64,000 nucleotides of DNA from Cohnella candidum. GTDB lineage: Bacteria > Bacillota > Bacilli > Paenibacillales > Paenibacillaceae. The translations under genes were made by a program, and so were the position numbers. The notes beneath the pieces are model-generated. The model saw nothing but the letters and a program-made list of their open reading frames with translations, was not told the DNA's origin and ran no database searches. Positions 1-64,000 of this stretch are shown in pieces; within the stretch, counting starts at the first letter, position 1; every line of letters starts with the position of its first letter. Location: positions 1,709,001-1,773,000 of the forward strand of contig NZ_CP033433.1 of the NCBI RefSeq assembly GCF_003713065.1, written 5' to 3'.

Positions 1-777
1 TTCGGAGAGCGGTACGTAATGGCCGGATGCGAGTCTCCTCGCTTCGCGCCGCGCTTCGCAGTGCAGCATAAGCGCCAGGAGTCCGAGAACTTCCGGCTCT
101 TCCGGCATAAACCGCAGAAGCAATTTTCCCAAGTAGATCGCTTCTTCCGCCATTCCCTGTTTCCGCTGATCGAATCCGTCCGCATCGTTCCAACCGCTGC
201 CGTAAGCGGCGTAGATCGCCTCGAGCACGGCACCGAGCCGTTCCGGCCATTCGTCGGGACCGGGAAGTTCGAATCGGATGCCGGATTCTCTCATCTTCGC
301 TTTCGCCCGGGTCAGCCGCTGACCCATGGTAGAAGGCTTCACGATAAACGCCGCAGCGATGCGAGCCGCTTCGATCCCGAGAACCATTTGGAGCATAAGC
401 GGCGTGCGAATCGAAGGATCGATTTCCGGATGGGCGCAGATGAACAGCATTTGGAGCCTCTCGTCCGGGAAATTCGTGACGGAAGAAGCCCATTTCTGGG
501 CTTCATCTGCCATTTTTAAGAGCATCGGTGCGGCTTGGGATTGCACGCGATCCCGACGCGCTCCGTCAATTAAACGTCGGCGCGCGGCCGTATACAGCCA
601 GGCTTCCGGCTTGTCCGGTACGCCTGACTGCAGCCATTTTTCCAACGCTGCGACGAAGGCATCCGCCAGTGCATCCTCGGCGGCCGCCACGTTCCGCCAT
701 CGAACGGCCAAGAAGGCAAGCAGCCGGCCGTAGGCTTCGCGCGCCGCCTTCTCTATCGCGGTTCGTGCGTCCGTCAC
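1..777 (-). CDS. ECF sigma factor, ECF42-type (partial, 3' end outside window)
   Basis: The minus strand is open from a GTG at 777 to the left window edge, giving 259 residues without a stop. Residues about 18-80 carry a sigma region 2 with an AAEDALADAF helix and an AWLYTAARRRLIDGARRDR stretch. Residues about 110-165 form region 4 (LFICAHPEIDP, then STMGQRLTRAKAKMRESG). A long C-terminal extension follows with AIYAAYGSGWNDADG, as in ECF42 (DUF6596) sigma factors. The GTG overlaps the TGA of the upstream DGPF/YCII gene by 4 bp (GTGA), so the two are translationally coupled. That pairing is the known hallmark of ECF42, whose extension replaces an anti-sigma factor. Target genes cannot be seen. 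The GTG start is supported by the coupling; the missing C-terminus lies beyond base 1. Confidence 0.9.
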   Translation of the reverse strand, partial: MTDARTAIEKAAREAYGRLLAFLAVRWRNVAAAEDALADAFVAALEKWLQSGVPDKPEAWLYTAARRRLIDGARRDRVQSQAAPMLLKMADEAQKWASSVTNFPDERLQMLFICAHPEIDPSIRTPLMLQMVLGIEAARIAAAFIVKPSTMGQRLTRAKAKMRESGIRFELPGPDEWPERLGAVLEAIYAAYGSGWNDADGFDQRKQGMAEEAIYLGKLLLRFMPEEPEVLGLLALMLHCEARREARRLASGHYVPLSE

Positions 778-1121
778 TTAAGAGACGGCAGGTTCTGGCG
801 CACTTCGACCGCCCGGACGGGACTGCGCGACGCCCACTCCAGCGCGGTTTCTTGATCCGGCACGTCGATGACGAAGATTCCACCCAGCTGTTCCTTCGCC
901 TCGGAGAAGGGGCCGTCCTGCACGCGCACCTCCCCGCCTTGGCGCAGAAGCGTAGCGGCCGTTTCGGGCGGGAACAGCCCGGCGCCGCTGACCACAATCC
1001 CCGAGCTGCGAAGCGCATTCACATAGTGCGACCAGCCGGCCAAGTATTCCTGCTGTTTTTCCGGGTCGGAACGACTGGCGAAGTCTTCCTGGCTTTCATA
1101 GAACAGTAACGAAAAATGCAT
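774..1121 (-). CDS. YCII-related (DGPF domain) protein
   Basis: A 115-residue single-domain protein of the YCII/DGPF fold (dimeric ferredoxin-like). The family motif is visible as VQDGPFSEAKEQLGG near residue 70, with an early LLFYES strand and a C-terminal strand. The start ATG at 1121 has AAAGGGGAT about nine bases upstream. It is the first gene of a two-gene unit with the ECF sigma factor, and their ends overlap by 4 bp. DGPF proteins are regularly encoded next to ECF42 sigma factors and are thought to be under their control. Their biochemical role is not settled. Length and composition are normal for the family. Confidence 0.9.
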   Translation of the reverse strand: MHFSLLFYESQEDFASRSDPEKQQEYLAGWSHYVNALRSSGIVVSGAGLFPPETAATLLRQGGEVRVQDGPFSEAKEQLGGIFVIDVPDQETALEWASRSPVRAVEVRQNLPSLK

Positions 1122-1242
1122 CTCGTATATCCCCTTTGCATGTTGTTGAGCGCTTCATTCGCGCTTCGATAACATGACGGATGGAAAAGCACGATTTCTA
1201 CATTGGCGGAAAATATTTTTTCTTTGATGTGTGAAATCTCAA

Positions 1243-1268
1243 GTTTACATAATTATTACTATGTAAAC
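1243..1268. promoter_or_regulatory. Inverted repeat, candidate operator
   Basis: Perfect 9-bp arms GTTTACATA and TATGTAAAC are separated by 8 bases, about 120 bp upstream of the DGPF/sigma pair. Size and symmetry suit a dimeric repressor of TetR or similar type. The spacer is AT-rich and there is no T-run, so a terminator is unlikely. No regulator gene lies next to it, so the protein that binds is unknown. Confidence 0.35.
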
Positions 1269-1298
1269 ACATTGATGAGTTGTGTCACACTCTATTAA

Positions 1299-1686
1299 TT
1301 GTAACGGTAAAAAGTAACGTTGGAGCAGATCAGTTACTCTCTCCCGTCTCTGCAGCGGTAAAAGCAACGTTGGAGCAGTTCAGTTACTCTCTTCCGTCTC
1401 TGCAACGGTAGAAGGTAACGTTGGAACATCTGAGTTACTCTCTTCCTCCTCTGCAACGCTAGAAAGTAACGTTGGAGCAGTTGAGTTACTCTCTTCCTCC
1501 TCTGCAACGTTAGAAAGTAACGTTGGAGCAGTTGAGTTACTCTCTTTCGAACCTGCAACGGGAAAAAGTCCCGCTAGAGCGTCTGAGTTACTCTCTTTCG
1601 AACCTGCAACGGGAAAAAGTCCCGTTAGAGCGCATGAGTTACTCTCTTTCGAACGGGAAAAAGTCCCGCTAGAGCGCATGAGTTAC
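1299..1686. repeat. 51-bp tandem repeat array with conserved hairpin
   Basis: About 7.4 head-to-tail copies with unit starts at 1316, 1366, 1417, 1468, 1519, 1570, 1621 and 1665, preceded by a partial copy from 1299. Each unit is 51 bp, except 50 bp for the first and 44 bp for the one at 1621, which lacks 7 bases. The invariant core is GAGTTACTCTC (CAGTTACTCTC in the first two units). At the unit junctions lies a hairpin. At 1505-1525 the arms are CAACGTTA and TAACGTTG around GAAAG. At 1608-1626 they are AACGGGA and TCCCGTT around AAAAG. Both arms changed together, so pairing is kept. The array begins 60 bp past the stop of the GNAT gene on the minus strand. Because 51 is a multiple of 3, it shows long open frames with 17-residue repeats; these look accidental. 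Confidence 0.9.
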
Positions 1687-1746
1687 CACGAACTCAAATT
1701 CTTAACGCCATTAAATATGTTCGTCGGTGAACACGATGACTGCGCC

Positions 1747-2304
1747 TCAACCGCCCGTCTCCAACGCATCCAGCCACTCCGAGCGCAGCAGTCCCATGAC
1801 GATCACGTCCACGTAACGGCCGTTTTTGAACTGCTTCTCCCGCAGCCGGCCTTCCTCGCGGAAGCCGCATGACCGGTAACTCCGGCATGCGCGCTCGTTG
1901 AAGTCGTAGACCTCCAACTCCAGGCGGTTCAGATTCAGTTCGAGGAACGCGAAACGAACGAGCATCTGCAAAGCTTCCGTGCCGTACCCTTTGCCCAAGT
2001 TCTCCGGCGAACCGATAACGATGCCGATCGAGCCGACGCGGTTCTTCCAGTCGATCCGGTCCAAATTGACTTGACCGATGTACGCTTCGGTCTCCGGATC
2101 GGCGATGACGAATCCCCGGCTGTCCGAAGTCCCCTCGAGCATCTCCTCCAGAAATTGTTCCGAAGCCTGTAATGGATGAGGATAAAGGAAAATATCGGAT
2201 AGATGGCACACGATATCCGCGTCGTTCACCCATCGCCTCATCGGCTCCAGGTCGTCTATCCGGTACTCCCTCAGCATGATTTTCGAACCGTACAGCCTCG
2301 GCAA
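1747..2304 (-). CDS. GNAT family N-acetyltransferase (RimJ/RimL-like)
   Basis: A 185-residue GNAT protein. The N-terminal strand IMLREYRIDDLEPMRRWVND and the acetyl-CoA loop around residues 112-120 (IVIGSPENLGKGYGTEAL) match the RimJ/RimL-like branch. NERACRSYRSCGF near residue 140 is the usual motif B/C helix. The substrate is unknown; relatives acetylate ribosomal protein N-termini or small amines. The gene is last in a minus-strand operon: its ATG at 2304 lies one base past the stop of the HD-domain gene, so translation is probably coupled. No clear terminator follows; the 51-bp repeat array starts 60 bp downstream. Confidence 0.88.
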   Translation of the reverse strand: MPRLYGSKIMLREYRIDDLEPMRRWVNDADIVCHLSDIFLYPHPLQASEQFLEEMLEGTSDSRGFVIADPETEAYIGQVNLDRIDWKNRVGSIGIVIGSPENLGKGYGTEALQMLVRFAFLELNLNRLELEVYDFNERACRSYRSCGFREEGRLREKQFKNGRYVDVIVMGLLRSEWLDALETGG

Positions 2305-2305
2305 A

Positions 2306-2926
2306 TTAACCCCTCTCCCCGGGTTCGTCTTCCTTCAAAATCCCCTTCTCCACCGCCCGGTCCAGCAGCTCCATCGCGAATTCCCACATCGGCGGGGAAA
2401 TGTGCTCGACAGGCGCGATCCGACGGATTACCTGCGACCGCTTGATGCCGTGCCGAACCCAGCTCTGGCCTCCGGTGTAGTAGTTATGCACGAGCGGAAG
2501 CAGCCGGTCGATCGCGTTGGCGTAGCGGGCTTCGACCGTTTCGCCTTCTTCGAACTCCCGCCAAGCCTGCACCCATTCGTCGCGCTGATCCTCAGGCAAC
2601 AGCCCATAGATCCTGCGGGCCGCCGCTTGCTCCCGTTCTTCCTTATCTTCGTAGCCCACAGCGTCGTATGCGAACGTGTCGCCTGCATCGATCTCCACGA
2701 TATCGTGCAAAAGCAGCATGCGGACGACGCGGTTCAGATCCGGCTTCGGCTCGGCATACTCATGCATGAGCATCGCGAACACCGCGATATTCCAGCTGTG
2801 CTCGGCCGTGTTTTCCCGGCGGCTTCCGTCCATGATGAAGGTTTGCCTCAGCACGCCTTTCAGCTTATCAACCTCCGCGATGAACGCGATTTGCCCCGAC
2901 ATTCTCTCATTGATCCAAGTTTCCAT
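2306..2926 (-). CDS. HD-domain hydrolase, YfbR/5'-deoxynucleotidase-like
   Basis: A 206-residue HD_3-type metal-dependent phosphohydrolase. The metal ligands are visible: H in RENTAEHSWNIA near residue 43, HD in LLLHDIVEIDAGDTF near residue 74, and D in NAIDRLLPLVHN near residue 140. Members of this family (YfbR of Escherichia coli) remove the phosphate from deoxynucleoside 5'-monophosphates, which would fit nucleotide pool cleaning; the exact substrate here is inferred only. It sits between gluQRS (19-bp gap) and the GNAT gene (1-bp gap) on the minus strand, so all three are likely one transcript. Confidence 0.88.
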   Translation of the reverse strand: METWINERMSGQIAFIAEVDKLKGVLRQTFIMDGSRRENTAEHSWNIAVFAMLMHEYAEPKPDLNRVVRMLLLHDIVEIDAGDTFAYDAVGYEDKEEREQAAARRIYGLLPEDQRDEWVQAWREFEEGETVEARYANAIDRLLPLVHNYYTGGQSWVRHGIKRSQVIRRIAPVEHISPPMWEFAMELLDRAVEKGILKEDEPGERG

Positions 2927-2945
2927 GCAGTCACCCTGCTCCTTT

Positions 2946-3902
2946 CTAGCGCTCCAAACGTTCCAGCCAATCCTCCGGCAATGTCACCGATTCCTGCGGA
3001 ATCCGCCCCAAATCGAACAAAGGCAGCAGCTCCTTTGCCGACACCGCTTCCGGTCGATCAAGCAAACCGTACAGCCAACCCAGCAGCCCGACGACCGCTT
3101 CCGGCTTCAAACCTGATTCCCTTAGCGAGGAAACCGCGATGTCGCCGTGCCGCTTCGCCAATCGGTTGCCGTCCGGCCCCCTCATCAACGGTGCGTGCGC
3201 GTATCGCGGCGGCTCCACGCCGAGCGCTTCGGCCAGCATCAGCTGGCGCGGCGTAGAGTCGAGCAGGTCCCAGCCGCGCAGCACTTCCGTGATGCCCATC
3301 GCTGCATCGTCTACCACGACCGCGAGCTGGTAGCCCACGATGCCGTCCGCCCGTTTGACGACGAAATCTCCACCCGCTCCCGCCGCGAAAGCCATCGGAC
3401 CCGCGATGCCGTCAACAAACTCAACGCCATGCTCCGGCATGGCGAATCGCCAGCTCGGCGGTTTCACCGCTTCCCGCGCCTCTCGCTCCTGCTCGGTCAA
3501 CCTGCGGCATGTGCCCGGATACGCCGGCCCCTCGGAATGCAAGCCATGCGGTGCGTTCCCCAGCGACATCAGATCCGCCCGGCTGCAATAACAGCGATAT
3601 AAGTGCCCTTCCCTCGCCAGCTTGTCCAACGCGGCATCGTAAAGCTCGCCGCGCCGGCTCTGTTCGTACGGAACATAAGGCCCTCCGACGTCCGGCCCTT
3701 CATCCCAATCCAGGCCGAGCCAGCGCATGTCGGCCAACGCCCGCTCCGCGAATTCAGGCTTGCACCTCGGTAAATCCAGATCCTCCATGCGCATGACGAT
3801 CTGCCCGCCGCGGGAACGGATTTGCAGCCAGGCCAGCAGCGCGGTTCCCGCATTTCCCAGATGGAGCAAGCCGGAGGGCGTGGGCGCGAATCTTCCCCGC
3901 AT
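2946..3902 (-). CDS. gluQRS: Glutamyl-Q tRNA(Asp) synthetase
   Basis: A 318-residue paralogue of the glutamyl-tRNA synthetase catalytic core without the anticodon-binding domain. It activates glutamate and attaches it to queuosine of tRNA(Asp). Seen in the sequence: GRFAPTPSGLLHLGN (HIGH-type motif) at the N-terminus, the zinc-binding YRCYCSR followed by YPGTCRRL, and LAKRHGD in place of KMSKS. The frame opens earlier at 3929, but the ATG at 3902 has GGGAGGA seven bases upstream and begins right at the catalytic fold. First gene of a three-gene minus operon with the HD hydrolase and GNAT. Length fits the family (about 300). Confidence 0.95.
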   Translation of the reverse strand: MRGRFAPTPSGLLHLGNAGTALLAWLQIRSRGGQIVMRMEDLDLPRCKPEFAERALADMRWLGLDWDEGPDVGGPYVPYEQSRRGELYDAALDKLAREGHLYRCYCSRADLMSLGNAPHGLHSEGPAYPGTCRRLTEQEREAREAVKPPSWRFAMPEHGVEFVDGIAGPMAFAAGAGGDFVVKRADGIVGYQLAVVVDDAAMGITEVLRGWDLLDSTPRQLMLAEALGVEPPRYAHAPLMRGPDGNRLAKRHGDIAVSSLRESGLKPEAVVGLLGWLYGLLDRPEAVSAKELLPLFDLGRIPQESVTLPEDWLERLER

Positions 3903-4050
3903 GCGACATTCCTCCCTATTTTGGCCCAACGGCTTCCATTTCCGTCTATTGTATCACGCGATTCATATTCCGTTCACATTGCTGATGCATTCTGACGTAG
4001 GATGACACCGAACGGGAGGTAGATTAACCGTTCACATATCCGCATAATGG

Positions 4051-4066
4051 AAATACGGACGTATTT
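4051..4066. promoter_or_regulatory. 16-bp palindrome upstream of the BmrA-like operon
   Basis: Perfect arms AAATACG and CGTATTT with a two-base centre lie between a possible -10 element (CATAAT, 4043-4048) and the exporter start codon at 4098. The position is that of a repressor site just after transcription start. The match to a -35 element is poor, so the promoter itself is tentative, and no candidate repressor is adjacent other than the downstream two-component system. Confidence 0.35.
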
Positions 4067-4097
4067 TGCGATCCGGAAACCGAAAGGGTGCTTTACT

Positions 4098-5912
4098 ATG
4101 AAACCGAACGAACCGAATCCGAACTCAAATAAGAAACCGACCGGCGATTGGAAGGCGTTTTTCGCGCTGCTTCGCCAAGCCAAGCCCTCATACGGCATGT
4201 TCGCCGCCGCTTTCGCGCTTAGTCTGATCAATACGGTCGTCAGCCTGTTCGTGCCGTTGTTCACGCGGAACCTCGTCGACGGCTTCTCGCTGCAATCGAT
4301 CCGTTTCGCCCAGATCGCCGCCATCGGCGGCGCCTTCTTGGTGCAGACGGCCGCGGGCGCGTTTTCGATCTTCCTGTTCAACCGGTTCGGGCAGCAAATG
4401 CTGAAAGCCTTGCGAAGCCTCCTGTGGCGCAAACTGCTGCATCTACCCGTATCGCATTACGACAAAGAAGAAACGGGCGCGCTCATCAGCCGCGTCACGA
4501 ATGATACGGGCGTCATCAAGCAGGTCATGTCCGAGCTGCTGTCCGGCTTTATCACGGGCGTCATTTCGATCATCGGCTCCGTCGTCATCCTGCTCACGCT
4601 CGATTGGCAAATGACGCTCGTGCTCCTCATCGCCGTGCCGCTCACGCTGGGCATCCTGTTCCCGCTCGGCCGGCAAATGTACCGGATTTCCCGCAGCATG
4701 CAGGATGAGACGGCGGGCTTCACGTCCATCCTCCAGCAGGTGCTCTCCGAGATCCGGCTGGTCAAATCCTCCGGCGCCGAAGCTCCGGAATACGCAAGAG
4801 GCATGACCGGCATTCAAGCGTTGTACCGGCTTGGCCTGAAAGAAGCCCGCGTCCAAGCGTTGATCGCCCCGCTGATGGGACTGGTCATCATGACGCTGAT
4901 GGTCGTCGTCATCGGATTCGGCGGACTAAGGGTTTCTTCAGGCGCCCTGTCCGCGGGCGAGCTCGTGGCTTTCCTGCTGTACCTGATCCAAATCATCATG
5001 CCGCTCGGTCAGATCACGGGATTTTTCACCCAGCTGCAGAAGGCCATGGGCGCCGCCCAGAACATGATCGCAACGCTGGGCAAGCCCGAAGAAATCCGCA
5101 CGGGCGGCAAGCCGCTCCCGCAGACCGAGCTTTCCCTCCGCCTCGACCGCGTCTCGTTCGCTTACAACGGCGGGAACGGTCCCGTGCTGGACGAGGTCAG
5201 CTTCCCGATTCCGACCGGCAAAGTTACCGCGCTCGTCGGCCCCAGCGGCAGCGGCAAAACCACCCTGTTCTCGCTGATCGAGCGCTTTTACGAACCTACA
5301 GGCGGCCGCGTGCTTTATGGTGACGAACCGATCACAACCTACGATCTCCCCCAATGGAGGGCACGGATCGGCTACGTCTCGCAGGAGAGTCCGCTCATGT
5401 CCGGCACGATCCGCGATAACATCGCGTACGGGTTAGACCGCGAAGTCAGCGACGACGAGCTTCGCCAAGCGGCCGCGATGGCTTATGCCGACGCCTTCAT
5501 CGACGAGCTGCCTCATCAATACGATACGGAGGTCGGCGAACGAGGCATCAAGCTGTCCGGCGGCCAGCGGCAAAGAATCGCCATCGCGCGTGCCTTGCTC
5601 CGCGATCCGCAGCTGCTTATGCTCGATGAAGCGACATCCAGCCTGGACAGCAAATCCGAATCGGTCGTTCAACAAGCGCTCGCGAATCTGATGCAAGGAC
5701 GCACGACGCTCGTGATCGCCCACCGCCTCTCCACGGTCGTCGACGCGGATCAGATCGTTTTTCTCGACAAAGGCTCGGTGACGGGCATCGGGACGCACGA
5801 GGAATTGGCCGCCAGCCATCCGCTGTACCGGGAATTCGCGGAGCAGCAGCTCCGTTATGCCGAACAACCGGCGTACGCAGACCATGACCGTGAGGAGGCT
5901 TTGAACGTATGA
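4098..5912 (+). CDS. bmrA: BmrA-like multidrug ABC exporter (fused permease-ATPase)
   Basis: A 604-residue half-transporter that works as a homodimer in the cytoplasmic membrane. The N-terminal half has six predicted helices; the segment PSYGMFAAAFALSL and NLVDGFSLQ closely recall Bacillus subtilis BmrA. The C-terminal ATPase shows Walker A GPSGSGKTT, signature LSGGQRQRIAIARAL, Walker B LLMLDEATSSLD and the switch region IAHRLST. The frame is open from 4047, but ATG 4098 (MKPNEPN) fits family length better. Its TGA overlaps the ATG of the response regulator by 4 bp, so the exporter and its two-component system form one operon and may be self-regulating. The drug or lipid substrate cannot be read from sequence. 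Confidence 0.92.
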   Translation: MKPNEPNPNSNKKPTGDWKAFFALLRQAKPSYGMFAAAFALSLINTVVSLFVPLFTRNLVDGFSLQSIRFAQIAAIGGAFLVQTAAGAFSIFLFNRFGQQMLKALRSLLWRKLLHLPVSHYDKEETGALISRVTNDTGVIKQVMSELLSGFITGVISIIGSVVILLTLDWQMTLVLLIAVPLTLGILFPLGRQMYRISRSMQDETAGFTSILQQVLSEIRLVKSSGAEAPEYARGMTGIQALYRLGLKEARVQALIAPLMGLVIMTLMVVVIGFGGLRVSSGALSAGELVAFLLYLIQIIMPLGQITGFFTQLQKAMGAAQNMIATLGKPEEIRTGGKPLPQTELSLRLDRVSFAYNGGNGPVLDEVSFPIPTGKVTALVGPSGSGKTTLFSLIERFYEPTGGRVLYGDEPITTYDLPQWRARIGYVSQESPLMSGTIRDNIAYGLDREVSDDELRQAAAMAYADAFIDELPHQYDTEVGERGIKLSGGQRQRIAIARALLRDPQLLMLDEATSSLDSKSESVVQQALANLMQGRTTLVIAHRLSTVVDADQIVFLDKGSVTGIGTHEELAASHPLYREFAEQQLRYAEQPAYADHDREEALNV

Positions 5913-6583
5913 CACGAATTATGGTGGTAGACGACGATTCCCATATCCGCGAACTGGTCTCCTTATTCCTTGCCCGGGAAGGGTTCGACATCATGCAGGC
6001 GGAAAACGGCCAAGAAGCGCTGGAGCTGATGGAGAAAATCCCGGCCGACTTGGTCGTACTGGACATCATGATGCCCAAAATGGACGGCTGGGAGCTATGC
6101 ACGGAGCTGCGCGAACGGTACGACATTCCCCTGCTCATGCTGACGGCCAAAGGCGAAACGTCGCAGAAAGTCAAAGGCTTCCGTCTCGGCACGGACGATT
6201 ACATGGTGAAGCCGTTCGAACCGGATGAACTGGTCGCCCGCGTCAAGGCGCTGCTTAAACGGTATAAAATCTCCATCTCCCAGAAGGTCGCGATCGGCGG
6301 CATCCAATTGGATCGGCAAGCATACGCCGTCATTGCCGGTGAAGAACGGCTCACCCTGCCGATGAAGGAATTCGAGCTGCTGTTCAAACTCGCGAGTTAT
6401 CCCGGCATCACGTTCGCGCGGGAACAATTGATCGAGCAAATTTGGGGGTACGATTACGAAGGCGACGAGCGCACGGTGGACGTGCATATCAAGCGACTGC
6501 GGGAACGGTTTCCCGACGAGCGGTACGGCTTCCGGATCACGACGATCCGAGGGCTCGGCTACAGGTTGGAGGCGGCGGAATGA
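5909..6583 (+). CDS. OmpR/PhoB-type response regulator
   Basis: A 224-residue regulator. The receiver domain (residues 1-115) has the acidic pair in MVVDDDSHIR, the phospho-acceptor Asp in VVLDIMMPKMDGW near residue 53, the Thr in LMLTAKGE and the Lys in YMVKPFEP. The C-terminal winged helix (about 125-222) has ERTVDVHIKRLRERF and a terminal TIRGLGYRLE. Its start overlaps the exporter stop and its stop overlaps the kinase start (both ATGA), giving a tightly coupled exporter-regulator-kinase operon. It probably controls the exporter gene itself; this is inference from context. Confidence 0.95.
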   Translation: MTRIMVVDDDSHIRELVSLFLAREGFDIMQAENGQEALELMEKIPADLVVLDIMMPKMDGWELCTELRERYDIPLLMLTAKGETSQKVKGFRLGTDDYMVKPFEPDELVARVKALLKRYKISISQKVAIGGIQLDRQAYAVIAGEERLTLPMKEFELLFKLASYPGITFAREQLIEQIWGYDYEGDERTVDVHIKRLRERFPDERYGFRITTIRGLGYRLEAAE

Positions 6584-7815
6584 GGGACGAACGCAGCGGT
6601 ATTTTCGGCAGGATTCGCAGCCGCCATATGGAGAGACACGACCGACTGCTTGCCTCCCAGGAGGAATATTACCGGCAAATGCGGCAAAACGGCGGCAGGC
6701 AGCCGGCCAAACGTCCCCGGACTCCATGGAGATGGGTGCTGTTCGGATCGGCGATTTTTCATGTCACCTTGATCGTCCTCTATCTGATCGCCAACTGGAT
6801 CATGTCGCTCATTTACCGGACCTGGTTTCCCGATATCGGTCACACCATCGGCCGGCAATTATTGACCGCTTTTCTCATGGTGAATTTGTTAGGGCTCGTC
6901 ATTTTAATGATCCGGTTCATATTCGATCCCGGCCGTCAGCAGATCACCTTATTCATGAATTGGATCGAGGCGATGCGCAAAATCGCCAAAGGGGAATTCG
7001 ACGTCACGTTGGAATCGGATCCCCGCAAACTGGGCCAGCTCGGCATTCTGGTCCGCAACTTCAACCAAATGGCAGACAACCTTAGCCAAATGGAGAAAAT
7101 GCGGCAGGAGTTCATCTCCAACGTTTCGCACGAATTCCAGTCCCCGCTGACGTCGATCGGCGGCTTCGCGAGGGCGCTGCGCAGCGAGGATTTGCCGGCC
7201 GAGACTCGCCTTCATTATCTTCGGATCATCGAATCCGAGAGCGCGAGGCTGTCCAAGCTCAGCGATAACCTGCTGAAGCTCACGTCTCTGGAATCGAACA
7301 AGCATCCTTTCGAATCGAAGCCCTACCGACTCGACCGCCAGCTGCGTCGTTCCATCCTCGCCTGTGAGCCGCAATGGCGTGCGAAACGGCTGGAGCTGGA
7401 CGTCGAGCTGCAGGAAACGACGATTTCCGCCGACGAGGATCTGCTGAGCCAAGTCTGGCAAAACCTTCTGCATAACGCGGTGAAATTCACGCCCGAAGGC
7501 GGCACGATCCGCGTGGCTTTGGAAGAACGCGACGGTCGGGTCCTTGCGGAAATCACGGATACCGGCATCGGCGTCTCCGACGAGGATCTCCCCCACCTTT
7601 TCGAAAGGTTCTTCAAAGCGGACAAAGCCCGCAGCAGCGCCTCCGGGGGAAGCGGGCTCGGGCTTTCGATCGTGAAGAAAATCGTGGACATGCACGGCGG
7701 CGAAGTGTCGGCTTGCAGCCGCGCCGGCGAAGGAACCTCGTTCCGCGTCGAGCTGCCGAAAGAGGCGATTCCCCCGGCAGGGTCATTGCAAGGTCAAGGT
7801 ACTTCCGCTCAATAA
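6580..7815 (+). CDS. Membrane sensor histidine kinase
   Basis: A 411-residue kinase partnered with the preceding response regulator. A long basic, cytoplasmic N-terminus (residues 1-50) is followed by two membrane helices (about 52-75 and 94-115) with a very short outside loop, so it may sense membrane or exporter state rather than an external ligand. A HAMP linker (about 117-170) leads to the phospho-acceptor His184 in NVSHEFQSPLTS, a HEFQSPL variant of the usual HELRTPL. The ATPase domain has N-box NLLHNAVKFTP, DTGIGVSDEDLPHLF and GGSGLGLSIVKKI. The start ATG at 6580 overlaps the regulator stop; the frame is open further upstream but that would lie inside the regulator gene. Confidence 0.93.
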   Translation: MRDERSGIFGRIRSRHMERHDRLLASQEEYYRQMRQNGGRQPAKRPRTPWRWVLFGSAIFHVTLIVLYLIANWIMSLIYRTWFPDIGHTIGRQLLTAFLMVNLLGLVILMIRFIFDPGRQQITLFMNWIEAMRKIAKGEFDVTLESDPRKLGQLGILVRNFNQMADNLSQMEKMRQEFISNVSHEFQSPLTSIGGFARALRSEDLPAETRLHYLRIIESESARLSKLSDNLLKLTSLESNKHPFESKPYRLDRQLRRSILACEPQWRAKRLELDVELQETTISADEDLLSQVWQNLLHNAVKFTPEGGTIRVALEERDGRVLAEITDTGIGVSDEDLPHLFERFFKADKARSSASGGSGLGLSIVKKIVDMHGGEVSACSRAGEGTSFRVELPKEAIPPAGSLQGQGTSAQ

Positions 7816-8088
7816 AGATCTTAAAAACAGGGCCTGCAGTTCTCTGGACGAGCGGGTCCTCGTTTTTTCCATCAAGCTCGCCAAATGGTGTTTGACCGTT
7901 TTCACCGAAATGTGAAGCGTGCTGCTCAAGTCCTCGTTGCGCAACCCCCAAGTCAGAAGCGTGCTAAGCACTTCCTTCTCCCTCCGCGTAAGCGAGTATC
8001 GATCCCCGAACGCCTCGAACAACGGCTCGAAGTCGTGATCTCCCCGTCCCGTCGGCTCCCATAGGGCCGTTTTCATCAAGATCGACAT
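7783..8088 (-). CDS. Stand-alone LuxR/GerE-type HTH regulator
   Basis: A 101-residue protein holding only a LuxR-type DNA-binding domain at its C-terminus: YSLTRREKEVLSTLLTWG followed by ISVKTVKHHLASLMEKT. There is no receiver or sensor domain, so it resembles the spore-coat regulator GerE in layout, though orthology is not claimed. The frame is open back to 8382, but ATG 8088 has an AGGAGG seven bases upstream. It converges on and overlaps the end of the kinase gene by 33 bp and is divergent from the hybrid kinase at 8228, so it may act on that gene. Confidence 0.8.
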   Translation of the reverse strand: MSILMKTALWEPTGRGDHDFEPLFEAFGDRYSLTRREKEVLSTLLTWGLRNEDLSSTLHISVKTVKHHLASLMEKTRTRSSRELQALFLRSLLSGSTLTLQ

Positions 8089-8227
8089 GCGATCCCTCCT
8101 CATCTCTCTACTCTCTGTCCGAGCTCTATCTCCATCGAATATGATAGACTTGAAATATGAAAAGACTTCTTGGCTGAATATTTGCAAATTATGAGTTTTC
8201 GACATCATCTGCACCGGGAGGGAGCTC

Positions 8228-10618
8228 ATGTTTCTGTCGCGGCTCAAAAAGCTGTTTCGCTCGTGGAAACCGGTACCGACGCCGGGCTGGAACCTCCAAT
8301 TCACCGAGGAAATGAATTCGCGCCTGCTCGCGATTACCGAAACCGCCCATGACATGATCGCCACCTTCGATCTGAGAGGCAAAATCCTGTACTTGAACCG
8401 GGCGGGCTATGAGTTTCTCGGCATCCGGACGCTCGGAGAGAAAAACGGCTATTTGGAGCGTTACATGTCCGTGCCCACCACCCTTCGCCTCGTCGCCGGT
8501 CTGCGCATCGCCCAGGAGCAGGGCTATTGGCAGGATGAATCGGAGTGGATCAAGGAAGACGGAACGGTGCTCACGACGTCGCAGACGGTTGTCGCCCATC
8601 AACCGGAAGGCGCGGAGGAGCCCTATTTCTCCACGATCGTCCGGGACATCACGGAACGCAAGGAAATCGAGCGCCAACTGTGGCTCGCCAAACAGGCCGC
8701 CGACGAAGCGAACGAAGCCAAAAGCGCGTTTCTCGCGCGGATGAGCCATGAAATACGCACGCCCCTGAACGGGATTATCGGCCTGACTCACCTGCTCCAA
8801 CGCACCGAACTTTCGGATATTCAGAGAGACTATTTGCGGCAAATCACGGTCTCCTCCAACGGGCTTCTCCATATCCTGAACGACTTGCTCGACTACTCCA
8901 AACTCGAAGCGGACAAGCTGTCGATCGAAACGGTGCCATTCCGGCTGGAGGAAGTATTGGAGCGGTTAAGCAGAACGTTCGCCGTGCTGCTGGGCGCGAA
9001 ACCCGTCGACCTGATGCTTCGTATCGCGCCCGGCGTGCCGGATGTCCTGTACGGAGATCCTTCGCGTCTGGAACAAATCCTGCTCAACCTGGTTAACAAC
9101 GCGATCAAATTCACGGACGAAGGCTTCATATCGCTTGAAATTTCGCTTGTCCATGCTTACGAGTCCGCTGCCGCTCTCCGATTCGCCGTGGCGGACTCCG
9201 GGGTCGGCATGACGCCACAGGAACAAGCCCGGCTGTTCAAACCTTTCTCCCAGGCGTCGGAAGGCGCGAACCGTTCCGGCGGTACCGGACTGGGGTTGGT
9301 CATCAGCAGCAGCCTCATCCAACGAATGGGCGGTACGCGCATTCAAGTGGACAGCGGGTTTGGCGAGGGCAGCACCTTCTCCTTCCAAATCCCTTTCGGC
9401 ACGCAAGGGAACCGCTCATTCCTGGAAGACCCTCTGCCCTATGGCTTGAAAGTGTTGGTGCTCGAGGACGGTACCCGGATGAGGGACTATTGGCTGCAGA
9501 CACTCGTCGAGATGGGATGTAAGGTGGAAGCCGCAGAGGACTGGGCTGCGGCCGAGCATAAGCTGAACACGGAAACTTGGGACGCATGGATCGTCGACAT
9601 GGAAAACGGGGACATGCACGGCGAGGAAACTTGGGAAACGTGGAAACGGTCTGCCGACGCGAAGGGAACGGCGGTTTATTGCAGCACGACGCTGCGGGGA
9701 AGGGACATGCTCATGGCCATGGAAGAAGATCTGCGGCCTGCCGGCGTCCTCATCAAACCGACGGTTCCGATGCAAATCCGGCATGCTCTGCTTGCCCTGT
9801 GCGAACGAACCGAAGCAGCGGACTCCTCGGCTTCCCGCGAGCCGGAACGAACCTCCCTTCGGCTGAACGGGACCGTGCTGGTCGTGGAGGACAACGAAAT
9901 CAGCAGAACCGTCACCGCGCGTCTGGTCGAAGAGTTCGGCCTCGTCGCCTGCGAAGCATCGAGTGGTACGCAAGCCCGGCATGTATTGGAGTCCCGCCCG
10001 GTTCAGCTCGTGCTGATGGACCTCCAGATGCCCGGCATGGACGGCTTGGAGACAACGCGAGCCATCCATGGAGAAGAGCGTTTCTCCAGCCTGCCCGTGA
10101 TCGCTCTGACGGGAGAAGATATCGAGCATTGGAGGCAGCGTTGTCTGGACGCCGGCATGATCGACCTGCTTCGGAAACCGGTGTCGCCGGAGAACCTGAA
10201 AGCCGTGCTCTCCCGCTGGCTTCCGACGGCCTTGAGCGTTCCTTCCCCGTCGGACAGTCTCGCGGGATGGCCCGACACCGACGCGCTGGACATTCCGCTT
10301 GCGCTTCATCGGCTGGGCGGGAAAACCGCCCTTTATCTCCAACTGCTCGATCGGTTCCGCCAAGAGTACGCGGATCTGCCGAAGCAGCTTCGAGACTTCG
10401 CCGATTCCGACGATTCTTCCGTGCCTCAGCGCCTTCTCCACTCGTTCCGCGGCGCGGCCGCGCATTTGGGCGCCATTCCGGTCGCCCGGGAAGCCTTGCT
10501 GCTCGAAGAGGCGTTCCGCAAGAGCCAGCCGACGGAAGAAGCATTAGGCACGTTAGATGCGCGTTTAAACGCTTTGATCGACACGATCGATTCCATTCTT
10601 AGACAAAAAAGAGGTTAG
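8228..10618 (+). CDS. Hybrid sensor kinase PAS-HisKA-HATPase-REC-REC-Hpt
   Basis: A 796-residue soluble phosphorelay protein with no membrane helix. In order: PAS (about 28-142, ending in IVRDITERKEIE), HisKA with His174 in ARMSHEIRTPLNG, ATPase domain (about 270-395; NLVNNAIKFTDEG, GGTGLGLVIS), a first receiver-like domain (about 410-525) that is diverged but keeps an Asp in WIVDMENGD and a Lys in LIKPT, a clear receiver (about 555-670; VVEDNEIS, LMDLQMPGMDG, LRKPV) and a C-terminal Hpt domain with LHSFRGAAAHLGA. All relay steps are therefore on one chain. The PhoB-type regulator that follows at 10705 is the likely output. The ligand of the PAS domain is unknown. Confidence 0.93.
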   Translation: MFLSRLKKLFRSWKPVPTPGWNLQFTEEMNSRLLAITETAHDMIATFDLRGKILYLNRAGYEFLGIRTLGEKNGYLERYMSVPTTLRLVAGLRIAQEQGYWQDESEWIKEDGTVLTTSQTVVAHQPEGAEEPYFSTIVRDITERKEIERQLWLAKQAADEANEAKSAFLARMSHEIRTPLNGIIGLTHLLQRTELSDIQRDYLRQITVSSNGLLHILNDLLDYSKLEADKLSIETVPFRLEEVLERLSRTFAVLLGAKPVDLMLRIAPGVPDVLYGDPSRLEQILLNLVNNAIKFTDEGFISLEISLVHAYESAAALRFAVADSGVGMTPQEQARLFKPFSQASEGANRSGGTGLGLVISSSLIQRMGGTRIQVDSGFGEGSTFSFQIPFGTQGNRSFLEDPLPYGLKVLVLEDGTRMRDYWLQTLVEMGCKVEAAEDWAAAEHKLNTETWDAWIVDMENGDMHGEETWETWKRSADAKGTAVYCSTTLRGRDMLMAMEEDLRPAGVLIKPTVPMQIRHALLALCERTEAADSSASREPERTSLRLNGTVLVVEDNEISRTVTARLVEEFGLVACEASSGTQARHVLESRPVQLVLMDLQMPGMDGLETTRAIHGEERFSSLPVIALTGEDIEHWRQRCLDAGMIDLLRKPVSPENLKAVLSRWLPTALSVPSPSDSLAGWPDTDALDIPLALHRLGGKTALYLQLLDRFRQEYADLPKQLRDFADSDDSSVPQRLLHSFRGAAAHLGAIPVAREALLLEEAFRKSQPTEEALGTLDARLNALIDTIDSILRQKRG

Positions 10619-10644
10619 ACGTACGCCAAACGACAAGATATAAT
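10615..10644 (+). promoter_or_regulatory. Candidate SigA promoter for the PhoB-type regulator
   Basis: TTAGAC at 10615-10620, an 18-base spacer and a perfect TATAAT at 10639-10644, overlapping the end of the hybrid kinase gene. It would start transcription near 10651, shortly before the regulator ATG at 10705. Confidence 0.5.
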
Positions 10645-10704
10645 GAATTTGCCGGAAATTTGTTAGTAAAGTATGAGTTTCCTAAACAACTATCGAAGTT
10701 GGTG

Positions 10705-11415
10705 ATGATCTTGACGAGAATCCTCGTAATCGAAGATGACCCCATCATCGGCGAGATGCTCACCCTGTATTTAAACGAAGAACAATTTACGGTTCAGCGC
10801 GTAGAAACCGCCCGGGACGGATTTCAGGCGCTGTTTTCTTTTGCGCCCGACGTGATTTTGCTCGATCTCATCCTGCCGGACGCACAAGGACCTGAGCTGT
10901 GCGCGGAATTCCGCCGCCAGACGGACCTTCCGCTGATCGTCATCTCGATGAAAACCGCCGTGGCGGACCGGATCCAAGCGATCAGCGCGGGCGCCGACGA
11001 TTACTTGGTCAAGCCTTTCAGCATGCAGGAGCTCAAAGTGCGCATCGGTGCCGTGCTTCGGCGTTCGCAAGCCGCCTCCGCTCCCCGCCGTCTTCAGGAG
11101 GCCGAGACGTCCGCCGGGCAAGCCGAATCCACCGGCATCACGTTAGATCTTGAACGGAGAACGCTGCTGAGGGATGGCAAATCCGTCGAAACGACGTTTT
11201 CGGAATACGAAATCATGAAACTGTTCGTCGAACATCCCGGCAAAGTTTATACCCGTGAAGAGCTCATCAACGCGGTGCGCGGCATCGACTCTTTCGTGAA
11301 CGACCGGGCCATCGACGTCCATGTGACGAACTTAAGGCGCAAGCTGGAGGACAATCCCAAGCAGCCGCAATATATCAAAACCGTCTGGGGCGTCGGGTAC
11401 AAATTCGTCCGCTGA
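10705..11415 (+). CDS. OmpR/PhoB-type response regulator
   Basis: A 236-residue regulator with receiver (VIEDDPIIGEML, phospho-acceptor Asp in ILLDLILPDAQGPE, Lys in YLVKPFSMQE) and winged-helix output (AIDVHVTNLRRKLEDNP, terminal TVWGVGYKFVR). The acceptor loop reads LPDAQG rather than MPxxDG. Start choice is uncertain: ATG 10705 and TTG 10711 are both possible, and a TTG at 10660 opens the frame. ATG 10705 keeps the standard receiver start. It follows the hybrid kinase by 86 bp and is followed by the membrane EAL protein, suggesting a relay from the hybrid kinase that ends partly in transcription and partly in c-di-GMP turnover. Confidence 0.88.
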   Translation: MILTRILVIEDDPIIGEMLTLYLNEEQFTVQRVETARDGFQALFSFAPDVILLDLILPDAQGPELCAEFRRQTDLPLIVISMKTAVADRIQAISAGADDYLVKPFSMQELKVRIGAVLRRSQAASAPRRLQEAETSAGQAESTGITLDLERRTLLRDGKSVETTFSEYEIMKLFVEHPGKVYTREELINAVRGIDSFVNDRAIDVHVTNLRRKLEDNPKQPQYIKTVWGVGYKFVR

Positions 11416-11522
11416 ATTTTCCAAATCCTACATAACGTTTAACATCTCTCCGCAAACTTTCTAAATTTTTGTGATGTAAACTGTCACATGACTGTCCGAC
11501 GTGGAGGGATTGCCGAAACATC

Positions 11523-13418
11523 ATGATCCACATGACGAGTTTATTGCAAAATATCGCCACGGTGATCGTTATCATCATGCTGGCGAATCGACTCTATCCT
11601 TATCTGCTTCATTGGAATAAACCCGGCCAATGTCTCGTGATCGGGGCTCTATTCGGCGCGGCCGGGCTCGTATCGATGAATATGCCGATTCACGTCGATT
11701 CCGGCATAACCGTCGACTTGAAAGCCGTGCTCGCCGGGATGTCCGGCTTGCTCGGAGGTCCGCTCTCTGCCGCGGTTTCTTTCGTCGTGATCGGCGGCTA
11801 CCGTTATCATCTGGGCGGCATGGGAATGGCACCGGGCATTCTCTGCATCGGCGCCGCAGCTCTCGCCGGTTCGGCGTTGAACCTCGTATTCCGCCGGAAA
11901 CGCCTGCGCCTGCGCCGGATTTGGTGGCTGCCGGTTTGTTTCGGCTTGTTCATTGCGCTCATCCAGCTCGCGGCAACGATGTGGTTCCCTCCCGATATCC
12001 GGAACGGATTGCTGCGGGATTTCACGCTGCCTTTGCTCACGCTATACCCTTTGTCCTCCGTCATCTTCCATTATTTCGTCACGGTGGAATGGGTCAGTTA
12101 TCACGATACCCAATACGACCGAGTGACCCTGCTGCCCCGTTACGAGCGCCTGCAGGGCAAGTGGCAGCGGATGATCGACCGGAAGCAGCCTTTTTCCCTC
12201 GTGATCTTGAACGTGGAAAAACTTCGGGCCGTCAATGATATCCACGGTGTCGAAGGCGGCAACGCACTGCTGCGGGAATGCGCGGGAAGATTGGGCGCCG
12301 GCCTGCCGAAGGACGGTTTGATCAGCCGGTTTAACGGCCAGGACTTCGCCGTCTCTCTTCCCGGTTACGACATGCTCCAGTCTCTGATCTGGATCGTCGA
12401 CATGAAAAAGAAGTTGTCCGTTCCCTATCTCATTGAGGGAAGTCCCTATCACGTCACTTTCAGCACGGGATTGGCCGTATACGAAGGAGACGCGGAGACG
12501 CTGCAGAATCTGTTCATGCAGGCGGAAACGGCGCTTCGGCACGCGAGAGAAAGCGGCTCGAACCAGACGGTGCCTTACGAAAGCCGTTTGACGGAGCAAA
12601 TCCGTTACCGCACCAGCCTGGAGAAGGATTTGCAATTCGCGCTGGACCGAAATCAATTCCATCTGAGCTACCAGCCTCAATTCGAGTTGGAAACGGGGAA
12701 ACTTCGCGGTTTCGAGGCGCTGATTCGTTGGAACCATCCGGAATGGGGCGCCATCTCGCCGGCCGAGTTCATTCCGCTCGCGGAACAAACCCGTCTGATC
12801 ATCCCGATCGGACAGTGGGTGCTCGAGACCGCTTGCGAAATGGCCATGAAACTGAAGCTGAACGAAGCGGGCGCCACGATGGCCGTCAATGTTTCCGCCG
12901 TTCAATTGCTGGAGCCCGATTTTCCGGATCGGGTAGCGGTCGTGCTTCGGGAAAGCGGATTGCAAGGCCGTTTGTTGGAGCTGGAGCTCACCGAAACGAC
13001 GATGGTGCAATCGTTCGAGAAAGCCGCCGATCAGCTCATGCGTTTGAAGGAGTGCGGGGTTCGCCTTGCGCTCGACGACTTCGGAGTCGGTTACTCCTCT
13101 CTCAGTTATCTGAGGAGGCTTCCCTTCGATCTGATCAAGATCGACCGCAGCTTTATCGAGGACATCGGCCGGAGCCAGGACGACCGGATGACCAAATCCA
13201 TCATAGACTGGGTCCGGGAGCTGCGGTACGGCATCGTCGCCGAAGGCTTGGAGTCTTACGATCAACTCTATTGGCTGAAGCAGTGGAAGTGCGACATTGC
13301 TCAGGGATTCCTGTTCAGCCGGCCGATGCCGGAGGAGGAACTGCTTCGTTACCTGAGGCAGCTGATGCCCTTCCCCTTCGCGGTTCCGTCACCTGAAGTC
13401 GACGGACTACCCTCCTAA
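11523..13418 (+). CDS. Membrane c-di-GMP phosphodiesterase (5TMR-LYT, degenerate GGDEF, EAL)
   Basis: A 631-residue protein. Residues about 1-190 form a 5TMR-LYT type sensor with five or six helices (KAVLAGMSGLLGGPLSAAVS is typical). Residues about 215-360 are a GGDEF domain whose signature reads RFNGQDFAVSLPG, so synthase activity is unlikely. Residues about 375-620 are an EAL domain with its key residues in place: FEALIRW, VNVSAVQL, LELTETT, LALDDFGVGYSSL, LIKIDRSFI and VAEGLES. It should hydrolyse c-di-GMP at the membrane, perhaps with the GGDEF remnant as a GTP sensor. It follows the PhoB-type regulator by about 107 bp and ends at a strong terminator. Confidence 0.92.
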   Translation: MIHMTSLLQNIATVIVIIMLANRLYPYLLHWNKPGQCLVIGALFGAAGLVSMNMPIHVDSGITVDLKAVLAGMSGLLGGPLSAAVSFVVIGGYRYHLGGMGMAPGILCIGAAALAGSALNLVFRRKRLRLRRIWWLPVCFGLFIALIQLAATMWFPPDIRNGLLRDFTLPLLTLYPLSSVIFHYFVTVEWVSYHDTQYDRVTLLPRYERLQGKWQRMIDRKQPFSLVILNVEKLRAVNDIHGVEGGNALLRECAGRLGAGLPKDGLISRFNGQDFAVSLPGYDMLQSLIWIVDMKKKLSVPYLIEGSPYHVTFSTGLAVYEGDAETLQNLFMQAETALRHARESGSNQTVPYESRLTEQIRYRTSLEKDLQFALDRNQFHLSYQPQFELETGKLRGFEALIRWNHPEWGAISPAEFIPLAEQTRLIIPIGQWVLETACEMAMKLKLNEAGATMAVNVSAVQLLEPDFPDRVAVVLRESGLQGRLLELELTETTMVQSFEKAADQLMRLKECGVRLALDDFGVGYSSLSYLRRLPFDLIKIDRSFIEDIGRSQDDRMTKSIIDWVRELRYGIVAEGLESYDQLYWLKQWKCDIAQGFLFSRPMPEEELLRYLRQLMPFPFAVPSPEVDGLPS

Positions 13419-13423
13419 TGGAA

Positions 13424-13461
13424 AAGAAGCCTCTCCGGAATTCGTTCCGGAGAGGCTTCTT
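13424..13461. terminator. Bidirectional terminator hairpin
   Basis: A perfect 17-bp stem with a TTCG tetraloop separates the plus-strand EAL gene from the convergent DinB gene. A-rich and T-rich flanks on either side let it act in both directions. Confidence 0.85.
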
Positions 13462-13476
13462 CAGTTGCGTTACGGA

Positions 13477-13974
13477 TCAAAGTGCCGTCCCTAGAGCGCT
13501 TTCGATCTGTTTGCGATGATGCTCGTCATGCTCGGCGAAATCCAGCAGGTAGGCGGTCACCGAGAAAGGCCGTCCGTCGGCATCTTGGTGTTCGCGGTCG
13601 TATTCGCTTTCCGGAATGCCGCGGATGGCGTTCAACAATCGCTCCCGCGTCGCAGCCGCCTGCTCGGTCACGTGTTTCCAATCAAGCTTGCGGCACTCGT
13701 TTTTGGCGTTTTCATTGAAGGCATTGAAATCCAAATGGTGATAGGTCAGGGGCTGACCTTGGCTTAGCGGCAGGACGGCGTGCCGCTCGAAAAATTCGTC
13801 CCATTTCCACATGTGCGCAATAACGTCCCTCACCGACCATTTGCCTTCTCCCAGCCGCTTGAGCTGTTGCTCCTCGGTCAGATTCGCCAAGGAACGGACG
13901 AACGGAACGTAGTCTTCGAACAATTGCCGATTGCGGATCGCATCATGATTCGTCAAGCGCTGTTCCTCCCCCAT
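13477..13974 (-). CDS. DinB/DfsB family protein
   Basis: A 165-residue four-helix DinB-fold protein. Likely metal ligands are the His in DVIAHMWKWDEFF near residue 52 and the cluster AEHDEHHRKQIE near residue 150. The fold is shared by bacillithiol/mycothiol S-transferases and maleylpyruvate isomerases, so a thiol-dependent detoxification role is likely but the substrate is unknown. It is the last gene of a six-gene minus operon, 12 bp after bstA, which belongs to the same superfamily. A strong terminator follows. Confidence 0.85.
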   Translation of the reverse strand: MGEEQRLTNHDAIRNRQLFEDYVPFVRSLANLTEEQQLKRLGEGKWSVRDVIAHMWKWDEFFERHAVLPLSQGQPLTYHHLDFNAFNENAKNECRKLDWKHVTEQAAATRERLLNAIRGIPESEYDREHQDADGRPFSVTAYLLDFAEHDEHHRKQIESALGTAL

Positions 13975-13986
13975 TCGGTTGACGTT

Positions 13987-14517
13987 TTACCAGCCCATCC
14001 GCTCTCTCAGAGCGGTGATATGCGCCACGTGGTGGCGGCCATGCCAAGCGTAAATGCCCAGCGTCCGGTCCAGCCGGGATACGCTGTTATTGGCCGGGTG
14101 GAAGAACGTTTTCGCGAAATCGGCCTCATTCATCGACCGGAGCAGCATCGCCCAGCGGACGTGCAGCCCGCGGAGCTGCGCCACCGCGAGATCGACCGGC
14201 GCGTCGCGCGTATCGGCAAGCTGTGCCCAGGCGTTTTCGTCGTAAGGTTTGATCGTCGGTTCCGGCTCCGTAAGCGCAAGCTTAAACCGGATCATGCTGT
14301 TCATGTGGCTGTCCACGATGTGGTGCGCCACTTGGCGAACGGTCCAGCCGCCATCCCGATAAGGAGTGTCGAGCTGCTCGTCGCTCAGCCCTTGCAAGGC
14401 GGCCGCCAGCTGTTCCGGCGCTTGCTCGATGTCCCGGATCCAGGCCTCGCGCTGTTCAGGGGTGATGTCGCCTGCTTGGGCGAATTTGCCGATCGGATAT
14501 CTCGAATCTTCGGTCAT
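13987..14517 (-). CDS. bstA: Bacillithiol S-transferase BstA/YfiT
   Basis: A 176-residue DinB-fold protein that closely recalls Bacillus YfiT (BstA), a metal-dependent transferase that joins bacillithiol to electrophiles. The N-terminal RYPIGKF signature, the His in QVAHHIVDSHMNS near residue 67 and the terminal AWHGRHHVAHITALRERMGW match the family; the three His form the metal site. Length is typical. It lies 14 bp after a GNAT gene and 12 bp before a second DinB protein, so the operon carries two thiol-transferase-type proteins. This fits the low-molecular-weight thiol bacillithiol of Firmicutes. Confidence 0.9.
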   Translation of the reverse strand: MTEDSRYPIGKFAQAGDITPEQREAWIRDIEQAPEQLAAALQGLSDEQLDTPYRDGGWTVRQVAHHIVDSHMNSMIRFKLALTEPEPTIKPYDENAWAQLADTRDAPVDLAVAQLRGLHVRWAMLLRSMNEADFAKTFFHPANNSVSRLDRTLGIYAWHGRHHVAHITALRERMGW

Positions 14518-14531
14518 GTTCGTCTCTCCTC

Positions 14532-14996
14532 TTATACGGATGCCGTTCTCAAATCGTAGTGATAAAATTCGGTGTCCTTTACGAAACCGAAAGACTCATA
14601 AAGCTTCTGCGCGGTTACGTTGTCAACGGCAGTGGACAGGCTCAATCCTTTGGCTCCCGTCTCTTCAGCCAGCTTTTTCGCGGCTTTCAACAGCAGCCGT
14701 CCCGCCCCTTGGCCCCTGGCTTCCTCGCTCACGAACAAGTCGTTCAGAATCCAACTATGGCGGATCGATATCGAAGAAAAAGTCGGATAAAGCTGCATGA
14801 AACCGACGGCTTGGCCCGTCTCCTCATCGACCGCTAAATAGATAGCCGATTCTTGCCGCTGCAGCCGTTCGGACAGAAAACCGCGCGCAGCGGCTTGGTC
14901 GGACGGCTGTCCGTAAAATTGGCGGTATCGATCGAACAACGGCACCGCTTGATCCAATTCATTCAAAGTGACGCGCAGTACGGTTAAAGATATCAC
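14532..14996 (-). CDS. GNAT family N-acetyltransferase
   Basis: A 154-residue GNAT enzyme: VLRVTLNELDQAVPLFD at the start, the acetyl-CoA loop FVSEEARGQGAGRLLL near residue 95 and AQKLYESFGFVKD near residue 130. The frame is open to 15182, inside the upstream gene, but a GTG at 14996 overlaps the TGA of the AAC(3)-like gene by 4 bp and starts the fold directly, with GGAAGGA about 11 bases upstream. Fourth gene of the minus operon. The substrate is unknown. Confidence 0.85.
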   Translation of the reverse strand: MISLTVLRVTLNELDQAVPLFDRYRQFYGQPSDQAAARGFLSERLQRQESAIYLAVDEETGQAVGFMQLYPTFSSISIRHSWILNDLFVSEEARGQGAGRLLLKAAKKLAEETGAKGLSLSTAVDNVTAQKLYESFGFVKDTEFYHYDLRTASV

Positions 14997-15814
14997 AATG
15001 AGTCCATCCTTCCTTCCCGGTCCAGCCAGGCTGCGGCGAAATCGACGGCGTCGCGTTGGCGGAACAGCCGGCATTCGGCCACGCCGACGGCGCCCGTAAC
15101 GACGGGGCGATCCGCTTCGAACGCGCGGCCGATTTCCTCGAAAAGCTCCGTTTGAAACTGAATTTCTTGAAACGCCTTCCATACCCGCTGGCCGTTCTCG
15201 AGGATCGGTGCGTATTCGGTTCGCTGCGTTCGTCTGACCGCCCGATTTTCCGCCAGGTGCAGCGACGTGTTGGAGTCGTGCCCGACGCCGATTAACAGGA
15301 CCGAGCCGTCAAGCTCATAGATACGGGCCAGCGGCGACCTTTCTCCAAGCCCGAAATCGAGTCCGTGCGCGTCGGTAACCTGATGTGCGAGTTTTCCCCA
15401 GGCGGCGAACGAAAGCGCGGGATGGCTGCTGCGGATGACGCCCGGGAAAGTGCGGAACGCTTCCACGATCCGGCCCATTCCCCTCGTCGGCGCGACGGCC
15501 GGATCGAACGCCGGCATCGTGGCGCGAATCGTGTCCCACCAGGCTTCAGGCACCGGCGGATTCTGCCACTTCGCCGGATCGGAGTATTCGCCCGAATGCG
15601 TGGGCATTACCAGGGTGCCGTCCTCGGTCACCGCTTCCATCAGCGCCTGCACGACCGCGACCGGCCCTCCGTTCACCCAACCAATGGCGCTGAGCGAAGA
15701 ATGGACGAGCAGCGTCATGCCGGGTCGGATGCCCAGACGGCGGAAATCTTCTACCAGCGAATCGACCGTCACCACGAACGGCGTCCGTTCGATCGCTTTC
15801 CATTCGTTATTCAT
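14993..15814 (-). CDS. AAC(3) family N-acetyltransferase (YokD-like)
   Basis: A 273-residue member of the aminoglycoside 3-N-acetyltransferase fold. Seen: LLVHSSLSAIGWVNGGP near residue 35, GTLVMPTHSGEYSDP near residue 70, RSSHPALSFAAWG near residue 130 and the LIGVGHDSNTSLHLAE block near residue 180 that holds the conserved His. Chromosomal relatives such as YokD are common in Firmicutes and often have no known antibiotic substrate, so resistance should not be assumed. The ATG at 15814 overlaps the hisC stop by 4 bp, and its own stop overlaps the next GNAT start by 4 bp. Confidence 0.9.
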   Translation of the reverse strand: MNNEWKAIERTPFVVTVDSLVEDFRRLGIRPGMTLLVHSSLSAIGWVNGGPVAVVQALMEAVTEDGTLVMPTHSGEYSDPAKWQNPPVPEAWWDTIRATMPAFDPAVAPTRGMGRIVEAFRTFPGVIRSSHPALSFAAWGKLAHQVTDAHGLDFGLGERSPLARIYELDGSVLLIGVGHDSNTSLHLAENRAVRRTQRTEYAPILENGQRVWKAFQEIQFQTELFEEIGRAFEADRPVVTGAVGVAECRLFRQRDAVDFAAAWLDREGRMDSL

Positions 15815-16896
15815 GCTTCCGCGGATCCCCCATCCTGCCGAAGCACATCCTCCAGCGTCCGCAAAAACGTATCCATCTCGGCATCGGTACCGATGCTGAT
15901 GCGGATGAAGTTGTCGATTCGGGGCTGATTGAAATAACGGACGAGCACTCCTCTTTGTTTCAACCCTTGGAAGATTCCGGCGGCCGGATGGTCCGGATGC
16001 TCCGCGAACAGGAAGTTCGCGGACGAATCGATGACCCGGAAACCGAGCTGCTTCAAGCCGGCGTCCGTCCGCTCCCTCGTCGCGATCACTTTGCGCGTCG
16101 TTTCCTCGAAATAGGCTCTGTCGTCGAAAGCCGCGGCCGCGCCGGCAAGCGCGAGGCGGTCGATCGTGTAAGAGTTGAACGAGTTTTTGACCCGGTTCAA
16201 GCCCTCGATCAGGTCCGGGTGGCCTATCGCGACGCCGACCCGAAGTCCGGCGAGCGACCGCGACTTCGACAGCGTGTGGACGACCAGCAGGTTCGGGAAC
16301 TCCGCCACGAGCTCCACCCCCGATTTTCCGCCGAAATCGATATAAGCCTCGTCCAGAATCATCACGGAATCCGAGTTCCAATCGAGGACGCCCCGGAAGC
16401 GCTCCGTCTCGATGTAACGGGCGGTCGGCGCGTTCGGGTTCGGCAGGACGATGCCGCCGTTCGGTTCGTCGAACGCGTCCAGCGGCACCCGGAACTCTTC
16501 GTCCAAAGGGACGGTTTTGTAAGGAATGCCGTACAGCGCCGCGTACACCTTGTAGAAGCTGTATGTAATGTCGGGGAACAAAATCGGCCGGTTCGACGGC
16601 GAGAAGAAAGCGGCGAACGCGAAAGCCAAAATCTCGTCGGACCCGTTGCCGATGAACACCTGGTTCGGCTGTACGCCATAATAGGCGGCAGCTTTCTCCG
16701 CAAGCGCGCTGCAAGTGGGATCCGGATATAAACGTAAATCGCCGTTAGCGGCATCCTTGATCGCATTAAGCACAAGCGGGGATGGCGGATAAGGGTTTTC
16801 GTTCGTGTTCAGTTTGACGTAAGTTTGGTCCTTCGGCTGTTCTCCCGGCACATAAGGAATCAGCGAAGCGGCCAAGGGGCTCCAAAATTTGCTCAA
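15811..16896 (-). CDS. hisC: Histidinol-phosphate aminotransferase
   Basis: A 361-residue PLP enzyme of aminotransferase class II; it converts imidazole acetol phosphate and glutamate to histidinol phosphate, and in many Bacilli also handles aromatic amino acids. Seen: KLNTNENPYPPSP near residue 30, IGNGSDEILAFAF near residue 80, PNPNAPTARYIE near residue 150 and the PLP lysine in HTLSKSRSLAGLRVG near residue 210. It is outside any his operon, second in a minus operon after an epimerase-like gene (25-bp gap) and coupled to the AAC(3)-like gene. The isolated location suggests a paralogue or a general aromatic transaminase. Confidence 0.9.
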   Translation of the reverse strand: MSKFWSPLAASLIPYVPGEQPKDQTYVKLNTNENPYPPSPLVLNAIKDAANGDLRLYPDPTCSALAEKAAAYYGVQPNQVFIGNGSDEILAFAFAAFFSPSNRPILFPDITYSFYKVYAALYGIPYKTVPLDEEFRVPLDAFDEPNGGIVLPNPNAPTARYIETERFRGVLDWNSDSVMILDEAYIDFGGKSGVELVAEFPNLLVVHTLSKSRSLAGLRVGVAIGHPDLIEGLNRVKNSFNSYTIDRLALAGAAAAFDDRAYFEETTRKVIATRERTDAGLKQLGFRVIDSSANFLFAEHPDHPAAGIFQGLKQRGVLVRYFNQPRIDNFIRISIGTDAEMDTFLRTLEDVLRQDGGSAEA

Positions 16897-16921
16897 GACG
16901 TAAACTTCCTCTCTGCGTGAT

Positions 16922-17920
16922 CTATTCCAGCCACTCGGCCAGCAGCGAAGCTTCTCGCTCCGGGGACATGCCCGCTTTGCGCTCCGCCGTATCCGGCCGC
17001 GATTCGTCCCAAGCGGCGGTGTCGCGGATCGTTTCCTCCAGCGGACGGAAAGTCAGGCCGTCGCCGATCGCTTTGCGGTTATCCGCGGCCATCAAGCCGG
17101 CGACTTCGGCCGTATCGCCGACGCCCGGGAGCCAGAGGGGCATTTCGATCCACGGTCCCACTCCCCGTTCCAGTAAAAACGGAGTGTCCGCCCATACGAG
17201 ACCGGCTTGCGGGTTCAGCGCCGTTCTGCAGGCTTCAAGCAGCTCTTCCATCGAGAGGATGCCTTCCGGACCGGCCGCATTGTAGATCCCGGCCTGGCGT
17301 GCCTCGGCCAACCGGACGATCCAATCCGCCAAATCGCGGACGTCGAGGATTTGAATCCGCGCATCCCGAGGTCCGGGCGCAAGCACCTGTCCTCCCCTCT
17401 TGATCCGGGACGGCCAGTACGTGAAGCGGTCCGTCGTGTCCCGAGGACCGACGATCAAGCCGGGACGAACGATCAGCGCCCGATCCGGGAACGCGGTCAG
17501 AATTTCCTTCTCGCTTAAGGCTTTCAAAGCGCCATAATGCTTAGCGACTTCTTCCGAGCCAGGCTCCGTCAGCTCGAGCAGCGGGCTCTCTTCGTTAACG
17601 CCGGAACGGTCAAGGCCGGCGTAGGCGGAAATGCTCGAGACGAACGTATAATGGCCGGCGTTCCCGGCAAGCAGCTCTGCCGATTGCCGAACGATTCGCG
17701 GCACGTAACCGGACGTGTCGATGACGGCGTCCCATTGCCGTCCTTGCAGCGCGGACAGGCGTCCGTCCCGGTCACCGACCAGCCGCTCCACGCATTCCGG
17801 CAATTCGGCCGTGTCCGTCTGGCCCCGCGAGAATATCGTCACTTCGTGTCCGGCCCGGACGGCCGACATCACGAGATGATAGCCGAGAAACCGCGTGCCT
17901 CCGAGGATCAGGATTTTCAA
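16922..17920 (-). CDS. NAD-dependent epimerase/dehydratase (extended SDR)
   Basis: A 332-residue extended short-chain dehydrogenase. The N-terminal Rossmann loop reads LILGGTRFLGYH, and VDRL-type strands with DTSGYVPR and TFVSSISAYAG follow; the active-site Tyr/Lys pair is less obvious (HYGALKALSE), as in the isoflavone-reductase-like and GGTRFLG subgroup. The substrate is unknown. It heads a six-gene minus operon ending in two DinB-fold proteins. A possible promoter is TTTCCG (17980-17985) with TATAAT (17957-17962) on the minus strand, 17 bp apart. Confidence 0.85.
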   Translation of the reverse strand: MKILILGGTRFLGYHLVMSAVRAGHEVTIFSRGQTDTAELPECVERLVGDRDGRLSALQGRQWDAVIDTSGYVPRIVRQSAELLAGNAGHYTFVSSISAYAGLDRSGVNEESPLLELTEPGSEEVAKHYGALKALSEKEILTAFPDRALIVRPGLIVGPRDTTDRFTYWPSRIKRGGQVLAPGPRDARIQILDVRDLADWIVRLAEARQAGIYNAAGPEGILSMEELLEACRTALNPQAGLVWADTPFLLERGVGPWIEMPLWLPGVGDTAEVAGLMAADNRKAIGDGLTFRPLEETIRDTAAWDESRPDTAERKAGMSPEREASLLAEWLE

Positions 17921-18090
17921 ACGGCGTCACCTCTCCCTTGGTTGGTCGTTTCCATGATTATACTCCTCCCGGGTCCCAGCGGAAAAGACCGCAGGACAAT
18001 TCCCTTTTTCGAGGTCCCGTTCTATAATGGAGAATGTTGCGTTTCAATGACGAAACCGGCCATTATCCTCTCTACAAAAGGTGCAAAAAC

Positions 18091-19647
18091 ATGAGCATAT
18101 TAACCGTTAAAAACTTAAGCCACGGATTCGGAGACCGGGCGATCTTCCATGACGTCTCCTTCCGCCTGCTCAAAGGCGAGCACGTCGGCCTGATCGGCGC
18201 CAACGGCGAAGGCAAATCGACGTTTATGAGCATCATCACGGGCACGTTGGAACCGGACGCGGGTTCGATCGAATGGGCCCGGAAAGTCCGTGTCGGCTAT
18301 CTCGACCAGCACTCCGTGCTGGCCAAAGGAATGACGATCCGCGACGTACTGAAGAGCGCCTTCCGTTATCTGACCGACCTTGAGGAAGAAATGAACAAAA
18401 TGTACGAACGCATGGGCGACGTGACGCCGGAAGAGCTGGAGCAGCTGCTGGAGGAAGTCGGATCGATCCAGGATACGCTGAACAGCAACGATTTCTATCT
18501 GATCGACGCCAAGGTCGAGGAAATCGCGCGCGGACTCGGCCTGGGCGACATCGGACTCGAGCGGGACGTCAACGATCTGAGCGGCGGTCAGCGCACGAAG
18601 GTTCTGCTGGCCAAGCTGCTGTTGGAGAAGCCGGACATCCTGCTGCTCGACGAGCCGACCAACTACCTGGACGAGCAGCATATCGAGTGGTTGAAGCGTT
18701 ACTTGCAGGAATACGAAAATGCGTTCATTCTCGTCTCCCACGACATCCCGTTCCTGAATAGCGTCGTCAATTTGATCTACCACGTGGAAAATCAGGAGCT
18801 GAACCGCTACGTCGGGGATTACGACACGTTCGTGCAGCAGCACGAGGCGAAGAAGCAGCAGCTCGAATCCGCCTATAAGCGCCAGCAGCAGGAAATCGCG
18901 GAGCTGAAGGATTTCGTCGCGCGCAACAAGGCCCGCGTATCCACGCGCAACATGGCGATGTCCCGCCAGAAGAAGCTGGACAATATGGAAGTGATCGAAC
19001 TCGCGAAGGAAAAGCCGAAACCGGAATTCCGCTTCAAGGAAGCACGGACTTCGGGCCGGCTGATCTTCGAAACGAAGCAGCTCGTGATCGGATACGACGA
19101 GCCGTTGTCCCGCCCGCTCGATCTCCTGATGGAACGCGGCCAGAAAATCGCGCTCGTCGGCGCGAACGGCATCGGCAAAACGACGCTGCTGCGCAGCATT
19201 CTCGGGGAAATCGCCCCCCTCTCGGGCACGGTCACGCGCGGAGAGAACCAGTTCCTCGGCTATTTCGAGCAGGAAGTCAAAGGCGGAGCGGACGAGACTT
19301 GCATCGAGGCCGTATGGAAGGACTTTCCTTCTCTCTCCCAATTCGAGGTACGCGCGGCGCTCGCCAAATGCGGGCTGACGACGAAGCACATCGAGAGCAA
19401 AATATCGGTGCTGAGCGGCGGCGAGAAAGCCAAGGTCCGGCTGTGCAAGCTGATCAACCGCGAAACGAACCTGCTCGTGCTCGACGAGCCGACCAACCAC
19501 CTCGACGTCGACGCCAAAGACGAATTGATGCGGGCGTTGAAGCAATATAAGGGCAGCATTCTGTTGATCAGCCATGAGCCCGAATTTTATCGGGAAGTCG
19601 CGACGGACGTCTGGAACTGCGAGTCCTGGACGACGAAAGTGTTTTAA
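18091..19647 (+). CDS. yfmM: ABC-F family ATPase, YfmM-like
   Basis: A 518-residue soluble twin-ATPase of the ABC-F group, which acts at the ribosome rather than in the membrane. Walker A sites are GANGEGKST and GANGIGKTT; signatures are LSGGQRTKVLLAKLL and LSGGEKAKVRLCKLI; Walker B sites end in LLLDEPTNYLD and LVLDEPTNHLD. The inter-domain linker is rich in Lys, Gln and Glu. The opening MSILTVKNLSHGFGDRAIF is very close to Bacillus YfmM. The frame opens at 18034, but ATG 18091 after AAAGGTG starts the fold. TATAAT at 18023-18028 is a likely -10. Whether it gives antibiotic protection or general translation rescue is not known. Confidence 0.93.
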   Translation: MSILTVKNLSHGFGDRAIFHDVSFRLLKGEHVGLIGANGEGKSTFMSIITGTLEPDAGSIEWARKVRVGYLDQHSVLAKGMTIRDVLKSAFRYLTDLEEEMNKMYERMGDVTPEELEQLLEEVGSIQDTLNSNDFYLIDAKVEEIARGLGLGDIGLERDVNDLSGGQRTKVLLAKLLLEKPDILLLDEPTNYLDEQHIEWLKRYLQEYENAFILVSHDIPFLNSVVNLIYHVENQELNRYVGDYDTFVQQHEAKKQQLESAYKRQQQEIAELKDFVARNKARVSTRNMAMSRQKKLDNMEVIELAKEKPKPEFRFKEARTSGRLIFETKQLVIGYDEPLSRPLDLLMERGQKIALVGANGIGKTTLLRSILGEIAPLSGTVTRGENQFLGYFEQEVKGGADETCIEAVWKDFPSLSQFEVRAALAKCGLTTKHIESKISVLSGGEKAKVRLCKLINRETNLLVLDEPTNHLDVDAKDELMRALKQYKGSILLISHEPEFYREVATDVWNCESWTTKVF

Positions 19648-19750
19648 TGCAAGTAAAAACGACTTCGTCGTCCACTGGGGCAGAGAATCTCGTTTTTATC
19701 GAGGTCATTCAGAAATGCATAGGTGTGAAACTTATAATTCTGAATGACTG

Positions 19751-19787
19751 AAAAACAGTCTCCCTCCACGTGAGAGAGACTGTTTTT
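19751..19787. terminator. Terminator hairpin
   Basis: AAAAACAGTCTC pairs with GAGACTGTTTTT, a 12-bp stem. It serves the convergent yfmM (plus) and DUF3052 (minus) genes. A weaker A/T-rich inverted pair lies upstream at about 19657-19700. Confidence 0.8.
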
Positions 19788-20218
19788 CATTTTCCTCGCA
19801 ACGCCACGGGAATGACCAGCTTTAACCCGGACCAGACCGTATCCACCGCGCACACTTTCACGTCGACCAGCCGTTGTTCGAGCGCGAACGATCGGATCGC
19901 GTCTTCGGTCACGTCCGTCGGCACCTTGGACGCCTTCTTCGGCCAGGACACCCAGATCATGCCGCTCGGCCGGATTCTCTCCCGGTAAATCGGAATCCAG
20001 TTCTCGCATTCCTGCCGGGAACGCACGAACAGATGGACGAGATCGAGCTCCCCCTCACCTTCCGCAGCCCGGACGATTCCTTCCGGCAATTCGCCCAGCG
20101 TTTCCCAATACGCATCCGGCGCATGAACGACGCAAACCCGTTGTCCCGCTTGATATCCCAGCTTCTTCACGAGCGGAGTTCCCGAATAACCGGCATTGCC
20201 GGATGAAAGATTTACCAT
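19787..20218 (-). CDS. DUF3052-like protein
   Basis: A 143-residue protein. The opening AGYSGTPLVKKLGYQAGQRVCVV and the central GMIWVSWPKKASKVPTDVTED match what I know as DUF3052, found in many bacteria next to unrelated genes. No catalytic motif, signal peptide or membrane helix is visible. It is a single gene, convergent with yfmM across a shared terminator and divergent from the next small gene. Function unknown. Confidence 0.8.
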   Translation of the reverse strand: MVNLSSGNAGYSGTPLVKKLGYQAGQRVCVVHAPDAYWETLGELPEGIVRAAEGEGELDLVHLFVRSRQECENWIPIYRERIRPSGMIWVSWPKKASKVPTDVTEDAIRSFALEQRLVDVKVCAVDTVWSGLKLVIPVALRGK

Positions 20219-20296
20219 GCCGTTTTCCCTTCCCCTTTCTACGAATAACGTTTAGGATGGTTATCGAACGACCGTTTGAAGATGGGAGATTCAGAG

Positions 20297-20689
20297 ATGA
20301 AACTGGAACAGCACGAACTGACCCGTACCGTCAAAGGCAAGATCATGGAAGCCGAGCGAAAGTTCGGCAAGCTGTGCGATGAGCTGCTTCTGAAATACGG
20401 TCCGATCGCCGCCGAGAAGCAATTGGACGTCGAAATCGCGCTGCACCGCACCGGCCACGACTCGTTCACGCCCTATTACCGCTCAGGAATTACGATGGAC
20501 GTATCGCGGAAAGGCGGTAAATCCGACACGCACCGCGTCGTGATTTGGGAGTGCCAACGGGAGTTCCTCGGGATTCCGACGAAACGGAATCTTCCGGGAA
20601 GCAAAGTCATCGGCGAATACATGGATGAACCCTACGAACAAGTCGCGCAGGAACTGATTAAACGGCTGGAATCTTATTTAAAAGACTAA
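20297..20689 (+). CDS. Conserved hypothetical protein
   Basis: A 130-residue soluble protein that I do not recognise. It is rich in charged residues, with a helical start (VKGKIMEAERKFGKLCDELL), a central strand region (GITMDVSRKGGKSDTHRVVIWEC) and a helical tail. No signal or membrane segment. The frame opens with TTG at 20276, but ATG 20297 has GGGAG seven bases upstream. Codon use resembles its neighbours, and it ends before a strong terminator, so it is probably a real single gene. Confidence 0.7.
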   Translation: MKLEQHELTRTVKGKIMEAERKFGKLCDELLLKYGPIAAEKQLDVEIALHRTGHDSFTPYYRSGITMDVSRKGGKSDTHRVVIWECQREFLGIPTKRNLPGSKVIGEYMDEPYEQVAQELIKRLESYLKD

Positions 20690-20743
20690 TTCCTTACTTC
20701 CCATTCGCGGAAAGCTTATCGGAATCCTTCTTATCCCTACTTA

Positions 20744-20792
20744 AAAAACCAGCCCGATGTCGGCAGCAATGCCGCACATCGGGCTGGTTTTT
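20744..20792. terminator. Bidirectional terminator hairpin
   Basis: A 17-bp perfect stem (AAAAACCAGCCCGATGT and its complement) with a 15-base loop that can itself form CGGCA/TGCCG. It separates the plus-strand hypothetical gene from the convergent phosphoesterase. Confidence 0.9.
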
Positions 20793-20801
20793 CTTATCGG
20801 A

Positions 20802-21950
20802 TCAAGCTTGGAACGTCATGTCGATCTGCAAAATCTCGGAACGGCTTGCGATCCGGATCGGCGGCCCCCAAGACCCGAAGCCCGAGGAGACGGCGACGTG
20901 CATCGCCGCTTTCCTCATATAGCCCCAATCGAGCTCGAACAACCGCTTCGTGACGAGATGGTTGGGCGCGAACTGCCCCCTGTGCGTATGCCCGCAGAGC
21001 AGCAGATCCACTCCCGCATCCGCCGCCAAGCCGAATTGCCTCGGCTGGTGATCCATCAGAATGATCGGCTTGCCGCGGTCGATCCCCTCCAGCAGCTCGG
21101 CCACGCTGAGCCTTCCGCCGGGCTCCATCGACTCCGCCGTGTGGTCCTTCCGCCCCGCCACGATAACGGAGCCGTCCACCGCCTCCACCACTTCGTCCCT
21201 CAGGACGGGAATGCCGATCTCCTTCATGCGGCTGACGTACTCCTCGACATGCCCGCCGTAGTACTCGTGGTTGCCGAGCACGGCATAGACGCCGAACTTG
21301 GCTTTTAACAGCTGCAGGATATCGCTCAACCGATTTCGAACGAAAGGCTCGATGCTGTCGTCGATCACGTCTCCCGGCAGGAGGATCAAGTCCGGCTGCA
21401 ACGCGTTGACCCGGCTGACCAGCCTGCGCAAGTGCCGCTTCCCGACGATGTTGCCGAGATGGATGTCCGACGCCACGACGATTCGAAGACGCGTCATGCC
21501 CTTAACCTGTTTGTCCACTTGTACCGGGTAAGACCGGATGACCGGGCTCCAGGCGTTCCGGGAGCCCCAAACGAGGATCAGCGCGATGATGCCGATGACG
21601 ATCCATCCCGCGATTAGCGGATAATGGTCGGGCTTCGCACCGGTGAGCCGCAGTAACCAGCCGGCCAGATCCGCGACAAGGAGCAGCAGCAAAGCGTATT
21701 CCATCACCGCGAAATAGTAGGAACCGATCACCTTCAGCATTCGGGCGGCCGGCTTCAAGGGATTCGGAAGCGGGATTCTGCCGATCAGATAGGCGAAGGC
21801 AATGATCCCGAAGACGATCCAGTAGAGCGCAGCCGGCAACGAAGGCGCGAGTTCGACCGCGAACAGCCATCCTTGCCAACCGATGTATGCGTTAATCAGC
21901 AAATAGACCAACAAGAAAAACGAAATACCGAACACCATGCGTCCCTTCAT
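20802..21950 (-). CDS. Membrane-anchored metallophosphoesterase
   Basis: A 382-residue protein with an N-terminal membrane part (four or five helices in residues 1-150) and a C-terminal calcineurin-like phosphoesterase domain. Metal motifs: ASDIHLGNIVG near 165, LLPGDVIDD near 195, VLGNHEYYGG near 230, LMDHQPRQ near 295 and CGHTHRGQF near 315. Relatives such as YkoQ/YaeI act on phospholipid or UDP-sugar precursors at the membrane; the substrate here is unknown. The frame opens at 22082, overlapping the sigma gene, but ATG 21950 with AGAGGGAG upstream matches the first membrane helix. It lies 55 bp after the ECF sigma gene and may share its transcript. Confidence 0.88.
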   Translation of the reverse strand: MKGRMVFGISFFLLVYLLINAYIGWQGWLFAVELAPSLPAALYWIVFGIIAFAYLIGRIPLPNPLKPAARMLKVIGSYYFAVMEYALLLLLVADLAGWLLRLTGAKPDHYPLIAGWIVIGIIALILVWGSRNAWSPVIRSYPVQVDKQVKGMTRLRIVVASDIHLGNIVGKRHLRRLVSRVNALQPDLILLPGDVIDDSIEPFVRNRLSDILQLLKAKFGVYAVLGNHEYYGGHVEEYVSRMKEIGIPVLRDEVVEAVDGSVIVAGRKDHTAESMEPGGRLSVAELLEGIDRGKPIILMDHQPRQFGLAADAGVDLLLCGHTHRGQFAPNHLVTKRLFELDWGYMRKAAMHVAVSSGFGSWGPPIRIASRSEILQIDMTFQA

Positions 21951-22005
21951 TTTCGTGCGTCTCCCTCTGCCCGTGTCTAAGCAAACTGAGAAAAGTATAT
22001 CACAG

Positions 22006-22572
22006 TCACAGACAAGGCGGGAGGTCGCGCATAATCGCCTTGGACCAGCTTTCGACGTCGAGCGGGATGACTTTGGCGCCATCCGTCCGGCGAAGCGATT
22101 CCGCGTCCTGTTCCCGCAGCATGCTTCGCGTGCGGAATAGCACGGACTTCACGGCCGGAACCGTCGAATGCATCGTTTCGGCGATTTCCTGCATCGTGTA
22201 GCCGAAATAATCGGACAGCAGCAGCATTTCGATGTTCCTTGCGGGCAATCGTTCGCCGACCCACTCGATCAAGCTGCGCACTTCCGCGTAATTGGCGTCG
22301 TACCAGCAGGAAGCCAAACCCTTCAAAGGCAGTCTCCGCTGCCTCTGAAGGGAACGGCACCCGTCGATCCACAGGTTCCTCGCCACGCGGATCAGGAAAG
22401 GCTTCACGTCTTGGTACGCTTCCTTGTTCCGAAAATAAACCATCGATTTCAAGATCGCTTCCTGGCAAAGATCCTCCCCGTCCCACTTGGATTTGGTGAG
22501 GAAGAAGCAATATTTCCGCAAATCGTCCAGGTGAGGTTCCACCAACGATTCATAAATTGAAGTCACGCTCAC
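22006..22572 (-). CDS. ECF-type RNA polymerase sigma factor
   Basis: About 188 residues with sigma region 2 (WDGEDLCQEAILKSMVYF, then FLIRVARNLWIDGCR) and region 4 (LLLSDYFGYTMQEIAETM, VKSVLFRTRSMLRE). Several GTG codons could start it: 22581, 22572 and 22566; AAAGGA sits best for 22572, so that is given. No anti-sigma gene follows. Instead it lies 14-23 bp behind the permease gene of the YknXYZ/MacAB-like operon and 55 bp before a membrane phosphoesterase, so it may be co-transcribed with the exporter. How it is held inactive is not visible. Confidence 0.85.
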   Translation of the reverse strand: MSVTSIYESLVEPHLDDLRKYCFFLTKSKWDGEDLCQEAILKSMVYFRNKEAYQDVKPFLIRVARNLWIDGCRSLQRQRRLPLKGLASCWYDANYAEVRSLIEWVGERLPARNIEMLLLSDYFGYTMQEIAETMHSTVPAVKSVLFRTRSMLREQDAESLRRTDGAKVIPLDVESWSKAIMRDLPPCL

Positions 22573-22595
22573 CTGCGGCACGTCCTTTCTCGGTT

Positions 22596-23768
22596 TTATT
22601 CGAAACGCAGCGCATCGATCGGCTTCAGCTTCGCGGCTTTGTTCGCCGGGAACATGCCGAAAATGACGCCGATCAGAACGGAGAAGACGAAGGCGACCAG
22701 GATGATTTGGACCGAGAATTCCACCTGCATTTTCAGCATCGTGGACGCCAACCTGGCCGCGCCGATCCCGATGCCGATGCCGAGTACGCCGCCGAGTCCG
22801 CTAAGCGCCATCGATTCGATCAGGAACTGGGTCAGGATATCGCGACGTTTCGCGCCGATCGCTTTGCGGATGCCGATTTCCCTCGTCCGTTCCGTCACCG
22901 AGACGAGCATGATGTTCATGATGCCGATGCCGCCGACGAGCAGCGAAATGCCGGCGATTCCGCCAAGAGCGAGCGTCAGCGTGCCCGTAACCGAGTCGAG
23001 CGTGGACAAGATGTCGCTTTGGTTAAACACGCGGTAGCTGTCCGTGTTGCCCCGGAACTTCTTGCTCAGCGCGGCTTCCAGTTGCGAGACGACGGAGTCG
23101 ATTTGGTCGTGCTGCTGCACCTGGACGTAAACCGTGCGGACGCCTTTTTGCTTGAACAGCCGCTCCGCCGAGCTTTCCGGGATCATGACGACCTCGTCGC
23201 TCGATCCGTTCGTCGTGCTGCCCTTGGAAGCGAGAACGCCGACGACCTTATACCGGGCCCCGTTGATCTGAACGTATTGGCCGATCGGATTGCCGGAGCC
23301 GAACAGGTCGGAAGCCGTCTGCGAACCGAGCACGGCGACCTTCTGGTAGAAGTCCAAATCGATCTGGGACAGGAATCGTCCGGTCGCGACCTTGTACTCG
23401 CGCACGTCGGCGTATTCGGAATTCGTGCCGACGACGCTGACGCTGACGCTTTCCGTGCCGTTTTTGACCGAGGCGTTGGACGTGCTGGCCGGCGCAAGAT
23501 ACTGAATGCCCGAGATGTCGCCCAATTGGTCGGCCTCTTTGGCCGTCAGCGTACTGGTCGTGCCGCGGCCCAGAATGTTGACCGTAAGCAGGTTCGTGCC
23601 GAGGCTCTGCACTTGTTCGGTGACCGACTTCGTGGCGCCCTGCCCGAGGGAGACGAGCGCGATGACCGCGGTGACCCCGATGATGATGCCGAGCATCGTG
23701 AGCAGCGACCTGAGCTTGTTCGCCATGATGCTTTTGAACGCCATTTTGATCCCTTGCGCGAAATTCAT
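22596..23768 (-). CDS. MacB/YknZ-like ABC transporter permease
   Basis: A 390-residue permease of the MacB type: one N-terminal helix (GIIIGVTAVIALVSLGQG near residue 30), a large outside domain (about 50-270) and three C-terminal helices in the FtsX domain (SLLVGGIGIMNIMLVSVTERTREIGIRKAIGAKRRD region and GGVLGIGIGIG). It should work as a dimer with the ATPase, using mechanical coupling to an adaptor to export peptides or lipids. Its ATG overlaps the ATPase stop by 4 bp. In Bacillus the YknXYZ system protects against the SdpC toxin; a similar role is possible but not shown. Confidence 0.92.
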   Translation of the reverse strand: MNFAQGIKMAFKSIMANKLRSLLTMLGIIIGVTAVIALVSLGQGATKSVTEQVQSLGTNLLTVNILGRGTTSTLTAKEADQLGDISGIQYLAPASTSNASVKNGTESVSVSVVGTNSEYADVREYKVATGRFLSQIDLDFYQKVAVLGSQTASDLFGSGNPIGQYVQINGARYKVVGVLASKGSTTNGSSDEVVMIPESSAERLFKQKGVRTVYVQVQQHDQIDSVVSQLEAALSKKFRGNTDSYRVFNQSDILSTLDSVTGTLTLALGGIAGISLLVGGIGIMNIMLVSVTERTREIGIRKAIGAKRRDILTQFLIESMALSGLGGVLGIGIGIGAARLASTMLKMQVEFSVQIILVAFVFSVLIGVIFGMFPANKAAKLKPIDALRFE

Positions 23769-24466
23769 GCCGTCCGACCTTCTTCCTCGCTGAGCCGGCC
23801 GTCCTGGATGCGGACGACGCGTTTCGCCTGCTTGGAAATTTCAAGATCGTGCGTGATCAAAACGATCGTATGTCCCGCTTCGTTCAGCTCGCGGATGAGG
23901 CCCATCACTTCTTTGCCGGTCTTCGTATCGAGCGCGCCGGTCGGTTCGTCGGCGAGCAGCATCGGCGGATTTCCGGCAAGCGCTCTGGCGATCGCGACCC
24001 GTTGCTGCTGGCCGCCGGACAATTCGACCGGACGATGGTTGACCCTATCTTCCAGCCCGACCTTGCGCAGCGCTTCCATCACCTGTTCCCGCCGCTGCTT
24101 GGGAGGAACGCCCCGGTAAATGAGCGGCAGTTCGACGTTTTCGTAAGCGGTGAGCTTGGAGAGCAGGTTGAACCCTTGGAAAATGAAGCCGATCTTGCGG
24201 TTGCGGATTTCCGCCAGCTTGTTCTCCCGCAGCCGGCTGACCTCTTCCCCGTCCAGCCAATAGCTGCCGGACGATGCCGTATCGAGGCAGCCCACGACGT
24301 TCATGAGCGTGGACTTGCCCGAGCCCGACGGCCCGATGATCGCGACGAAATCGCCGTGGCGGACGGTGAGGGAGACTTCGTCCAGCGCGTGGACCGTCTC
24401 TCCCCCCATTTTATATTGCTTGGATAAAGACTCGATGCGGATGAGCGGAAGCTCGGCGTTCGTCAT
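23765..24466 (-). CDS. MacB/LolD-type ABC transporter ATPase (YknY-like)
   Basis: A 233-residue ATPase with Walker A GPSGSGKST near residue 44, signature LSGGQQQRVAIARALAG near 145, Walker B MLLADEPTGALDTKTG and switch His in VLITHDLE. The FIFQGFNLLSKLTAYENVELPLIYRG stretch is typical of the LolD/MacB branch. Overlaps of 4 bp on both sides tie it to the adaptor and permease genes. It supplies ATP hydrolysis for the exporter. Confidence 0.95.
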   Translation of the reverse strand: MTNAELPLIRIESLSKQYKMGGETVHALDEVSLTVRHGDFVAIIGPSGSGKSTLMNVVGCLDTASSGSYWLDGEEVSRLRENKLAEIRNRKIGFIFQGFNLLSKLTAYENVELPLIYRGVPPKQRREQVMEALRKVGLEDRVNHRPVELSGGQQQRVAIARALAGNPPMLLADEPTGALDTKTGKEVMGLIRELNEAGHTIVLITHDLEISKQAKRVVRIQDGRLSEEEGRTA

Positions 24467-25935
24467 CCCCCGCCGCCTCCTTGCGTGCGGGTCGTCCGGT
24501 TGCCGCCGTTGCCGCTTCTCTGGAATCCTCCGCTACCCGTGAAGCCGCCCCCGCCGCCGAAACCTCCGGCTCCGCCGATGCCAAGTCCCGGAATGCCGAC
24601 GGCGCCGTTGCGGTTCTGCGTGCTCGTGCTGCTGCCCGCGGTTGTGGGAACGACGACGGCTTCGCCTTCCGTCAGGCCGGATACGACCTCGATGTAATCT
24701 TCGTTATGGATGCCGACTTCGATGGAGACGCGCCTTACTCCGCTCTGCGCGGTGCCGGCGCCAAATTGGCGATTCTGGCGGAACGTGCCGGATTGTCCGG
24801 TGCCTTGTCCTGCGGCGCCAGAGTAATTACCGCGACCCTGGAAGTTGCCGGACGACTGGGTTCCGGTGCCTCCTTGCGCGTTGCCCGTTTGTCCGCTGCG
24901 GGATGCTGCTCCCTCGGCGGCACCCGTCTGTCCTTGACGCCGGAATCCCGATCCTGCAGCGTTGCCGCCGGTCGAGACCGTCGCCGTGCTGTCCGGCACC
25001 ATGACGAAATACCGTCCGCCGAATGACTGCACCGCCTCGATCGGCAAATACAGCGCGTTCTCTTTCGATTGCGTCAAGATGCTGGCCTCCGCCGACATGC
25101 CCGCCTTCAGACTGCCGACGTCATCCAGCGATACGGTCACGTCGAACGTGGATACTCCGTTGCTCGCCGTCCCTTCCTGGGCGATCGACGTCACTTTGCC
25201 GGTGAACGTCTGATCGGGAACGGCCTCCACCAGCACATCCGCCTTCTGGTTCAGTTTTACTTTGTCGATGTCCAATTCGTCTACGCCGACGACCATTTGC
25301 AAGTGGTCATAGTCCACGACCTCGCCCAGGGAGGAAGAACCGGAGCTTCCCCCTTGCCCGCCGATCGTGTCGCCGACCTTGATGTTAAATGTGGCGAGCG
25401 TTCCGTCGATCGGCGCGGTGATCGGATCAAGACTATCCGACTCATCCTCTTGCAGCGTCTTGATGTCTTCTTTCGTCGTCTCGATGTCGAGCTGCTGCTT
25501 TTGGATGCTGATCAGTAGCTGCGCTCGTTGGTCATCGTCGGAAGCTTCCTTGTACTGCGTTTGCATCGTTTCCAGATCGAGTTCTTTCTTCTTGACGTCG
25601 AGCTGCTTGCTTCGGATCTGGGTTTCCGTGTTCGATGAGTTGTCGCTTTGCTCGAACGTGGCGAGCACCTGGCCTTTTTTGACCTTGTCCCCTGCCTTGG
25701 CCTTGACGGCCGCGATCTTTCCGGAAGAAGAGGCGGACAGCGTTTCGCGGTTCGCGGTTTCGATGTTGCCCGTCCCGCTGATCTTCACTTCCAGATTGCC
25801 TTTGCGGACTTGGGTCGTCTGCAAGGCGGCTTGCAGGGGTTTTGTTTCCTTGCCCGACCACCAACGGTACCCGCCGAACGCGCCGGCCAGCACGATCGCC
25901 GCCGTGCCGATCGTCCACCATTTGTTCCATCTCAT
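24463..25935 (-). CDS. Membrane-fusion adaptor (HlyD/YknX-like) with low-complexity insert
   Basis: A 490-residue adaptor for the MacB-like exporter. One N-terminal membrane anchor (residues about 6-25), then the barrel/lipoyl part (GTGNIETANRETLSASSSGKI), a coiled-coil hairpin (about 95-165, rich in Lys, Gln and Glu) and the returning barrel domain. Two oddities: a 75-residue Gly/Gln/Ser/Thr-rich insert at about 325-400, within or beside the last barrel domain, and a Gly-rich tail ending in TQGGGGG. YknX is about 377 residues, so the extra length is in these segments. Start: ATG 25935 or GTG 25941 after GGAGGAGGAG; the frame opens at 25983. First gene of the operon, divergent from the two-component system. 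Confidence 0.9.
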   Translation of the reverse strand: MRWNKWWTIGTAAIVLAGAFGGYRWWSGKETKPLQAALQTTQVRKGNLEVKISGTGNIETANRETLSASSSGKIAAVKAKAGDKVKKGQVLATFEQSDNSSNTETQIRSKQLDVKKKELDLETMQTQYKEASDDDQRAQLLISIQKQQLDIETTKEDIKTLQEDESDSLDPITAPIDGTLATFNIKVGDTIGGQGGSSGSSSLGEVVDYDHLQMVVGVDELDIDKVKLNQKADVLVEAVPDQTFTGKVTSIAQEGTASNGVSTFDVTVSLDDVGSLKAGMSAEASILTQSKENALYLPIEAVQSFGGRYFVMVPDSTATVSTGGNAAGSGFRRQGQTGAAEGAASRSGQTGNAQGGTGTQSSGNFQGRGNYSGAAGQGTGQSGTFRQNRQFGAGTAQSGVRRVSIEVGIHNEDYIEVVSGLTEGEAVVVPTTAGSSTSTQNRNGAVGIPGLGIGGAGGFGGGGGFTGSGGFQRSGNGGNRTTRTQGGGGG

Positions 25936-26039
25936 TCGCACGTGCTCCTCCTCCAACCACCAAAAGGCTTGTTCATCGGCCATTATGAAAGGCGAACCTT
26001 AGTTTCAGATGAGTTCCGGCTGAAAGTTTGCTGAGCGAA

Positions 26040-26061
26040 ATTTTCAGCTTATTTTCAGCTT
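26040..26061. promoter_or_regulatory. Tandem 11-bp direct repeat, candidate response-regulator site
   Basis: Two perfect adjacent copies of ATTTTCAGCTT lie in the divergent region between the exporter operon and the two-component system. Further TTTCAG at 26003-26008 and the inverted form GGCTGAAAG at 26018-26026 extend the pattern. OmpR/PhoB-type regulators bind direct repeats with one-turn (10-11 bp) spacing, so the regulator at 26134 is the natural candidate. Confidence 0.55.
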
Positions 26062-26133
26062 GTACTCATTCCCGCTTCATCCGTTTCCATTACAATCGAG
26101 GTATAGGAATTCATCGGACGGAGGATTCGCCGA

Positions 26134-26817
26134 ATGCCCCAAGACAAAGGAATCAAGGTTCTGCTCGTGGATGACGAACCGAACATTTTGCAATTCCTCG
26201 AGATGGGATTGAAGAACGAGGGCTATCAGGTTCGCACCGCGAATGACGGCGCAGAAGGCTTGTCCGTTTTCCGCGACTTCTGCCCGCATATCGTCATCCT
26301 GGATGTCATGATGCCGCAGCTGGACGGCTTCGAAGTGTGCCGCAGGATGAAGCAGATTCAACCCGTGGCCGTCATCATGCTGACGGCGAAGGAAGAGCCG
26401 GAGGATCGGGTGCGCGGACTTACGATCGGCGCCGACGACTACATGCCCAAGCCGTTCAGCTTCGAAGAGCTGTTAGCCCGGATCCATGCGAGGATCCGCA
26501 ACCAATTCCCGAATTTGCTGGAGGAAGTCGCCGCGGGACCGTTCCGGATCGACGACCGCCGCAAGGAAATCCGGATGAATAATCAACCGCTGGAGCTGTC
26601 GCCGACGGAGTACGACCTGCTCCGGCTGCTGCTGCTGGAGAACGGATACGTGCTCAGCAAAAGCGTGATATTGGACCGCGTGTGGGGTTACGATTTCGGC
26701 GGGGAAGAAAACATCGTCGAAGTGTACATCCGCTCCTTGAGGGAGAAAATCGGCGATCGCGAGCATCAGAGAATCCGTACGATCCGGGGAGCCGGCTATC
26801 GGATGGACCTGGCATGA
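26134..26817 (+). CDS. OmpR/PhoB-type response regulator
   Basis: A 227-residue regulator: receiver with LLVDDEPNILQFL, acceptor Asp in VILDVMMPQLDGFE near residue 57, Thr in IMLTAKEE and Lys in YMPKPFSFEE; winged helix at the C-terminus with NIVEVYIRSLREKIGD and TIRGAGYRMD. Start ATG has GGAGG eight bases upstream. The stop overlaps the kinase ATG by 4 bp. Divergent from the YknXYZ/MacAB-like operon with a tandem 11-bp repeat between them, so it probably controls that exporter. Confidence 0.95.
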   Translation: MPQDKGIKVLLVDDEPNILQFLEMGLKNEGYQVRTANDGAEGLSVFRDFCPHIVILDVMMPQLDGFEVCRRMKQIQPVAVIMLTAKEEPEDRVRGLTIGADDYMPKPFSFEELLARIHARIRNQFPNLLEEVAAGPFRIDDRRKEIRMNNQPLELSPTEYDLLRLLLLENGYVLSKSVILDRVWGYDFGGEENIVEVYIRSLREKIGDREHQRIRTIRGAGYRMDLA

Positions 26818-28253
26818 GGATGAATTCCCTCCGCTCGCAGCTTCTCATCCGGTCGCTCCTGCTGCTGCTCGCGATTTTGGTCGGCGTCGGGGTCGTGCAA
26901 TACCTGTTCATGGAACGGTTCCTTTACCGGAACAAAGCGGACGCCATCCGCAGGCAAATCTTGTCCGTTCCCGGCGACGTCTGGCAGCGGTTTTCCGAGG
27001 GCATGCGCCGGGGCCGCGAATTTCCGGTGTTCATCCTCTCCTCTTCTTCGGTCGTCTATCGAGATCCGGACGGCAATCTGACGGAAATCGGACCGGATGC
27101 CGATGAGGACGCTGCCCCGAAGCTCAATGAGGAATTGCTGAAAGAAACGCTCGCTTCGCCGGAAAGAGAACGCGGAAGGATCTCCTATCGGATTTCCAAA
27201 AACGAACGAGGCGTAGAACAACTCGTCGTCATGCAGGCGGTGCGCTCCTTCGGCGGCATGAGCGGGATCGTCCAGGTCAGTACGAACACCGGCCCGATTA
27301 AAGCCGACGCTTACCGTCAATTAGCGCTCTATTCCGGAATCGCCGTGCTCGCGCTGATGCTGGGCTGGCTTCTGTTCCGCCCCGTCATTAAACGCACCTT
27401 GATTCCGCTGCACCGGGTCACCCGCACGTTGGAAAGGATCGACGCGGGCAGCCTGGGGGAAAGGCTTCCCTCGAAGCAAGGACAAGCGGAGATCGACCTG
27501 CTGGCGGCTTCGACCAACCGGATGCTCGAAAGGTTAGAGCAGTCATTCCGCTCGGAGCAGGAAGGCAAAGAAAGAATGCGCAGGTTCGTCGCCGACGCCT
27601 CGCATGAATTGCGGACCCCGCTCACTTCGATTCACGGATTTCTGGAAATTCTGCTCCGGGGAGCCGCCTCCCATCCTGAGCAGCTGGAACAAGCCTTGCG
27701 CAGCATGCATGGGGAGTCCAAACGGATGGGCAAGCTCGTTCAAGACCTGCTGCTGCTCGCCAAGCTGGACCGCAATCCGGAGCTGCATCCGGACGTAACG
27801 GACCTCAACGGTATCCTGCGGGAAATGGAACCCCACCTTCGGCTCCTTGCCGAGGACCGGCAAGTCATTTTCGAGCTTCGGACGCTGCCTCCGGCGAAAC
27901 TCGACTCGGACAAGATCAAGCAAGTGCTGCTGAATCTGTTCCAGAACGCGGTTCAGCATACGGATCCGGCGCGCGGGGAAATCCGCGTTTCGACTGAAAT
28001 CGCCGCCGGGGGCATCGCTTGGAGCGTCGGCGATAACGGCTCGGGAATCCCGGCCGGCCATCTGCCGCGGCTGTTCGACCGCTTTTACCGGGTGGACGAG
28101 TCTCGGGCCCGCGCCTACGGCGGAACCGGACTCGGCTTGTCGATCAGCAAAGCCATCGTCGAATGGCACGGCGGAACGCTAACCGCCCGGAGCGAGCCCG
28201 GACGCGGCAGCCGATTCACGGTGCTCTTGCCGGTTGAGGAACCGGGCGTATGA
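26814..28253 (+). CDS. Membrane sensor histidine kinase
   Basis: A 479-residue classical kinase. First helix at residues 10-32, an outside sensor of about 145 residues, second helix near 175-195, HAMP (about 198-250), HisKA with the acceptor His in VADASHELRTPLTSIHG near residue 263, and ATPase domain (NLFQNAVQHTDP, GDNGSGIPAGHLPRLFDRF, GGTGLGLSISKAI). The sensor domain has no recognisable fold. The frame is open upstream inside the regulator gene; the ATG at 26814 overlaps the regulator stop. It ends at a terminator, so the regulator and kinase form a two-gene operon. Confidence 0.94.
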   Translation: MRMNSLRSQLLIRSLLLLLAILVGVGVVQYLFMERFLYRNKADAIRRQILSVPGDVWQRFSEGMRRGREFPVFILSSSSVVYRDPDGNLTEIGPDADEDAAPKLNEELLKETLASPERERGRISYRISKNERGVEQLVVMQAVRSFGGMSGIVQVSTNTGPIKADAYRQLALYSGIAVLALMLGWLLFRPVIKRTLIPLHRVTRTLERIDAGSLGERLPSKQGQAEIDLLAASTNRMLERLEQSFRSEQEGKERMRRFVADASHELRTPLTSIHGFLEILLRGAASHPEQLEQALRSMHGESKRMGKLVQDLLLLAKLDRNPELHPDVTDLNGILREMEPHLRLLAEDRQVIFELRTLPPAKLDSDKIKQVLLNLFQNAVQHTDPARGEIRVSTEIAAGGIAWSVGDNGSGIPAGHLPRLFDRFYRVDESRARAYGGTGLGLSISKAIVEWHGGTLTARSEPGRGSRFTVLLPVEEPGV

Positions 28254-28267
28254 CCGCCAAACGCGAA

Positions 28268-28297
28268 AGGCAGCCCCCAGGGCTGCCTCTTGTTTTG
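28268..28297 (+). terminator. Rho-independent terminator
   Basis: AGGCAGCCC, loop CCA, GGGCTGCCT, then CTTGTTTT. It lies just past the kinase stop codon. Confidence 0.8.
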
Positions 28298-28317
28298 CCG
28301 TCATTCGTCATTCGGCG

Positions 28318-28755
28318 TTATAATGCCTTGCTCATGCGAACGTGCGGAATCCCGGCGTCCAGGAACGTCTCAGTCGATTCGGTGACGTAACCGAGCTTTT
28401 TGTAAAATTCCTCTGCGCTGACTTGCGCGTCCAGCACGGCTTTACGATAGCCCTGAGCGGCTGCGTCCTTCTCCATCGTTTGCACGAGCAGCCTGCCGAC
28501 ACCCGTTCCCCGGTAGGATTTAAGCACCGCGATCCGCTGGAGTTTGGCCGTGCCCGGCTCGTACTCCTTCCACCTCGAGGCGCCGACCGTCCGCCCGTCT
28601 GCCTCGGCAATGAAATGCCGGCACGCGTCGACGGACACGTCATACTCATCCATTTCCAGATCCAGCGGAACCTGCTGTTCCTCGACGAATACTTCCTTGC
28701 GGACGGAGAATGCCCGTTGCAGTTCTTCCTCCGTCGTGACTCTGAGGCAATCCAT
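28318..28755 (-). CDS. GNAT family N-acetyltransferase (ElaA/YjcF-like)
   Basis: A 145-residue GNAT of the group with RKEVFVEEQQVPLDLEMDEYD near residue 20 and HFIAEADGRTVGASR, as in YjcF/ElaA-type proteins. The acetyl-CoA loop is LKSYRGTGVGRLLVQTM near residue 83, followed by AQVSAEEFYKKLGY. The frame opens at 28851, but ATG 28755 has a GGAAAGGAAGAGG purine tract upstream and begins the fold. Single gene, convergent with the kinase. Substrate unknown. Confidence 0.85.
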   Translation of the reverse strand: MDCLRVTTEEELQRAFSVRKEVFVEEQQVPLDLEMDEYDVSVDACRHFIAEADGRTVGASRWKEYEPGTAKLQRIAVLKSYRGTGVGRLLVQTMEKDAAAQGYRKAVLDAQVSAEEFYKKLGYVTESTETFLDAGIPHVRMSKAL

Positions 28756-28941
28756 ATCCCTCTTCCTTTCCGAAACAAGCTTTCCCCAGCATAACGAAAT
28801 CTCCCGATCCGCGCAACGGGAACAGGCGGGACATTCCGCTGCCTTATCCATGGAGAACCAAGCTCAAGCTTCCACCCGAGGCTTCGTGGGGTCGCCGTTC
28901 GGAGCCGGGACCAATCCCGAGACCGCCAGCTTCGTCAAATA

Positions 28942-29673
28942 TTACCATTCTTCCCGCATCATATGATCCGGCATGAGCGGGGCGATCCGGTCGAGCGCCT
29001 CGGAAGTCAGCTCCATCTCCTCGATCTCGGACAAGAACTGGATGAACAGTCTCATCTCCAGATCGATGTCGACGTAGAACCGCCGGAATGCCGGAAAATC
29101 GCGGAGATTCGTCCGCATGTAGCCCGCCATTTCGATCGCCTTCAGGTAGAGGCCTTCAAAGTGCTTCATGAACTTGCGGCTTCTCGCGATCAACCGCTTC
29201 TCCACCATGTCCAAATCCGCGGCGATCGCGCCTGCGTGGCCCGCGGCGTCCGTCAGCCACAGCAAATCATGGTGCAACGGGTCGAATTGCGGGACCGGCT
29301 GACCGGCGTTCAGCGCCTGCAAAATACGAACATATTCCTCCAATTCGTTCACCATGTGATTGAAGAACGTCGGCGGCAGCATGACGTTGACCTTCCCGGC
29401 CAACTGCCGGGAAAGGATATCCAGCTTGAAGGCTCGCAAAGCGGCGGTCTGGCCGTAAGCCTCCCGGTTCAACGCGGATAAATCCGCCGCCGGGACCGCC
29501 GCTCGAGCTTGCGCCAGCAAACGGTCGAAGGTCGCGATGAAGATTTGGGCCTTTTGTACGTCCGCCGTCTCCGTCGGAGCCAGCGTCAGCAGAATGAACC
29601 TCGAATGATCTCCCAAGATCTGAAGCCAAAATCGGTGCTCGAATAAAGCGTCGTCCGCCCGAATGTCTTCCAA
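28942..29673 (-). CDS. DUF2935 family protein
   Basis: A 243-residue all-helical protein of the DUF2935 type, seen mostly in Firmicutes. Two similar helical halves each carry acidic/His residues (ALFEHRFWLQILGDHSRFIL at the start and FDPLHHDLLWLTDAAGHAGAIAADLD near residue 140), suggesting a ferritin-like or metal-binding four-helix fold. The start codon appears to be TTG, with GAGAGGAG about 12 bases upstream. It lies 78 bp after the CobW-type GTPase gene on the same strand. Function unknown. Confidence 0.82.
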   Translation of the reverse strand: MEDIRADDALFEHRFWLQILGDHSRFILLTLAPTETADVQKAQIFIATFDRLLAQARAAVPAADLSALNREAYGQTAALRAFKLDILSRQLAGKVNVMLPPTFFNHMVNELEEYVRILQALNAGQPVPQFDPLHHDLLWLTDAAGHAGAIAADLDMVEKRLIARSRKFMKHFEGLYLKAIEMAGYMRTNLRDFPAFRRFYVDIDLEMRLFIQFLSEIEEMELTSEALDRIAPLMPDHMMREEW

Positions 29674-29751
29674 TTTCCGTCACGCTCCTCTCGCCCATCC
29701 CTATGCCGTTCCGCATGTCCTTTATGCGGTGGGCGGGGACTGGCAAGCGGC

Positions 29752-30720
29752 TCAGTTCCGGTCTTCGGCGGTCAGCTTGTCCAGCTCCGCATCCAAGTCG
29801 GATTCCGAGAAATCCTCCCCGATGAACACCAGCACGTCGTGGACCGTCTTCTGCGGCCGAATTGGCAGGAAATCGCTTTGGCGGTACGCGTACTGAAACA
29901 GATACCGGTTGGCCGTATCGCGGAACGACACGATGCCCTTGGCCCGGTAGACGCCTTCCGGAAGGCGTCCGACGAAAGCCTCGAATGCATGGCTGTCGAC
30001 AGGGCCTTTCAGGTAACGGGTCATCGCGCGGACATGGTGGTGGCCATGGTGATGCTCATGATGATGCTCGTGCCGATGTTCTTGATCGGCCGTTTGCGCA
30101 GGAAGGCCCTCGTGAATCCCATAAATCCGTTCAGGATCGAGCTCAGCGCCCACCGTCTGCACGATCGCCGCTCCTGCGTTCCAGTCCGCGAGCCGCTCCG
30201 CCAGCTCGTCCCGTTCCGCCGGCGCGACCAAATCCGTTTTGTTCAGCACGACCAGCGAAGCCGCGCGGATTTGATCCTGCATGAGCCGGTAGGTTTTACC
30301 GGTTCCGATGCGCATCCGGTCGAGAAGATGCCGGGCGTCCACGACCGTGACGACGCCCTTCAGCTCGATCCTGCCGTAGAAGGAGGCTTCCGTCACGCCG
30401 TCGATGATTTCCAAAGGTTCCGCGACGCCCGTGGATTCGATCCAGATCACGTCCGGATCGTGCTCCTTCACCAGGCTCATCAACTCCACGCCGAGATCGG
30501 CCCGCACCGTGCAGCAAATGCAGCCGCCCAGCATTTCCGCCATCGGCACCTCGGTGCCGACGAGCATGCCGTCCAGGTTCACGTCCCCCGCTTCGTTCAT
30601 GAGCACGGCGGGTTTCCACCCGCGGCCGTTCGCGTCATCGATCAAGCGCCTGAGCAACGTCGTTTTGCCGCTGCCGAGAAATCCCGTCAGCAAGTACACC
30701 GGCACGGTGCGTTCCACCAT
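29752..30720 (-). CDS. COG0523/CobW-type metallochaperone GTPase
   Basis: A 322-residue G3E GTPase. Walker A GFLGSGKTT at residues 13-21, the metal-binding motif GCICC at 66-70, the Walker B-like IESTGVAEP near 100, and guanine-recognition NKTDL near 165. A His-rich stretch (HRHEHHHEHHHGHHH) near residue 222 links to the C-terminal CobW_C domain, a typical zinc or nickel store. Such proteins deliver Zn, Ni or Co to target enzymes, often under metal limitation. The frame begins at 30741, but ATG 30720 has GGAGAG nine bases upstream. A terminator-like hairpin lies only about 25 bp before it. Confidence 0.92.
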   Translation of the reverse strand: MVERTVPVYLLTGFLGSGKTTLLRRLIDDANGRGWKPAVLMNEAGDVNLDGMLVGTEVPMAEMLGGCICCTVRADLGVELMSLVKEHDPDVIWIESTGVAEPLEIIDGVTEASFYGRIELKGVVTVVDARHLLDRMRIGTGKTYRLMQDQIRAASLVVLNKTDLVAPAERDELAERLADWNAGAAIVQTVGAELDPERIYGIHEGLPAQTADQEHRHEHHHEHHHGHHHVRAMTRYLKGPVDSHAFEAFVGRLPEGVYRAKGIVSFRDTANRYLFQYAYRQSDFLPIRPQKTVHDVLVFIGEDFSESDLDAELDKLTAEDRN

Positions 30721-30743
30721 TTCCGCCACTCTCCTTCGCATTT

Positions 30744-30773
30744 AAAAGCGCCGCAGCTTATGGCTGCGGCGCT
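30744..30773 (-). terminator. Terminator or attenuator hairpin
   Basis: AGCGCCGCAG pairs with CTGCGGCGCT around a 7-base loop; read on the minus strand it is followed by TTTTAAA. It closes the aldo/keto reductase gene and ends about 25 bp before the CobW-type start codon, so it may also limit read-through into that gene. Confidence 0.7.
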
Positions 30774-30791
30774 CGATCATCGCTTCGTTGT

Positions 30792-31703
30792 TCAAGCTTC
30801 CTGCGGATGGCCCGCTTCCACGAGCTCGACCGCCGCGGCGTTCGCTTCCACCTGCGCAACGTCTTTGCAGCCTGGGATGACGGTCGTCACGGCCGGGTGC
30901 TTCAAGCACCAAGCCAGCGCCCATGCCGCCATGTTCGTGCCTGCCGGCACCTCTTCGCGGCCGATCCGTTCGACTTCGCGCATCTGCTCGTCGATTTCTT
31001 CCCGATTGCGGCGGGAACGGACGTCGCTGGCGTCGAACGCAGTGCCCGGCTTGTATTTGCCGCTCAAGAAGCCGCTCGCCAAGGGGACCCGGGCAAGTAC
31101 GCCGAGGTTTTGTTCCAGACAGGAAGGAAACACTTCGGCCTCCGGCTTGCGGTCCAGCCGGTTATACACGACCTGGATCGCTTCCGCGCCGACCTGTGAG
31201 GCCTGCGACGTTTGGTGGATATTCTGGTTGGAGCCGATCGAGATGCCCAAGTGCCGGATTTTCCCCGCCTCCACCTGGCGGTTTAAAGTGTCCCACAACG
31301 CGTCCTGGTCGAAAGAAGCGTCAGGCCCGGAATGGAACTGGTAAAGATCGACGTAGTCCGTTTTCAAAGCTTTCAGCGAAGCTTCCAACTGCGCGACCAC
31401 GCCTTGGGGATCGAAGGAATCCGTGCGTTCGAACGGGCGGTGAAAATGATGGCCGAATTTCGTCGCGAGAATCCAGTCGCTCCGGTTTCCCTTGATCGAT
31501 TCGCCGATCAACGATTCCGACAGGTGGTCGCCGTAGCATTCCGCGGTATCGATCAGGTTGATGCCGAGCTCCTTGGCCCTGCCCAAAATCGCGTCCGCTT
31601 CCTGCTGCGAATATGTACGGCCCCATTCTCCGCCGAACTGCCACGTGCCGACTCCGACGACGGATACGCGCAATCCGGTTTTCCCTAAAACCCGATACTT
31701 CAC
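30792..31703 (-). CDS. Aldo/keto reductase
   Basis: A 303-residue NADPH-dependent oxidoreductase of the AKR (beta/alpha)8 fold. Seen: LGKTGLRVSVVGVGTWQFGG at the start, catalytic Asp/Tyr in NLIDTAECYGDHLSES near 50-58, Lys in WILATKFGHH near 78, YVDLYQFHSGPD near 118 and the coenzyme-binding GCKDVAQVEANAAA at the C-terminus. The start is GTG after an AGGAGGGG site. Substrate unknown. Co-oriented with YbjQ 12 bp upstream, so a two-gene operon ending at the hairpin near 30760. Confidence 0.9.
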   Translation of the reverse strand: MKYRVLGKTGLRVSVVGVGTWQFGGEWGRTYSQQEADAILGRAKELGINLIDTAECYGDHLSESLIGESIKGNRSDWILATKFGHHFHRPFERTDSFDPQGVVAQLEASLKALKTDYVDLYQFHSGPDASFDQDALWDTLNRQVEAGKIRHLGISIGSNQNIHQTSQASQVGAEAIQVVYNRLDRKPEAEVFPSCLEQNLGVLARVPLASGFLSGKYKPGTAFDASDVRSRRNREEIDEQMREVERIGREEVPAGTNMAAWALAWCLKHPAVTTVIPGCKDVAQVEANAAAVELVEAGHPQEA

Positions 31704-31715
31704 CGTTTCCCCTCC

Positions 31716-32033
31716 TTAAGGTTCTACTTTAACGGCCGTCCCGCTGGTCGCGACCATCAGCATGCCTTCGCGGACGACTTCGTAGTCGACGTCCACGCCG
31801 ACGATGGCGTTGGCGCCCAGACGCTGCGCTTGCGCGACCATTTCCGAAATCGCGATGTCGCGCGCTTCCTTCAGCTTGCTCTCGTAAGAGCCGGCGCGGC
31901 CGCCGACGACATCGGTGATCGAAGCAAGGAAGTCCCGGAAGATATTCGCTCCCATGATCGTCTCTCCGTTTACGATGCCCATATACTGCGTAATGCGATA
32001 GCCTTCAACGTTCGGTGTAGTCGTAACCAGCAT
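31716..32033 (-). CDS. YbjQ/UPF0145 family protein
   Basis: A 105-residue protein of the YbjQ family, a pentameric fold once named a heavy-metal-binding domain. Typical features: [19 protein letters not shown] at the start, [17 protein letters not shown] in the middle and [14 protein letters not shown] near the end. Start ATG follows AAGGAGG. The cellular role is not known. First gene of the pair with the aldo/keto reductase. Confidence 0.9.
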
Positions 32034-32120
32034 GAGGCCGCCTCCTTAAATAAAAGTACGCCTCATTTTACCATAGCCGGAAACGGGCAACCAAGCCGAA
32101 GCCCATTCTTAGCGCAATCT

Positions 32121-34097
32121 TTAGGATAAATAACGGGCGGGTGAAAACACGCTCTGGAACTGCTCGCGCGCCCTTTCCCTCATCTCGTCGTCGAAGCCGG
32201 AAAGATCGGCAAGCAGCGATAAGCTGTCCTTCGGCTCCTTGCCGTTCGCGTTTACGCTCCCCGCGTAAATCATCCATTGCGCCAAGTCGTCCGCAGCACG
32301 GATCCGGTCGAAGGAATGGTGGTACCAGATTGACGCCCGTTCCAGATAAGCCTGAGGCTCAAACGGATTCAGCTCGACCACTTTCGTGAAAGATCCGATC
32401 GCGTCGTCGTACCGGTACAGTTTTTTGTAAACGAGGCCCAGATTGTAATGCCCTTTAGGGTCCTCCGGCCTCAGCTTCGCGTAGGTGAGCGTGTCGCGGA
32501 GCGCGGAATCGTATTCGTCCAGCTTAAAATGCAAGTAGCCTCGCAGCCACAGCAATTTGGCGTTCGTTGCGTCGAGCGAGAGCCCCTTGTTGCAGTCTTC
32601 CACCGCTTCCGCCCACTTCTCGGCCGCGGCCCGGCAGCGGGCTCTCCGGTCGTAGATTTGCGGATTGTCCGGCTCGGAGGCGATCGCGCGCGAATATTCC
32701 TTCTCGGCGAGGTCCCAGTTTTCCATCCCGACATACAGTTCCGCGAGCGCATACGCGGTTTTGCTGTCGTTCTTCAGAGAGGGGTCCCGTTTGACGGCGC
32801 TCTGGATGTCCAGCAGCGCGTCTTCGTAACGATCTTGCATATAAAGGGCGAAGCTGCGTCTCATGTAATCGTCGGCTTTGTCCTCGAATTCCAACGCGCG
32901 CGTATAGGCGGACTCCGCTTCTTCGAAACGGTCGCCGTCAATGGCGAGTTCCCCGCGCTGCCGCCAATTAAGCGGATCCTTCGGTTCGAGTTCGGTCAAT
33001 AGGCGGTTTTCCGCCAACGCTTCGTCTAGGCGCTCCGCTTCGCGCAAAGCGTCGGAAAGCCAGTAGCGCACGACCATGTTATCGGGAAAATGCGCTTTGG
33101 CGTCCTGAAGAACCATGATCGCTTCATCGTACTTATCCTGATGCCGGAGCGTCGTGCAAAGCTCGAGATATACGGGCATCCACACGGGATTACGGCTTTT
33201 CACCTCATACAGCAGCGATTCGGACTCCGTCAGGCGTCCCATGTTCCGCAGGACGGCGGCTTTCCGAAGCTGCAGCTCCGCTGCATCCGGAAAATCCCGC
33301 AAAGCCCGCTCTACCGCCGCCAGAGCGTCCGCGTTCCTGCCGAGAGCTTCATACACTTTCGACAGCAACAGACGGAAGCCGAATTCCTCATCCGCCGCCT
33401 GGAGGAAGCTTTTGACCGCGCCGGAGGAATATCTCGTTCGCTTCTTCAACTCCGCGGCGCCTCTGTCAGCTTGCAGGTTCCAGCTGTCGTTCAGCCGGAT
33501 GGCAAGCGAGAGCGCCTTCAAGGCTTCTTCCGGCATGTTCATCGCTTCAAGCGCCTGAGCCTGCCGGTAATAGTAATGCGGAATCGCTTTGTCGGCATCC
33601 TGGGCGGAAAGCCGGAAACACGCTTCGGCTTCTTCGAATTGACCCAACCGCATGTGGACGTTCCCCAGCTCGAAATACGTGGATTCCTTCGCTTCTTCCT
33701 TCCGTTTCAGCGCTTCCCGGAAATCCCGGACCGCTTCGTTCAGTTCCCCCCGCTCGTTATGCAGGATCGCGCGCGAATACCAATGGGCGAACGAACCCGG
33801 GTTCATTCGGATCGCTTCATCCAGGTCGGCCAGCGCCTGGTCTTCCCGGCCTGCCTGTTGCAGGATGCGGGACCTTCTCTCATACGCGGCGGCATACGGC
33901 TTCCGTTCCAGCAGCCGGTCCAGCAGACCGAGCGCCCGGTCCGCATCTCCGTGCTCATGAAGCAGCGAGGCGAACTCGATCGTTTCCTGCGGGCTGAGTC
34001 CGGCGGTCCCGGCTTGACGGTACCACCTGAGGGCGCGGCTCCCATCCCCCGCGCGGTACATGCGGCTTGCCATCCACCTAGAGAATGAACGGAACAT
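32121..34097 (-). CDS. Large tetratricopeptide-repeat protein
   Basis: A 658-residue soluble protein made almost entirely of TPR units. Examples: SLLHEHGDADRALGLLDRLLE, AEWYSRAI-like segments, ALEFEDKADDYMRRSFALYMQD and YNLGLVYKKLYRYDDAIGSF. About fifteen or more units can be traced. There is no signal peptide or membrane helix, and no enzymatic domain. TPR solenoids bind partner proteins, but the partner here is unknown. The frame extends up to 34421, inside the next gene; ATG 34097 with GGGAGGGAT upstream is the real start. A perfect hairpin lies between it and the upstream gene. Confidence 0.88.
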   Translation of the reverse strand: MFRSFSRWMASRMYRAGDGSRALRWYRQAGTAGLSPQETIEFASLLHEHGDADRALGLLDRLLERKPYAAAYERRSRILQQAGREDQALADLDEAIRMNPGSFAHWYSRAILHNERGELNEAVRDFREALKRKEEAKESTYFELGNVHMRLGQFEEAEACFRLSAQDADKAIPHYYYRQAQALEAMNMPEEALKALSLAIRLNDSWNLQADRGAAELKKRTRYSSGAVKSFLQAADEEFGFRLLLSKVYEALGRNADALAAVERALRDFPDAAELQLRKAAVLRNMGRLTESESLLYEVKSRNPVWMPVYLELCTTLRHQDKYDEAIMVLQDAKAHFPDNMVVRYWLSDALREAERLDEALAENRLLTELEPKDPLNWRQRGELAIDGDRFEEAESAYTRALEFEDKADDYMRRSFALYMQDRYEDALLDIQSAVKRDPSLKNDSKTAYALAELYVGMENWDLAEKEYSRAIASEPDNPQIYDRRARCRAAAEKWAEAVEDCNKGLSLDATNAKLLWLRGYLHFKLDEYDSALRDTLTYAKLRPEDPKGHYNLGLVYKKLYRYDDAIGSFTKVVELNPFEPQAYLERASIWYHHSFDRIRAADDLAQWMIYAGSVNANGKEPKDSLSLLADLSGFDDEMRERAREQFQSVFSPARYLS

Positions 34098-34119
34098 GCG
34101 GATCCCTCCCGTATGTAGA

Positions 34120-34147
34120 CGAAGCTGCCGATTCCTCGGCAGCTTCG
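34120..34147. terminator. Intergenic hairpin between two minus-strand genes
   Basis: CGAAGCTGCCGA and TCGGCAGCTTCG pair around TTCC (12-bp stem). There is no clear T-run after it on the minus strand, so it may be a processing or stabilising structure rather than a full terminator. Confidence 0.5.
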
Positions 34148-34672
34148 CTATTGTGAATAACCGTCCGTCGTGTCCGCGCCTTCTTCCACGGCAAATTCGA
34201 AATCGTCGATATCGAACAGTTGAATCGGTACGGAACCTTGCACGACTTTGTCCTGGAACTCCACGTGGTCGGTCAGGACCGGGCAAGGCAGCCGCAGCGA
34301 GGACAATATGATTTCGGTTTCGATCGGATCGAAATTTTCGCCGTATTGCATGTTTTCGACGGCGTTGACGACGACGAACGTGACGTTCTCGTTGATCGGC
34401 ATCGGCGGACTTTCCTTCCACGGGGCAGTCAGCGCGCGCTCCAACTTCTTTTTATTAAACGGATCCTCGAAGAATGCAATCATTTCCCCGATTTTTTCCC
34501 GGACATGGCGTTCGTCTTCCGGGTCTTGCATAATCGGTTCCTCGCTTTCTTTGAGGTCGTACAGCTCCATAACCGTAGAATAGGGAATCCTGTATTCCAC
34601 TGAACGTTTCGGCAGAAGCAGTTGCCCATAAATGGCGATCATAACCGCCTCGATGACAAAACGCCGGCTCAT
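34148..34672 (-). CDS. Conserved hypothetical protein
   Basis: A 174-residue acidic soluble protein that I do not assign to a characterised family. It opens with RRFVIEAVMIAIYGQLLLP and has the long motif YRIPYSTVMELYDLKESEEP near residue 28; the middle holds a charged helix (EKIGEMIAFFEDPFNKKKLERAL) and the tail is acidic. No signal or membrane segment. It is followed 50 bp later by the TPR gene on the same strand and may be co-transcribed with it, which would make it a candidate TPR partner. Confidence 0.75.
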   Translation of the reverse strand: MSRRFVIEAVMIAIYGQLLLPKRSVEYRIPYSTVMELYDLKESEEPIMQDPEDERHVREKIGEMIAFFEDPFNKKKLERALTAPWKESPPMPINENVTFVVVNAVENMQYGENFDPIETEIILSSLRLPCPVLTDHVEFQDKVVQGSVPIQLFDIDDFEFAVEEGADTTDGYSQ

Positions 34673-34834
34673 CTTCCGTCATTCCTTTCCCAAGCTTTCA
34701 CTCCTGAAGCGTCTTTGCATTGGTTCTCATTATAACATAAAATGCCGGACGTGAAGCCTTCGAATGCGATATAATGAACGGAGAATGTTTCCGTAAACCC
34801 GCTTTGCATAAGTCGAGAGGAGAGTTGCCGAATC

Positions 34835-35344
34835 ATGCCGGATTGCAGCTTTCAGGCCTATCGCGCCATCGTTTCGGAGGGCGGCAGAGCCTTCGCCGCC
34901 GCGATGGAATCCGCGGGCTATTCCGTCTTCTATGCGTTCGTGGAAGATTTCCGGACTGCTTTGAGAGAGTATGGAGACGCCGACGCCGAAGCGATCGGCG
35001 GTCTTCTCCGGCGCGCTCGCGCGGATTTTCCGAATCCCGGTCGGTACAGCCCTTCCTGGGATCGCGTTTGGGAGGAATTCCAGGCGATTTATGAGGGCAA
35101 AAACGAGACTTTGTCTTCCATACCGCCAAGCGAGCGCGACGGGGAATGGCAGGTGCTGATCGACAATCCGCTTACTCCGCTTCAGGTTGCCTGTCACCCC
35201 GGCCTCTCCTTTCACGACGCCGCTTATTTGTACGCCTATTTTCAAATCGACCTCAAGCCCAATGAGTTTTTAAAGCTGCAGAAAGTAGTCAACGCGGCGG
35301 TGACCACGGGCAAGAAAGAAGCGACGATATTCCCGAACTATTGA
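34835..35344 (+). CDS. Conserved hypothetical protein
   Basis: A 169-residue soluble protein, not recognised. It has a helical N-terminal half (FAAAMESAGYSVFYAFVEDF), an acidic middle and a C-terminal part with NPLTPLQVACHPGLSFHDAAYLYAYF. No membrane helix, signal peptide or clear catalytic motif. Start ATG has GGAGAG about 11 bases upstream. A possible promoter is TTGCAT (34715-34720), 17 bp, TAAAAT (34738-34743). It stands alone, divergent from the 34148 gene, and ends at a strong terminator. Confidence 0.72.
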   Translation: MPDCSFQAYRAIVSEGGRAFAAAMESAGYSVFYAFVEDFRTALREYGDADAEAIGGLLRRARADFPNPGRYSPSWDRVWEEFQAIYEGKNETLSSIPPSERDGEWQVLIDNPLTPLQVACHPGLSFHDAAYLYAYFQIDLKPNEFLKLQKVVNAAVTTGKKEATIFPNY

Positions 35345-35360
35345 ACGCATCGAAATAAGC

Positions 35361-35396
35361 AAACCCCCGGATCGTTGTCATGCGATCCGGGGGTTT
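35361..35396. terminator. Bidirectional terminator hairpin
   Basis: A 14-bp perfect stem (AAACCCCCGGATCG and its complement) around an 8-base loop, between convergent genes ending at 35344 and 35399. Confidence 0.9.
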
Positions 35397-35398
35397 GT

Positions 35399-35710
35399 TC
35401 ATTCGCCGCGGGAATCCGCGAAACTTGCGCTTAATTGATTGTCGTTCCAGAACACCTGACGTCGCGGGTCGTTGCGGAGCTTCACGTTCGCCATCTTGGC
35501 ATGGTGTTCGGTCAATGCCTCAGGCTCCCATGCCGCTGCGGTATCTCCCGCTTCACCCGCTTGAGCCAGCGATTCACGGATTTCTTCGCCGGTCGGTACA
35601 GTATCCCAGAGAACGACGCCATAGTACGGCAGCCGATATCCGTTGACCTGAGCTCGCGCAAGCAGCCGGCCGGTTCCCGCTTCTCTTAACACATAGGGCA
35701 TGACGGACAT
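35399..35710 (-). CDS. Small hypothetical protein downstream of the oxidoreductase
   Basis: A 103-residue protein of unknown family. It probably starts at MPYVLREAGTGRLLARA (third internal Met choice at residue 4) or at the ATG at 35710. Sequence suggests a beta-rich N-terminus (NGYRLPYYGVVLWDT) and a helical, acidic tail. No Cys, signal or membrane helix. It follows the 2-oxoacid oxidoreductase gene by 7 bp, so it is very likely in the same transcript, yet nothing in it shows a role in the enzyme. Confidence 0.65.
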   Translation of the reverse strand: MSVMPYVLREAGTGRLLARAQVNGYRLPYYGVVLWDTVPTGEEIRESLAQAGEAGDTAAAWEPEALTEHHAKMANVKLRNDPRRQVFWNDNQLSASFADSRGE

Positions 35711-35717
35711 CCCAATC

Positions 35718-38027
35718 TTAGAGGTATGGACTTTCGTGTTTGGCTTTCAGCATGCTCCACCGGCGCTCGATCTCGCCTTCGAATTCCCGCAAGGTCTCGG
35801 CGTATTCCGGTTTCGACAGGTGCTTCGTCTTGCCCATCATTTTGAGCCAATCCGAAACGGGGACCCGTTTGCCCTTCTCTTCCGGATTGTACGTGATGGT
35901 CGTGATCCCTTTCTCCACTTCGTAGAGCGGGAAGAAGCAAGAATTCACGGCCTGTTCGATGATCGTCGAGCCGTCCTTGTCTTCCGACAGCCAGTTGAGC
36001 GGGCACGTGATCAGGATTTTGCCGTAGACCATGCCGACGTTCTGCGCGTACCACTGCGCTTTGGCCGCCTTGCGGACCAAATCCTGCGGATTCGCCTCGC
36101 TGCCCGTGAATACGTACGGAATGTTCGTGGCCGCCATGATCTGCGCGGTGTCCTTGTGGTGGAACACCTTGCCGCCTTGCGCTTTGCCGACGTTCGACGT
36201 CGAAGTTCTGTGGCCCATCGGCGTCGAATACGACAGTTGGGCGCCGGTGTTCATGTAACCTTCGTTATCGTATTCCAAAATGATCATGCGGTGGTTCCGA
36301 AGCGCGGCCCCGATGGCCGGGCCCATGCCGATGTCCATGCCGCCGTCTCCGGTTATCATGACGAACGTGAAGTCGTCCTTCAGGCCGAGATGGTCGAGCT
36401 CGCCGCGGCGCTTGCGCTCCTGGAACATTTCCACGACGCCGGACAGCGTGGCCGCCCCGTTTTGGAACAGGTTATGGATGTAGGTCGCTTTATGCGCGGA
36501 GTACGGATACCCCGTCGTCACGACCATCGCGCAGCCGGTATGGAACAGCGCGACGATGTCGCCTTCGATTCCTTTGAAGAACAGCTCCAAACCCGAGAAA
36601 ATGCCGCAGCCCGGACAAGCCCCGTGTCCCGGCGCGATCCGTTTCGGCTTCTTCGTCAAGGAGCGAAGCGGAGGCACGCGGACGTTCAGCTTGCCGGTTT
36701 CCTCGTCCGGCGTGACGGTGATGAGGCCGGTTTTCAGGTCCTCGTATTTCATCGGTTCGATCACGCGTTTGGGTGCTTTGGCCGGATCGCCCGGCGTATG
36801 GCCGTGATAGTCGAACGGTTTCTCGACGTAGCCTTTGGCCGCGGCGTCGATCGCGAATTCGAACAGCTTCAAGCCGTCTTCCGCATAGAAATCTTTGCCT
36901 CCAAGGCCGTAAATGCGGCTGATCACGAGCGTGTCGTGGTTCCGGTACGTTTGCAGCGCCGCCTTGATTTCGTTGACCATGTTGCCGCCGTGCCCGCCGT
37001 ACGAGTCCGCGCGGTCGCCGACCGTGACGGCTTTCACGCCGCGCAGCGCTTCGGCGATCGCCTTGGCCGGAAACGGCCGAATGATGTTCGGCGAGATCGA
37101 GCCGGCTTTGATCCCTTGCTCCCTCAGCTGGTCGACGACGTCCTTGATGATTTCGGCGGACGAGTTGAGCAGGAACACCGCGACCTCGGCGTCTTCCATC
37201 CGGTACAGGTCGAGGATCGGATAATCGCGTCCCGTCAGTTCGGCGTATTCCTGGCGAATCCGGTCGTAGACGGCTTCCGCGTTATACATGGCCATCGATT
37301 GCTGATAGCAGTTATTGATGTAATCGGGTTCGTTCATGTACGGGCCGACGGTAATCGGATTGTTCCGGTCCAGGACGTGCACGAAGCCTTCCGGAGGATG
37401 CTCGCCCACGAACTTCTGCACGTCTTCGCGGTTGGCGAACGTATGGACGCGGCGTTTCTGATGGCTGGTAAAGTAGCCGTCCGAAGCGACGAGCACCGGC
37501 AGGCGCACTTCCGGGTCTTCCGCCAGCTTCAGCGCGATGATGTTCATGTCGTACACGGCTTGCGGATCCCGGCAAAGCACGATCGGCCAGCCGGTGTTGA
37601 GCGCGAAGTACAAGTCGGAATGGTCGCCGTGAATGTCGAGCGGCCCGGATACAGACCGGCAGACGAGGTTCATGACCATCGGGAAACGCGTGCCGGACTG
37701 CACCGGCATTTGTTCGAGCATGTACAGATAGCCGTTCGCGCTCGTCGCGTTGAACACGCGCCCTCCCGCCGTGGAAGCGCCGTAGCAGACGCCCGCCGAG
37801 CCGTGCTCGCCGTCGGCCGGGATCAGGACGATGTCGTGCTGCCCGTTCGCTTTCATCAAATCCAGGAACTGCGCCACCTCGGTCGACGGCGAAATCGGAA
37901 AATAACCCATGATGTGGTAGTTGATCTGGTGTGCGGCGTATGCGGCCATTTCGTTGCCGGATTCATAGACGATGCGCTGCTCCACGGTGCCGGCGGAGCC
38001 CATTTCCTTGCGAATGTCGATCGCCAT
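35718..38027 (-). CDS. 2-oxoacid:ferredoxin oxidoreductase, fused alpha-beta subunit
   Basis: A 769-residue fusion. The N-terminal part (about 30-410) is the alpha subunit: NEMAAYAAHQINYHIMGYFPISPSTE, ADGEHGSAGVCYGAS and a receptor-like FPMVMNLVCRSVSGPLDIHGDHSD. The C-terminal part (about 460-769) is the TPP-binding beta subunit: GHGACPGCGIFSG (Cys ligands for an iron-sulfur cluster), VITGDGGMDIGMGPAI and DNEGYMNTGAQLS. The enzyme decarboxylates pyruvate or another 2-oxoacid to acyl-CoA and passes electrons to ferredoxin. The gamma-delta fusion lies 40 bp upstream. Alpha and beta are usually separate chains, so the fusion is a compact form. Confidence 0.92.
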   Translation of the reverse strand: MAIDIRKEMGSAGTVEQRIVYESGNEMAAYAAHQINYHIMGYFPISPSTEVAQFLDLMKANGQHDIVLIPADGEHGSAGVCYGASTAGGRVFNATSANGYLYMLEQMPVQSGTRFPMVMNLVCRSVSGPLDIHGDHSDLYFALNTGWPIVLCRDPQAVYDMNIIALKLAEDPEVRLPVLVASDGYFTSHQKRRVHTFANREDVQKFVGEHPPEGFVHVLDRNNPITVGPYMNEPDYINNCYQQSMAMYNAEAVYDRIRQEYAELTGRDYPILDLYRMEDAEVAVFLLNSSAEIIKDVVDQLREQGIKAGSISPNIIRPFPAKAIAEALRGVKAVTVGDRADSYGGHGGNMVNEIKAALQTYRNHDTLVISRIYGLGGKDFYAEDGLKLFEFAIDAAAKGYVEKPFDYHGHTPGDPAKAPKRVIEPMKYEDLKTGLITVTPDEETGKLNVRVPPLRSLTKKPKRIAPGHGACPGCGIFSGLELFFKGIEGDIVALFHTGCAMVVTTGYPYSAHKATYIHNLFQNGAATLSGVVEMFQERKRRGELDHLGLKDDFTFVMITGDGGMDIGMGPAIGAALRNHRMIILEYDNEGYMNTGAQLSYSTPMGHRTSTSNVGKAQGGKVFHHKDTAQIMAATNIPYVFTGSEANPQDLVRKAAKAQWYAQNVGMVYGKILITCPLNWLSEDKDGSTIIEQAVNSCFFPLYEVEKGITTITYNPEEKGKRVPVSDWLKMMGKTKHLSKPEYAETLREFEGEIERRWSMLKAKHESPYL

Positions 38028-38067
38028 TGTGCCTTTCCCCTCTCCTCATCCCATGACAGGTATCTAA

Positions 38068-39072
38068 TCAGAGCGCCAAATCGAACCGATGCGCCACCCG
38101 GTGGTTTTCCGCGTAGCCCGCTTCCTCCAGCTCGCTGGACAATGCTTCGGTCGGACAGGCTTGCACGCACTTCAGGCAGCCTTTGCAATATTGATAATCT
38201 ATGCCTTGCAGGAACATCTGGGGACGGCCCTTCTTGTCGGGCAGCTCCTCCCAGACGAAGCAGAAGTCGGGACAGACGTTGTCGCAGGCGGCGCAGTGGA
38301 TGCATTTGTCGTCGTCGAAATGCGGCATCATGCCCGCCCGGGAAATGCTCAGGTCTTTCAGGATGCTGTTGCCGGGATTCGTGATGACGCCTCCGATCGG
38401 CTGGGTCTCGTATCCCAGAACCGGCGTGTCCATCCGGACGAAGTCCGGCATCTTGTCTCCCTCGGCCAGCGCGAACGTCTGGAACTTGACCTCGTCGTAG
38501 CCGCGCTGAAACGTGTTCAGCGCCGGCTGCACGGCGCCGGGGTATTTCTTCTCCAGCGACTTGCGGACGACGCCTTTCATGAATTCGGGATCGAGGAATT
38601 CGCAAAGCCGGAACAGTCCGCCGAGCATCGCCATGTTGACCCGGTTGTTCTCGGCGAGCGAGATGCCGGTCGCGTCGACGACGGCGATGATGCCGCCTTT
38701 CAATTTCAATTGCTCTTTCAGCTCTTCGGGAGATTTCTTCGAGTTAACGAGCACGATGCTGTCCTCGTAGATGCCCGAAATGACGTTCACCGTTTTGGAC
38801 AGGTTTTCGTGGAAAATGCCGACCACGTGGGGACGTTCCACCGGGGAAGTGTCGCGGATCCTGGCGTCCGCGTCGCAGAAGCGGATGTGCGCCTTGACCG
38901 GAGAACCTTTTTTCTCGGAACCGTAAGAACTGAAGCTGACGCCGTTCAAGCCGACGCCCATGACGCCCGCTTCCGCGAGCATTTTGCCGGCGAGGTTGGC
39001 CCCCAGCCCTCCGATCGACTCCAAGCGGATTTCGAAAAAGCCAAGCTCGTTCAGTTTGGGTAACTGCACCAT
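38068..39072 (-). CDS. 2-oxoacid:ferredoxin oxidoreductase, fused gamma-delta subunit
   Basis: A 334-residue fusion. The N-terminal gamma domain (about 8-190) shows FEIRLESIGGLGANLAGKMLAEAG and VSFSSYGSEKKGSPV; the C-terminal delta part has two 4Fe-4S motifs, CIHCAACDNVCP and CKGCLKCVQACP, for electron transfer to ferredoxin. The frame is open to 39174, but ATG 39072 with an AAAGGGG site starts the gamma fold. First gene of the operon with the alpha-beta fusion; together they give a complete enzyme from only two genes. The 140-bp upstream region is AT-rich, with no promoter I can set firmly. Confidence 0.9.
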   Translation of the reverse strand: MVQLPKLNELGFFEIRLESIGGLGANLAGKMLAEAGVMGVGLNGVSFSSYGSEKKGSPVKAHIRFCDADARIRDTSPVERPHVVGIFHENLSKTVNVISGIYEDSIVLVNSKKSPEELKEQLKLKGGIIAVVDATGISLAENNRVNMAMLGGLFRLCEFLDPEFMKGVVRKSLEKKYPGAVQPALNTFQRGYDEVKFQTFALAEGDKMPDFVRMDTPVLGYETQPIGGVITNPGNSILKDLSISRAGMMPHFDDDKCIHCAACDNVCPDFCFVWEELPDKKGRPQMFLQGIDYQYCKGCLKCVQACPTEALSSELEEAGYAENHRVAHRFDLAL

Positions 39073-39213
39073 GCTGCCTTGTCGTCCCCTTTCCGGATAA
39101 AGTGAGCGTCGAATGCCGTGTAAAGAGTGGTTGAAATATTTATAATTTCGAGATAATTTGCAAAATTCCTGCAACGAAGGGTAAAAAACGGCAAACGCTT
39201 ACTTGCCTGTCTC

Positions 39214-40134
39214 TTAAATTCTCAGGCTGTCTTGCAGCTGTTTAAGCTCCTTCCACCCGATCATCCGGATCTGTTCTTCCCGCAGCACAGATTGGACGTC
39301 GGGGTCCCGCCAAAATCGGATTTCCATCCCCCTCTTCTCGGGATGAAGGTGGAAAGATCGCAATTCGTCCGTCACGCGTGCCGGATGGGAGATCCACTCC
39401 GTGACGCCGGGGAGCAGTGCCCGCAGCAGCCCGATTCCTTCCGCTTTCACATCGTCGTAAGACTCGCCCGGAAGAAGCCGGTACTCAGGTCCGGTTATAT
39501 AATCGGGAAGCACGATTCCTCGGTCTTCGGCCTCTCTTGCTCGGCGTTTCGCTCTTTCCTGAACCTCCGGGGGAATTTGCCGGCCGCCGACCGGAATCAG
39601 CTTGCGGGGAAGGCGGAACGGCAAGCCGTATTTGGCGCATACATCGTAGGCAACGTGGAGCAAATCTTTGCCGGATACGATTCCGTATAAGCTGCCCATG
39701 TGGTTATCCGCATGCGTCAACGCGATCCCCGCGGCGAGCGCCGCTTCGGTCTGGGCGATCAATTCGCCGCGCACCTCTTCGGGGTCGGCTCGCCTCTCCG
39801 TTTCTTCGGGTGTCTGGGGGAACCAGCCGTCCTTGCCGGTCAGCGTAGCGGATGCACGATTGCGGACGAGAGGTCCCCATCGGTAGTGCGGCCACTCGCT
39901 CGTCAGCGTCCAATGGACGCCGATATCGACATCCGGCATCGAGGCGATCCGTTCCGCCGCTTCCGCGGACCAAGGACAATTCATCATGATGGTGGCGGAC
40001 GAAACCGCCCCCTCTTCAAGCAAATCGAATACGCCGTCGTTCGCGGCTTTCGCCAGTCCCAGGTCGTCGGCGTTGACGATCAGCAGCTTCTCTTCTTTGC
40101 CGTAGCCCAATCTCTCCGATGTGTTCACGCGCAC
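39214..40134 (-). CDS. YdjC/ChbG-like carbohydrate deacetylase
   Basis: A 306-residue metal-dependent deacetylase of the YdjC family. Metal and catalytic residues are visible in LLIVNADDLGLAKAAN near residue 20, DIGVHWTLTSEW near 72, ALTHADNHMGSLYG near 140 and TEWISHPARV near 245. ChbG removes an acetyl group from chitobiose phosphate; many Firmicute members have other, unknown sugar substrates. Single minus-strand gene 102 bp downstream of the SDR gene, from which it is separated by a hairpin, so probably its own transcript. Confidence 0.88.
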   Translation of the reverse strand: MRVNTSERLGYGKEEKLLIVNADDLGLAKAANDGVFDLLEEGAVSSATIMMNCPWSAEAAERIASMPDVDIGVHWTLTSEWPHYRWGPLVRNRASATLTGKDGWFPQTPEETERRADPEEVRGELIAQTEAALAAGIALTHADNHMGSLYGIVSGKDLLHVAYDVCAKYGLPFRLPRKLIPVGGRQIPPEVQERAKRRAREAEDRGIVLPDYITGPEYRLLPGESYDDVKAEGIGLLRALLPGVTEWISHPARVTDELRSFHLHPEKRGMEIRFWRDPDVQSVLREEQIRMIGWKELKQLQDSLRI

Positions 40135-40193
40135 CGCCTCCTCTCTACATTGTATGACGGCGGATGCCCGCCCTTGCCAAGCGGTTGGAGCGC

Positions 40194-40231
40194 AAAAAAG
40201 CAGCCTGCCCGGGTACCGGACAGACTGCTTT
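40194..40231 (-). terminator. Rho-independent terminator
   Basis: A stem with two internal mismatches (AAGCAG.CTG.CCGG against CCGG.CAG.CTGCTT) and a run of six T on the minus strand; it closes the MOSC-SDR unit. Confidence 0.7.
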
Positions 40232-40236
40232 CGAAC

Positions 40237-40983
40237 TCAAGGAACGTAAATCATTTTCCGCGTCATGCCGCCGTCCACGACCAGGTCGATGCCCGTGACG
40301 AAATCGTTCTCCGGATCGGTCAGGTAGAAGCACGCCCGGACGATGTCGTCCGGCTTGCCGACCCGTCCGGCGGGATGCTGCGTGTGATCTTCCGGGCGAA
40401 GCGCATCGTAATCCCCCGTCTCGATCCAGCCGGGACTGATCGCGTTGACGCGGATGCCGTATTCGCCGAGAGAAAGCGCAAGGGCGTGCGTCAGCGACGC
40501 GATGCCTCCTTTGGAAGCGGCATACGCCTCCGAGTGGGGTTCGGACTGAAGGTGGCGCGTGGACGCGATGTTCACGATCGCGCCTTTACGGCCCTGCTCC
40601 TTCATTCTTATGGCGGCCTCCCGGGAACACAGGAACGTGCCTCGCAAATTCGTGTTCAGCACGCCGTCCCATTCCTCGACCGTCAGCTCGAGCGGCGATT
40701 TCCACACGCCGTAGCCGGCGTTGTTGATCAGAATGTCGATTCCGCCGCATTCCGCTTCCGCTTCTTCGAACAAGGCGGGAACGGCCGCCGCATCCCGCAA
40801 GTCCGCCTGTCGATAGCGAATGCGGCCACCGGCAAGCCGAACCTCTTCGGCAAGTTCCTCTCCTTCAACACCGTGCAGGCTCGTGGCGTACACGTTGGCG
40901 CCTTTAGCGGCGTATGCGCGGCACAAATGGCGTCCGATACCGCCCGCCGCTCCCGTGATCACGACGGTCAACCCTTCGAACAT
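40237..40983 (-). CDS. Short-chain dehydrogenase/reductase
   Basis: A 248-residue classical SDR. Cofactor loop VITGAAGGIGRHL at residues 8-20, NNAGYGVWKS near 87, catalytic Ser in NIASTRHLQSE and Tyr/Lys in AYAASKGG near 152, VNAISPGWIETG near 183. It probably reduces or oxidises a sugar or acyl substrate with NAD(P)H. The frame opens at 41028; ATG 40983 begins the fold. It lies 7 bp behind the MOSC gene, so they form one unit. Confidence 0.9.
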   Translation of the reverse strand: MFEGLTVVITGAAGGIGRHLCRAYAAKGANVYATSLHGVEGEELAEEVRLAGGRIRYRQADLRDAAAVPALFEEAEAECGGIDILINNAGYGVWKSPLELTVEEWDGVLNTNLRGTFLCSREAAIRMKEQGRKGAIVNIASTRHLQSEPHSEAYAASKGGIASLTHALALSLGEYGIRVNAISPGWIETGDYDALRPEDHTQHPAGRVGKPDDIVRACFYLTDPENDFVTGIDLVVDGGMTRKMIYVP

Positions 40984-40990
40984 GCTGCGT

Positions 40991-41671
40991 TCAGCTCCCT
41001 GTCTGAAGTCTGGCGAGCCGGCTTGCAAGCGGCGTTTTCCAACTCGTCGCGAGTACGTCTTCGAGCGCGAGCAACGCGCGGATGCCTTCCTGATCGTTCC
41101 GATCCCTATGCATGACTCGGTTCGCTTCGGCCACGGTGACGCTTGAGGGATGGCGCCGTTCCAAGGTCATGACGTCACCGGCCCGGATTTCGCCTTCCTC
41201 CAGCACCCGAAAATAAAAGCCGGTCGCCCCTCTCTGGGTCACGAGCGCCGGCAGTTCGTCGAGCCCCCACTTCATGGCCAGCTTCCAACACGGCACGCGG
41301 GGCTGGCTGATTTGAAGCAGGGCCGTACCCGCGCGGAAAACATCCCCTACGCACACATCTTCTTCCCGCAAGCCGCCCACCGTCAGGTTTTCCCCGAATG
41401 CGCCGAACGCCATTTTACGGCCCAGCACGTCTTCCCAATGGGGGTAGTGCGCGTGGCTGTAAACATTAACGGCTTTGTCAGGTCCGCCATGGTGCACGAG
41501 ATCGGCGACTTCGTCACCCGACACGCCGGCCGGACTCACGTGCGCCGCTCCTTCCGCCGGATGCTTGTAAATGCCCGAAACGGCTTCTTTCCCTTTAAAA
41601 GATTCCGTCTTCTTGCGCCCGACATTCACCGAAAGAATCGGCCATGAAGGGACAGTATCGTTCTCGGTCAT
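40991..41671 (-). CDS. MOSC-domain protein (YiiM-like)
   Basis: A 226-residue MOSC protein. ILSVNVGRKKTESFKGKEAVSGIYK at the start, VSGDEVADLVHHGGPDKAVNVY near 48, FGENLTVGGLREEDV near 90 and ISQPRVPCWKLAMKW near 120 with the conserved Cys that can bind molybdenum cofactor. YiiM of Escherichia coli reduces N-hydroxylated compounds such as 6-hydroxylaminopurine. The frame is open to 41848; ATG 41671 has GGAGGAA seven bases upstream. First gene of a pair with the SDR. Confidence 0.9.
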   Translation of the reverse strand: MTENDTVPSWPILSVNVGRKKTESFKGKEAVSGIYKHPAEGAAHVSPAGVSGDEVADLVHHGGPDKAVNVYSHAHYPHWEDVLGRKMAFGAFGENLTVGGLREEDVCVGDVFRAGTALLQISQPRVPCWKLAMKWGLDELPALVTQRGATGFYFRVLEEGEIRAGDVMTLERRHPSSVTVAEANRVMHRDRNDQEGIRALLALEDVLATSWKTPLASRLARLQTGS

Positions 41672-41761
41672 ATGCGTTCCTCCTGCTCGACAACTCAATG
41701 GGGTATAAGGCCAAGTGACTTTCGCCACGCTAAAGATACTCCCAAGAAAGGAGGTTTTCCG

Positions 41762-41902
41762 ATGACGACATCCAAACGGCGCCGCGAAAGCGCCTGGAAA
41801 GCCCGAAAACAAGCCCAGCACCCGCACGGTAAAGTGCCTTCCCTGCACGGGCTGGCCAATGACGCTGATCCGGAAGGCAAGCCGGATCCGGCGGACGTTT
41901 AA
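41762..41902 (+). CDS. Small basic/acidic protein, 46 residues
   Basis: A 46-residue protein with an Arg/Lys-rich first half (SKRRRESAWKARKQAQ) and an Asp/Pro-rich tail (LANDADPEGKPDPADV). It starts at ATG 41762 directly after AAGAAAGGAGG, one of the best ribosome binding sites in the window. It is divergent from the MOSC gene and its stop overlaps the end of the orphan ATPase gene by 4 bp. No family is recognised. It may be a small nucleic-acid-binding or spore protein; that is speculation. Confidence 0.65.
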   Translation: MTTSKRRRESAWKARKQAQHPHGKVPSLHGLANDADPEGKPDPADV

Positions 41903-42630
41903 TCGTTCAGGCGAAGCTTCTCCGCTGCCGTGAGGCGCCTGCCTTGCACCTGAAGAACCAGCTTGCCGTCCTGAAGGCCCCAGACTTCGTCCGCGAATTT
42001 CTCGGCGAGTTCAAGCCGGTGAAGCGCGGCCACGATCGTGGTCCCCTTCTCGGAACACAGCTTCTTGAGCGTGGCCATCAACTCTTCCGACGTATGCGGA
42101 TCGAGGCCGGAAACGGGCTCGTCCGCGAACACGTAACGGGCCCCGTGCACGAGGGCTCTGGCAATCGCGACGCGTTGGCGTTCGCCTCCGCTCATTTTCT
42201 CCACGGGCCGGTGCGCATGGTCGAGCAAGCCGACCGCCTCGAGCATGTCCATGCCGCCCATGTAATCGTCGCTGCGGACCATGCCCGTAATCCGGCGCCA
42301 CAACGGAGTCTGCTCCGCGTTGCCGATCAGCACGTTTTTCAACGCCGTTTTCTTCTCGAACAAGACCGGGCGCTGCTCCAGATAGGCGATTTGGCGGCGG
42401 AACTTCATCCGCGCGGACCATCCTGCCTTCAAGATATCGACGCCGTCCACTTTATATTCGCCCGCCGACCACCGGTCGCGCAGCGCCAAGCACCGAAGGA
42501 GCGCGGACTTGCCGCTGCCGCTTGCGCCGGCTACCGCGACGAATGTGCCGGGATCGAGCCTTGCGTCGATGCCGTCCAGAATCCTTTTTCCCTCGGGAAG
42601 CCTGCGGTCCAAATCTCGAATGATGATCAT
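41899..42630 (-). CDS. Orphan PhnC-like ABC transporter ATPase
   Basis: A 243-residue ATPase with Walker A GASGSGKSA near residue 36 (the last Ser/Thr is followed by Ala), signature MSGGERQRVAIARALVHG near 143, Walker B YVFADEPVSGLDPHT and switch His in ALHRLELA. The motif order and spacing recall PhnC, the phosphonate importer ATPase, but no permease or binding-protein gene is nearby. It may serve a transporter encoded elsewhere or work with a soluble partner. Start ATG has AAGGAG upstream. It is divergent from the LexA-box promoter 70 bp away. Confidence 0.85.
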   Translation of the reverse strand: MIIIRDLDRRLPEGKRILDGIDARLDPGTFVAVAGASGSGKSALLRCLALRDRWSAGEYKVDGVDILKAGWSARMKFRRQIAYLEQRPVLFEKKTALKNVLIGNAEQTPLWRRITGMVRSDDYMGGMDMLEAVGLLDHAHRPVEKMSGGERQRVAIARALVHGARYVFADEPVSGLDPHTSEELMATLKKLCSEKGTTIVAALHRLELAEKFADEVWGLQDGKLVLQVQGRRLTAAEKLRLND

Positions 42631-42690
42631 AGAAGCGAACGAACTCCTTCTGAAACAAGATAAATCTAGTTTATTTCATTCAGGAACGCC

Positions 42691-42740
42691 TTTCCATACG
42701 AACAAATGTTTGCTATAATGGAAACAGGAACAAATGTTCC
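42691..42740 (+). promoter_or_regulatory. SOS-type promoter with two LexA boxes
   Basis: A perfect match to the Bacillus LexA box consensus CGAACRNRYGTTYG occurs at 42699-42712 (CGAACAAATGTTTG). A second, near-perfect copy with symmetrical arms is at 42727-42740 (GGAACAAATGTTCC). They flank a perfect -10 TATAAT at 42714-42719, with TTTCCA (42691-42696) as a weak -35 at 17 bp. LexA bound here should block the promoter of the 76-residue gene at 42771 until DNA damage. Confidence 0.75.
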
Positions 42741-42770
42741 TACACTTGCTCTCTAAGGTGGGATGATGGA

Positions 42771-43001
42771 ATGGCGAACAGCGAACATTTCCGTTACATG
42801 GAAGCTTCCAAGGGATCCAGGCCGTCAAGGGACTTGACCTTCAAATTTTACACCGACGGTAAATTGGAGATCATCGACAACGACACGGGCAACATGATGA
42901 ACCCCCGCGAGTTGAGCGGGGGCAGCTACGACTTCTATGTCCGCCAGCGGCTGGCGCTCATTAAGCGGGACCTGCAATCCAAAATCGCGAAGTACGCGTA
43001 A
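42771..43001 (+). CDS. Putative LexA-controlled small protein, 76 residues
   Basis: A 76-residue basic protein, not recognised. Composition is mixed: a charged start (SEHFRYMEASKGSRPSRD), a likely beta-hairpin (TFKFYTDGKLEIIDNDTG) and an amphipathic C-terminal helix (YVRQRLALIKRDLQSKIAKYA). There is no membrane segment or LysM domain, so it is not YneA, the usual SOS division inhibitor. It starts at ATG 42771 with AAGGTGG upstream and follows a promoter bearing two LexA boxes by about 30 bp. A terminator closes it, so it is a single-gene unit. Its role in the DNA-damage response is unknown. Confidence 0.75.
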   Translation: MANSEHFRYMEASKGSRPSRDLTFKFYTDGKLEIIDNDTGNMMNPRELSGGSYDFYVRQRLALIKRDLQSKIAKYA

Positions 43002-43012
43002 TCGCGTCTCTC

Positions 43013-43035
43013 CTTGCCGTTACGGCAAGTTTTTG
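43013..43035 (+). terminator. Rho-independent terminator
   Basis: CTTGCCG and CGGCAAG pair around TTA, followed by TTTTTG. It ends the SOS-type gene and overlaps the last codons of the convergent 45-residue gene. Confidence 0.75.
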
Positions 43036-43157
43036 TTAATCCGATTCATGCTGGCCGGATAACGCGCCATTTTGTTCAGGCTCAGCCCTTGCGCTTTGGC
43101 GGTGAAACGGGACTCGTTCCGTTGGTCGTCCGCCTTCGTGCTTTTGTTATGGGGCAT
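43020..43157 (-). CDS. Small basic protein, 45 residues
   Basis: A short minus-strand frame of 45 codons. It starts at ATG 43157 behind GGGAGGTGA, a strong ribosome binding site at ideal spacing. The product is rich in Lys, Arg and Asn: MPHNKSTKADDQRNESRF, then KAQGLSLNKMARYP and NRINKNLP at the end. No family is recognised. It converges with the SOS-type gene, and the end of the frame lies in that gene's terminator. It resembles small spore or nucleic-acid-binding proteins in composition only. Confidence 0.6.
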   Translation of the reverse strand: MPHNKSTKADDQRNESRFTAKAQGLSLNKMARYPASMNRINKNLP

Positions 43158-43294
43158 ATGCTCACCTCCCGCCCTTCCTGAAATCCCGGGAAGGGTTTTC
43201 TATATAGCTTTCCTCGTTCCCGACATTTACAAACCCGTTCCCGCTAAGGGATAATGGAAAGACATCACATTCCCGACGAAACAGGAGCTTTCAC

Positions 43295-44071
43295 ATGAAG
43301 CAAACACTGTTGTTTGATCTGGACGATACGTTGATCTATTGCAACAAGTACTTCCACTTGATCCTGGAGCAGTTCGCCGACGAGATGACCCAATGGCTCG
43401 AACCGTTCGGCTTCAAACGCGAGGAAATCCTGCGGAAGCATACGGAGATCGATATCGCGGGCGTCCAGGTTTTCGGCTTCAAGAGCGAACATTTTCCGCA
43501 GTCCTTCGTGGATACGTACCGTTATTTCCATAACCTTTGCGGCCGGTCGGCTTCCGATGAAGAGGAGCGGTTCCTCTGGAAGCTGGGCTACAGCGTCTAT
43601 GACCTCGAGGTTGAACCCTATCCGTACATGGACGAGACGCTTCAGCACCTGATCGAGGAAGGACACGACCTCCATCTCTATACCGGCGGCGACTACTCCA
43701 TCCAACAGAACAAAGTCGAACGCATGAACCTGAAACGCTATTTCGGGGACCGCATCTACGTTCGGCAGCATAAGAATACCGAAGCTTTGGAGCAAATTTT
43801 GCGAGATGGGAAATTCGACCGTTCCTCCACCTGGATGATCGGCAACTCCTTAAGAACCGACGTGCTCCCCGCGCTGCAATGCGGCATCCACTCCGTCTAC
43901 CTGAAGCAGGAAGGCGAATGGAACTACAATGTGGTCCCGGTCGAGGCGAAGCCGCAGGGCGCGTTCCTGACGCTTGAGGCTTTACCCGAAGTGCCGCCGG
44001 CGATCCACCAATATCTTTATCGAAATTCCGAGGCCGCAGAGCCTCTCCGCAACGTACAAAAACCGTCCTGA
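43295..44071 (+). CDS. HAD superfamily hydrolase
   Basis: A 258-residue phosphatase-like protein. HAD motif I is LLFDLDDTLIYCN at residues 4-14 (DxDxT), motif II LYTGGD near 128, motif III the Lys region near 150 and motif IV WMIGNSLRTDV near 180. The cap domain is helical. The substrate is unknown; the YjjG-like group acts on nucleotides, but this branch is undefined. Start ATG follows AGGAG. Single gene; its stop codon sits within the terminator hairpin. Confidence 0.88.
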   Translation: MKQTLLFDLDDTLIYCNKYFHLILEQFADEMTQWLEPFGFKREEILRKHTEIDIAGVQVFGFKSEHFPQSFVDTYRYFHNLCGRSASDEEERFLWKLGYSVYDLEVEPYPYMDETLQHLIEEGHDLHLYTGGDYSIQQNKVERMNLKRYFGDRIYVRQHKNTEALEQILRDGKFDRSSTWMIGNSLRTDVLPALQCGIHSVYLKQEGEWNYNVVPVEAKPQGAFLTLEALPEVPPAIHQYLYRNSEAAEPLRNVQKPS

Positions 44072-44092
44072 GGTGATCCTCGGACGGTTTTT
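44058..44092. terminator. Bidirectional terminator hairpin
   Basis: AAAAACCGTCC and GGACGGTTTTT with an extended GAGG/CCTC inner stem, between the convergent HAD and glucosaminidase-like genes. Confidence 0.85.
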
Positions 44093-45177
44093 CATTTGTA
44101 TGATGAAGGCGGCAGGCTGTTCAACTTATCGAATATTCGCTTGACCCCGTCGGACCAATTCGGGTCCTCTGCGTAGGTCTGATTCAGCCAGTCGAACGGC
44201 TCGTATCCCTCCGGCCGTTTGCTTCCCTGCCGCGACAGCGTGCGGGCGGCAATGTCGGCCGAATCGCCGATGTCGGTGTTGAATTCTTCCCAGCTGTAAA
44301 ACACGTTAAACGGATTGTTGGCGATTTTTTTGGCGTTTTTGTTCGACTTCGGAACGAAGCCCTGCTCTTGCCCGGTCACCGCGAACAGCAGCAGCGGATT
44401 CACGTCATGCTCCTTGGCGCTGTTTACGATGGCACTGAAATAAGGCTCGTCCGCCAGCATCGAATCCCGGCTCCGCAAGTACGATTTGACCGCGGCCGTA
44501 TCGATGTCCCGGTACCGCAGCTGCGTCGGCATGCCCACGTCCGCGGACGGCACGGGCAGCTGCAGGACGGGCGACGGCAAAGGCTGCTCCGACGTCTCCG
44601 GAGCGGGACGCCCCAGCAGCACGCCCGCGGCGATGCCGCCGGCCAGCACGAGAACGGCCATCGCCAAAGCCGGACGCGGCACTCTGCCGAAGATGTCCCA
44701 GCCAGGCCGCGTTCGGGGCAGTGCCGGAAGCGGCAGCGCTTCAGCCGCCAGCGTTCCGAATTCGGCGGAGAACTCCGCTTGGGCGAGCACGGCAGCCGGT
44801 TCTTTGCGTAACAATCGGTTCATCAGCAGCTCGGGACTCCATTTCCCCGGCGCCCGCTCATTCATCCAACGGAGAATCGGGTCCAAAAACATCGCTTCCG
44901 CGGACGGATCGGGCAGCTCGATCTCCGCGCAAACGTCCAACACGTCGTCTGGCCGGATTTCCCGCTGCTCCACGACGAGGCACCGCCGGATCAAATCGTC
45001 CGCGATCCTCTCCTTGAATTCGGCGGGCAATTCCGGCAGTCTCCGCTGGATCGTTTGGCGAATCGCGGTAGCGACGATCTCTGCCCGCTTGGCTCCGGAG
45101 AGGGGCGCGTATTTCGTTTGCACGTACCGGCGAATGACATTTACGTCCGCCGGCGACAGCAAGGCCGCATTTTCCAC
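44092..45177 (-). CDS. Single-pass membrane protein with glucosaminidase-like domain
   Basis: A 361-residue protein with an unusual layout: a soluble, helical N-terminal part (about 1-165), one membrane helix (about 170-192, PALAMAVLVLAGGIAAGVLLG), a Pro-rich linker and an outside C-terminal domain (about 245-361) like the GH73 glucosaminidases (DVNPLLLFAVTGQEQGF with a candidate catalytic Glu, then NNPFNVFYSWEEFNT and DIAARTLSRQGSKRPEGYEPF). It should cut or bind peptidoglycan while the inside part is free to sense something. The N-terminal domain is not recognised. Convergent with the HAD gene; the next gene upstream is a small hypothetical 41 bp away. Confidence 0.78.
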   Translation of the reverse strand: MENAALLSPADVNVIRRYVQTKYAPLSGAKRAEIVATAIRQTIQRRLPELPAEFKERIADDLIRRCLVVEQREIRPDDVLDVCAEIELPDPSAEAMFLDPILRWMNERAPGKWSPELLMNRLLRKEPAAVLAQAEFSAEFGTLAAEALPLPALPRTRPGWDIFGRVPRPALAMAVLVLAGGIAAGVLLGRPAPETSEQPLPSPVLQLPVPSADVGMPTQLRYRDIDTAAVKSYLRSRDSMLADEPYFSAIVNSAKEHDVNPLLLFAVTGQEQGFVPKSNKNAKKIANNPFNVFYSWEEFNTDIGDSADIAARTLSRQGSKRPEGYEPFDWLNQTYAEDPNWSDGVKRIFDKLNSLPPSSYK

Positions 45178-45218
45178 GTTCCCCTCTCCCCCCTCTTATC
45201 GCCAATGTGATGCGGAAA

Positions 45219-45545
45219 CTAAGCCAAATCTTGTTCCGCGGCTTCGCGTATCCGGGCTTGTAACGGAGAGCTTGCGATGTAATCTTCGATCTGCTGTTTT
45301 TCCGAAGCCGTCAACTGGTATTCGCAGTCGCAGCCTTCGTCCTGCGGCACGATCTGCATCGGAAACCCGCGGTGGGTGCAGACGATCAGAATGGAAAAAT
45401 CGATCAAATCGTCGGGAAGCGGCGTAGACGATGCGGTGTCGACCTGAACTTCCACGTCAACCCACTGGTTGTCCCGTTTCTCGACGCGCGGATAAAACGC
45501 GGTGAAAATCAAATCGTTCCAGCTTTCGGCCCCATACTTGATCAT
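45219..45545 (-). CDS. Hypothetical protein, 108 residues
   Basis: A small acidic protein, not recognised. It begins [21 protein letters not shown], holds a Cys pair in [12 protein letters not shown] near residue 72 and ends in an acidic helix. Start ATG is preceded by GAAGGAGGA. It lies between the gltD terminator and the membrane glucosaminidase-like gene, which starts 41 bp after its stop, so the two may share a transcript. Confidence 0.7.
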
Positions 45546-45572
45546 TCGGATCCTCCTTCGTTCCCGACGGTC

Positions 45573-45626
45573 AAAAAAAGGCCGTTCCGGAAAAGATAAA
45601 CGCGGTGCGTTCGCCGGAACGGCCTT
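45573..45626 (-). terminator. Rho-independent terminator of gltD
   Basis: AAGGCCGTTCCGG and its complement form a 13-bp stem; on the minus strand it is followed by T7. It ends the gltD transcript. Confidence 0.85.
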
Positions 45627-45638
45627 GACGGTCGTTCA

Positions 45639-47129
<1,491 letters not shown>

Positions 47130-47256
47130 CTTCGGTTTCCCCCATCTGTCGGTGTTTCGCTGTTTCGTGGCGAATCTCTAACTTTAATTAGAACATGCTA
47201 CCAAATCGCTTCGGCAGCCAGAATGGACTTTCCTTACAATTGTTTGCACTATCCGT

Positions 47257-47739
47257 CTATTGCCGTTCGTACACGACGAACGTAAACGGCAAATCGTTCT
47301 GCTCGTCCCGCACGCCAGGCACGGCCGAAACGCGCGTCCACTCGCGGGGATCCAGAGCGGGAAAATACGCATCCCCTTCGAATTCCCGATCGATCTCGGT
47401 CAGCAGAATTCGGTCCGCGTAAGGAAGGAGCTGACGATAAATCTGCTCTCCCCCGATAACCATCAAATCTTCGTTTTTGAATCTTTCGACGGCTTCTTCC
47501 ACGGTTCGGACGACGACGCAGCCTTCCGGCGCTTCCTCCATCGTTCGGGAAAGAATGACGTTCGTCCTGTCTTTCAGCGGCTTCTTCAACGATTCGAACG
47601 TGAGCCGGCCCATGAGAACCGGTTTGCCTTTGGTTTGGGCGATAAAATAAGCCATGTCCGCGGGGAGCCGCCAGGGCAGCCGATTGCCGATCCCGATGAC
47701 CCCGTTGGAAGCGGCTGCTGATATCATGGTAATGGCCAT
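47257..47739 (-). CDS. dfrA: Dihydrofolate reductase
   Basis: A 160-residue enzyme that reduces dihydrofolate to tetrahydrofolate with NADPH. Seen: ISAAASNGVIGIGNRLPWRLPADM at the start with the catalytic acidic residue, LMGRLTFESL near 42, NVILSRT and EDLMVIGGEQIYRQLLPYADRI with the cofactor-binding GGEQIY. The frame is open upstream; ATG 47739 or 47727 are likely starts, with GGAAGAGGG before the first. It is usually beside thyA in related bacteria; here thyA lies about 6.3 kb away on the same strand. Single gene. Confidence 0.92.
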   Translation of the reverse strand: MAITMISAAASNGVIGIGNRLPWRLPADMAYFIAQTKGKPVLMGRLTFESLKKPLKDRTNVILSRTMEEAPEGCVVVRTVEEAVERFKNEDLMVIGGEQIYRQLLPYADRILLTEIDREFEGDAYFPALDPREWTRVSAVPGVRDEQNDLPFTFVVYERQ

Positions 47740-47875
47740 GCGGAACCCTCTTCCGGAAACGTATGACGACTGTATATTTTCACTATCATACCATACCGGA
47801 AAGATGCTGCCTACCCGAACGAACGGCCAGAATCCATTTCCAATTGTTAAGATTCTACGAAATTTGACTCGTTCT

Positions 47876-48661
47876 TCAAGCGGATCCGAACATTTTCGGT
47901 CCTTGGGGCGATGTCGTGCCGGCATCCGGCTCGAGCGTGACCCCGACATGATCGAAGGAAGGGAAATCATCCTTCCACGGTACCGTGAGAAGGCCGATAC
48001 CGGAGGAGCCCACGGTAAAAGTACCGGCGCTGCGGCGGGTGCCGTCTTTCAGCAGCCAGACGTGATAGGCCTGCTCCCCTTCCGTCTTTGGCGTGCCGAA
48101 AACATAGACGACGAGCCGCGTTTCGCCTGCCGACTTGATCATGCATGCAACGCCGTAGGCGTTTTTGCCGGCCGCGTAGGAACGGACTTCCTCTTCGGGC
48201 GAAAGCCGAACGAGCTTCTCGATTTGCGAGGGAGCTGCCATTGCGGGAACGGCTGCCTGCTCCGACCCGGAAGGCAGTAAACCCCGGCCCGCGAAGCCCG
48301 CGAAAAACGCTGCAGCAATGACGGCTGCGAGAATCACCCGGCGGTAAACGTTTGCGATCGGCTTGCGAGAACGGACCGTATCTGGGGTGACGGTTTGCGT
48401 TTGTCGTTCTGCGGGATTATCGCTTTCCGTTTGACCGAATATCGAGTCCATCACTTCCGCCTTCAGGTCGGCGGGAAGCTCCAGCTCTGGCGCGTCTTCC
48501 GACAGCCGATCCCATACGAGACGCCATTCGGCGGCGTCTTCCCGGCAAGCGGCGCAAGTATCGAGATGGCGTTCGAAGCGTTTGCGCTCGACGTCCGACA
48601 TTTCGCCCGCCATATAATCCGCCAGTCCTTGGCAGTTCGTTGTCATGTCCCTGTTTTCCAT
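47876..48661 (-). CDS. Zinc-finger anti-sigma factor (RskA/RsiK-like)
   Basis: A 261-residue membrane protein. The N-terminal cytoplasmic part has the anti-sigma zinc motif H32-x3-C36-x2-C39 (RHLDTCAACRED) with C10 as a likely further ligand. One helix (about 105-126, VILAAVIAAAFFAGFAGRGL) leads to an outside RskA-type C-terminal domain. It should hold the ECF sigma factor next to it. Its start lies 3 bp after the sigma stop, and it is co-transcribed. The outside domain suggests release by proteolysis in response to an envelope signal. Confidence 0.9.
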   Translation of the reverse strand: MENRDMTTNCQGLADYMAGEMSDVERKRFERHLDTCAACREDAAEWRLVWDRLSEDAPELELPADLKAEVMDSIFGQTESDNPAERQTQTVTPDTVRSRKPIANVYRRVILAAVIAAAFFAGFAGRGLLPSGSEQAAVPAMAAPSQIEKLVRLSPEEEVRSYAAGKNAYGVACMIKSAGETRLVVYVFGTPKTEGEQAYHVWLLKDGTRRSAGTFTVGSSGIGLLTVPWKDDFPSFDHVGVTLEPDAGTTSPQGPKMFGSA

Positions 48662-48664
48662 CGC

Positions 48665-49231
48665 TTAACGTTCCTCCCTGAGGCCCTGGAGATGGCGGCG
48701 AAGAGATTTCAACGCTTGGTGCAGCCGGCTTTTGACCGTGCCCACGGGTTCCCCGCCCATTTCCGCGATCTGCTGCAACGTATATCCTTTCCAGTACAAA
48801 AGCTCGATGACCCTCTGCTGCGGTACGGTAAGCCGGGAGGCAGCAGCAGCCACTTCGGATATTTCGGAACGCCGCACGAGCTCGCTAGCCGGGTCATCCG
48901 TTTCCGAAGCTTCCTTCGTTTCCTCGATCCACTCCATCGGGACGTTGGCGGCATGCCGCCTCTCCCTGCGAAGGACGTCCACGGCGATGTTCCTCGTGAC
49001 CGTAATGAGCCAATTGGCGAACGAGCCTTTCGCCGCATCGTATTCGGCTCTCGTCGTCCATAGGCGGGTAAACACCAGCTGGACGATTTCCCGCGCCAGC
49101 GGTTCGCTTCCCGCCGCCCGTCTGGCGAAGGAATAGACCAGTTTCGCGTACCGGTCATATAGAAGCTCTAAGGCGTCCCTTTGTTTCATGCGGATCATCC
49201 GCATCAATTCGCTGTCGGTATGGGTCGGCAT
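48665..49231 (-). CDS. ECF-type RNA polymerase sigma factor (SigK-like)
   Basis: A 188-residue sigma factor: region 2 with DALELLYDRYAKLVYSFARRAAG and FANWLITVTRNIAVDVLRRERR, region 4 with TVPQQRVIELLYWKGYTLQQIAEM and GTVKSRLHQALKSLRRHL. Its partner anti-sigma factor is encoded 3 bp downstream. It lies 91 bp after the cupredoxin lipoprotein gene, with a terminator between, and may control those secreted redox proteins. Its own promoter is not clear by eye. Confidence 0.93.
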   Translation of the reverse strand: MPTHTDSELMRMIRMKQRDALELLYDRYAKLVYSFARRAAGSEPLAREIVQLVFTRLWTTRAEYDAAKGSFANWLITVTRNIAVDVLRRERRHAANVPMEWIEETKEASETDDPASELVRRSEISEVAAAASRLTVPQQRVIELLYWKGYTLQQIAEMGGEPVGTVKSRLHQALKSLRRHLQGLREER

Positions 49232-49288
49232 CTCGTCGTTACCCCTTTTGAACCGCGATTGCTTGCCATCCCTATTTTAACAGAAAAT

Positions 49289-49317
49289 GGACGGACGGGA
49301 GCCCCTCCCGTCCGTCC
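49289..49317 (-). terminator. Rho-independent terminator
   Basis: GGACGGACGGGAG and its complement around CCC form a 13-bp stem; on the minus strand it is followed by ATTTTCTGTTAAAAT. It ends the cupredoxin operon. Confidence 0.75.
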
Positions 49318-49322
49318 CGAAT

Positions 49323-50015
49323 TCAACTTTCTTTCACGACGATTTTACCCGTCATTCCCGTATGGGGATTGCAGTAGTACGTGAACGTCCCCGCTTTGTC
49401 GAACGTGACGGTCTTCTCTTCGTCCTTGCCCAGCATGCCCGTATCGAACGATCCGTCGTCCGCAACGGCCGAATGCTCGACGTCGTCGCGGTTGACGAAT
49501 TTGATTTTGTCGCCGACATGGATTTCGATATCGGACGGGTGGAACGCGAAGCTTTTGATTTCCACGGTGACCGTCTCGCTCTTCCGGTCTTCGGCGGACG
49601 GGGAAGGCGATGGTGAAGCCGTTTCCTTCGAAGGCTGCGGCGAAGGTTTCGCCGATGGCTTCGGCGACGGCATCGCCGAGTGCCCGCCGTGGTCGTCGTG
49701 CGAAGCTTCCGGTTTGGGCGAAGGGTCGTGAGACGCGCTCGCCGACGGCGATGGTGAGTCGGAAGGCGAAGCCTCAGGCGATGCCGACGACGGCGAGGCG
49801 GAAGCCGAACCCGAAGGCGATTCCGAGGGCTCCGAGGATTCCGTCGGCGATGCCGATGCTGTTGCTGACGGTGCAACCGAGGCTGCGATGGACGGCGATG
49901 CTGCTGCCGGCGTCGAAGCGGCATCGCTCCCTCCTTTGGACGAACAAGCGGCTGCGAAAAGGATCAGAAGCGCCCATACGCTATACCGGATCAATCCCGT
50001 TCCGAAATTCTTCAT
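49323..50015 (-). CDS. Cupredoxin-domain lipoprotein
   Basis: A 230-residue exported protein. A signal peptide ends in a lipobox-like FAAAC with Cys24 as lipid anchor. A very long Ser/Pro/Ala-rich linker (about 28-145) acts as a stalk through the cell wall. The C-terminal plastocyanin-like domain (about 147-230) has copper ligands His in DVEHSAV and Cys, His and Met in YYCNPHTGM. It probably carries electrons or copper at the outer face. Its ATG overlaps the stop of the COG4315-cupredoxin gene by 4 bp. Composition of the stalk makes it hypervariable, so homologues will match mainly at the end. Confidence 0.9.
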   Translation of the reverse strand: MKNFGTGLIRYSVWALLILFAAACSSKGGSDAASTPAAASPSIAASVAPSATASASPTESSEPSESPSGSASASPSSASPEASPSDSPSPSASASHDPSPKPEASHDDHGGHSAMPSPKPSAKPSPQPSKETASPSPSPSAEDRKSETVTVEIKSFAFHPSDIEIHVGDKIKFVNRDDVEHSAVADDGSFDTGMLGKDEEKTVTFDKAGTFTYYCNPHTGMTGKIVVKES

Positions 50016-51658
50016 TGGACGATGATCGTGGCTTTCATATGGTCTTTGTGCGGTTCGCAGTAGAAGGCGTAAGTACCCGGTTTATCCAGCTTGATGGTAA
50101 CGGATTGCCCTTGAGAGATGAGCGGGATCCGGAACGATCCGTCGACCGCCACCGCGTTGTGGAAGTCATTGTCCCGGTTGATGAACGTGATTGTCGAACC
50201 GGCTTTCACCGTGACCGTATCCTGCGAGAACATGTAGTTTTTCATTTCGATCGTCGCGCTGCCCGGCAGGGAATCCTGCGTGGTCGTACCGGTGAATTTG
50301 TCCGGATCGACGAGGAACCAAACCTTGCCGACGTTGTGGCCCAGCGTGTCGCCGCGTTTGGCGTCCTGAACCCAATAATAGAGCGGATAGCCTTTGTAAG
50401 TTGTCTGCTTAGCGCCGTCCGGCCGGATGATTTCGCCGAAATCCTCCGCTTTCAGGCCGCTGGGCACGGTGATCTTGTCGGCGTGGAATGCCGGCCACTT
50501 GGCCAGGCAATCGCCGGAGCATACGCTGGCGCCTTTCGGATCCTTATCGAAGTAGTACAGCGACATGCCGTTCGCGTCGACGAGATAGTTGATTTTCAGC
50601 GTCGGATCGGTACCGAGCGCCACCGTGTAGAACGGCTGCTTGATCAAATACCAAACTTTGCCGACACCCTCGCCCGTCACGTCTCCGGGCTTCGCGTCTT
50701 TTACAAAGTAATAGAGCGGCCAGCCTTTGTACGTGACTTGCTTCATCCCGTCGGTGCGGGTGAACGCGCCGAAGTCTTTGCCGTCGACCCCGTCGGCGAG
50801 CAGCAGCCGGTCCGCGCTGAATACCGGCCAAGCCTTCAGGCAGTCGCCCGTGCAGGAATTCAGGTCGGCCATGTCTTTCGTGAACAGATAGAGCGCCATT
50901 CCCGCGCCGTCCGTCAAATAAGTGGAGCCGTCCGCGGTTTTCCGCACGTCGATGCGTTTGCCGCCGAGCAAGCCGGCTTTATCCGCCGACAACGCTTTGC
51001 CTTCTACCAAAATGTCGAGGAGCGTCTTCGCGCCGCCTTGAGGTATCGTTTGCAGCGTTTCCAGCAGCGCCGACGCCAAATCGCGGTTCGTGAACGGCGC
51101 TGCCGCGGCCGCCCGGCTAAGGCCTTTCGAAGCGGCGAACTCGATCGCATCGGCGTAAGCGAAGTCCGTTCCCGTCCGGTACGCCAAAGATTCCAGCATC
51201 ACCTTGTACACTTGCTGCGCCGTAATCGCCGCGTTCGGGCTGAACTTTCCGCCGCCCGTGCCGCTCCAGCCGAGCTCCGGATGCGCCTTCAGATAAGCGA
51301 GTACGGGCCTCAGGCTGGACCCCGCGGAGCCTGCGTCCGCGAAATTGTCCGTTCCCGTATACGCAAGTGCCTCTTTTTCTTTGCACAGCAGGCGAAGCGC
51401 GATAATCGCTCCTTGCATCCTCGTCGTCGTTTTGGCGAGGTACGCTTCCGTCACGCCGTGGCCGTCCCCAAGCAAAATGCCGAGCTCCGCCGCGATGTCC
51501 GACGAATGGCCCGTCGGCAGCGCACTGACGGCTGCGACGCTCGTCGAACTTCCCGCGCTGTCCGTTTCCCCCGCCGCGAACGCGCTGAAGGGCGCGACCG
51601 TCACCGCGATCGCCAAACTCAATACCGACAATAACTTTTTACCGATTTTCATCCCCAT
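50012..51658 (-). CDS. Secreted COG4315-repeat protein with C-terminal cupredoxin
   Basis: A 548-residue exported protein. Signal peptide residues 1-29 ending AFA/AG; an SLH-like region (about 52-200) for wall attachment; two COG4315 repeats (about 240-340 and 355-450), each with YLTDGAGMALYLF or YLVDANGMSLYYF, a CTGDCLKAWPVF or CSGDCLAKWPAF motif and KGWPLYYF or KGYPLYYW; then a cupredoxin domain (about 468-548) with His500, Cys534, His537 and Met541. ATG 51658 follows GGGAGGG; the frame opens at 51742. It is coupled to the cupredoxin lipoprotein gene. The combination suggests extracellular copper or electron handling. Confidence 0.88.
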   Translation of the reverse strand: MGMKIGKKLLSVLSLAIAVTVAPFSAFAAGETDSAGSSTSVAAVSALPTGHSSDIAAELGILLGDGHGVTEAYLAKTTTRMQGAIIALRLLCKEKEALAYTGTDNFADAGSAGSSLRPVLAYLKAHPELGWSGTGGGKFSPNAAITAQQVYKVMLESLAYRTGTDFAYADAIEFAASKGLSRAAAAAPFTNRDLASALLETLQTIPQGGAKTLLDILVEGKALSADKAGLLGGKRIDVRKTADGSTYLTDGAGMALYLFTKDMADLNSCTGDCLKAWPVFSADRLLLADGVDGKDFGAFTRTDGMKQVTYKGWPLYYFVKDAKPGDVTGEGVGKVWYLIKQPFYTVALGTDPTLKINYLVDANGMSLYYFDKDPKGASVCSGDCLAKWPAFHADKITVPSGLKAEDFGEIIRPDGAKQTTYKGYPLYYWVQDAKRGDTLGHNVGKVWFLVDPDKFTGTTTQDSLPGSATIEMKNYMFSQDTVTVKAGSTITFINRDNDFHNAVAVDGSFRIPLISQGQSVTIKLDKPGTYAFYCEPHKDHMKATIIVQ

Positions 51659-51750
51659 CGTTCCCTCCCGTTTTCCAACTTCACCCAAGGAAACGACGGA
51701 TGGGAAAAAACGGTTTGAGGGATTAGAAAATATTTTTCTCATCAGGGGTT

Positions 51751-51862
51751 GTGCAAGAAAGTTACATAACTCCGCCGAATCTTCGAGCCGCTCACGGATT
51801 TATGCTAGAAAATTACATAACTCCACCGAAACCTCGTGCAGCAAACCGTTTTATGCAAGAAA
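51751..51862. repeat. 51-bp tandem repeat array, left part
   Basis: Two full 51-bp units (from 51751 and 51802) and the first 10 bases of a third (51853-51862). The core reads GCAAGAAAGTTACATAACTCC, with drift in unit 2. The third unit is cut by the insertion sequence at 51863 and resumes at 53156. Within the units GTTACATAAC and TCGAATCTTCGA are inverted repeats. Confidence 0.88.
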
Positions 51863-51891
51863 TGGACCTACGTCAAGAAAGTGGACACCAA

Positions 51892-52725
51892 TTAACTAGC
51901 TTTACTCTTACTGAAACTGGAAGCGAAACGAACTGGTGATAAATATCCCAGTGCACCGTGGATCCGTTTGCGGTTATAAAAGAACTCAACGTACCGAAAC
52001 ATCTCGTTGTATGCTTGTTGCTTCGTTCTAAATCGTTTGCAGTAAATAAGTTCTTTTTTAAGGATGCTGTGGAATGATTCAATGCACGCATTGTCATAAC
52101 AATTGCCTTTTCGACTCATGCTTGCTTTCATTCTGTAAGCTTTAAGTTGCTTTTTGTAGTCATCGGATGCGTACTGGCTCCCGCGATCTGAATGGTGGAG
52201 AAGCCCCTTCTTCGGCTTCTTGGCTGCATAGGCATCTTGCAAAGCACCGAGCACCAGATCGGTCGTCATACGGTCCTCAAGGCGCCAGCCCACGATCTCA
52301 CGGGTGCAAAGATCAAGGACGCTCGCGAGATACAGCCGGCCTTCTTTGCACGGAATGTAGGTGATGTCAGCAACCCAAACTTGATTGGGCCGCTGCGTTT
52401 CAAACTGTTGATTCAGAATGTTTGGAGCGATCGGCAAGTCGTGATTAGAGTCGGTTGTTTGAACCTTGTATTTACTCGAGACACAGGAACGCAGGCCGAG
52501 TTCATGCATGTACAAACCGACTGTCCGCTCAATTACCGTATAACCTTCCTCGCGCAGTAAAAAAGTGATTTTGGGAGCGCCGTAGCGCTTCTCTGAGTCG
52601 TTAAAGTGATACGTAATACGCCCCATCAGTTCACGCTTACGTAGTTCCTGATTACTTGGACCAGCAGACCGCCATTTGTAGTAACCGCTCCGGGAAACCC
52701 CCATTAATTCGCACATCTTCTCCAA
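51892..52725 (-). CDS. IS3-family transposase OrfB (integrase core)
   Basis: The frame gives 277 residues from ATG 52725 but continues upstream in frame to the slippery site; the natural product is the OrfAB fusion. The N-terminal part has the HTH_21-like MCELMGVSRSGYYKWR. The rve catalytic triad is visible as VWVADITYIP (Asp), HHSDRGSQYAS (Asp) and ACIESFHSILKKE (Glu). The C-terminus ends in RIHGALGYLSPVRF, typical of IS3/IS150. It is complete with no internal stop. Confidence 0.95.
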   Translation of the reverse strand: MEKMCELMGVSRSGYYKWRSAGPSNQELRKRELMGRITYHFNDSEKRYGAPKITFLLREEGYTVIERTVGLYMHELGLRSCVSSKYKVQTTDSNHDLPIAPNILNQQFETQRPNQVWVADITYIPCKEGRLYLASVLDLCTREIVGWRLEDRMTTDLVLGALQDAYAAKKPKKGLLHHSDRGSQYASDDYKKQLKAYRMKASMSRKGNCYDNACIESFHSILKKELIYCKRFRTKQQAYNEMFRYVEFFYNRKRIHGALGYLSPVRFASSFSKSKAS

Positions 52726-52763
52726 ATTGAACTCGGAGCGATGATCTTCAATGAACTGAAATC

Positions 52764-53081
52764 TTAGTTCTTTGGCTTGCTGAAGATGTGCACTGCCTTT
52801 TTTACAATCGTTAGCTCTTCTTCGACATCAGCGATCTTCCGATCTTTCGCGTGAAGTTCACGTTGCTGCTCTTTGACGAGTTGTTCGAGTTCTTTAATGC
52901 GATCCAGTGAGGCAATGGGTTCATTCTTAAAATCACGATATTTCGCTTTCCATGAATGTAATGTTCTTGCTGGAATGTCGAGCTCCTGGGCGATCTCCTC
53001 GACCGTTTTTGCTTGCTCCTGAAGGAGCTTGATCGTCTGTTTCTTAAATTCCTCATTGAACCGCTGCCGTTGTTCACCCAT
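52764..53081 (-). CDS. IS3-family transposase OrfA
   Basis: A 105-residue HTH_Tnp_1 protein: RFNEEFKKQTIKLLQEQ, then TVEEIAQELDIPARTLHSWKAKY, followed by a leucine-zipper-like coiled coil with Arg/Lys/Glu. ATG 53081 has AGGAGGTG six bases upstream, although the frame opens at 53135. Near its 3' end is a slippery A6G heptamer, so a -1 frameshift joins it to OrfB. Confidence 0.92.
   Translation of the reverse strand: MGEQRQRFNEEFKKQTIKLLQEQAKTVEEIAQELDIPARTLHSWKAKYRDFKNEPIASLDRIKELEQLVKEQQRELHAKDRKIADVEEELTIVKKAVHIFSKPKN
52797..52803 (-). promoter_or_regulatory. Slippery heptamer A_AAA_AAG for -1 frameshift
   Basis: Read in the OrfA frame the codons are GTA AAA AAG, the classical IS3-family signal. 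Slipping back one base lands in the OrfB frame (KKGSAHLQQAKELRFQF), which is open from here to the OrfB stop. It should produce the OrfAB transposase. Confidence 0.9.
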
Positions 53082-53152
53082 GTGAACACCTCCTGAGATA
53101 CATTCATTATTGTGTTCTCTTAACGAGGTGTCCACTTTTTATTCTAGTTGCA

Positions 53153-53317
53153 AAAGTTACATAACTCCGTCGAATCACCGAGCCGCACACGGATTTATGC
53201 AAGAAAGTCACATAACTCCGTCGAATCTCCAAGCCGCACACGGTTTTATGCAAGAAAGTTACATAACTCAGCCAAATCTTCGAGCCGCACACAGAATTAT
53301 GCAAGAAAGTTACATAA
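53153..53317. repeat. 51-bp tandem repeat array, right part
   Basis: Begins with the 3-bp target duplicate AAA, then the remaining 41 bases of unit 3 (53156-53196), units 4 (53197-53247) and 5 (53248-53298), and a 19-base partial unit 6 (53299-53317). The array starts 41 bp past the stop codon of the AlkA-type glycosylase gene on the minus strand. Total length without the element is 274 bp, 5.4 units. Confidence 0.88.
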
Positions 53318-53358
53318 ATAAAACGCCTGCCGCTCCATGACGGAACGACAGGCGAAAC

Positions 53359-54009
53359 CTATTCGTTGATGATGCCCCGGTTGATCGCTTCCCACAAATA
53401 AAACGAAGCAGCGGAGCGATATGGTGCCCACTTGTGGCCGTGCTGCTCCAAGTACTTTTTGTCCGGCCGGTCCTCCATGCCGAACAGCCATTTCGTGGAG
53501 CGCTGCAAGCCGAAGTCGCCGAGCGACAGCACGTCCGGCCTGCCGAGCGAGAACATGAGGAACATCTCGGCCGTCCATCTTCCGATGCCCTTGACGTCGG
53601 TCACCATCTCGATGATCTCCTCGTTCTCCATCTGCTCCAGGCGGTCAAAATCCAACTGGCGTGCGGCCGTTTTGGACGCCAAATCGTGGATCGAAACCAC
53701 TTTGGCACGGGACAGCCCCGCACCGCGGAGCGTCTCCGGCTCTAGTGCCAGCAGGGATTCCGGGGTGAACTCCGGGGCCAGCAGCAGAACGCGTTCCTTG
53801 ATCGAGGCGGCGGCTTTCACCGACAACTGCTGCCCGACAATCGACAACGCCAGCGATTGGAACGGATCGGGATTCAGGTGAATCGTCAATTCTCCCACCC
53901 TGCCGATCAGCCAAGCCAGCCGTTCGTCGTTTCTGATCAGCGCCTGGATCTCGGGGCTTTCCGAGCTGAAGATAAGCCGGTCCGGCCGTGCGGGACATTC
54001 CTTCGTCAT
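53359..54009 (-). CDS. DNA-3-methyladenine glycosylase II (AlkA-type)
   Basis: A 216-residue base-excision enzyme of the HhH-GPD superfamily that removes alkylated purines. Seen: [22 protein letters not shown] near residue 48, the helix-hairpin-helix [15 protein letters not shown] near 138 and the catalytic Asp in [10 protein letters not shown] near 163. No iron-sulfur Cys cluster is present, as expected for AlkA rather than Nth/MutY. It is coupled to thyA: its ATG overlaps the thyA stop by 4 bp. A repeat array follows its stop. Confidence 0.92.
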
Positions 54010-54800
54010 ATCGCTACCGGAGCTTTGATCGCGGGATGGTGCTCATAACCTGCGAATTCGAAATCCTCAAACACATAATCGAAAATGGAGTCCGGCTTCC
54101 GTTTGATGATGAGTTTGGGCAGCGGCAGCGGTTCCCTCGTCAGCTGAAGCTTCACCTGCTCCAAATGGTTGCTGTAAATATGGACGTCACCGCCGGAGAA
54201 CACGAATTCCCCTACGTCGAGATCGCATTGCTGAGCGATCATGTGCGTGAGCAGCGCATAAGACGCGATATTAAACGGCAGTCCGAGGAACGTGTCCACG
54301 GAACGCATCGTCAGCATGCAGCTCAATTTTCCGTTCGCGACGTAGAACTGGAATAACAAATGGCAAGGCGGCAGCTTCATCCGGTCGATTTCGGCGACGT
54401 TCCAAGCGCTGACGAGATGCCTGCGGGAATCGGGATTCCGCTTGATGCCCTCGATCAATTGCGAGATTTGGTCGATCTTGCGGCCGTCCGGGGCCTCCCA
54501 GGAACGCCATTGCGACCCGTACACCGGCCCGAGGTCGCCGTTCTCGTCGGCCCATTCGTCCCAGATGGTGACGCCGTTTTCCTTCAGGTAGCGAATATTC
54601 GTTTCCCCGCGGAGAAACCACAAAAGCTCGTGGACGACCGACTTCAGATGGATCCTCTTCGTCGTGACCAGGGGAAAGCCTTCGCTGAGATCGAAGCGGA
54701 GCTGACGGCCGAAAACCGAACGCGTACCCGTTCCGGTCCGGTCCATTTTCTCCGTGCCGTGATCCAGCACGTCCTGCAGCAAATCCAAATAATTGCGCAC
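54006..54800 (-). CDS. thyA: Thymidylate synthase
   Basis: A 264-residue enzyme, exactly the classical ThyA length, converting dUMP and methylene-tetrahydrofolate to dTMP. The active-site Cys is in [12 protein letters not shown] near residue 146, with RHLVSAWN before it and [20 protein letters not shown] after. The start is a GTG at 54800 ([12 protein letters not shown]) with GAGG eight bases upstream; a GTG at 54809 would have no spacing. It is first in a unit with the AlkA-type glycosylase, whose start overlaps its stop, so thymidylate supply and base repair share a transcript. The partner dfrA lies about 6.3 kb downstream. Confidence 0.95.
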
Positions 54801-54843
54801 GAATGACACCTCTGACTCTCTTTACTCGTTTCCGCCTATTCTA

Positions 54844-55347
54844 TCATTGCGCGCCCGATTCTGTCGACGAATACCGCGTCTTGCGGCGTTCCATCCGGTG
54901 CTGATACCGTTCAGGCGCGCTTTCGTGCAGTTTGCGTTCGTCATCGTTCTCCGGATGGACGCCAGGCACCGGAATCGGGCGGTTATTCTCGTCCACGGCC
55001 ACGAACGTCGAGAACGCGGTCACCGTCACCCTGCGTTCGCCGGTAAACAGATTTTCGGCGCGGACGACGCAAAACACTTCCATCGAGCTCCGATGCGTCC
55101 AGGTGACGAAAGCCTCCAATTCGACGGCTTCCCCGATGCGGATCGGCGACAGGAAATCCAGGCTGTCGGTGCTGGCCGTCACGACCGGCCGGTGGCAATG
55201 GCGGGTGGCGGCGATCGCGGCGATTTTATCGATATACAACATCAGCGTGCCGCCGAACATCGTGCCGTGATGGTTCGTATCGGATGGGAATACGAGCTCG
55301 GTCATGATCGTGCGGGATTGGCTCATCGGTTTGCTTTCCAGCGTCAT
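54844..55347 (-). CDS. Acyl-CoA thioesterase, hotdog fold (YkhA-like)
   Basis: A 167-residue hotdog-fold thioesterase. FPSDTNHHGTMFGGTLMLYIDKIAAIAA near residue 20 carries the catalytic Asn/His/Gly set typical of YkhA/YciA, followed by SLDFLSPIRIGEAVELEAFV. The C-terminal tail is basic and variable. It cleaves medium- or long-chain acyl-CoA. Single minus gene, 43 bp upstream of thyA; no terminator is seen between, so it may be co-transcribed. The start could be the first or eighth codon. Confidence 0.9.
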   Translation of the reverse strand: MTLESKPMSQSRTIMTELVFPSDTNHHGTMFGGTLMLYIDKIAAIAATRHCHRPVVTASTDSLDFLSPIRIGEAVELEAFVTWTHRSSMEVFCVVRAENLFTGERRVTVTAFSTFVAVDENNRPIPVPGVHPENDDERKLHESAPERYQHRMERRKTRYSSTESGAQ

Positions 55348-55440
55348 GGTTGGCGCCTCCTCGTCGGCTTCATCTACTTATATTTTACCTCTTTCGGAAG
55401 TTGTCAGTCTCCGAAAGACCGCGCGCAAAGGGATTACGGC

Positions 55441-55472
55441 AAAAAAAAGATCCGCGCTTCCGCGCGGATCTT
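55441..55472 (-). terminator. Rho-independent terminator of the pdh operon
   Basis: AAGATCCGCGC and its complement around TTCC form an 11-bp stem; the minus strand then reads T8. Confidence 0.85.
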
Positions 55473-55496
55473 GGCGATGCTGCGAGTTCATTCGGT

Positions 55497-56915
<1,419 letters not shown>

Positions 56916-56918
56916 CGT

Positions 56919-58271
56919 TTACACCTCCATGACGAGAAGTTCTGGGTCGCTAAGCAGCTGTTTGATATAGTTCATGAAGTTTTGGGCGGTCGCGCCGTCG
57001 ATGATGCGGTGATCGAAGCTGAGCGACAGCGCCATGACCGGGGCGACGACGATTTCGCCGTTCTTGACGACCGGCTTCTCGCTGATGCGGCCGGTGCCGA
57101 GAATCGCGACTTCCGGGAAGTTGATGATCGGCGTAAAGAACATCCCGCCGGCAGACCCGATGTTCGTGATCGTGATCGTGCCGCCTTTCATTTCGTTCGG
57201 AGCCAGCTTGCCGTCGCGCGCCTTGCCGGCCAATTCGCGGATTTCGCCGGCGATCGACCATGCGTTCTTGCGGTCGGCATCATGCACGACGGGCACGACG
57301 AGTCCGTTATCCGTGTCGGCGGCGATGCCGATGTTGTAGTACTTCTTGTAGACGATTTCGTTCGCCGCTTCGTCGATCGTCGCATTCAGCGCCGGGAATT
57401 CGCGGCACGCGGCGACGAGCGCCTTCACGATGAACGGAAGGTACGTCAGCTTGACGCCTTTTTTCTCGGCAACCGGCTTCGCGCGGTTGCGAAGAGCGAC
57501 GAGCGCCGTGACGTCCACTTCGTCCATGATCGTCACGTGCGGAGCAGTGTAAGCCGACTTGACCATCGCGTTGGCGATCGCTTTGCGGATGCCTTTGAAC
57601 GGCACGCGCTCTTCGACGCCCGGGCCGGCTTGTACCGCCGGACGAGCTGCCGCAGGTGCATTTGCAGCGGCAGGCGCATCGGCGGCTGCCGTTGCCGCTG
57701 GTGCAGCAGGAGCCCCGCCTGCCGCGAAGCCGCTGACGTCCTCACGGGTGATACGGCCGTTTTTGCCGGTGCCTTTCACTTCCGCGATGTTCACGCCTTT
57801 CTCGCGGGCGAACTTGCGCACGCTCGGCGTGGCGAGCACGATGCCGCCGGGAGCCGGTTGCGAAGGTGCCGCCGCTGGAGCCGGAGCCGGTGCGGGAGCG
57901 GATTCCGCAGCTGCCGGCTGTTGGGCCGGCTGGCCTTTCGTATCCGCGCCGCCGACCGCGGAGTTGCCGGACGCGCCGCCCACCGCTTGGGCGTGGTCGC
58001 CCGCCGCCGGAGCTTGCTCCGGCACGTCGCCTTCCGCCTCGATGACGGCGACGACTTCGCCGACGTGCATGACTTGCCCGTCCTTGGCGAACACTTCGAG
58101 CACTTTGCCGTTCACCGGGCAAGGCACTTCCACGATCGCCTTGTCGTTCTGTACTTCCATAATGATGTCTTCGTCCGTTACCGTTTGGCCCGGAGCGATG
58201 TGCATTTTGACGATTTCGCCTTCATGCAGCCCTTCGCCGAGCTCGGGAAACCGATATTCGAATCTGGCCAC
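56919..58271 (-). CDS. pdhC: Dihydrolipoamide acetyltransferase (E2 of pyruvate dehydrogenase)
   Basis: A 450-residue core subunit. One lipoyl domain (about 1-80) with the lipoylated Lys in [10 protein letters not shown] near residue 43, an Ala/Pro-rich swinging linker, the E3-binding domain ([21 protein letters not shown] near 145), a second Ala-rich linker and the catalytic domain ending with [16 protein letters not shown], which holds the active His and Asp. It transfers the acetyl group to CoA and forms the core of the complex. 91 bp after pdhB, 3 bp before pdhD. Confidence 0.96.
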
Positions 58272-58362
58272 CTGGCACCCTCCTATTTACACCCCAAAAA
58301 TCGACGTGAAGCGTTGAAGCCTTTTCGCAGCTTATTGGGGACCCCGAATTGTCCTGCTTCGA

Positions 58363-59340
58363 TTAGAACTGCAGCACTTGATTGACGGTTTTCACGATGC
58401 GAGCCGCGTTCGGCAACCAAGCATCTTCGATTTGCGCGAACGGATACACCGTATCCGGAGGCGCGCAGCGGAGCACGGGAGCTTCCAGGTGCAGAATCGC
58501 CTTCTCGTTGATCTGGGCGATGATTTCGGCGGCGGCGCCGGCCGATTTCTGCGCTTCCTGCACGACGATCGCGCGGTTGGTCTTCTGGATGGAAGCGACG
58601 ATCGTGTCGATATCCAGCGGCACAAGCGTGCGCAGGTCAATGACCTCCGCCTGCACGCCGTTCTTCTCCAGCTCTTCCGCCGCTTTCAGGGCGGTGTGGA
58701 CCATCAGGCCGTAAGCGATAATCGTGACGTCCTTGCCTTCGCGGACGACTTTCGCCTTGCCGATCGGCACCGTGTAGTCGCCTTCCGGCACTTCGTCGCG
58801 GAATGCATGGTACAAGTTCAAGTGTTCCATGAAGAAAACGGGATCGTTGTCTCGAATGGCCGAAATGAGCAGGCCTTTGGCATCATACGGGTTGGAAGGG
58901 ATAACGACCTTGATGCCGGGCGTTTGGATGGCCAAACCTTCCAAGGCGTCCGTGTGAAGCTCCGCCGCTTTGACGCCGCCGCCGAACGGCGTGCGGAACA
59001 CGATCGGAGAGTGATAGCGGCCGCCGGAACGGTAACGCATCCGGGCTGCCTGAACGAACATTTGGTCCAACGCTTCGAAAATGAAGCCGACGAATTGGAT
59101 TTCCGCCACGGGGCGGAATCCTTGGGTGCCCAGGCCGACGGCGAGGCCGCCGATGGCGGATTCGGCCAGCGGCGTGTCGAACACGCGCGTATCGCCGAAT
59201 TCGCCTTGCAATCCTTCCGTCGCGCGGAACACGCCGCCTACCTTGCCGACGTCTTCCCCGAACACGAGCACGTTGGGGTCGCGTTTGAGCTCAACCCTCA
59301 TCGCGTCGCGGATCGCTTCTTTCATATTCATTTGCGCCAT
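58363..59340 (-). CDS. pdhB: Pyruvate dehydrogenase E1 beta subunit
   Basis: A 325-residue subunit of the thiamine-dependent E1 component. [21 protein letters not shown] near residue 25, [18 protein letters not shown] near 55 and [16 protein letters not shown] near 117 are typical; the C-terminal transketolase domain has [16 protein letters not shown] near 233. Pairs with the alpha subunit as an alpha2beta2 tetramer. Starts 43 bp after pdhA. Confidence 0.96.
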
Positions 59341-59383
59341 GCTGTTTTACTCCCCCGTCTATGGATCCGATAGCGAATCTCGG

Positions 59384-60535
<1,152 letters not shown>

Positions 60536-60537
60536 TT

Positions 60538-60567
60538 ATTATACTTCTGTATGAGTCGTTTGGTCAA
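60538..60567 (-). promoter_or_regulatory. SigA promoter of the pdh operon
   Basis: On the minus strand TTGACC (60567-60562), an 18-base spacer and TATAAT (60543-60538). One mismatch to the -35 consensus and none to the -10. It would start transcription about 40 bases before the pdhA ATG. Confidence 0.75.
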
Positions 60568-60734
60568 AGAGAAATACAAGAAATCCTTATGTTTATCGGC
60601 ATTTCGGCACTATGTTGTTTGTATAACAGGTCGTTTAAATCGGTGTAACACGTTGATACAATCCCCGGTCCAAATCCTTCATTGGTTTTCCCATGGCCGG
60701 GATTTCCCATACCTTACCTCAGGAGGAGATCTGC

Positions 60735-61481
60735 ATGAGCGACTTTGCCGTCACCCGTCGAACCGTCGTCAAACATGTCGTTCCCAGCCGTTTCTTGCCG
60801 GAAGGCGAGCGAAGCCTTCGGATTTATCTGCCCCCGGGATACCAGGAGACGATCAGTTACCCGGTTATATACTGTCAAGACGGCGAGGATTTCTTTAATT
60901 TCGGCCGCATCGCGACCATCGGACAGGGCTTGATCCTCGAAGAAGATTGGGAACCCTTCGTCATCGTCGGCGTCGATGTCGATAAGAGGCTTCGCACATC
61001 GGAATACATGCCGGGCGGATCCCGTCACGAGGTATATACCCGTTTTTTCGCGGAAGAAATGGTGCCGGACGTCGAAAGGCATTTTTCCGTCCGCCGTACG
61101 CCTGATGATCGCCTTCTGGCGGGGGATTCGCTCGGAGCCGCCGTATGCCTCAGCCTGTCGCTGCAGCGCCGGGATCTGTTTAACCGAATCTTGTCTTTAT
61201 CCGGCGCCTATTACGATCACTCGATGGAGCAGGCGAAAGCCGCCGGCGATCTATCCGGCTTGAACTTGTGGATGGCGGTCGGCCTGCAGGAAACCGCGTT
61301 CGAAACGGACCGCGGAACGTTCGACTTCGTCACGCTTAACCGCGAAATGCACCGCTTGCTTGTGTCCAAAGGCGCCCGCGTGGATTACGCCGAACGGGAC
61401 GGCGAGCACAAATGGGGCTTCTGGCAGCAGCTGCTCCCCGAGGCCCTGGCGCCGTTCCTCGGCCCCGCCCGCCGATACTGA
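60735..61481 (+). CDS. Esterase-D-like alpha/beta hydrolase
   Basis: A 248-residue hydrolase of the esterase D/YbbA group. SLRIYLPPGYQETISYPVIYCQDGEDFF near residue 30, the nucleophile elbow LLAGDSLGAAVCLS near 135 (GDSLG) and a C-terminal His in GEHKWGFWQQLLPEAL near 230. It likely cleaves short esters; the natural substrate may be a siderophore or sugar ester. The frame opens at 60693; ATG 60735 follows AGGAGGAG. Single gene ending at a terminator. Confidence 0.88.
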   Translation: MSDFAVTRRTVVKHVVPSRFLPEGERSLRIYLPPGYQETISYPVIYCQDGEDFFNFGRIATIGQGLILEEDWEPFVIVGVDVDKRLRTSEYMPGGSRHEVYTRFFAEEMVPDVERHFSVRRTPDDRLLAGDSLGAAVCLSLSLQRRDLFNRILSLSGAYYDHSMEQAKAAGDLSGLNLWMAVGLQETAFETDRGTFDFVTLNREMHRLLVSKGARVDYAERDGEHKWGFWQQLLPEALAPFLGPARRY

Positions 61482-61504
61482 ACGAGGAAATCACTTCACG
61501 CCGC

Positions 61505-61537
61505 AATGCCCCTTCAATGAAAGGGGCATTTTTGTTT
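61505..61537 (+). terminator. Rho-independent terminator
   Basis: AATGCCCCTT and AAGGGGCATT around CAATGA, followed by TTTGTTT. Confidence 0.85.
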
Positions 61538-61560
61538 AAATCCCCCTCCGGATGTAAAAA

Positions 61561-63183
61561 ATGACACACATCTCCGCAAGACTGCGGAGAATCCTGCATC
61601 CGGAGGCGGTGACCGCGTTGACTCCCCCATCGATCGGCGGAAGCCGGGAAGAAACGATCGCTTACTTCAAAGCCGAACTCGGCCAAAGCGACGACTTCGC
61701 GGTCCGCCCTTTCATCGTTTTCGGAAGCCGTCCGGCCGTTCTCTTCTATTTCTTCAACATGATTGACCAAGAAATCGTCAACACCCAAATCCTAAAAGCG
61801 TTGATGACTGCTCCGCCGCGTCTTGATGGCGAGGGGTGTCCGGAGGAAGAACTGAAATCCGTCTTGATTCAGGAAGCGCTCTACCACAGCGAATGCAGAT
61901 GGGAAGCGGATTACCAGAAAGTTTCCGCCGCCGTATTGCGCGGAGACTCGGTCGTGGCCATCGAGGGGATTTCAGAAGCGCTTGTGATCGGCACTCGGAA
62001 GATCGACAAACGTTCCGTCGACCAGCCCGCGACCGAACAGGTCATCCGGGGTCCTAGGGAAGGCTTCATCGAACCGCTCGGGACGAACATCGCTCTGCTC
62101 CGCTACCGTCTGCAGACGAAAACGCTGCGGATCCGCACGATGGAAATCGGCGAGAGAACCCACTCCAAAGTCGCGCTCTGTTATTTGGAGGATATCGCGG
62201 ATCCAGCGCTCGTTGAAGAAGTGGAGAAACGGCTGTCCAATATCAAGGCGGACGCTATTCTCGATTCCGGTTACCTGGAGCAATACATCGAGGACAACAA
62301 CATTTCCCCGTTCCCGCAGATTCAATATACGGAACGTCCGGACAAGGTCGCCGCCAATCTGCTGGAAGGTCGGGTCTCTATACTCGTCGACGGTTCCCCG
62401 CTCGCCCTGTTGGTCCCGATCGTGTTTAACCAGTTCTACCAGACGGTCGAGGATTATACCGAACGCTTCCTGCTCATGAGCGCCATTCGGCTGGCGCGGG
62501 CCATCGCGCTCGTTTTCTCCCTCATCTTCCCTTCCCTGTACGTCGCCATCATTTCCTACAATCCGGAATTGATTCCGACGGAATTCGCCGTGGCCGTAGC
62601 GGGCGGCCGGGCCGGCGTCCCGTTTCCCGCGATCATCGAGGTCCTGGTCATCGAGATCTCCATGGAGGTGCTGCGGGAAGCCACGATCCGCCTTCCCCAG
62701 CAAGTCGGCGGTGCGTTATCGATCGTCGGCGTCCTGGTCATCGGCCAAGCGGCTGTATCCGCGGGCTTCGCGAGTCCCATCACCGTCGTCATCATCGCGC
62801 TTACGACGATCGGCTCCTTCGCGACCCCGGCGTACAACGCCGCGCTCGCGCTGCGGCTCCTGCGCTTCCCGCTTATCATCATGGCGAGCATCTTCGGACT
62901 TTACGGCATCATGGTCGGATTGATCCTGATCGTGAACCACATGCTGTCTTTGAAATCGTTCGGCATCCCTTACCTTAGCCCGGTCGTTCCGGGCAACGTC
63001 AGCGGCATGATGGACGTTCTCTTCCGCACCCCGATATGGTCGATGAAGAAACGCCCCTCCTTCTTGAACCCGCGCGACCCGGATCGGGTGAATCGGGAAA
63101 CGGTGGAACAGCTCCGAAAACCGCCTACCAACGTTCTCGACCCGAAAAACCTGAACCCCAACGACAAGGAGTCTGCCAAATGA
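61561..63183 (+). CDS. Spore germination protein, GerA family (A subunit)
   Basis: A 540-residue germinant receptor A subunit in the inner spore membrane. The soluble N-terminal half (about 1-260) holds VVAIEGISEALVIGTRKIDKRSVDQP and REGFIEPLGTNIALLRYRLQTK near 165-200, followed by YLEDIADPALVEEVEKRLSNIKAD. The C-terminal half has four to six helices (FLLMSAIRLARAIALVFSLIFPSLY, PAIIEVLVIEISMEVLREATIR, SPITVVIIALTTIGSF). Start ATG 61561 has no good ribosome binding site, but matches family length. Its stop overlaps the start of the B subunit by 4 bp. Confidence 0.93.
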   Translation: MTHISARLRRILHPEAVTALTPPSIGGSREETIAYFKAELGQSDDFAVRPFIVFGSRPAVLFYFFNMIDQEIVNTQILKALMTAPPRLDGEGCPEEELKSVLIQEALYHSECRWEADYQKVSAAVLRGDSVVAIEGISEALVIGTRKIDKRSVDQPATEQVIRGPREGFIEPLGTNIALLRYRLQTKTLRIRTMEIGERTHSKVALCYLEDIADPALVEEVEKRLSNIKADAILDSGYLEQYIEDNNISPFPQIQYTERPDKVAANLLEGRVSILVDGSPLALLVPIVFNQFYQTVEDYTERFLLMSAIRLARAIALVFSLIFPSLYVAIISYNPELIPTEFAVAVAGGRAGVPFPAIIEVLVIEISMEVLREATIRLPQQVGGALSIVGVLVIGQAAVSAGFASPITVVIIALTTIGSFATPAYNAALALRLLRFPLIIMASIFGLYGIMVGLILIVNHMLSLKSFGIPYLSPVVPGNVSGMMDVLFRTPIWSMKKRPSFLNPRDPDRVNRETVEQLRKPPTNVLDPKNLNPNDKESAK

Positions 63184-64000
63184 AGTCCGACCGTGAGATC
63201 ACTTTCCTGGAGACCGTGGCCATCCTCGTCAGCTCGATCATCGGCGTCGGCATACTCCCCCTTCCCTTGTTCGCCGTCAGAGCCGCCGGCTCCGGCGCTC
63301 CGTTGGTCACTTTGCTCGGTTCGCTGCTGGGTTTCGTCGGTTTGGTCCTACTCTCGCTGCTGGGCAAAAGATTCCCCAGGCAAACCCTGGTCCAATACAG
63401 CGAAGTGATTATCGGCAAGTGGACGTCGTGGGTCGGGAGTACGGCCATCATCTTGTTCTTCGGGCTTTTGACGGCATTCGCGGCCAGGGAGTTCGGGGAA
63501 GTCGTGATCACCTCCGTCTTGAAAAACACCCCCGTCGAAGTGACCGTCATCGTCATGCTCATTCTGGCGGCCATATCTTCCCGCCACAGTATGACGACGT
63601 TCGCCTATATCCATTATTTCTATCTGCCGTTCCTGCTCGTTCCCGCGGTGCTTATCGTCATCTTGTCTTTGAAAAACGCGGATTACATCAATTTGCAGCC
63701 CAATACGGGCTCTGGGATCGTAAACATGGTCCCCGGCATTTTCTCGATCGGTAATCTGTTTCAAAGTTCGTTCATTCTCTCCTGCGTCATCCCAGCCATG
63801 CGCAATCCGAATAAAGCCTTGAAAGCCAGCGCATTCGGCATTCTCATCGCCGGCGGATTATACGTCGCGATCGTGGCAGCGACGGTCGGCGTATTCGGAG
63901 CGGAGGAAACGAAGCTGCTGCTCTGGCCGACACTGGAGCTTGCGAAGACGACTTCTTTGCCGGCCAACGTCTTGGAAAGGTTGGATGCCGCATTTTTGGC
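63180..64000 (+). CDS. Spore germination protein, GerB family (B subunit, partial)
   Basis: A frame of 273 codons from ATG 63180 that runs out of the window with no stop. It opens ITFLETVAILVSSIIGVGILPLP and shows repeated helices (LLGSLLGFVGLVLLSLLGKRF, TAIILFFGLLTAFAAREFGE, FLLVPAVLIVILSL, IVNMVPGIFSIGNLFQSSF), the profile of the GerAB/GerKB amino-acid-permease-like family. It would carry the ligand-binding site for the germinant. The ATG overlaps the A-subunit stop (ATGA). The C subunit should follow outside the window. Confidence 0.92.
   Translation, partial: MKSDREITFLETVAILVSSIIGVGILPLPLFAVRAAGSGAPLVTLLGSLLGFVGLVLLSLLGKRFPRQTLVQYSEVIIGKWTSWVGSTAIILFFGLLTAFAAREFGEVVITSVLKNTPVEVTVIVMLILAAISSRHSMTTFAYIHYFYLPFLLVPAVLIVILSLKNADYINLQPNTGSGIVNMVPGIFSIGNLFQSSFILSCVIPAMRNPNKALKASAFGILIAGGLYVAIVAATVGVFGAEETKLLLWPTLELAKTTSLPANVLERLDAAFL

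Follow-up and report, generated by a model that had tools for sequence, protein, structure and literature searches.

The 51-bp tandem array at positions 1299-1686 of the window, the whole 64,000-nucleotide stretch of the Cohnella candidum chromosome that was analysed, is a member of a class of intergenic elements of the Paenibacillaceae, and two cases that resemble this class come from a single other family of the order. Its members are built from units of about 20-27 bp with full or partial dyad symmetry that lie 50-52 bp apart, and they come in two layouts, either as tandem rows of self-palindromic units or as two-fold symmetric groups of four, in which two copies are direct and two inverted around a centre gap near 61 bp. 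It is the spacing that is conserved, whereas the letters of the units vary with array and species and the spacers of different arrays are mostly unrelated.

The original observation of a 51-bp tandem array is borne out, as TRF run on the window reports 6.9 copies of period 51 at 1303-1652 (score 397) and eight hairpin positions can be counted, at 1300, 1351, 1401, 1452, 1503, 1554, 1605 and 1649 (span 1300-1675). The units, which we call family A, are separated by spacers that are alike within the array, to which as a whole no strand is assigned, and they follow each other at 51 bp except for one spacing of 50 and a final one of 44, the latter because of a 7-base deletion. On the plus strand, unit 1 (1300-1326, TGTAACGGTAAAAAGTAACGTTGGAGC) has one unpaired stem position, unit 2 (1351-1376) is shorter by one base and pairs poorly, units 3 and 4 (1401-1427 and 1452-1478) each carry a left-arm change without compensation, unit 5 (1503-1529) forms eight of eight pairs around the loop GAAAG at 1513-1517, and units 6, 7 and 8 (1554-1580, 1605-1631 and 1649-1675, the last starting 44 bp past unit 7) share a GG/CC variant. 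Both flanking genes are on the minus strand: a GNAT acetyltransferase gene (1747-2304), whose stop at 1747 is 60 bp from the array according to the gene calls, as had been proposed, and a YCII-domain gene (774-1121), whose start is 177 bp away.

Combined DNA and pattern searches for family A gave 23 matches in the host genome (5.29 Mb, one contig) and none in the control. Among 295 genomes of the bacterial family, 14 including the host's own were matched, some by a single match and one by 237 copies, and a reversed control pattern gave three matches in all 295. The 27-base units are 67-85% identical between arrays, and the 24-base spacers are 20-42% identical in 19 of 21 array pairs and 55% and 77% identical in the remaining two, L061 and L063 being the pair with shared spacers (0.77). 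Inside single family A arrays the spacers are 27-85% identical; since they are often alike, the constant spacing within an array is partly a matter of shared descent. Among genomes the stems vary with pairing mostly retained (AACGATA/TATCGTT, AACGAAA/TTTCGTT, AACTATA/TATGGTT) around a purine-rich loop. At L062:2860-3170 a family A row switches to a hairpin family of the TAACCGGG type with a break in phase, and the upstream gene at L058 and at L061 shares its last bases, stop codon included, with the first unit of the array (gaps of -12 and -11). Family A-like hairpins with a period of 114, about 51 + 63, were seen at L104:1348-1620 and L111 of genome G129, and those of L104 alternate in orientation, which is very BIME-like.

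The same genome contains further unit families. Family B, GAGTTGTGCAA-GAAAG-TTACATAACTC, has 44 matches there and none in the control, and it is species-specific, with 0-2 matches in each of 59 other genomes searched. The window holds a 51-bp family B array on the plus strand, the left part of which (51744-51862) is separated from its right part (53148-53317) by an inserted IS3-type insertion sequence on the minus strand (51863-53150, ends approximate; OrfA with HTH_Tnp_1, OrfB with rve). The genome matches one end of this element at two places only, at 51863-53150 of the window and at L066 (706.9-708.3 kb of the genome). Each copy lies inside a family B array or at its margin, and the element may therefore target such arrays as insertion sequences do REPs, which are reported as their targets (PMC1525189). 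A third family, the 20-bp TTATTGCTTTNNGACACTAA, has 47 matches in the genome versus one in the control and forms eight complete four-unit elements of the order ++--, six of which have the exact spacing 51/61/51, while the other two are spaced 51/60/51 and 50/62/51; the remaining sets are one ++-+, three partial ones, one pair and one single unit. The spacers of two such elements that were compared are 23-41% identical, i.e. unrelated. Moreover, at some of 15 loci around family A or B matches the arrays are adjoined by further unrelated dyads on the 51-bp period.

Across the bacterial family, non-coding tandem similarity was determined in 1.98 Mb of Paenibacillaceae DNA, consisting of stretches of the host's own genome and of relatives together with hisH loci; the window and the loci L199 and L205 (Aneurinibacillus and Brevibacillus) were left out of this set, and L271 (all N) out of the lag spectrum. 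The best lag is 49-53 bp in 29 of 70 independent arrays, two of which (L130:135 and L137:148, lag 53) are identical sequence at two contig ends, and every other lag occurs at most twice. Outside the family a lag of 49-53 bp was found in none of 20 arrays from other families of the order and in one of ten from other Bacillota, a set that includes Tumebacillus, Shimazuella and Desulfovirgula, with the sets L160-L206 and L207-L239 divided by hisH rank rather than taxonomy. In other Bacillota the tandem lags have their mode near 20-21 and 40-41 bp. Several Bacillaceae intergenic loci (L208, L210, L224, L225 and L238, from Peribacillus, Bacillus and Neobacillus) contain other, locus-specific short direct repeats that are phased at 20-21 bp (lags 40-42, 62-63 and 82-84), about two helical turns.

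Of the 29 arrays, 11 are of the four-unit type, in which two copies run direct and two inverted. A blind four-unit scan of the non-coding DNA of the Paenibacillaceae set, here with the window, over g1 of 38-66 and g2 of 44-79 (29x36 geometries) placed 22 of 23 matches at g1 50-52, two of the 23 coming from the window and three from one C. caldifontis array. The centre gap of these 23 matches is broad, 13 falling at 56-65, of which five are at 60, another six at 50-53 and four elsewhere, and the six at 50-53 are rows of palindromic units. In family f4 both matches found had a g1 of 50 (50/60 and 50/62), and other Bacillota gave two matches, 41/46 and 51/45. The distribution is patchy, with no 49-53 bp array in 100-kb samples of G001, G002, G005, G006, G008 and G009. 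Dyad symmetry is not universal among the arrays: for the 29 together, a broad dyad test gives p 0.0013 against random non-coding DNA but p 0.068 against other tandem repeats, and hairpin enrichment in the blindly detected 49-53 bp events is weak (p 0.024 and 0.38 in the same two comparisons). A histogram of hairpin distances over coding and non-coding DNA has no peak at 51, and a strict version with an ORF filter has little there, although similarity-based versions did show a 51 peak; 13 dissimilar hairpin pairs lie 51 bp apart versus a mean of 7.9 per lag, an excess that is not clear. When the remaining lags, coding repeats still included, were examined by Fourier analysis for quantisation at 10.5 bp, the outcome was negative (resultant 0.10-0.14 at 10.3-10.5).

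A position where such arrays recur in different species is the gap after hisH. The named hisH closest to that of the host is from Cohnella caldifontis (86%, in a collection that may omit the host's own records). Directly after hisH a gap of more than 110 bp is present in 21 of 45 relatives, some of these gaps being filled by another gene, and by reading, arrays of this kind were recognised in the post-hisH gap of 10 of 46 loci. Their spacings are 51/51/51 in the host's own genome, 52 in C. caldifontis, 52/52/52 in C. pontilimi, 52/62/52 in P. ferrarius, 52/60/52 in P. timonensis, 51/62/52 in P. faecis, 51/63/52 in P. vini, seven times 51 in P. daejeonensis and, if one spurious inverted match is skipped, 52/62/52 in Paenibacillus sp. 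yr247; the array of CAVE-418 was recognised by eye. The letters of the units differ among most of these arrays, those of P. ferrarius and yr247 being alignable. In some species the next gene after hisH is hisF and not hisA, and at L161, L163-L165, L176 and L196 a different type of HisA-like gene (start RPCIDIHQGKVKQIVG) was seen by eye between hisH and hisF.

By setting, the nearest known kind of element is REP/BIME. Like BIMEs, which are intergenic palindromes in regularly spaced groups of direct and inverted units (PMC2817692), the arrays are imperfect palindromes that are dispersed between genes and grouped at regular spacing, and they are mostly located at the 3' ends of genes. Unlike REP/BIMEs, they come in several unrelated unit families per genome, have a fixed 51/61-bp geometry and letters that turn over between species. 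REP palindromes are tagged at one foot with GTAG or CGTC (PMC3733652). The genome of P. vortex, for which 231 tandem repeats are given in PMC3012674, offers another likeness, these repeats being tandem and abundant, and the available part of that article gives no period, hairpin or spacing rule for them. Paenibacillus is absent from the main texts of the RepRanger paper (PMC12306157) and the triplex-repeat paper (PMC4666352), and arrays such as those reported here were found nowhere described in the accessible portions of the literature covered, a scope outside which subscription papers and preprints lie.

What do these arrays do? Because of the 51/61 spacing we favour, tentatively and at less than even confidence, that they are helically phased multi-site DNA elements, REP/BIME-like in setting, with a putative protein partner and function. 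Distances of 51 and 61 bp correspond to 5 and 6 x 10.2 bp per turn; dyad centres at five and six turns would thus make all sites face one way, which inclines us towards a scaffold of DNA, either bound by protein or cruciform. Spacing and dyads would be retained since the element acts as duplex DNA, and the dyads, about five and six helical turns apart on the same face, would be candidate sites at which a protein, as a dimer or oligomer, may bend, bridge or wrap the intergenic DNA. The window copy would be a member grown by tandem duplication, and new variants would spread within an array by duplication, perhaps being born by template switching in the palindrome. Against one sequence-reading protein stands that the letters of the units differ among families of one genome. 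In plasmid iterons and other helically phased arrays of protein sites, the sites are likewise about whole helical turns apart with neutral spacers, but unlike plasmid iterons the arrays here are dispersed, chromosomal and without a single consensus.

Rather unlikely, though the strongest of the alternatives, is a selected RNA element, in which the mRNA is protected or processed through hairpins at its 3' end or between its cistrons, a role that REPs have in some operons. Arrays of the host genome lie between codirectional genes at 12 of 17 loci, between convergent genes at five and between divergent genes at none, as compared to 36, 6 and 8 of 50 background gaps; the shortage of divergent gaps (0/17 vs 8/50, Fisher p 0.10) fits a transcribed setting. 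In the same direction point the location of arrays within his operons in several species and the folding of the window array by itself, which is stabler than shuffles on the minus strand (z -3.45; z -0.91 on the plus strand). If pairing is selected at the level of the transcript, G.U on the sense strand should be tolerated more than A.C. With gene directions from codon-usage gene calls and a stricter terminator control, direct-inverted unit pairs of six codirectional elements yield 33 G.U and 18 A.C on the sense strand when the direction of L181:3694 is corrected by hand from hisH and HisA tblastn matches, and 25 and 26 without this correction. The local hairpins of the arrays, however, have no consistent wobble preference, G.U to A.C being 65:60 in 20 regions (G.U leads in nine, A.C in ten, with one tie), and for the inner pairs the ratio is 55:41 in arrays versus 93:54 in strict terminators (n=124, Fisher p 0.42), which does not tell the two apart, so that the wobble counts as a whole are no argument against RNA. 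Wobble counts that seemed to exclude RNA (66:63 in arrays, 28:44 in direct-inverted pairs and 133:42 in terminators) were rejected for wrong directions and a biased control, as several directions had been taken from ORFs that proved spurious (the genes at L068 and L069 converge, and L088 and L181:3694 had been reversed) and G.T had been counted inside the T run. Rfam gave no match in the window at 1100-1900 or in 15 array loci, which counts against an RNA element, as does the fact that some units have outer dyads only, with loops of about 14 bases. Nor do hairpins in RNA need an exact 51/61 spacing with unrelated spacers.

The case for selected base pairing had originally been built on an in-step change of both arms between two units. 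The arms quoted for it are present, CAACGTTA/TAACGTTG at 1505-1525 and AACGGGA/TCCCGTT at 1608-1626, but the choice was selective, since in units 1300, 1401 and 1452 the left arm is altered and the right arm is not, leaving a mismatch. The GG/CC variant is confined to the three neighbouring units 1554, 1605 and 1649 and is therefore most simply explained by a single event followed by duplication; paired changes derived from one variant unit, named beforehand as what would refute the claim, are thus what the window contains. Six of its eight units tested alone give three both-side cells versus 1.7 expected, which 311 of 2000 shuffles reach and which is not significant. Across loci, with one consensus per array and 26 distinct consensuses, there is a modest covariation excess: 84.6% of cells are paired versus 76.1% in shuffles (0/2000), and 18 are both-side cells versus 8.9 (28/2000), with 3-8 both-side cells in a control in which partners were shifted by one or two columns. 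The 32 distinct units of the host genome alone are not clear (12 both-side cells versus 8.6, 186/2000), and in some arrays pairing is broken, L096 retaining 4-6 of 8 pairs and L097 3-6 of 8. That dyad symmetry outlives sequence is supported across loci and species, more by unrelated families sharing the 51-bp ruler than by the two units quoted.

RNA selection does not necessarily follow from paired changes in tandem hairpins. Template switching is described in PMC8794818 as yielding multi-base compensatory changes in a single event, so that stepwise paired changes are explicable without RNA selection. This leads to a functionless alternative, in which template switching keeps the arms complementary and slippage keeps the units alike. 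The GG/CC change of the window, two adjacent pairs in one step, agrees with it, and template switching may have made this variant, but not the ruler. As mutation alone leaves unexplained that one spacing is common to unrelated unit families, that spacers of constant length are unrelated between arrays and that symmetric 51/61/51 sets exist, we judge it improbable as the full account.

Still less probable is a mobile palindrome, similar to a REP/BIME or a MITE, whose transposase would place new copies at a measured distance of about five helical turns from one already present. Copies of a single unit family are indeed dispersed over many loci, families can be species-specific (family B with 44 own matches versus 0-2 in each of 59 genomes) and L061 and L063 share spacers (0.77). 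A Y1 (RAYT) transposase is absent, however, PF01797 having no match in the host's own genome while the control matched in 5 of 14 genomes, and copies with unrelated spacers are not jumps of whole elements. A coding repeat or a CRISPR array can be dismissed almost entirely: 51 bp would be 17 codons and the array is crossed by two open frames, of 99 and 74 amino acids, but these two ORFs have no Pfam match above the cut-off and periods of 50 and 52 bp in other arrays break the frame, and the likeness to CRISPR, partly palindromic repeats with differing spacers of equal length, is countered by the absence of Cas1 (PF01867, no match in the host's own genome, control matched in 9 of 14), by 24-base spacers that are sometimes shared and by inverted units within one element, which the eight ++-- elements of the TTATTGCTTTNNGACACTAA family show, although the window array itself has one orientation.

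Returning to helically phased DNA, it is possible, and we propose it with more reserve than the DNA reading itself, that the class is defined by geometry and not by sequence. Dyad sites complementary to one another would share one face of the helix, either four of them at 0, 51, 112 and 163 bp or longer rows at 51 bp. This arrangement would be conserved across the Paenibacillaceae while the unit sequences are replaced by locus and species, and it would act between transcription units as a scaffold of nucleoprotein, cruciform or RNA that tolerates changes of sequence. Should selection act on geometry, a well-sequenced bacterial family would harbour a widespread intergenic element that searches based on sequence would miss because its letters turn over, and this element would allow direct tests of the way in which bacteria organise their intergenic DNA or RNA.
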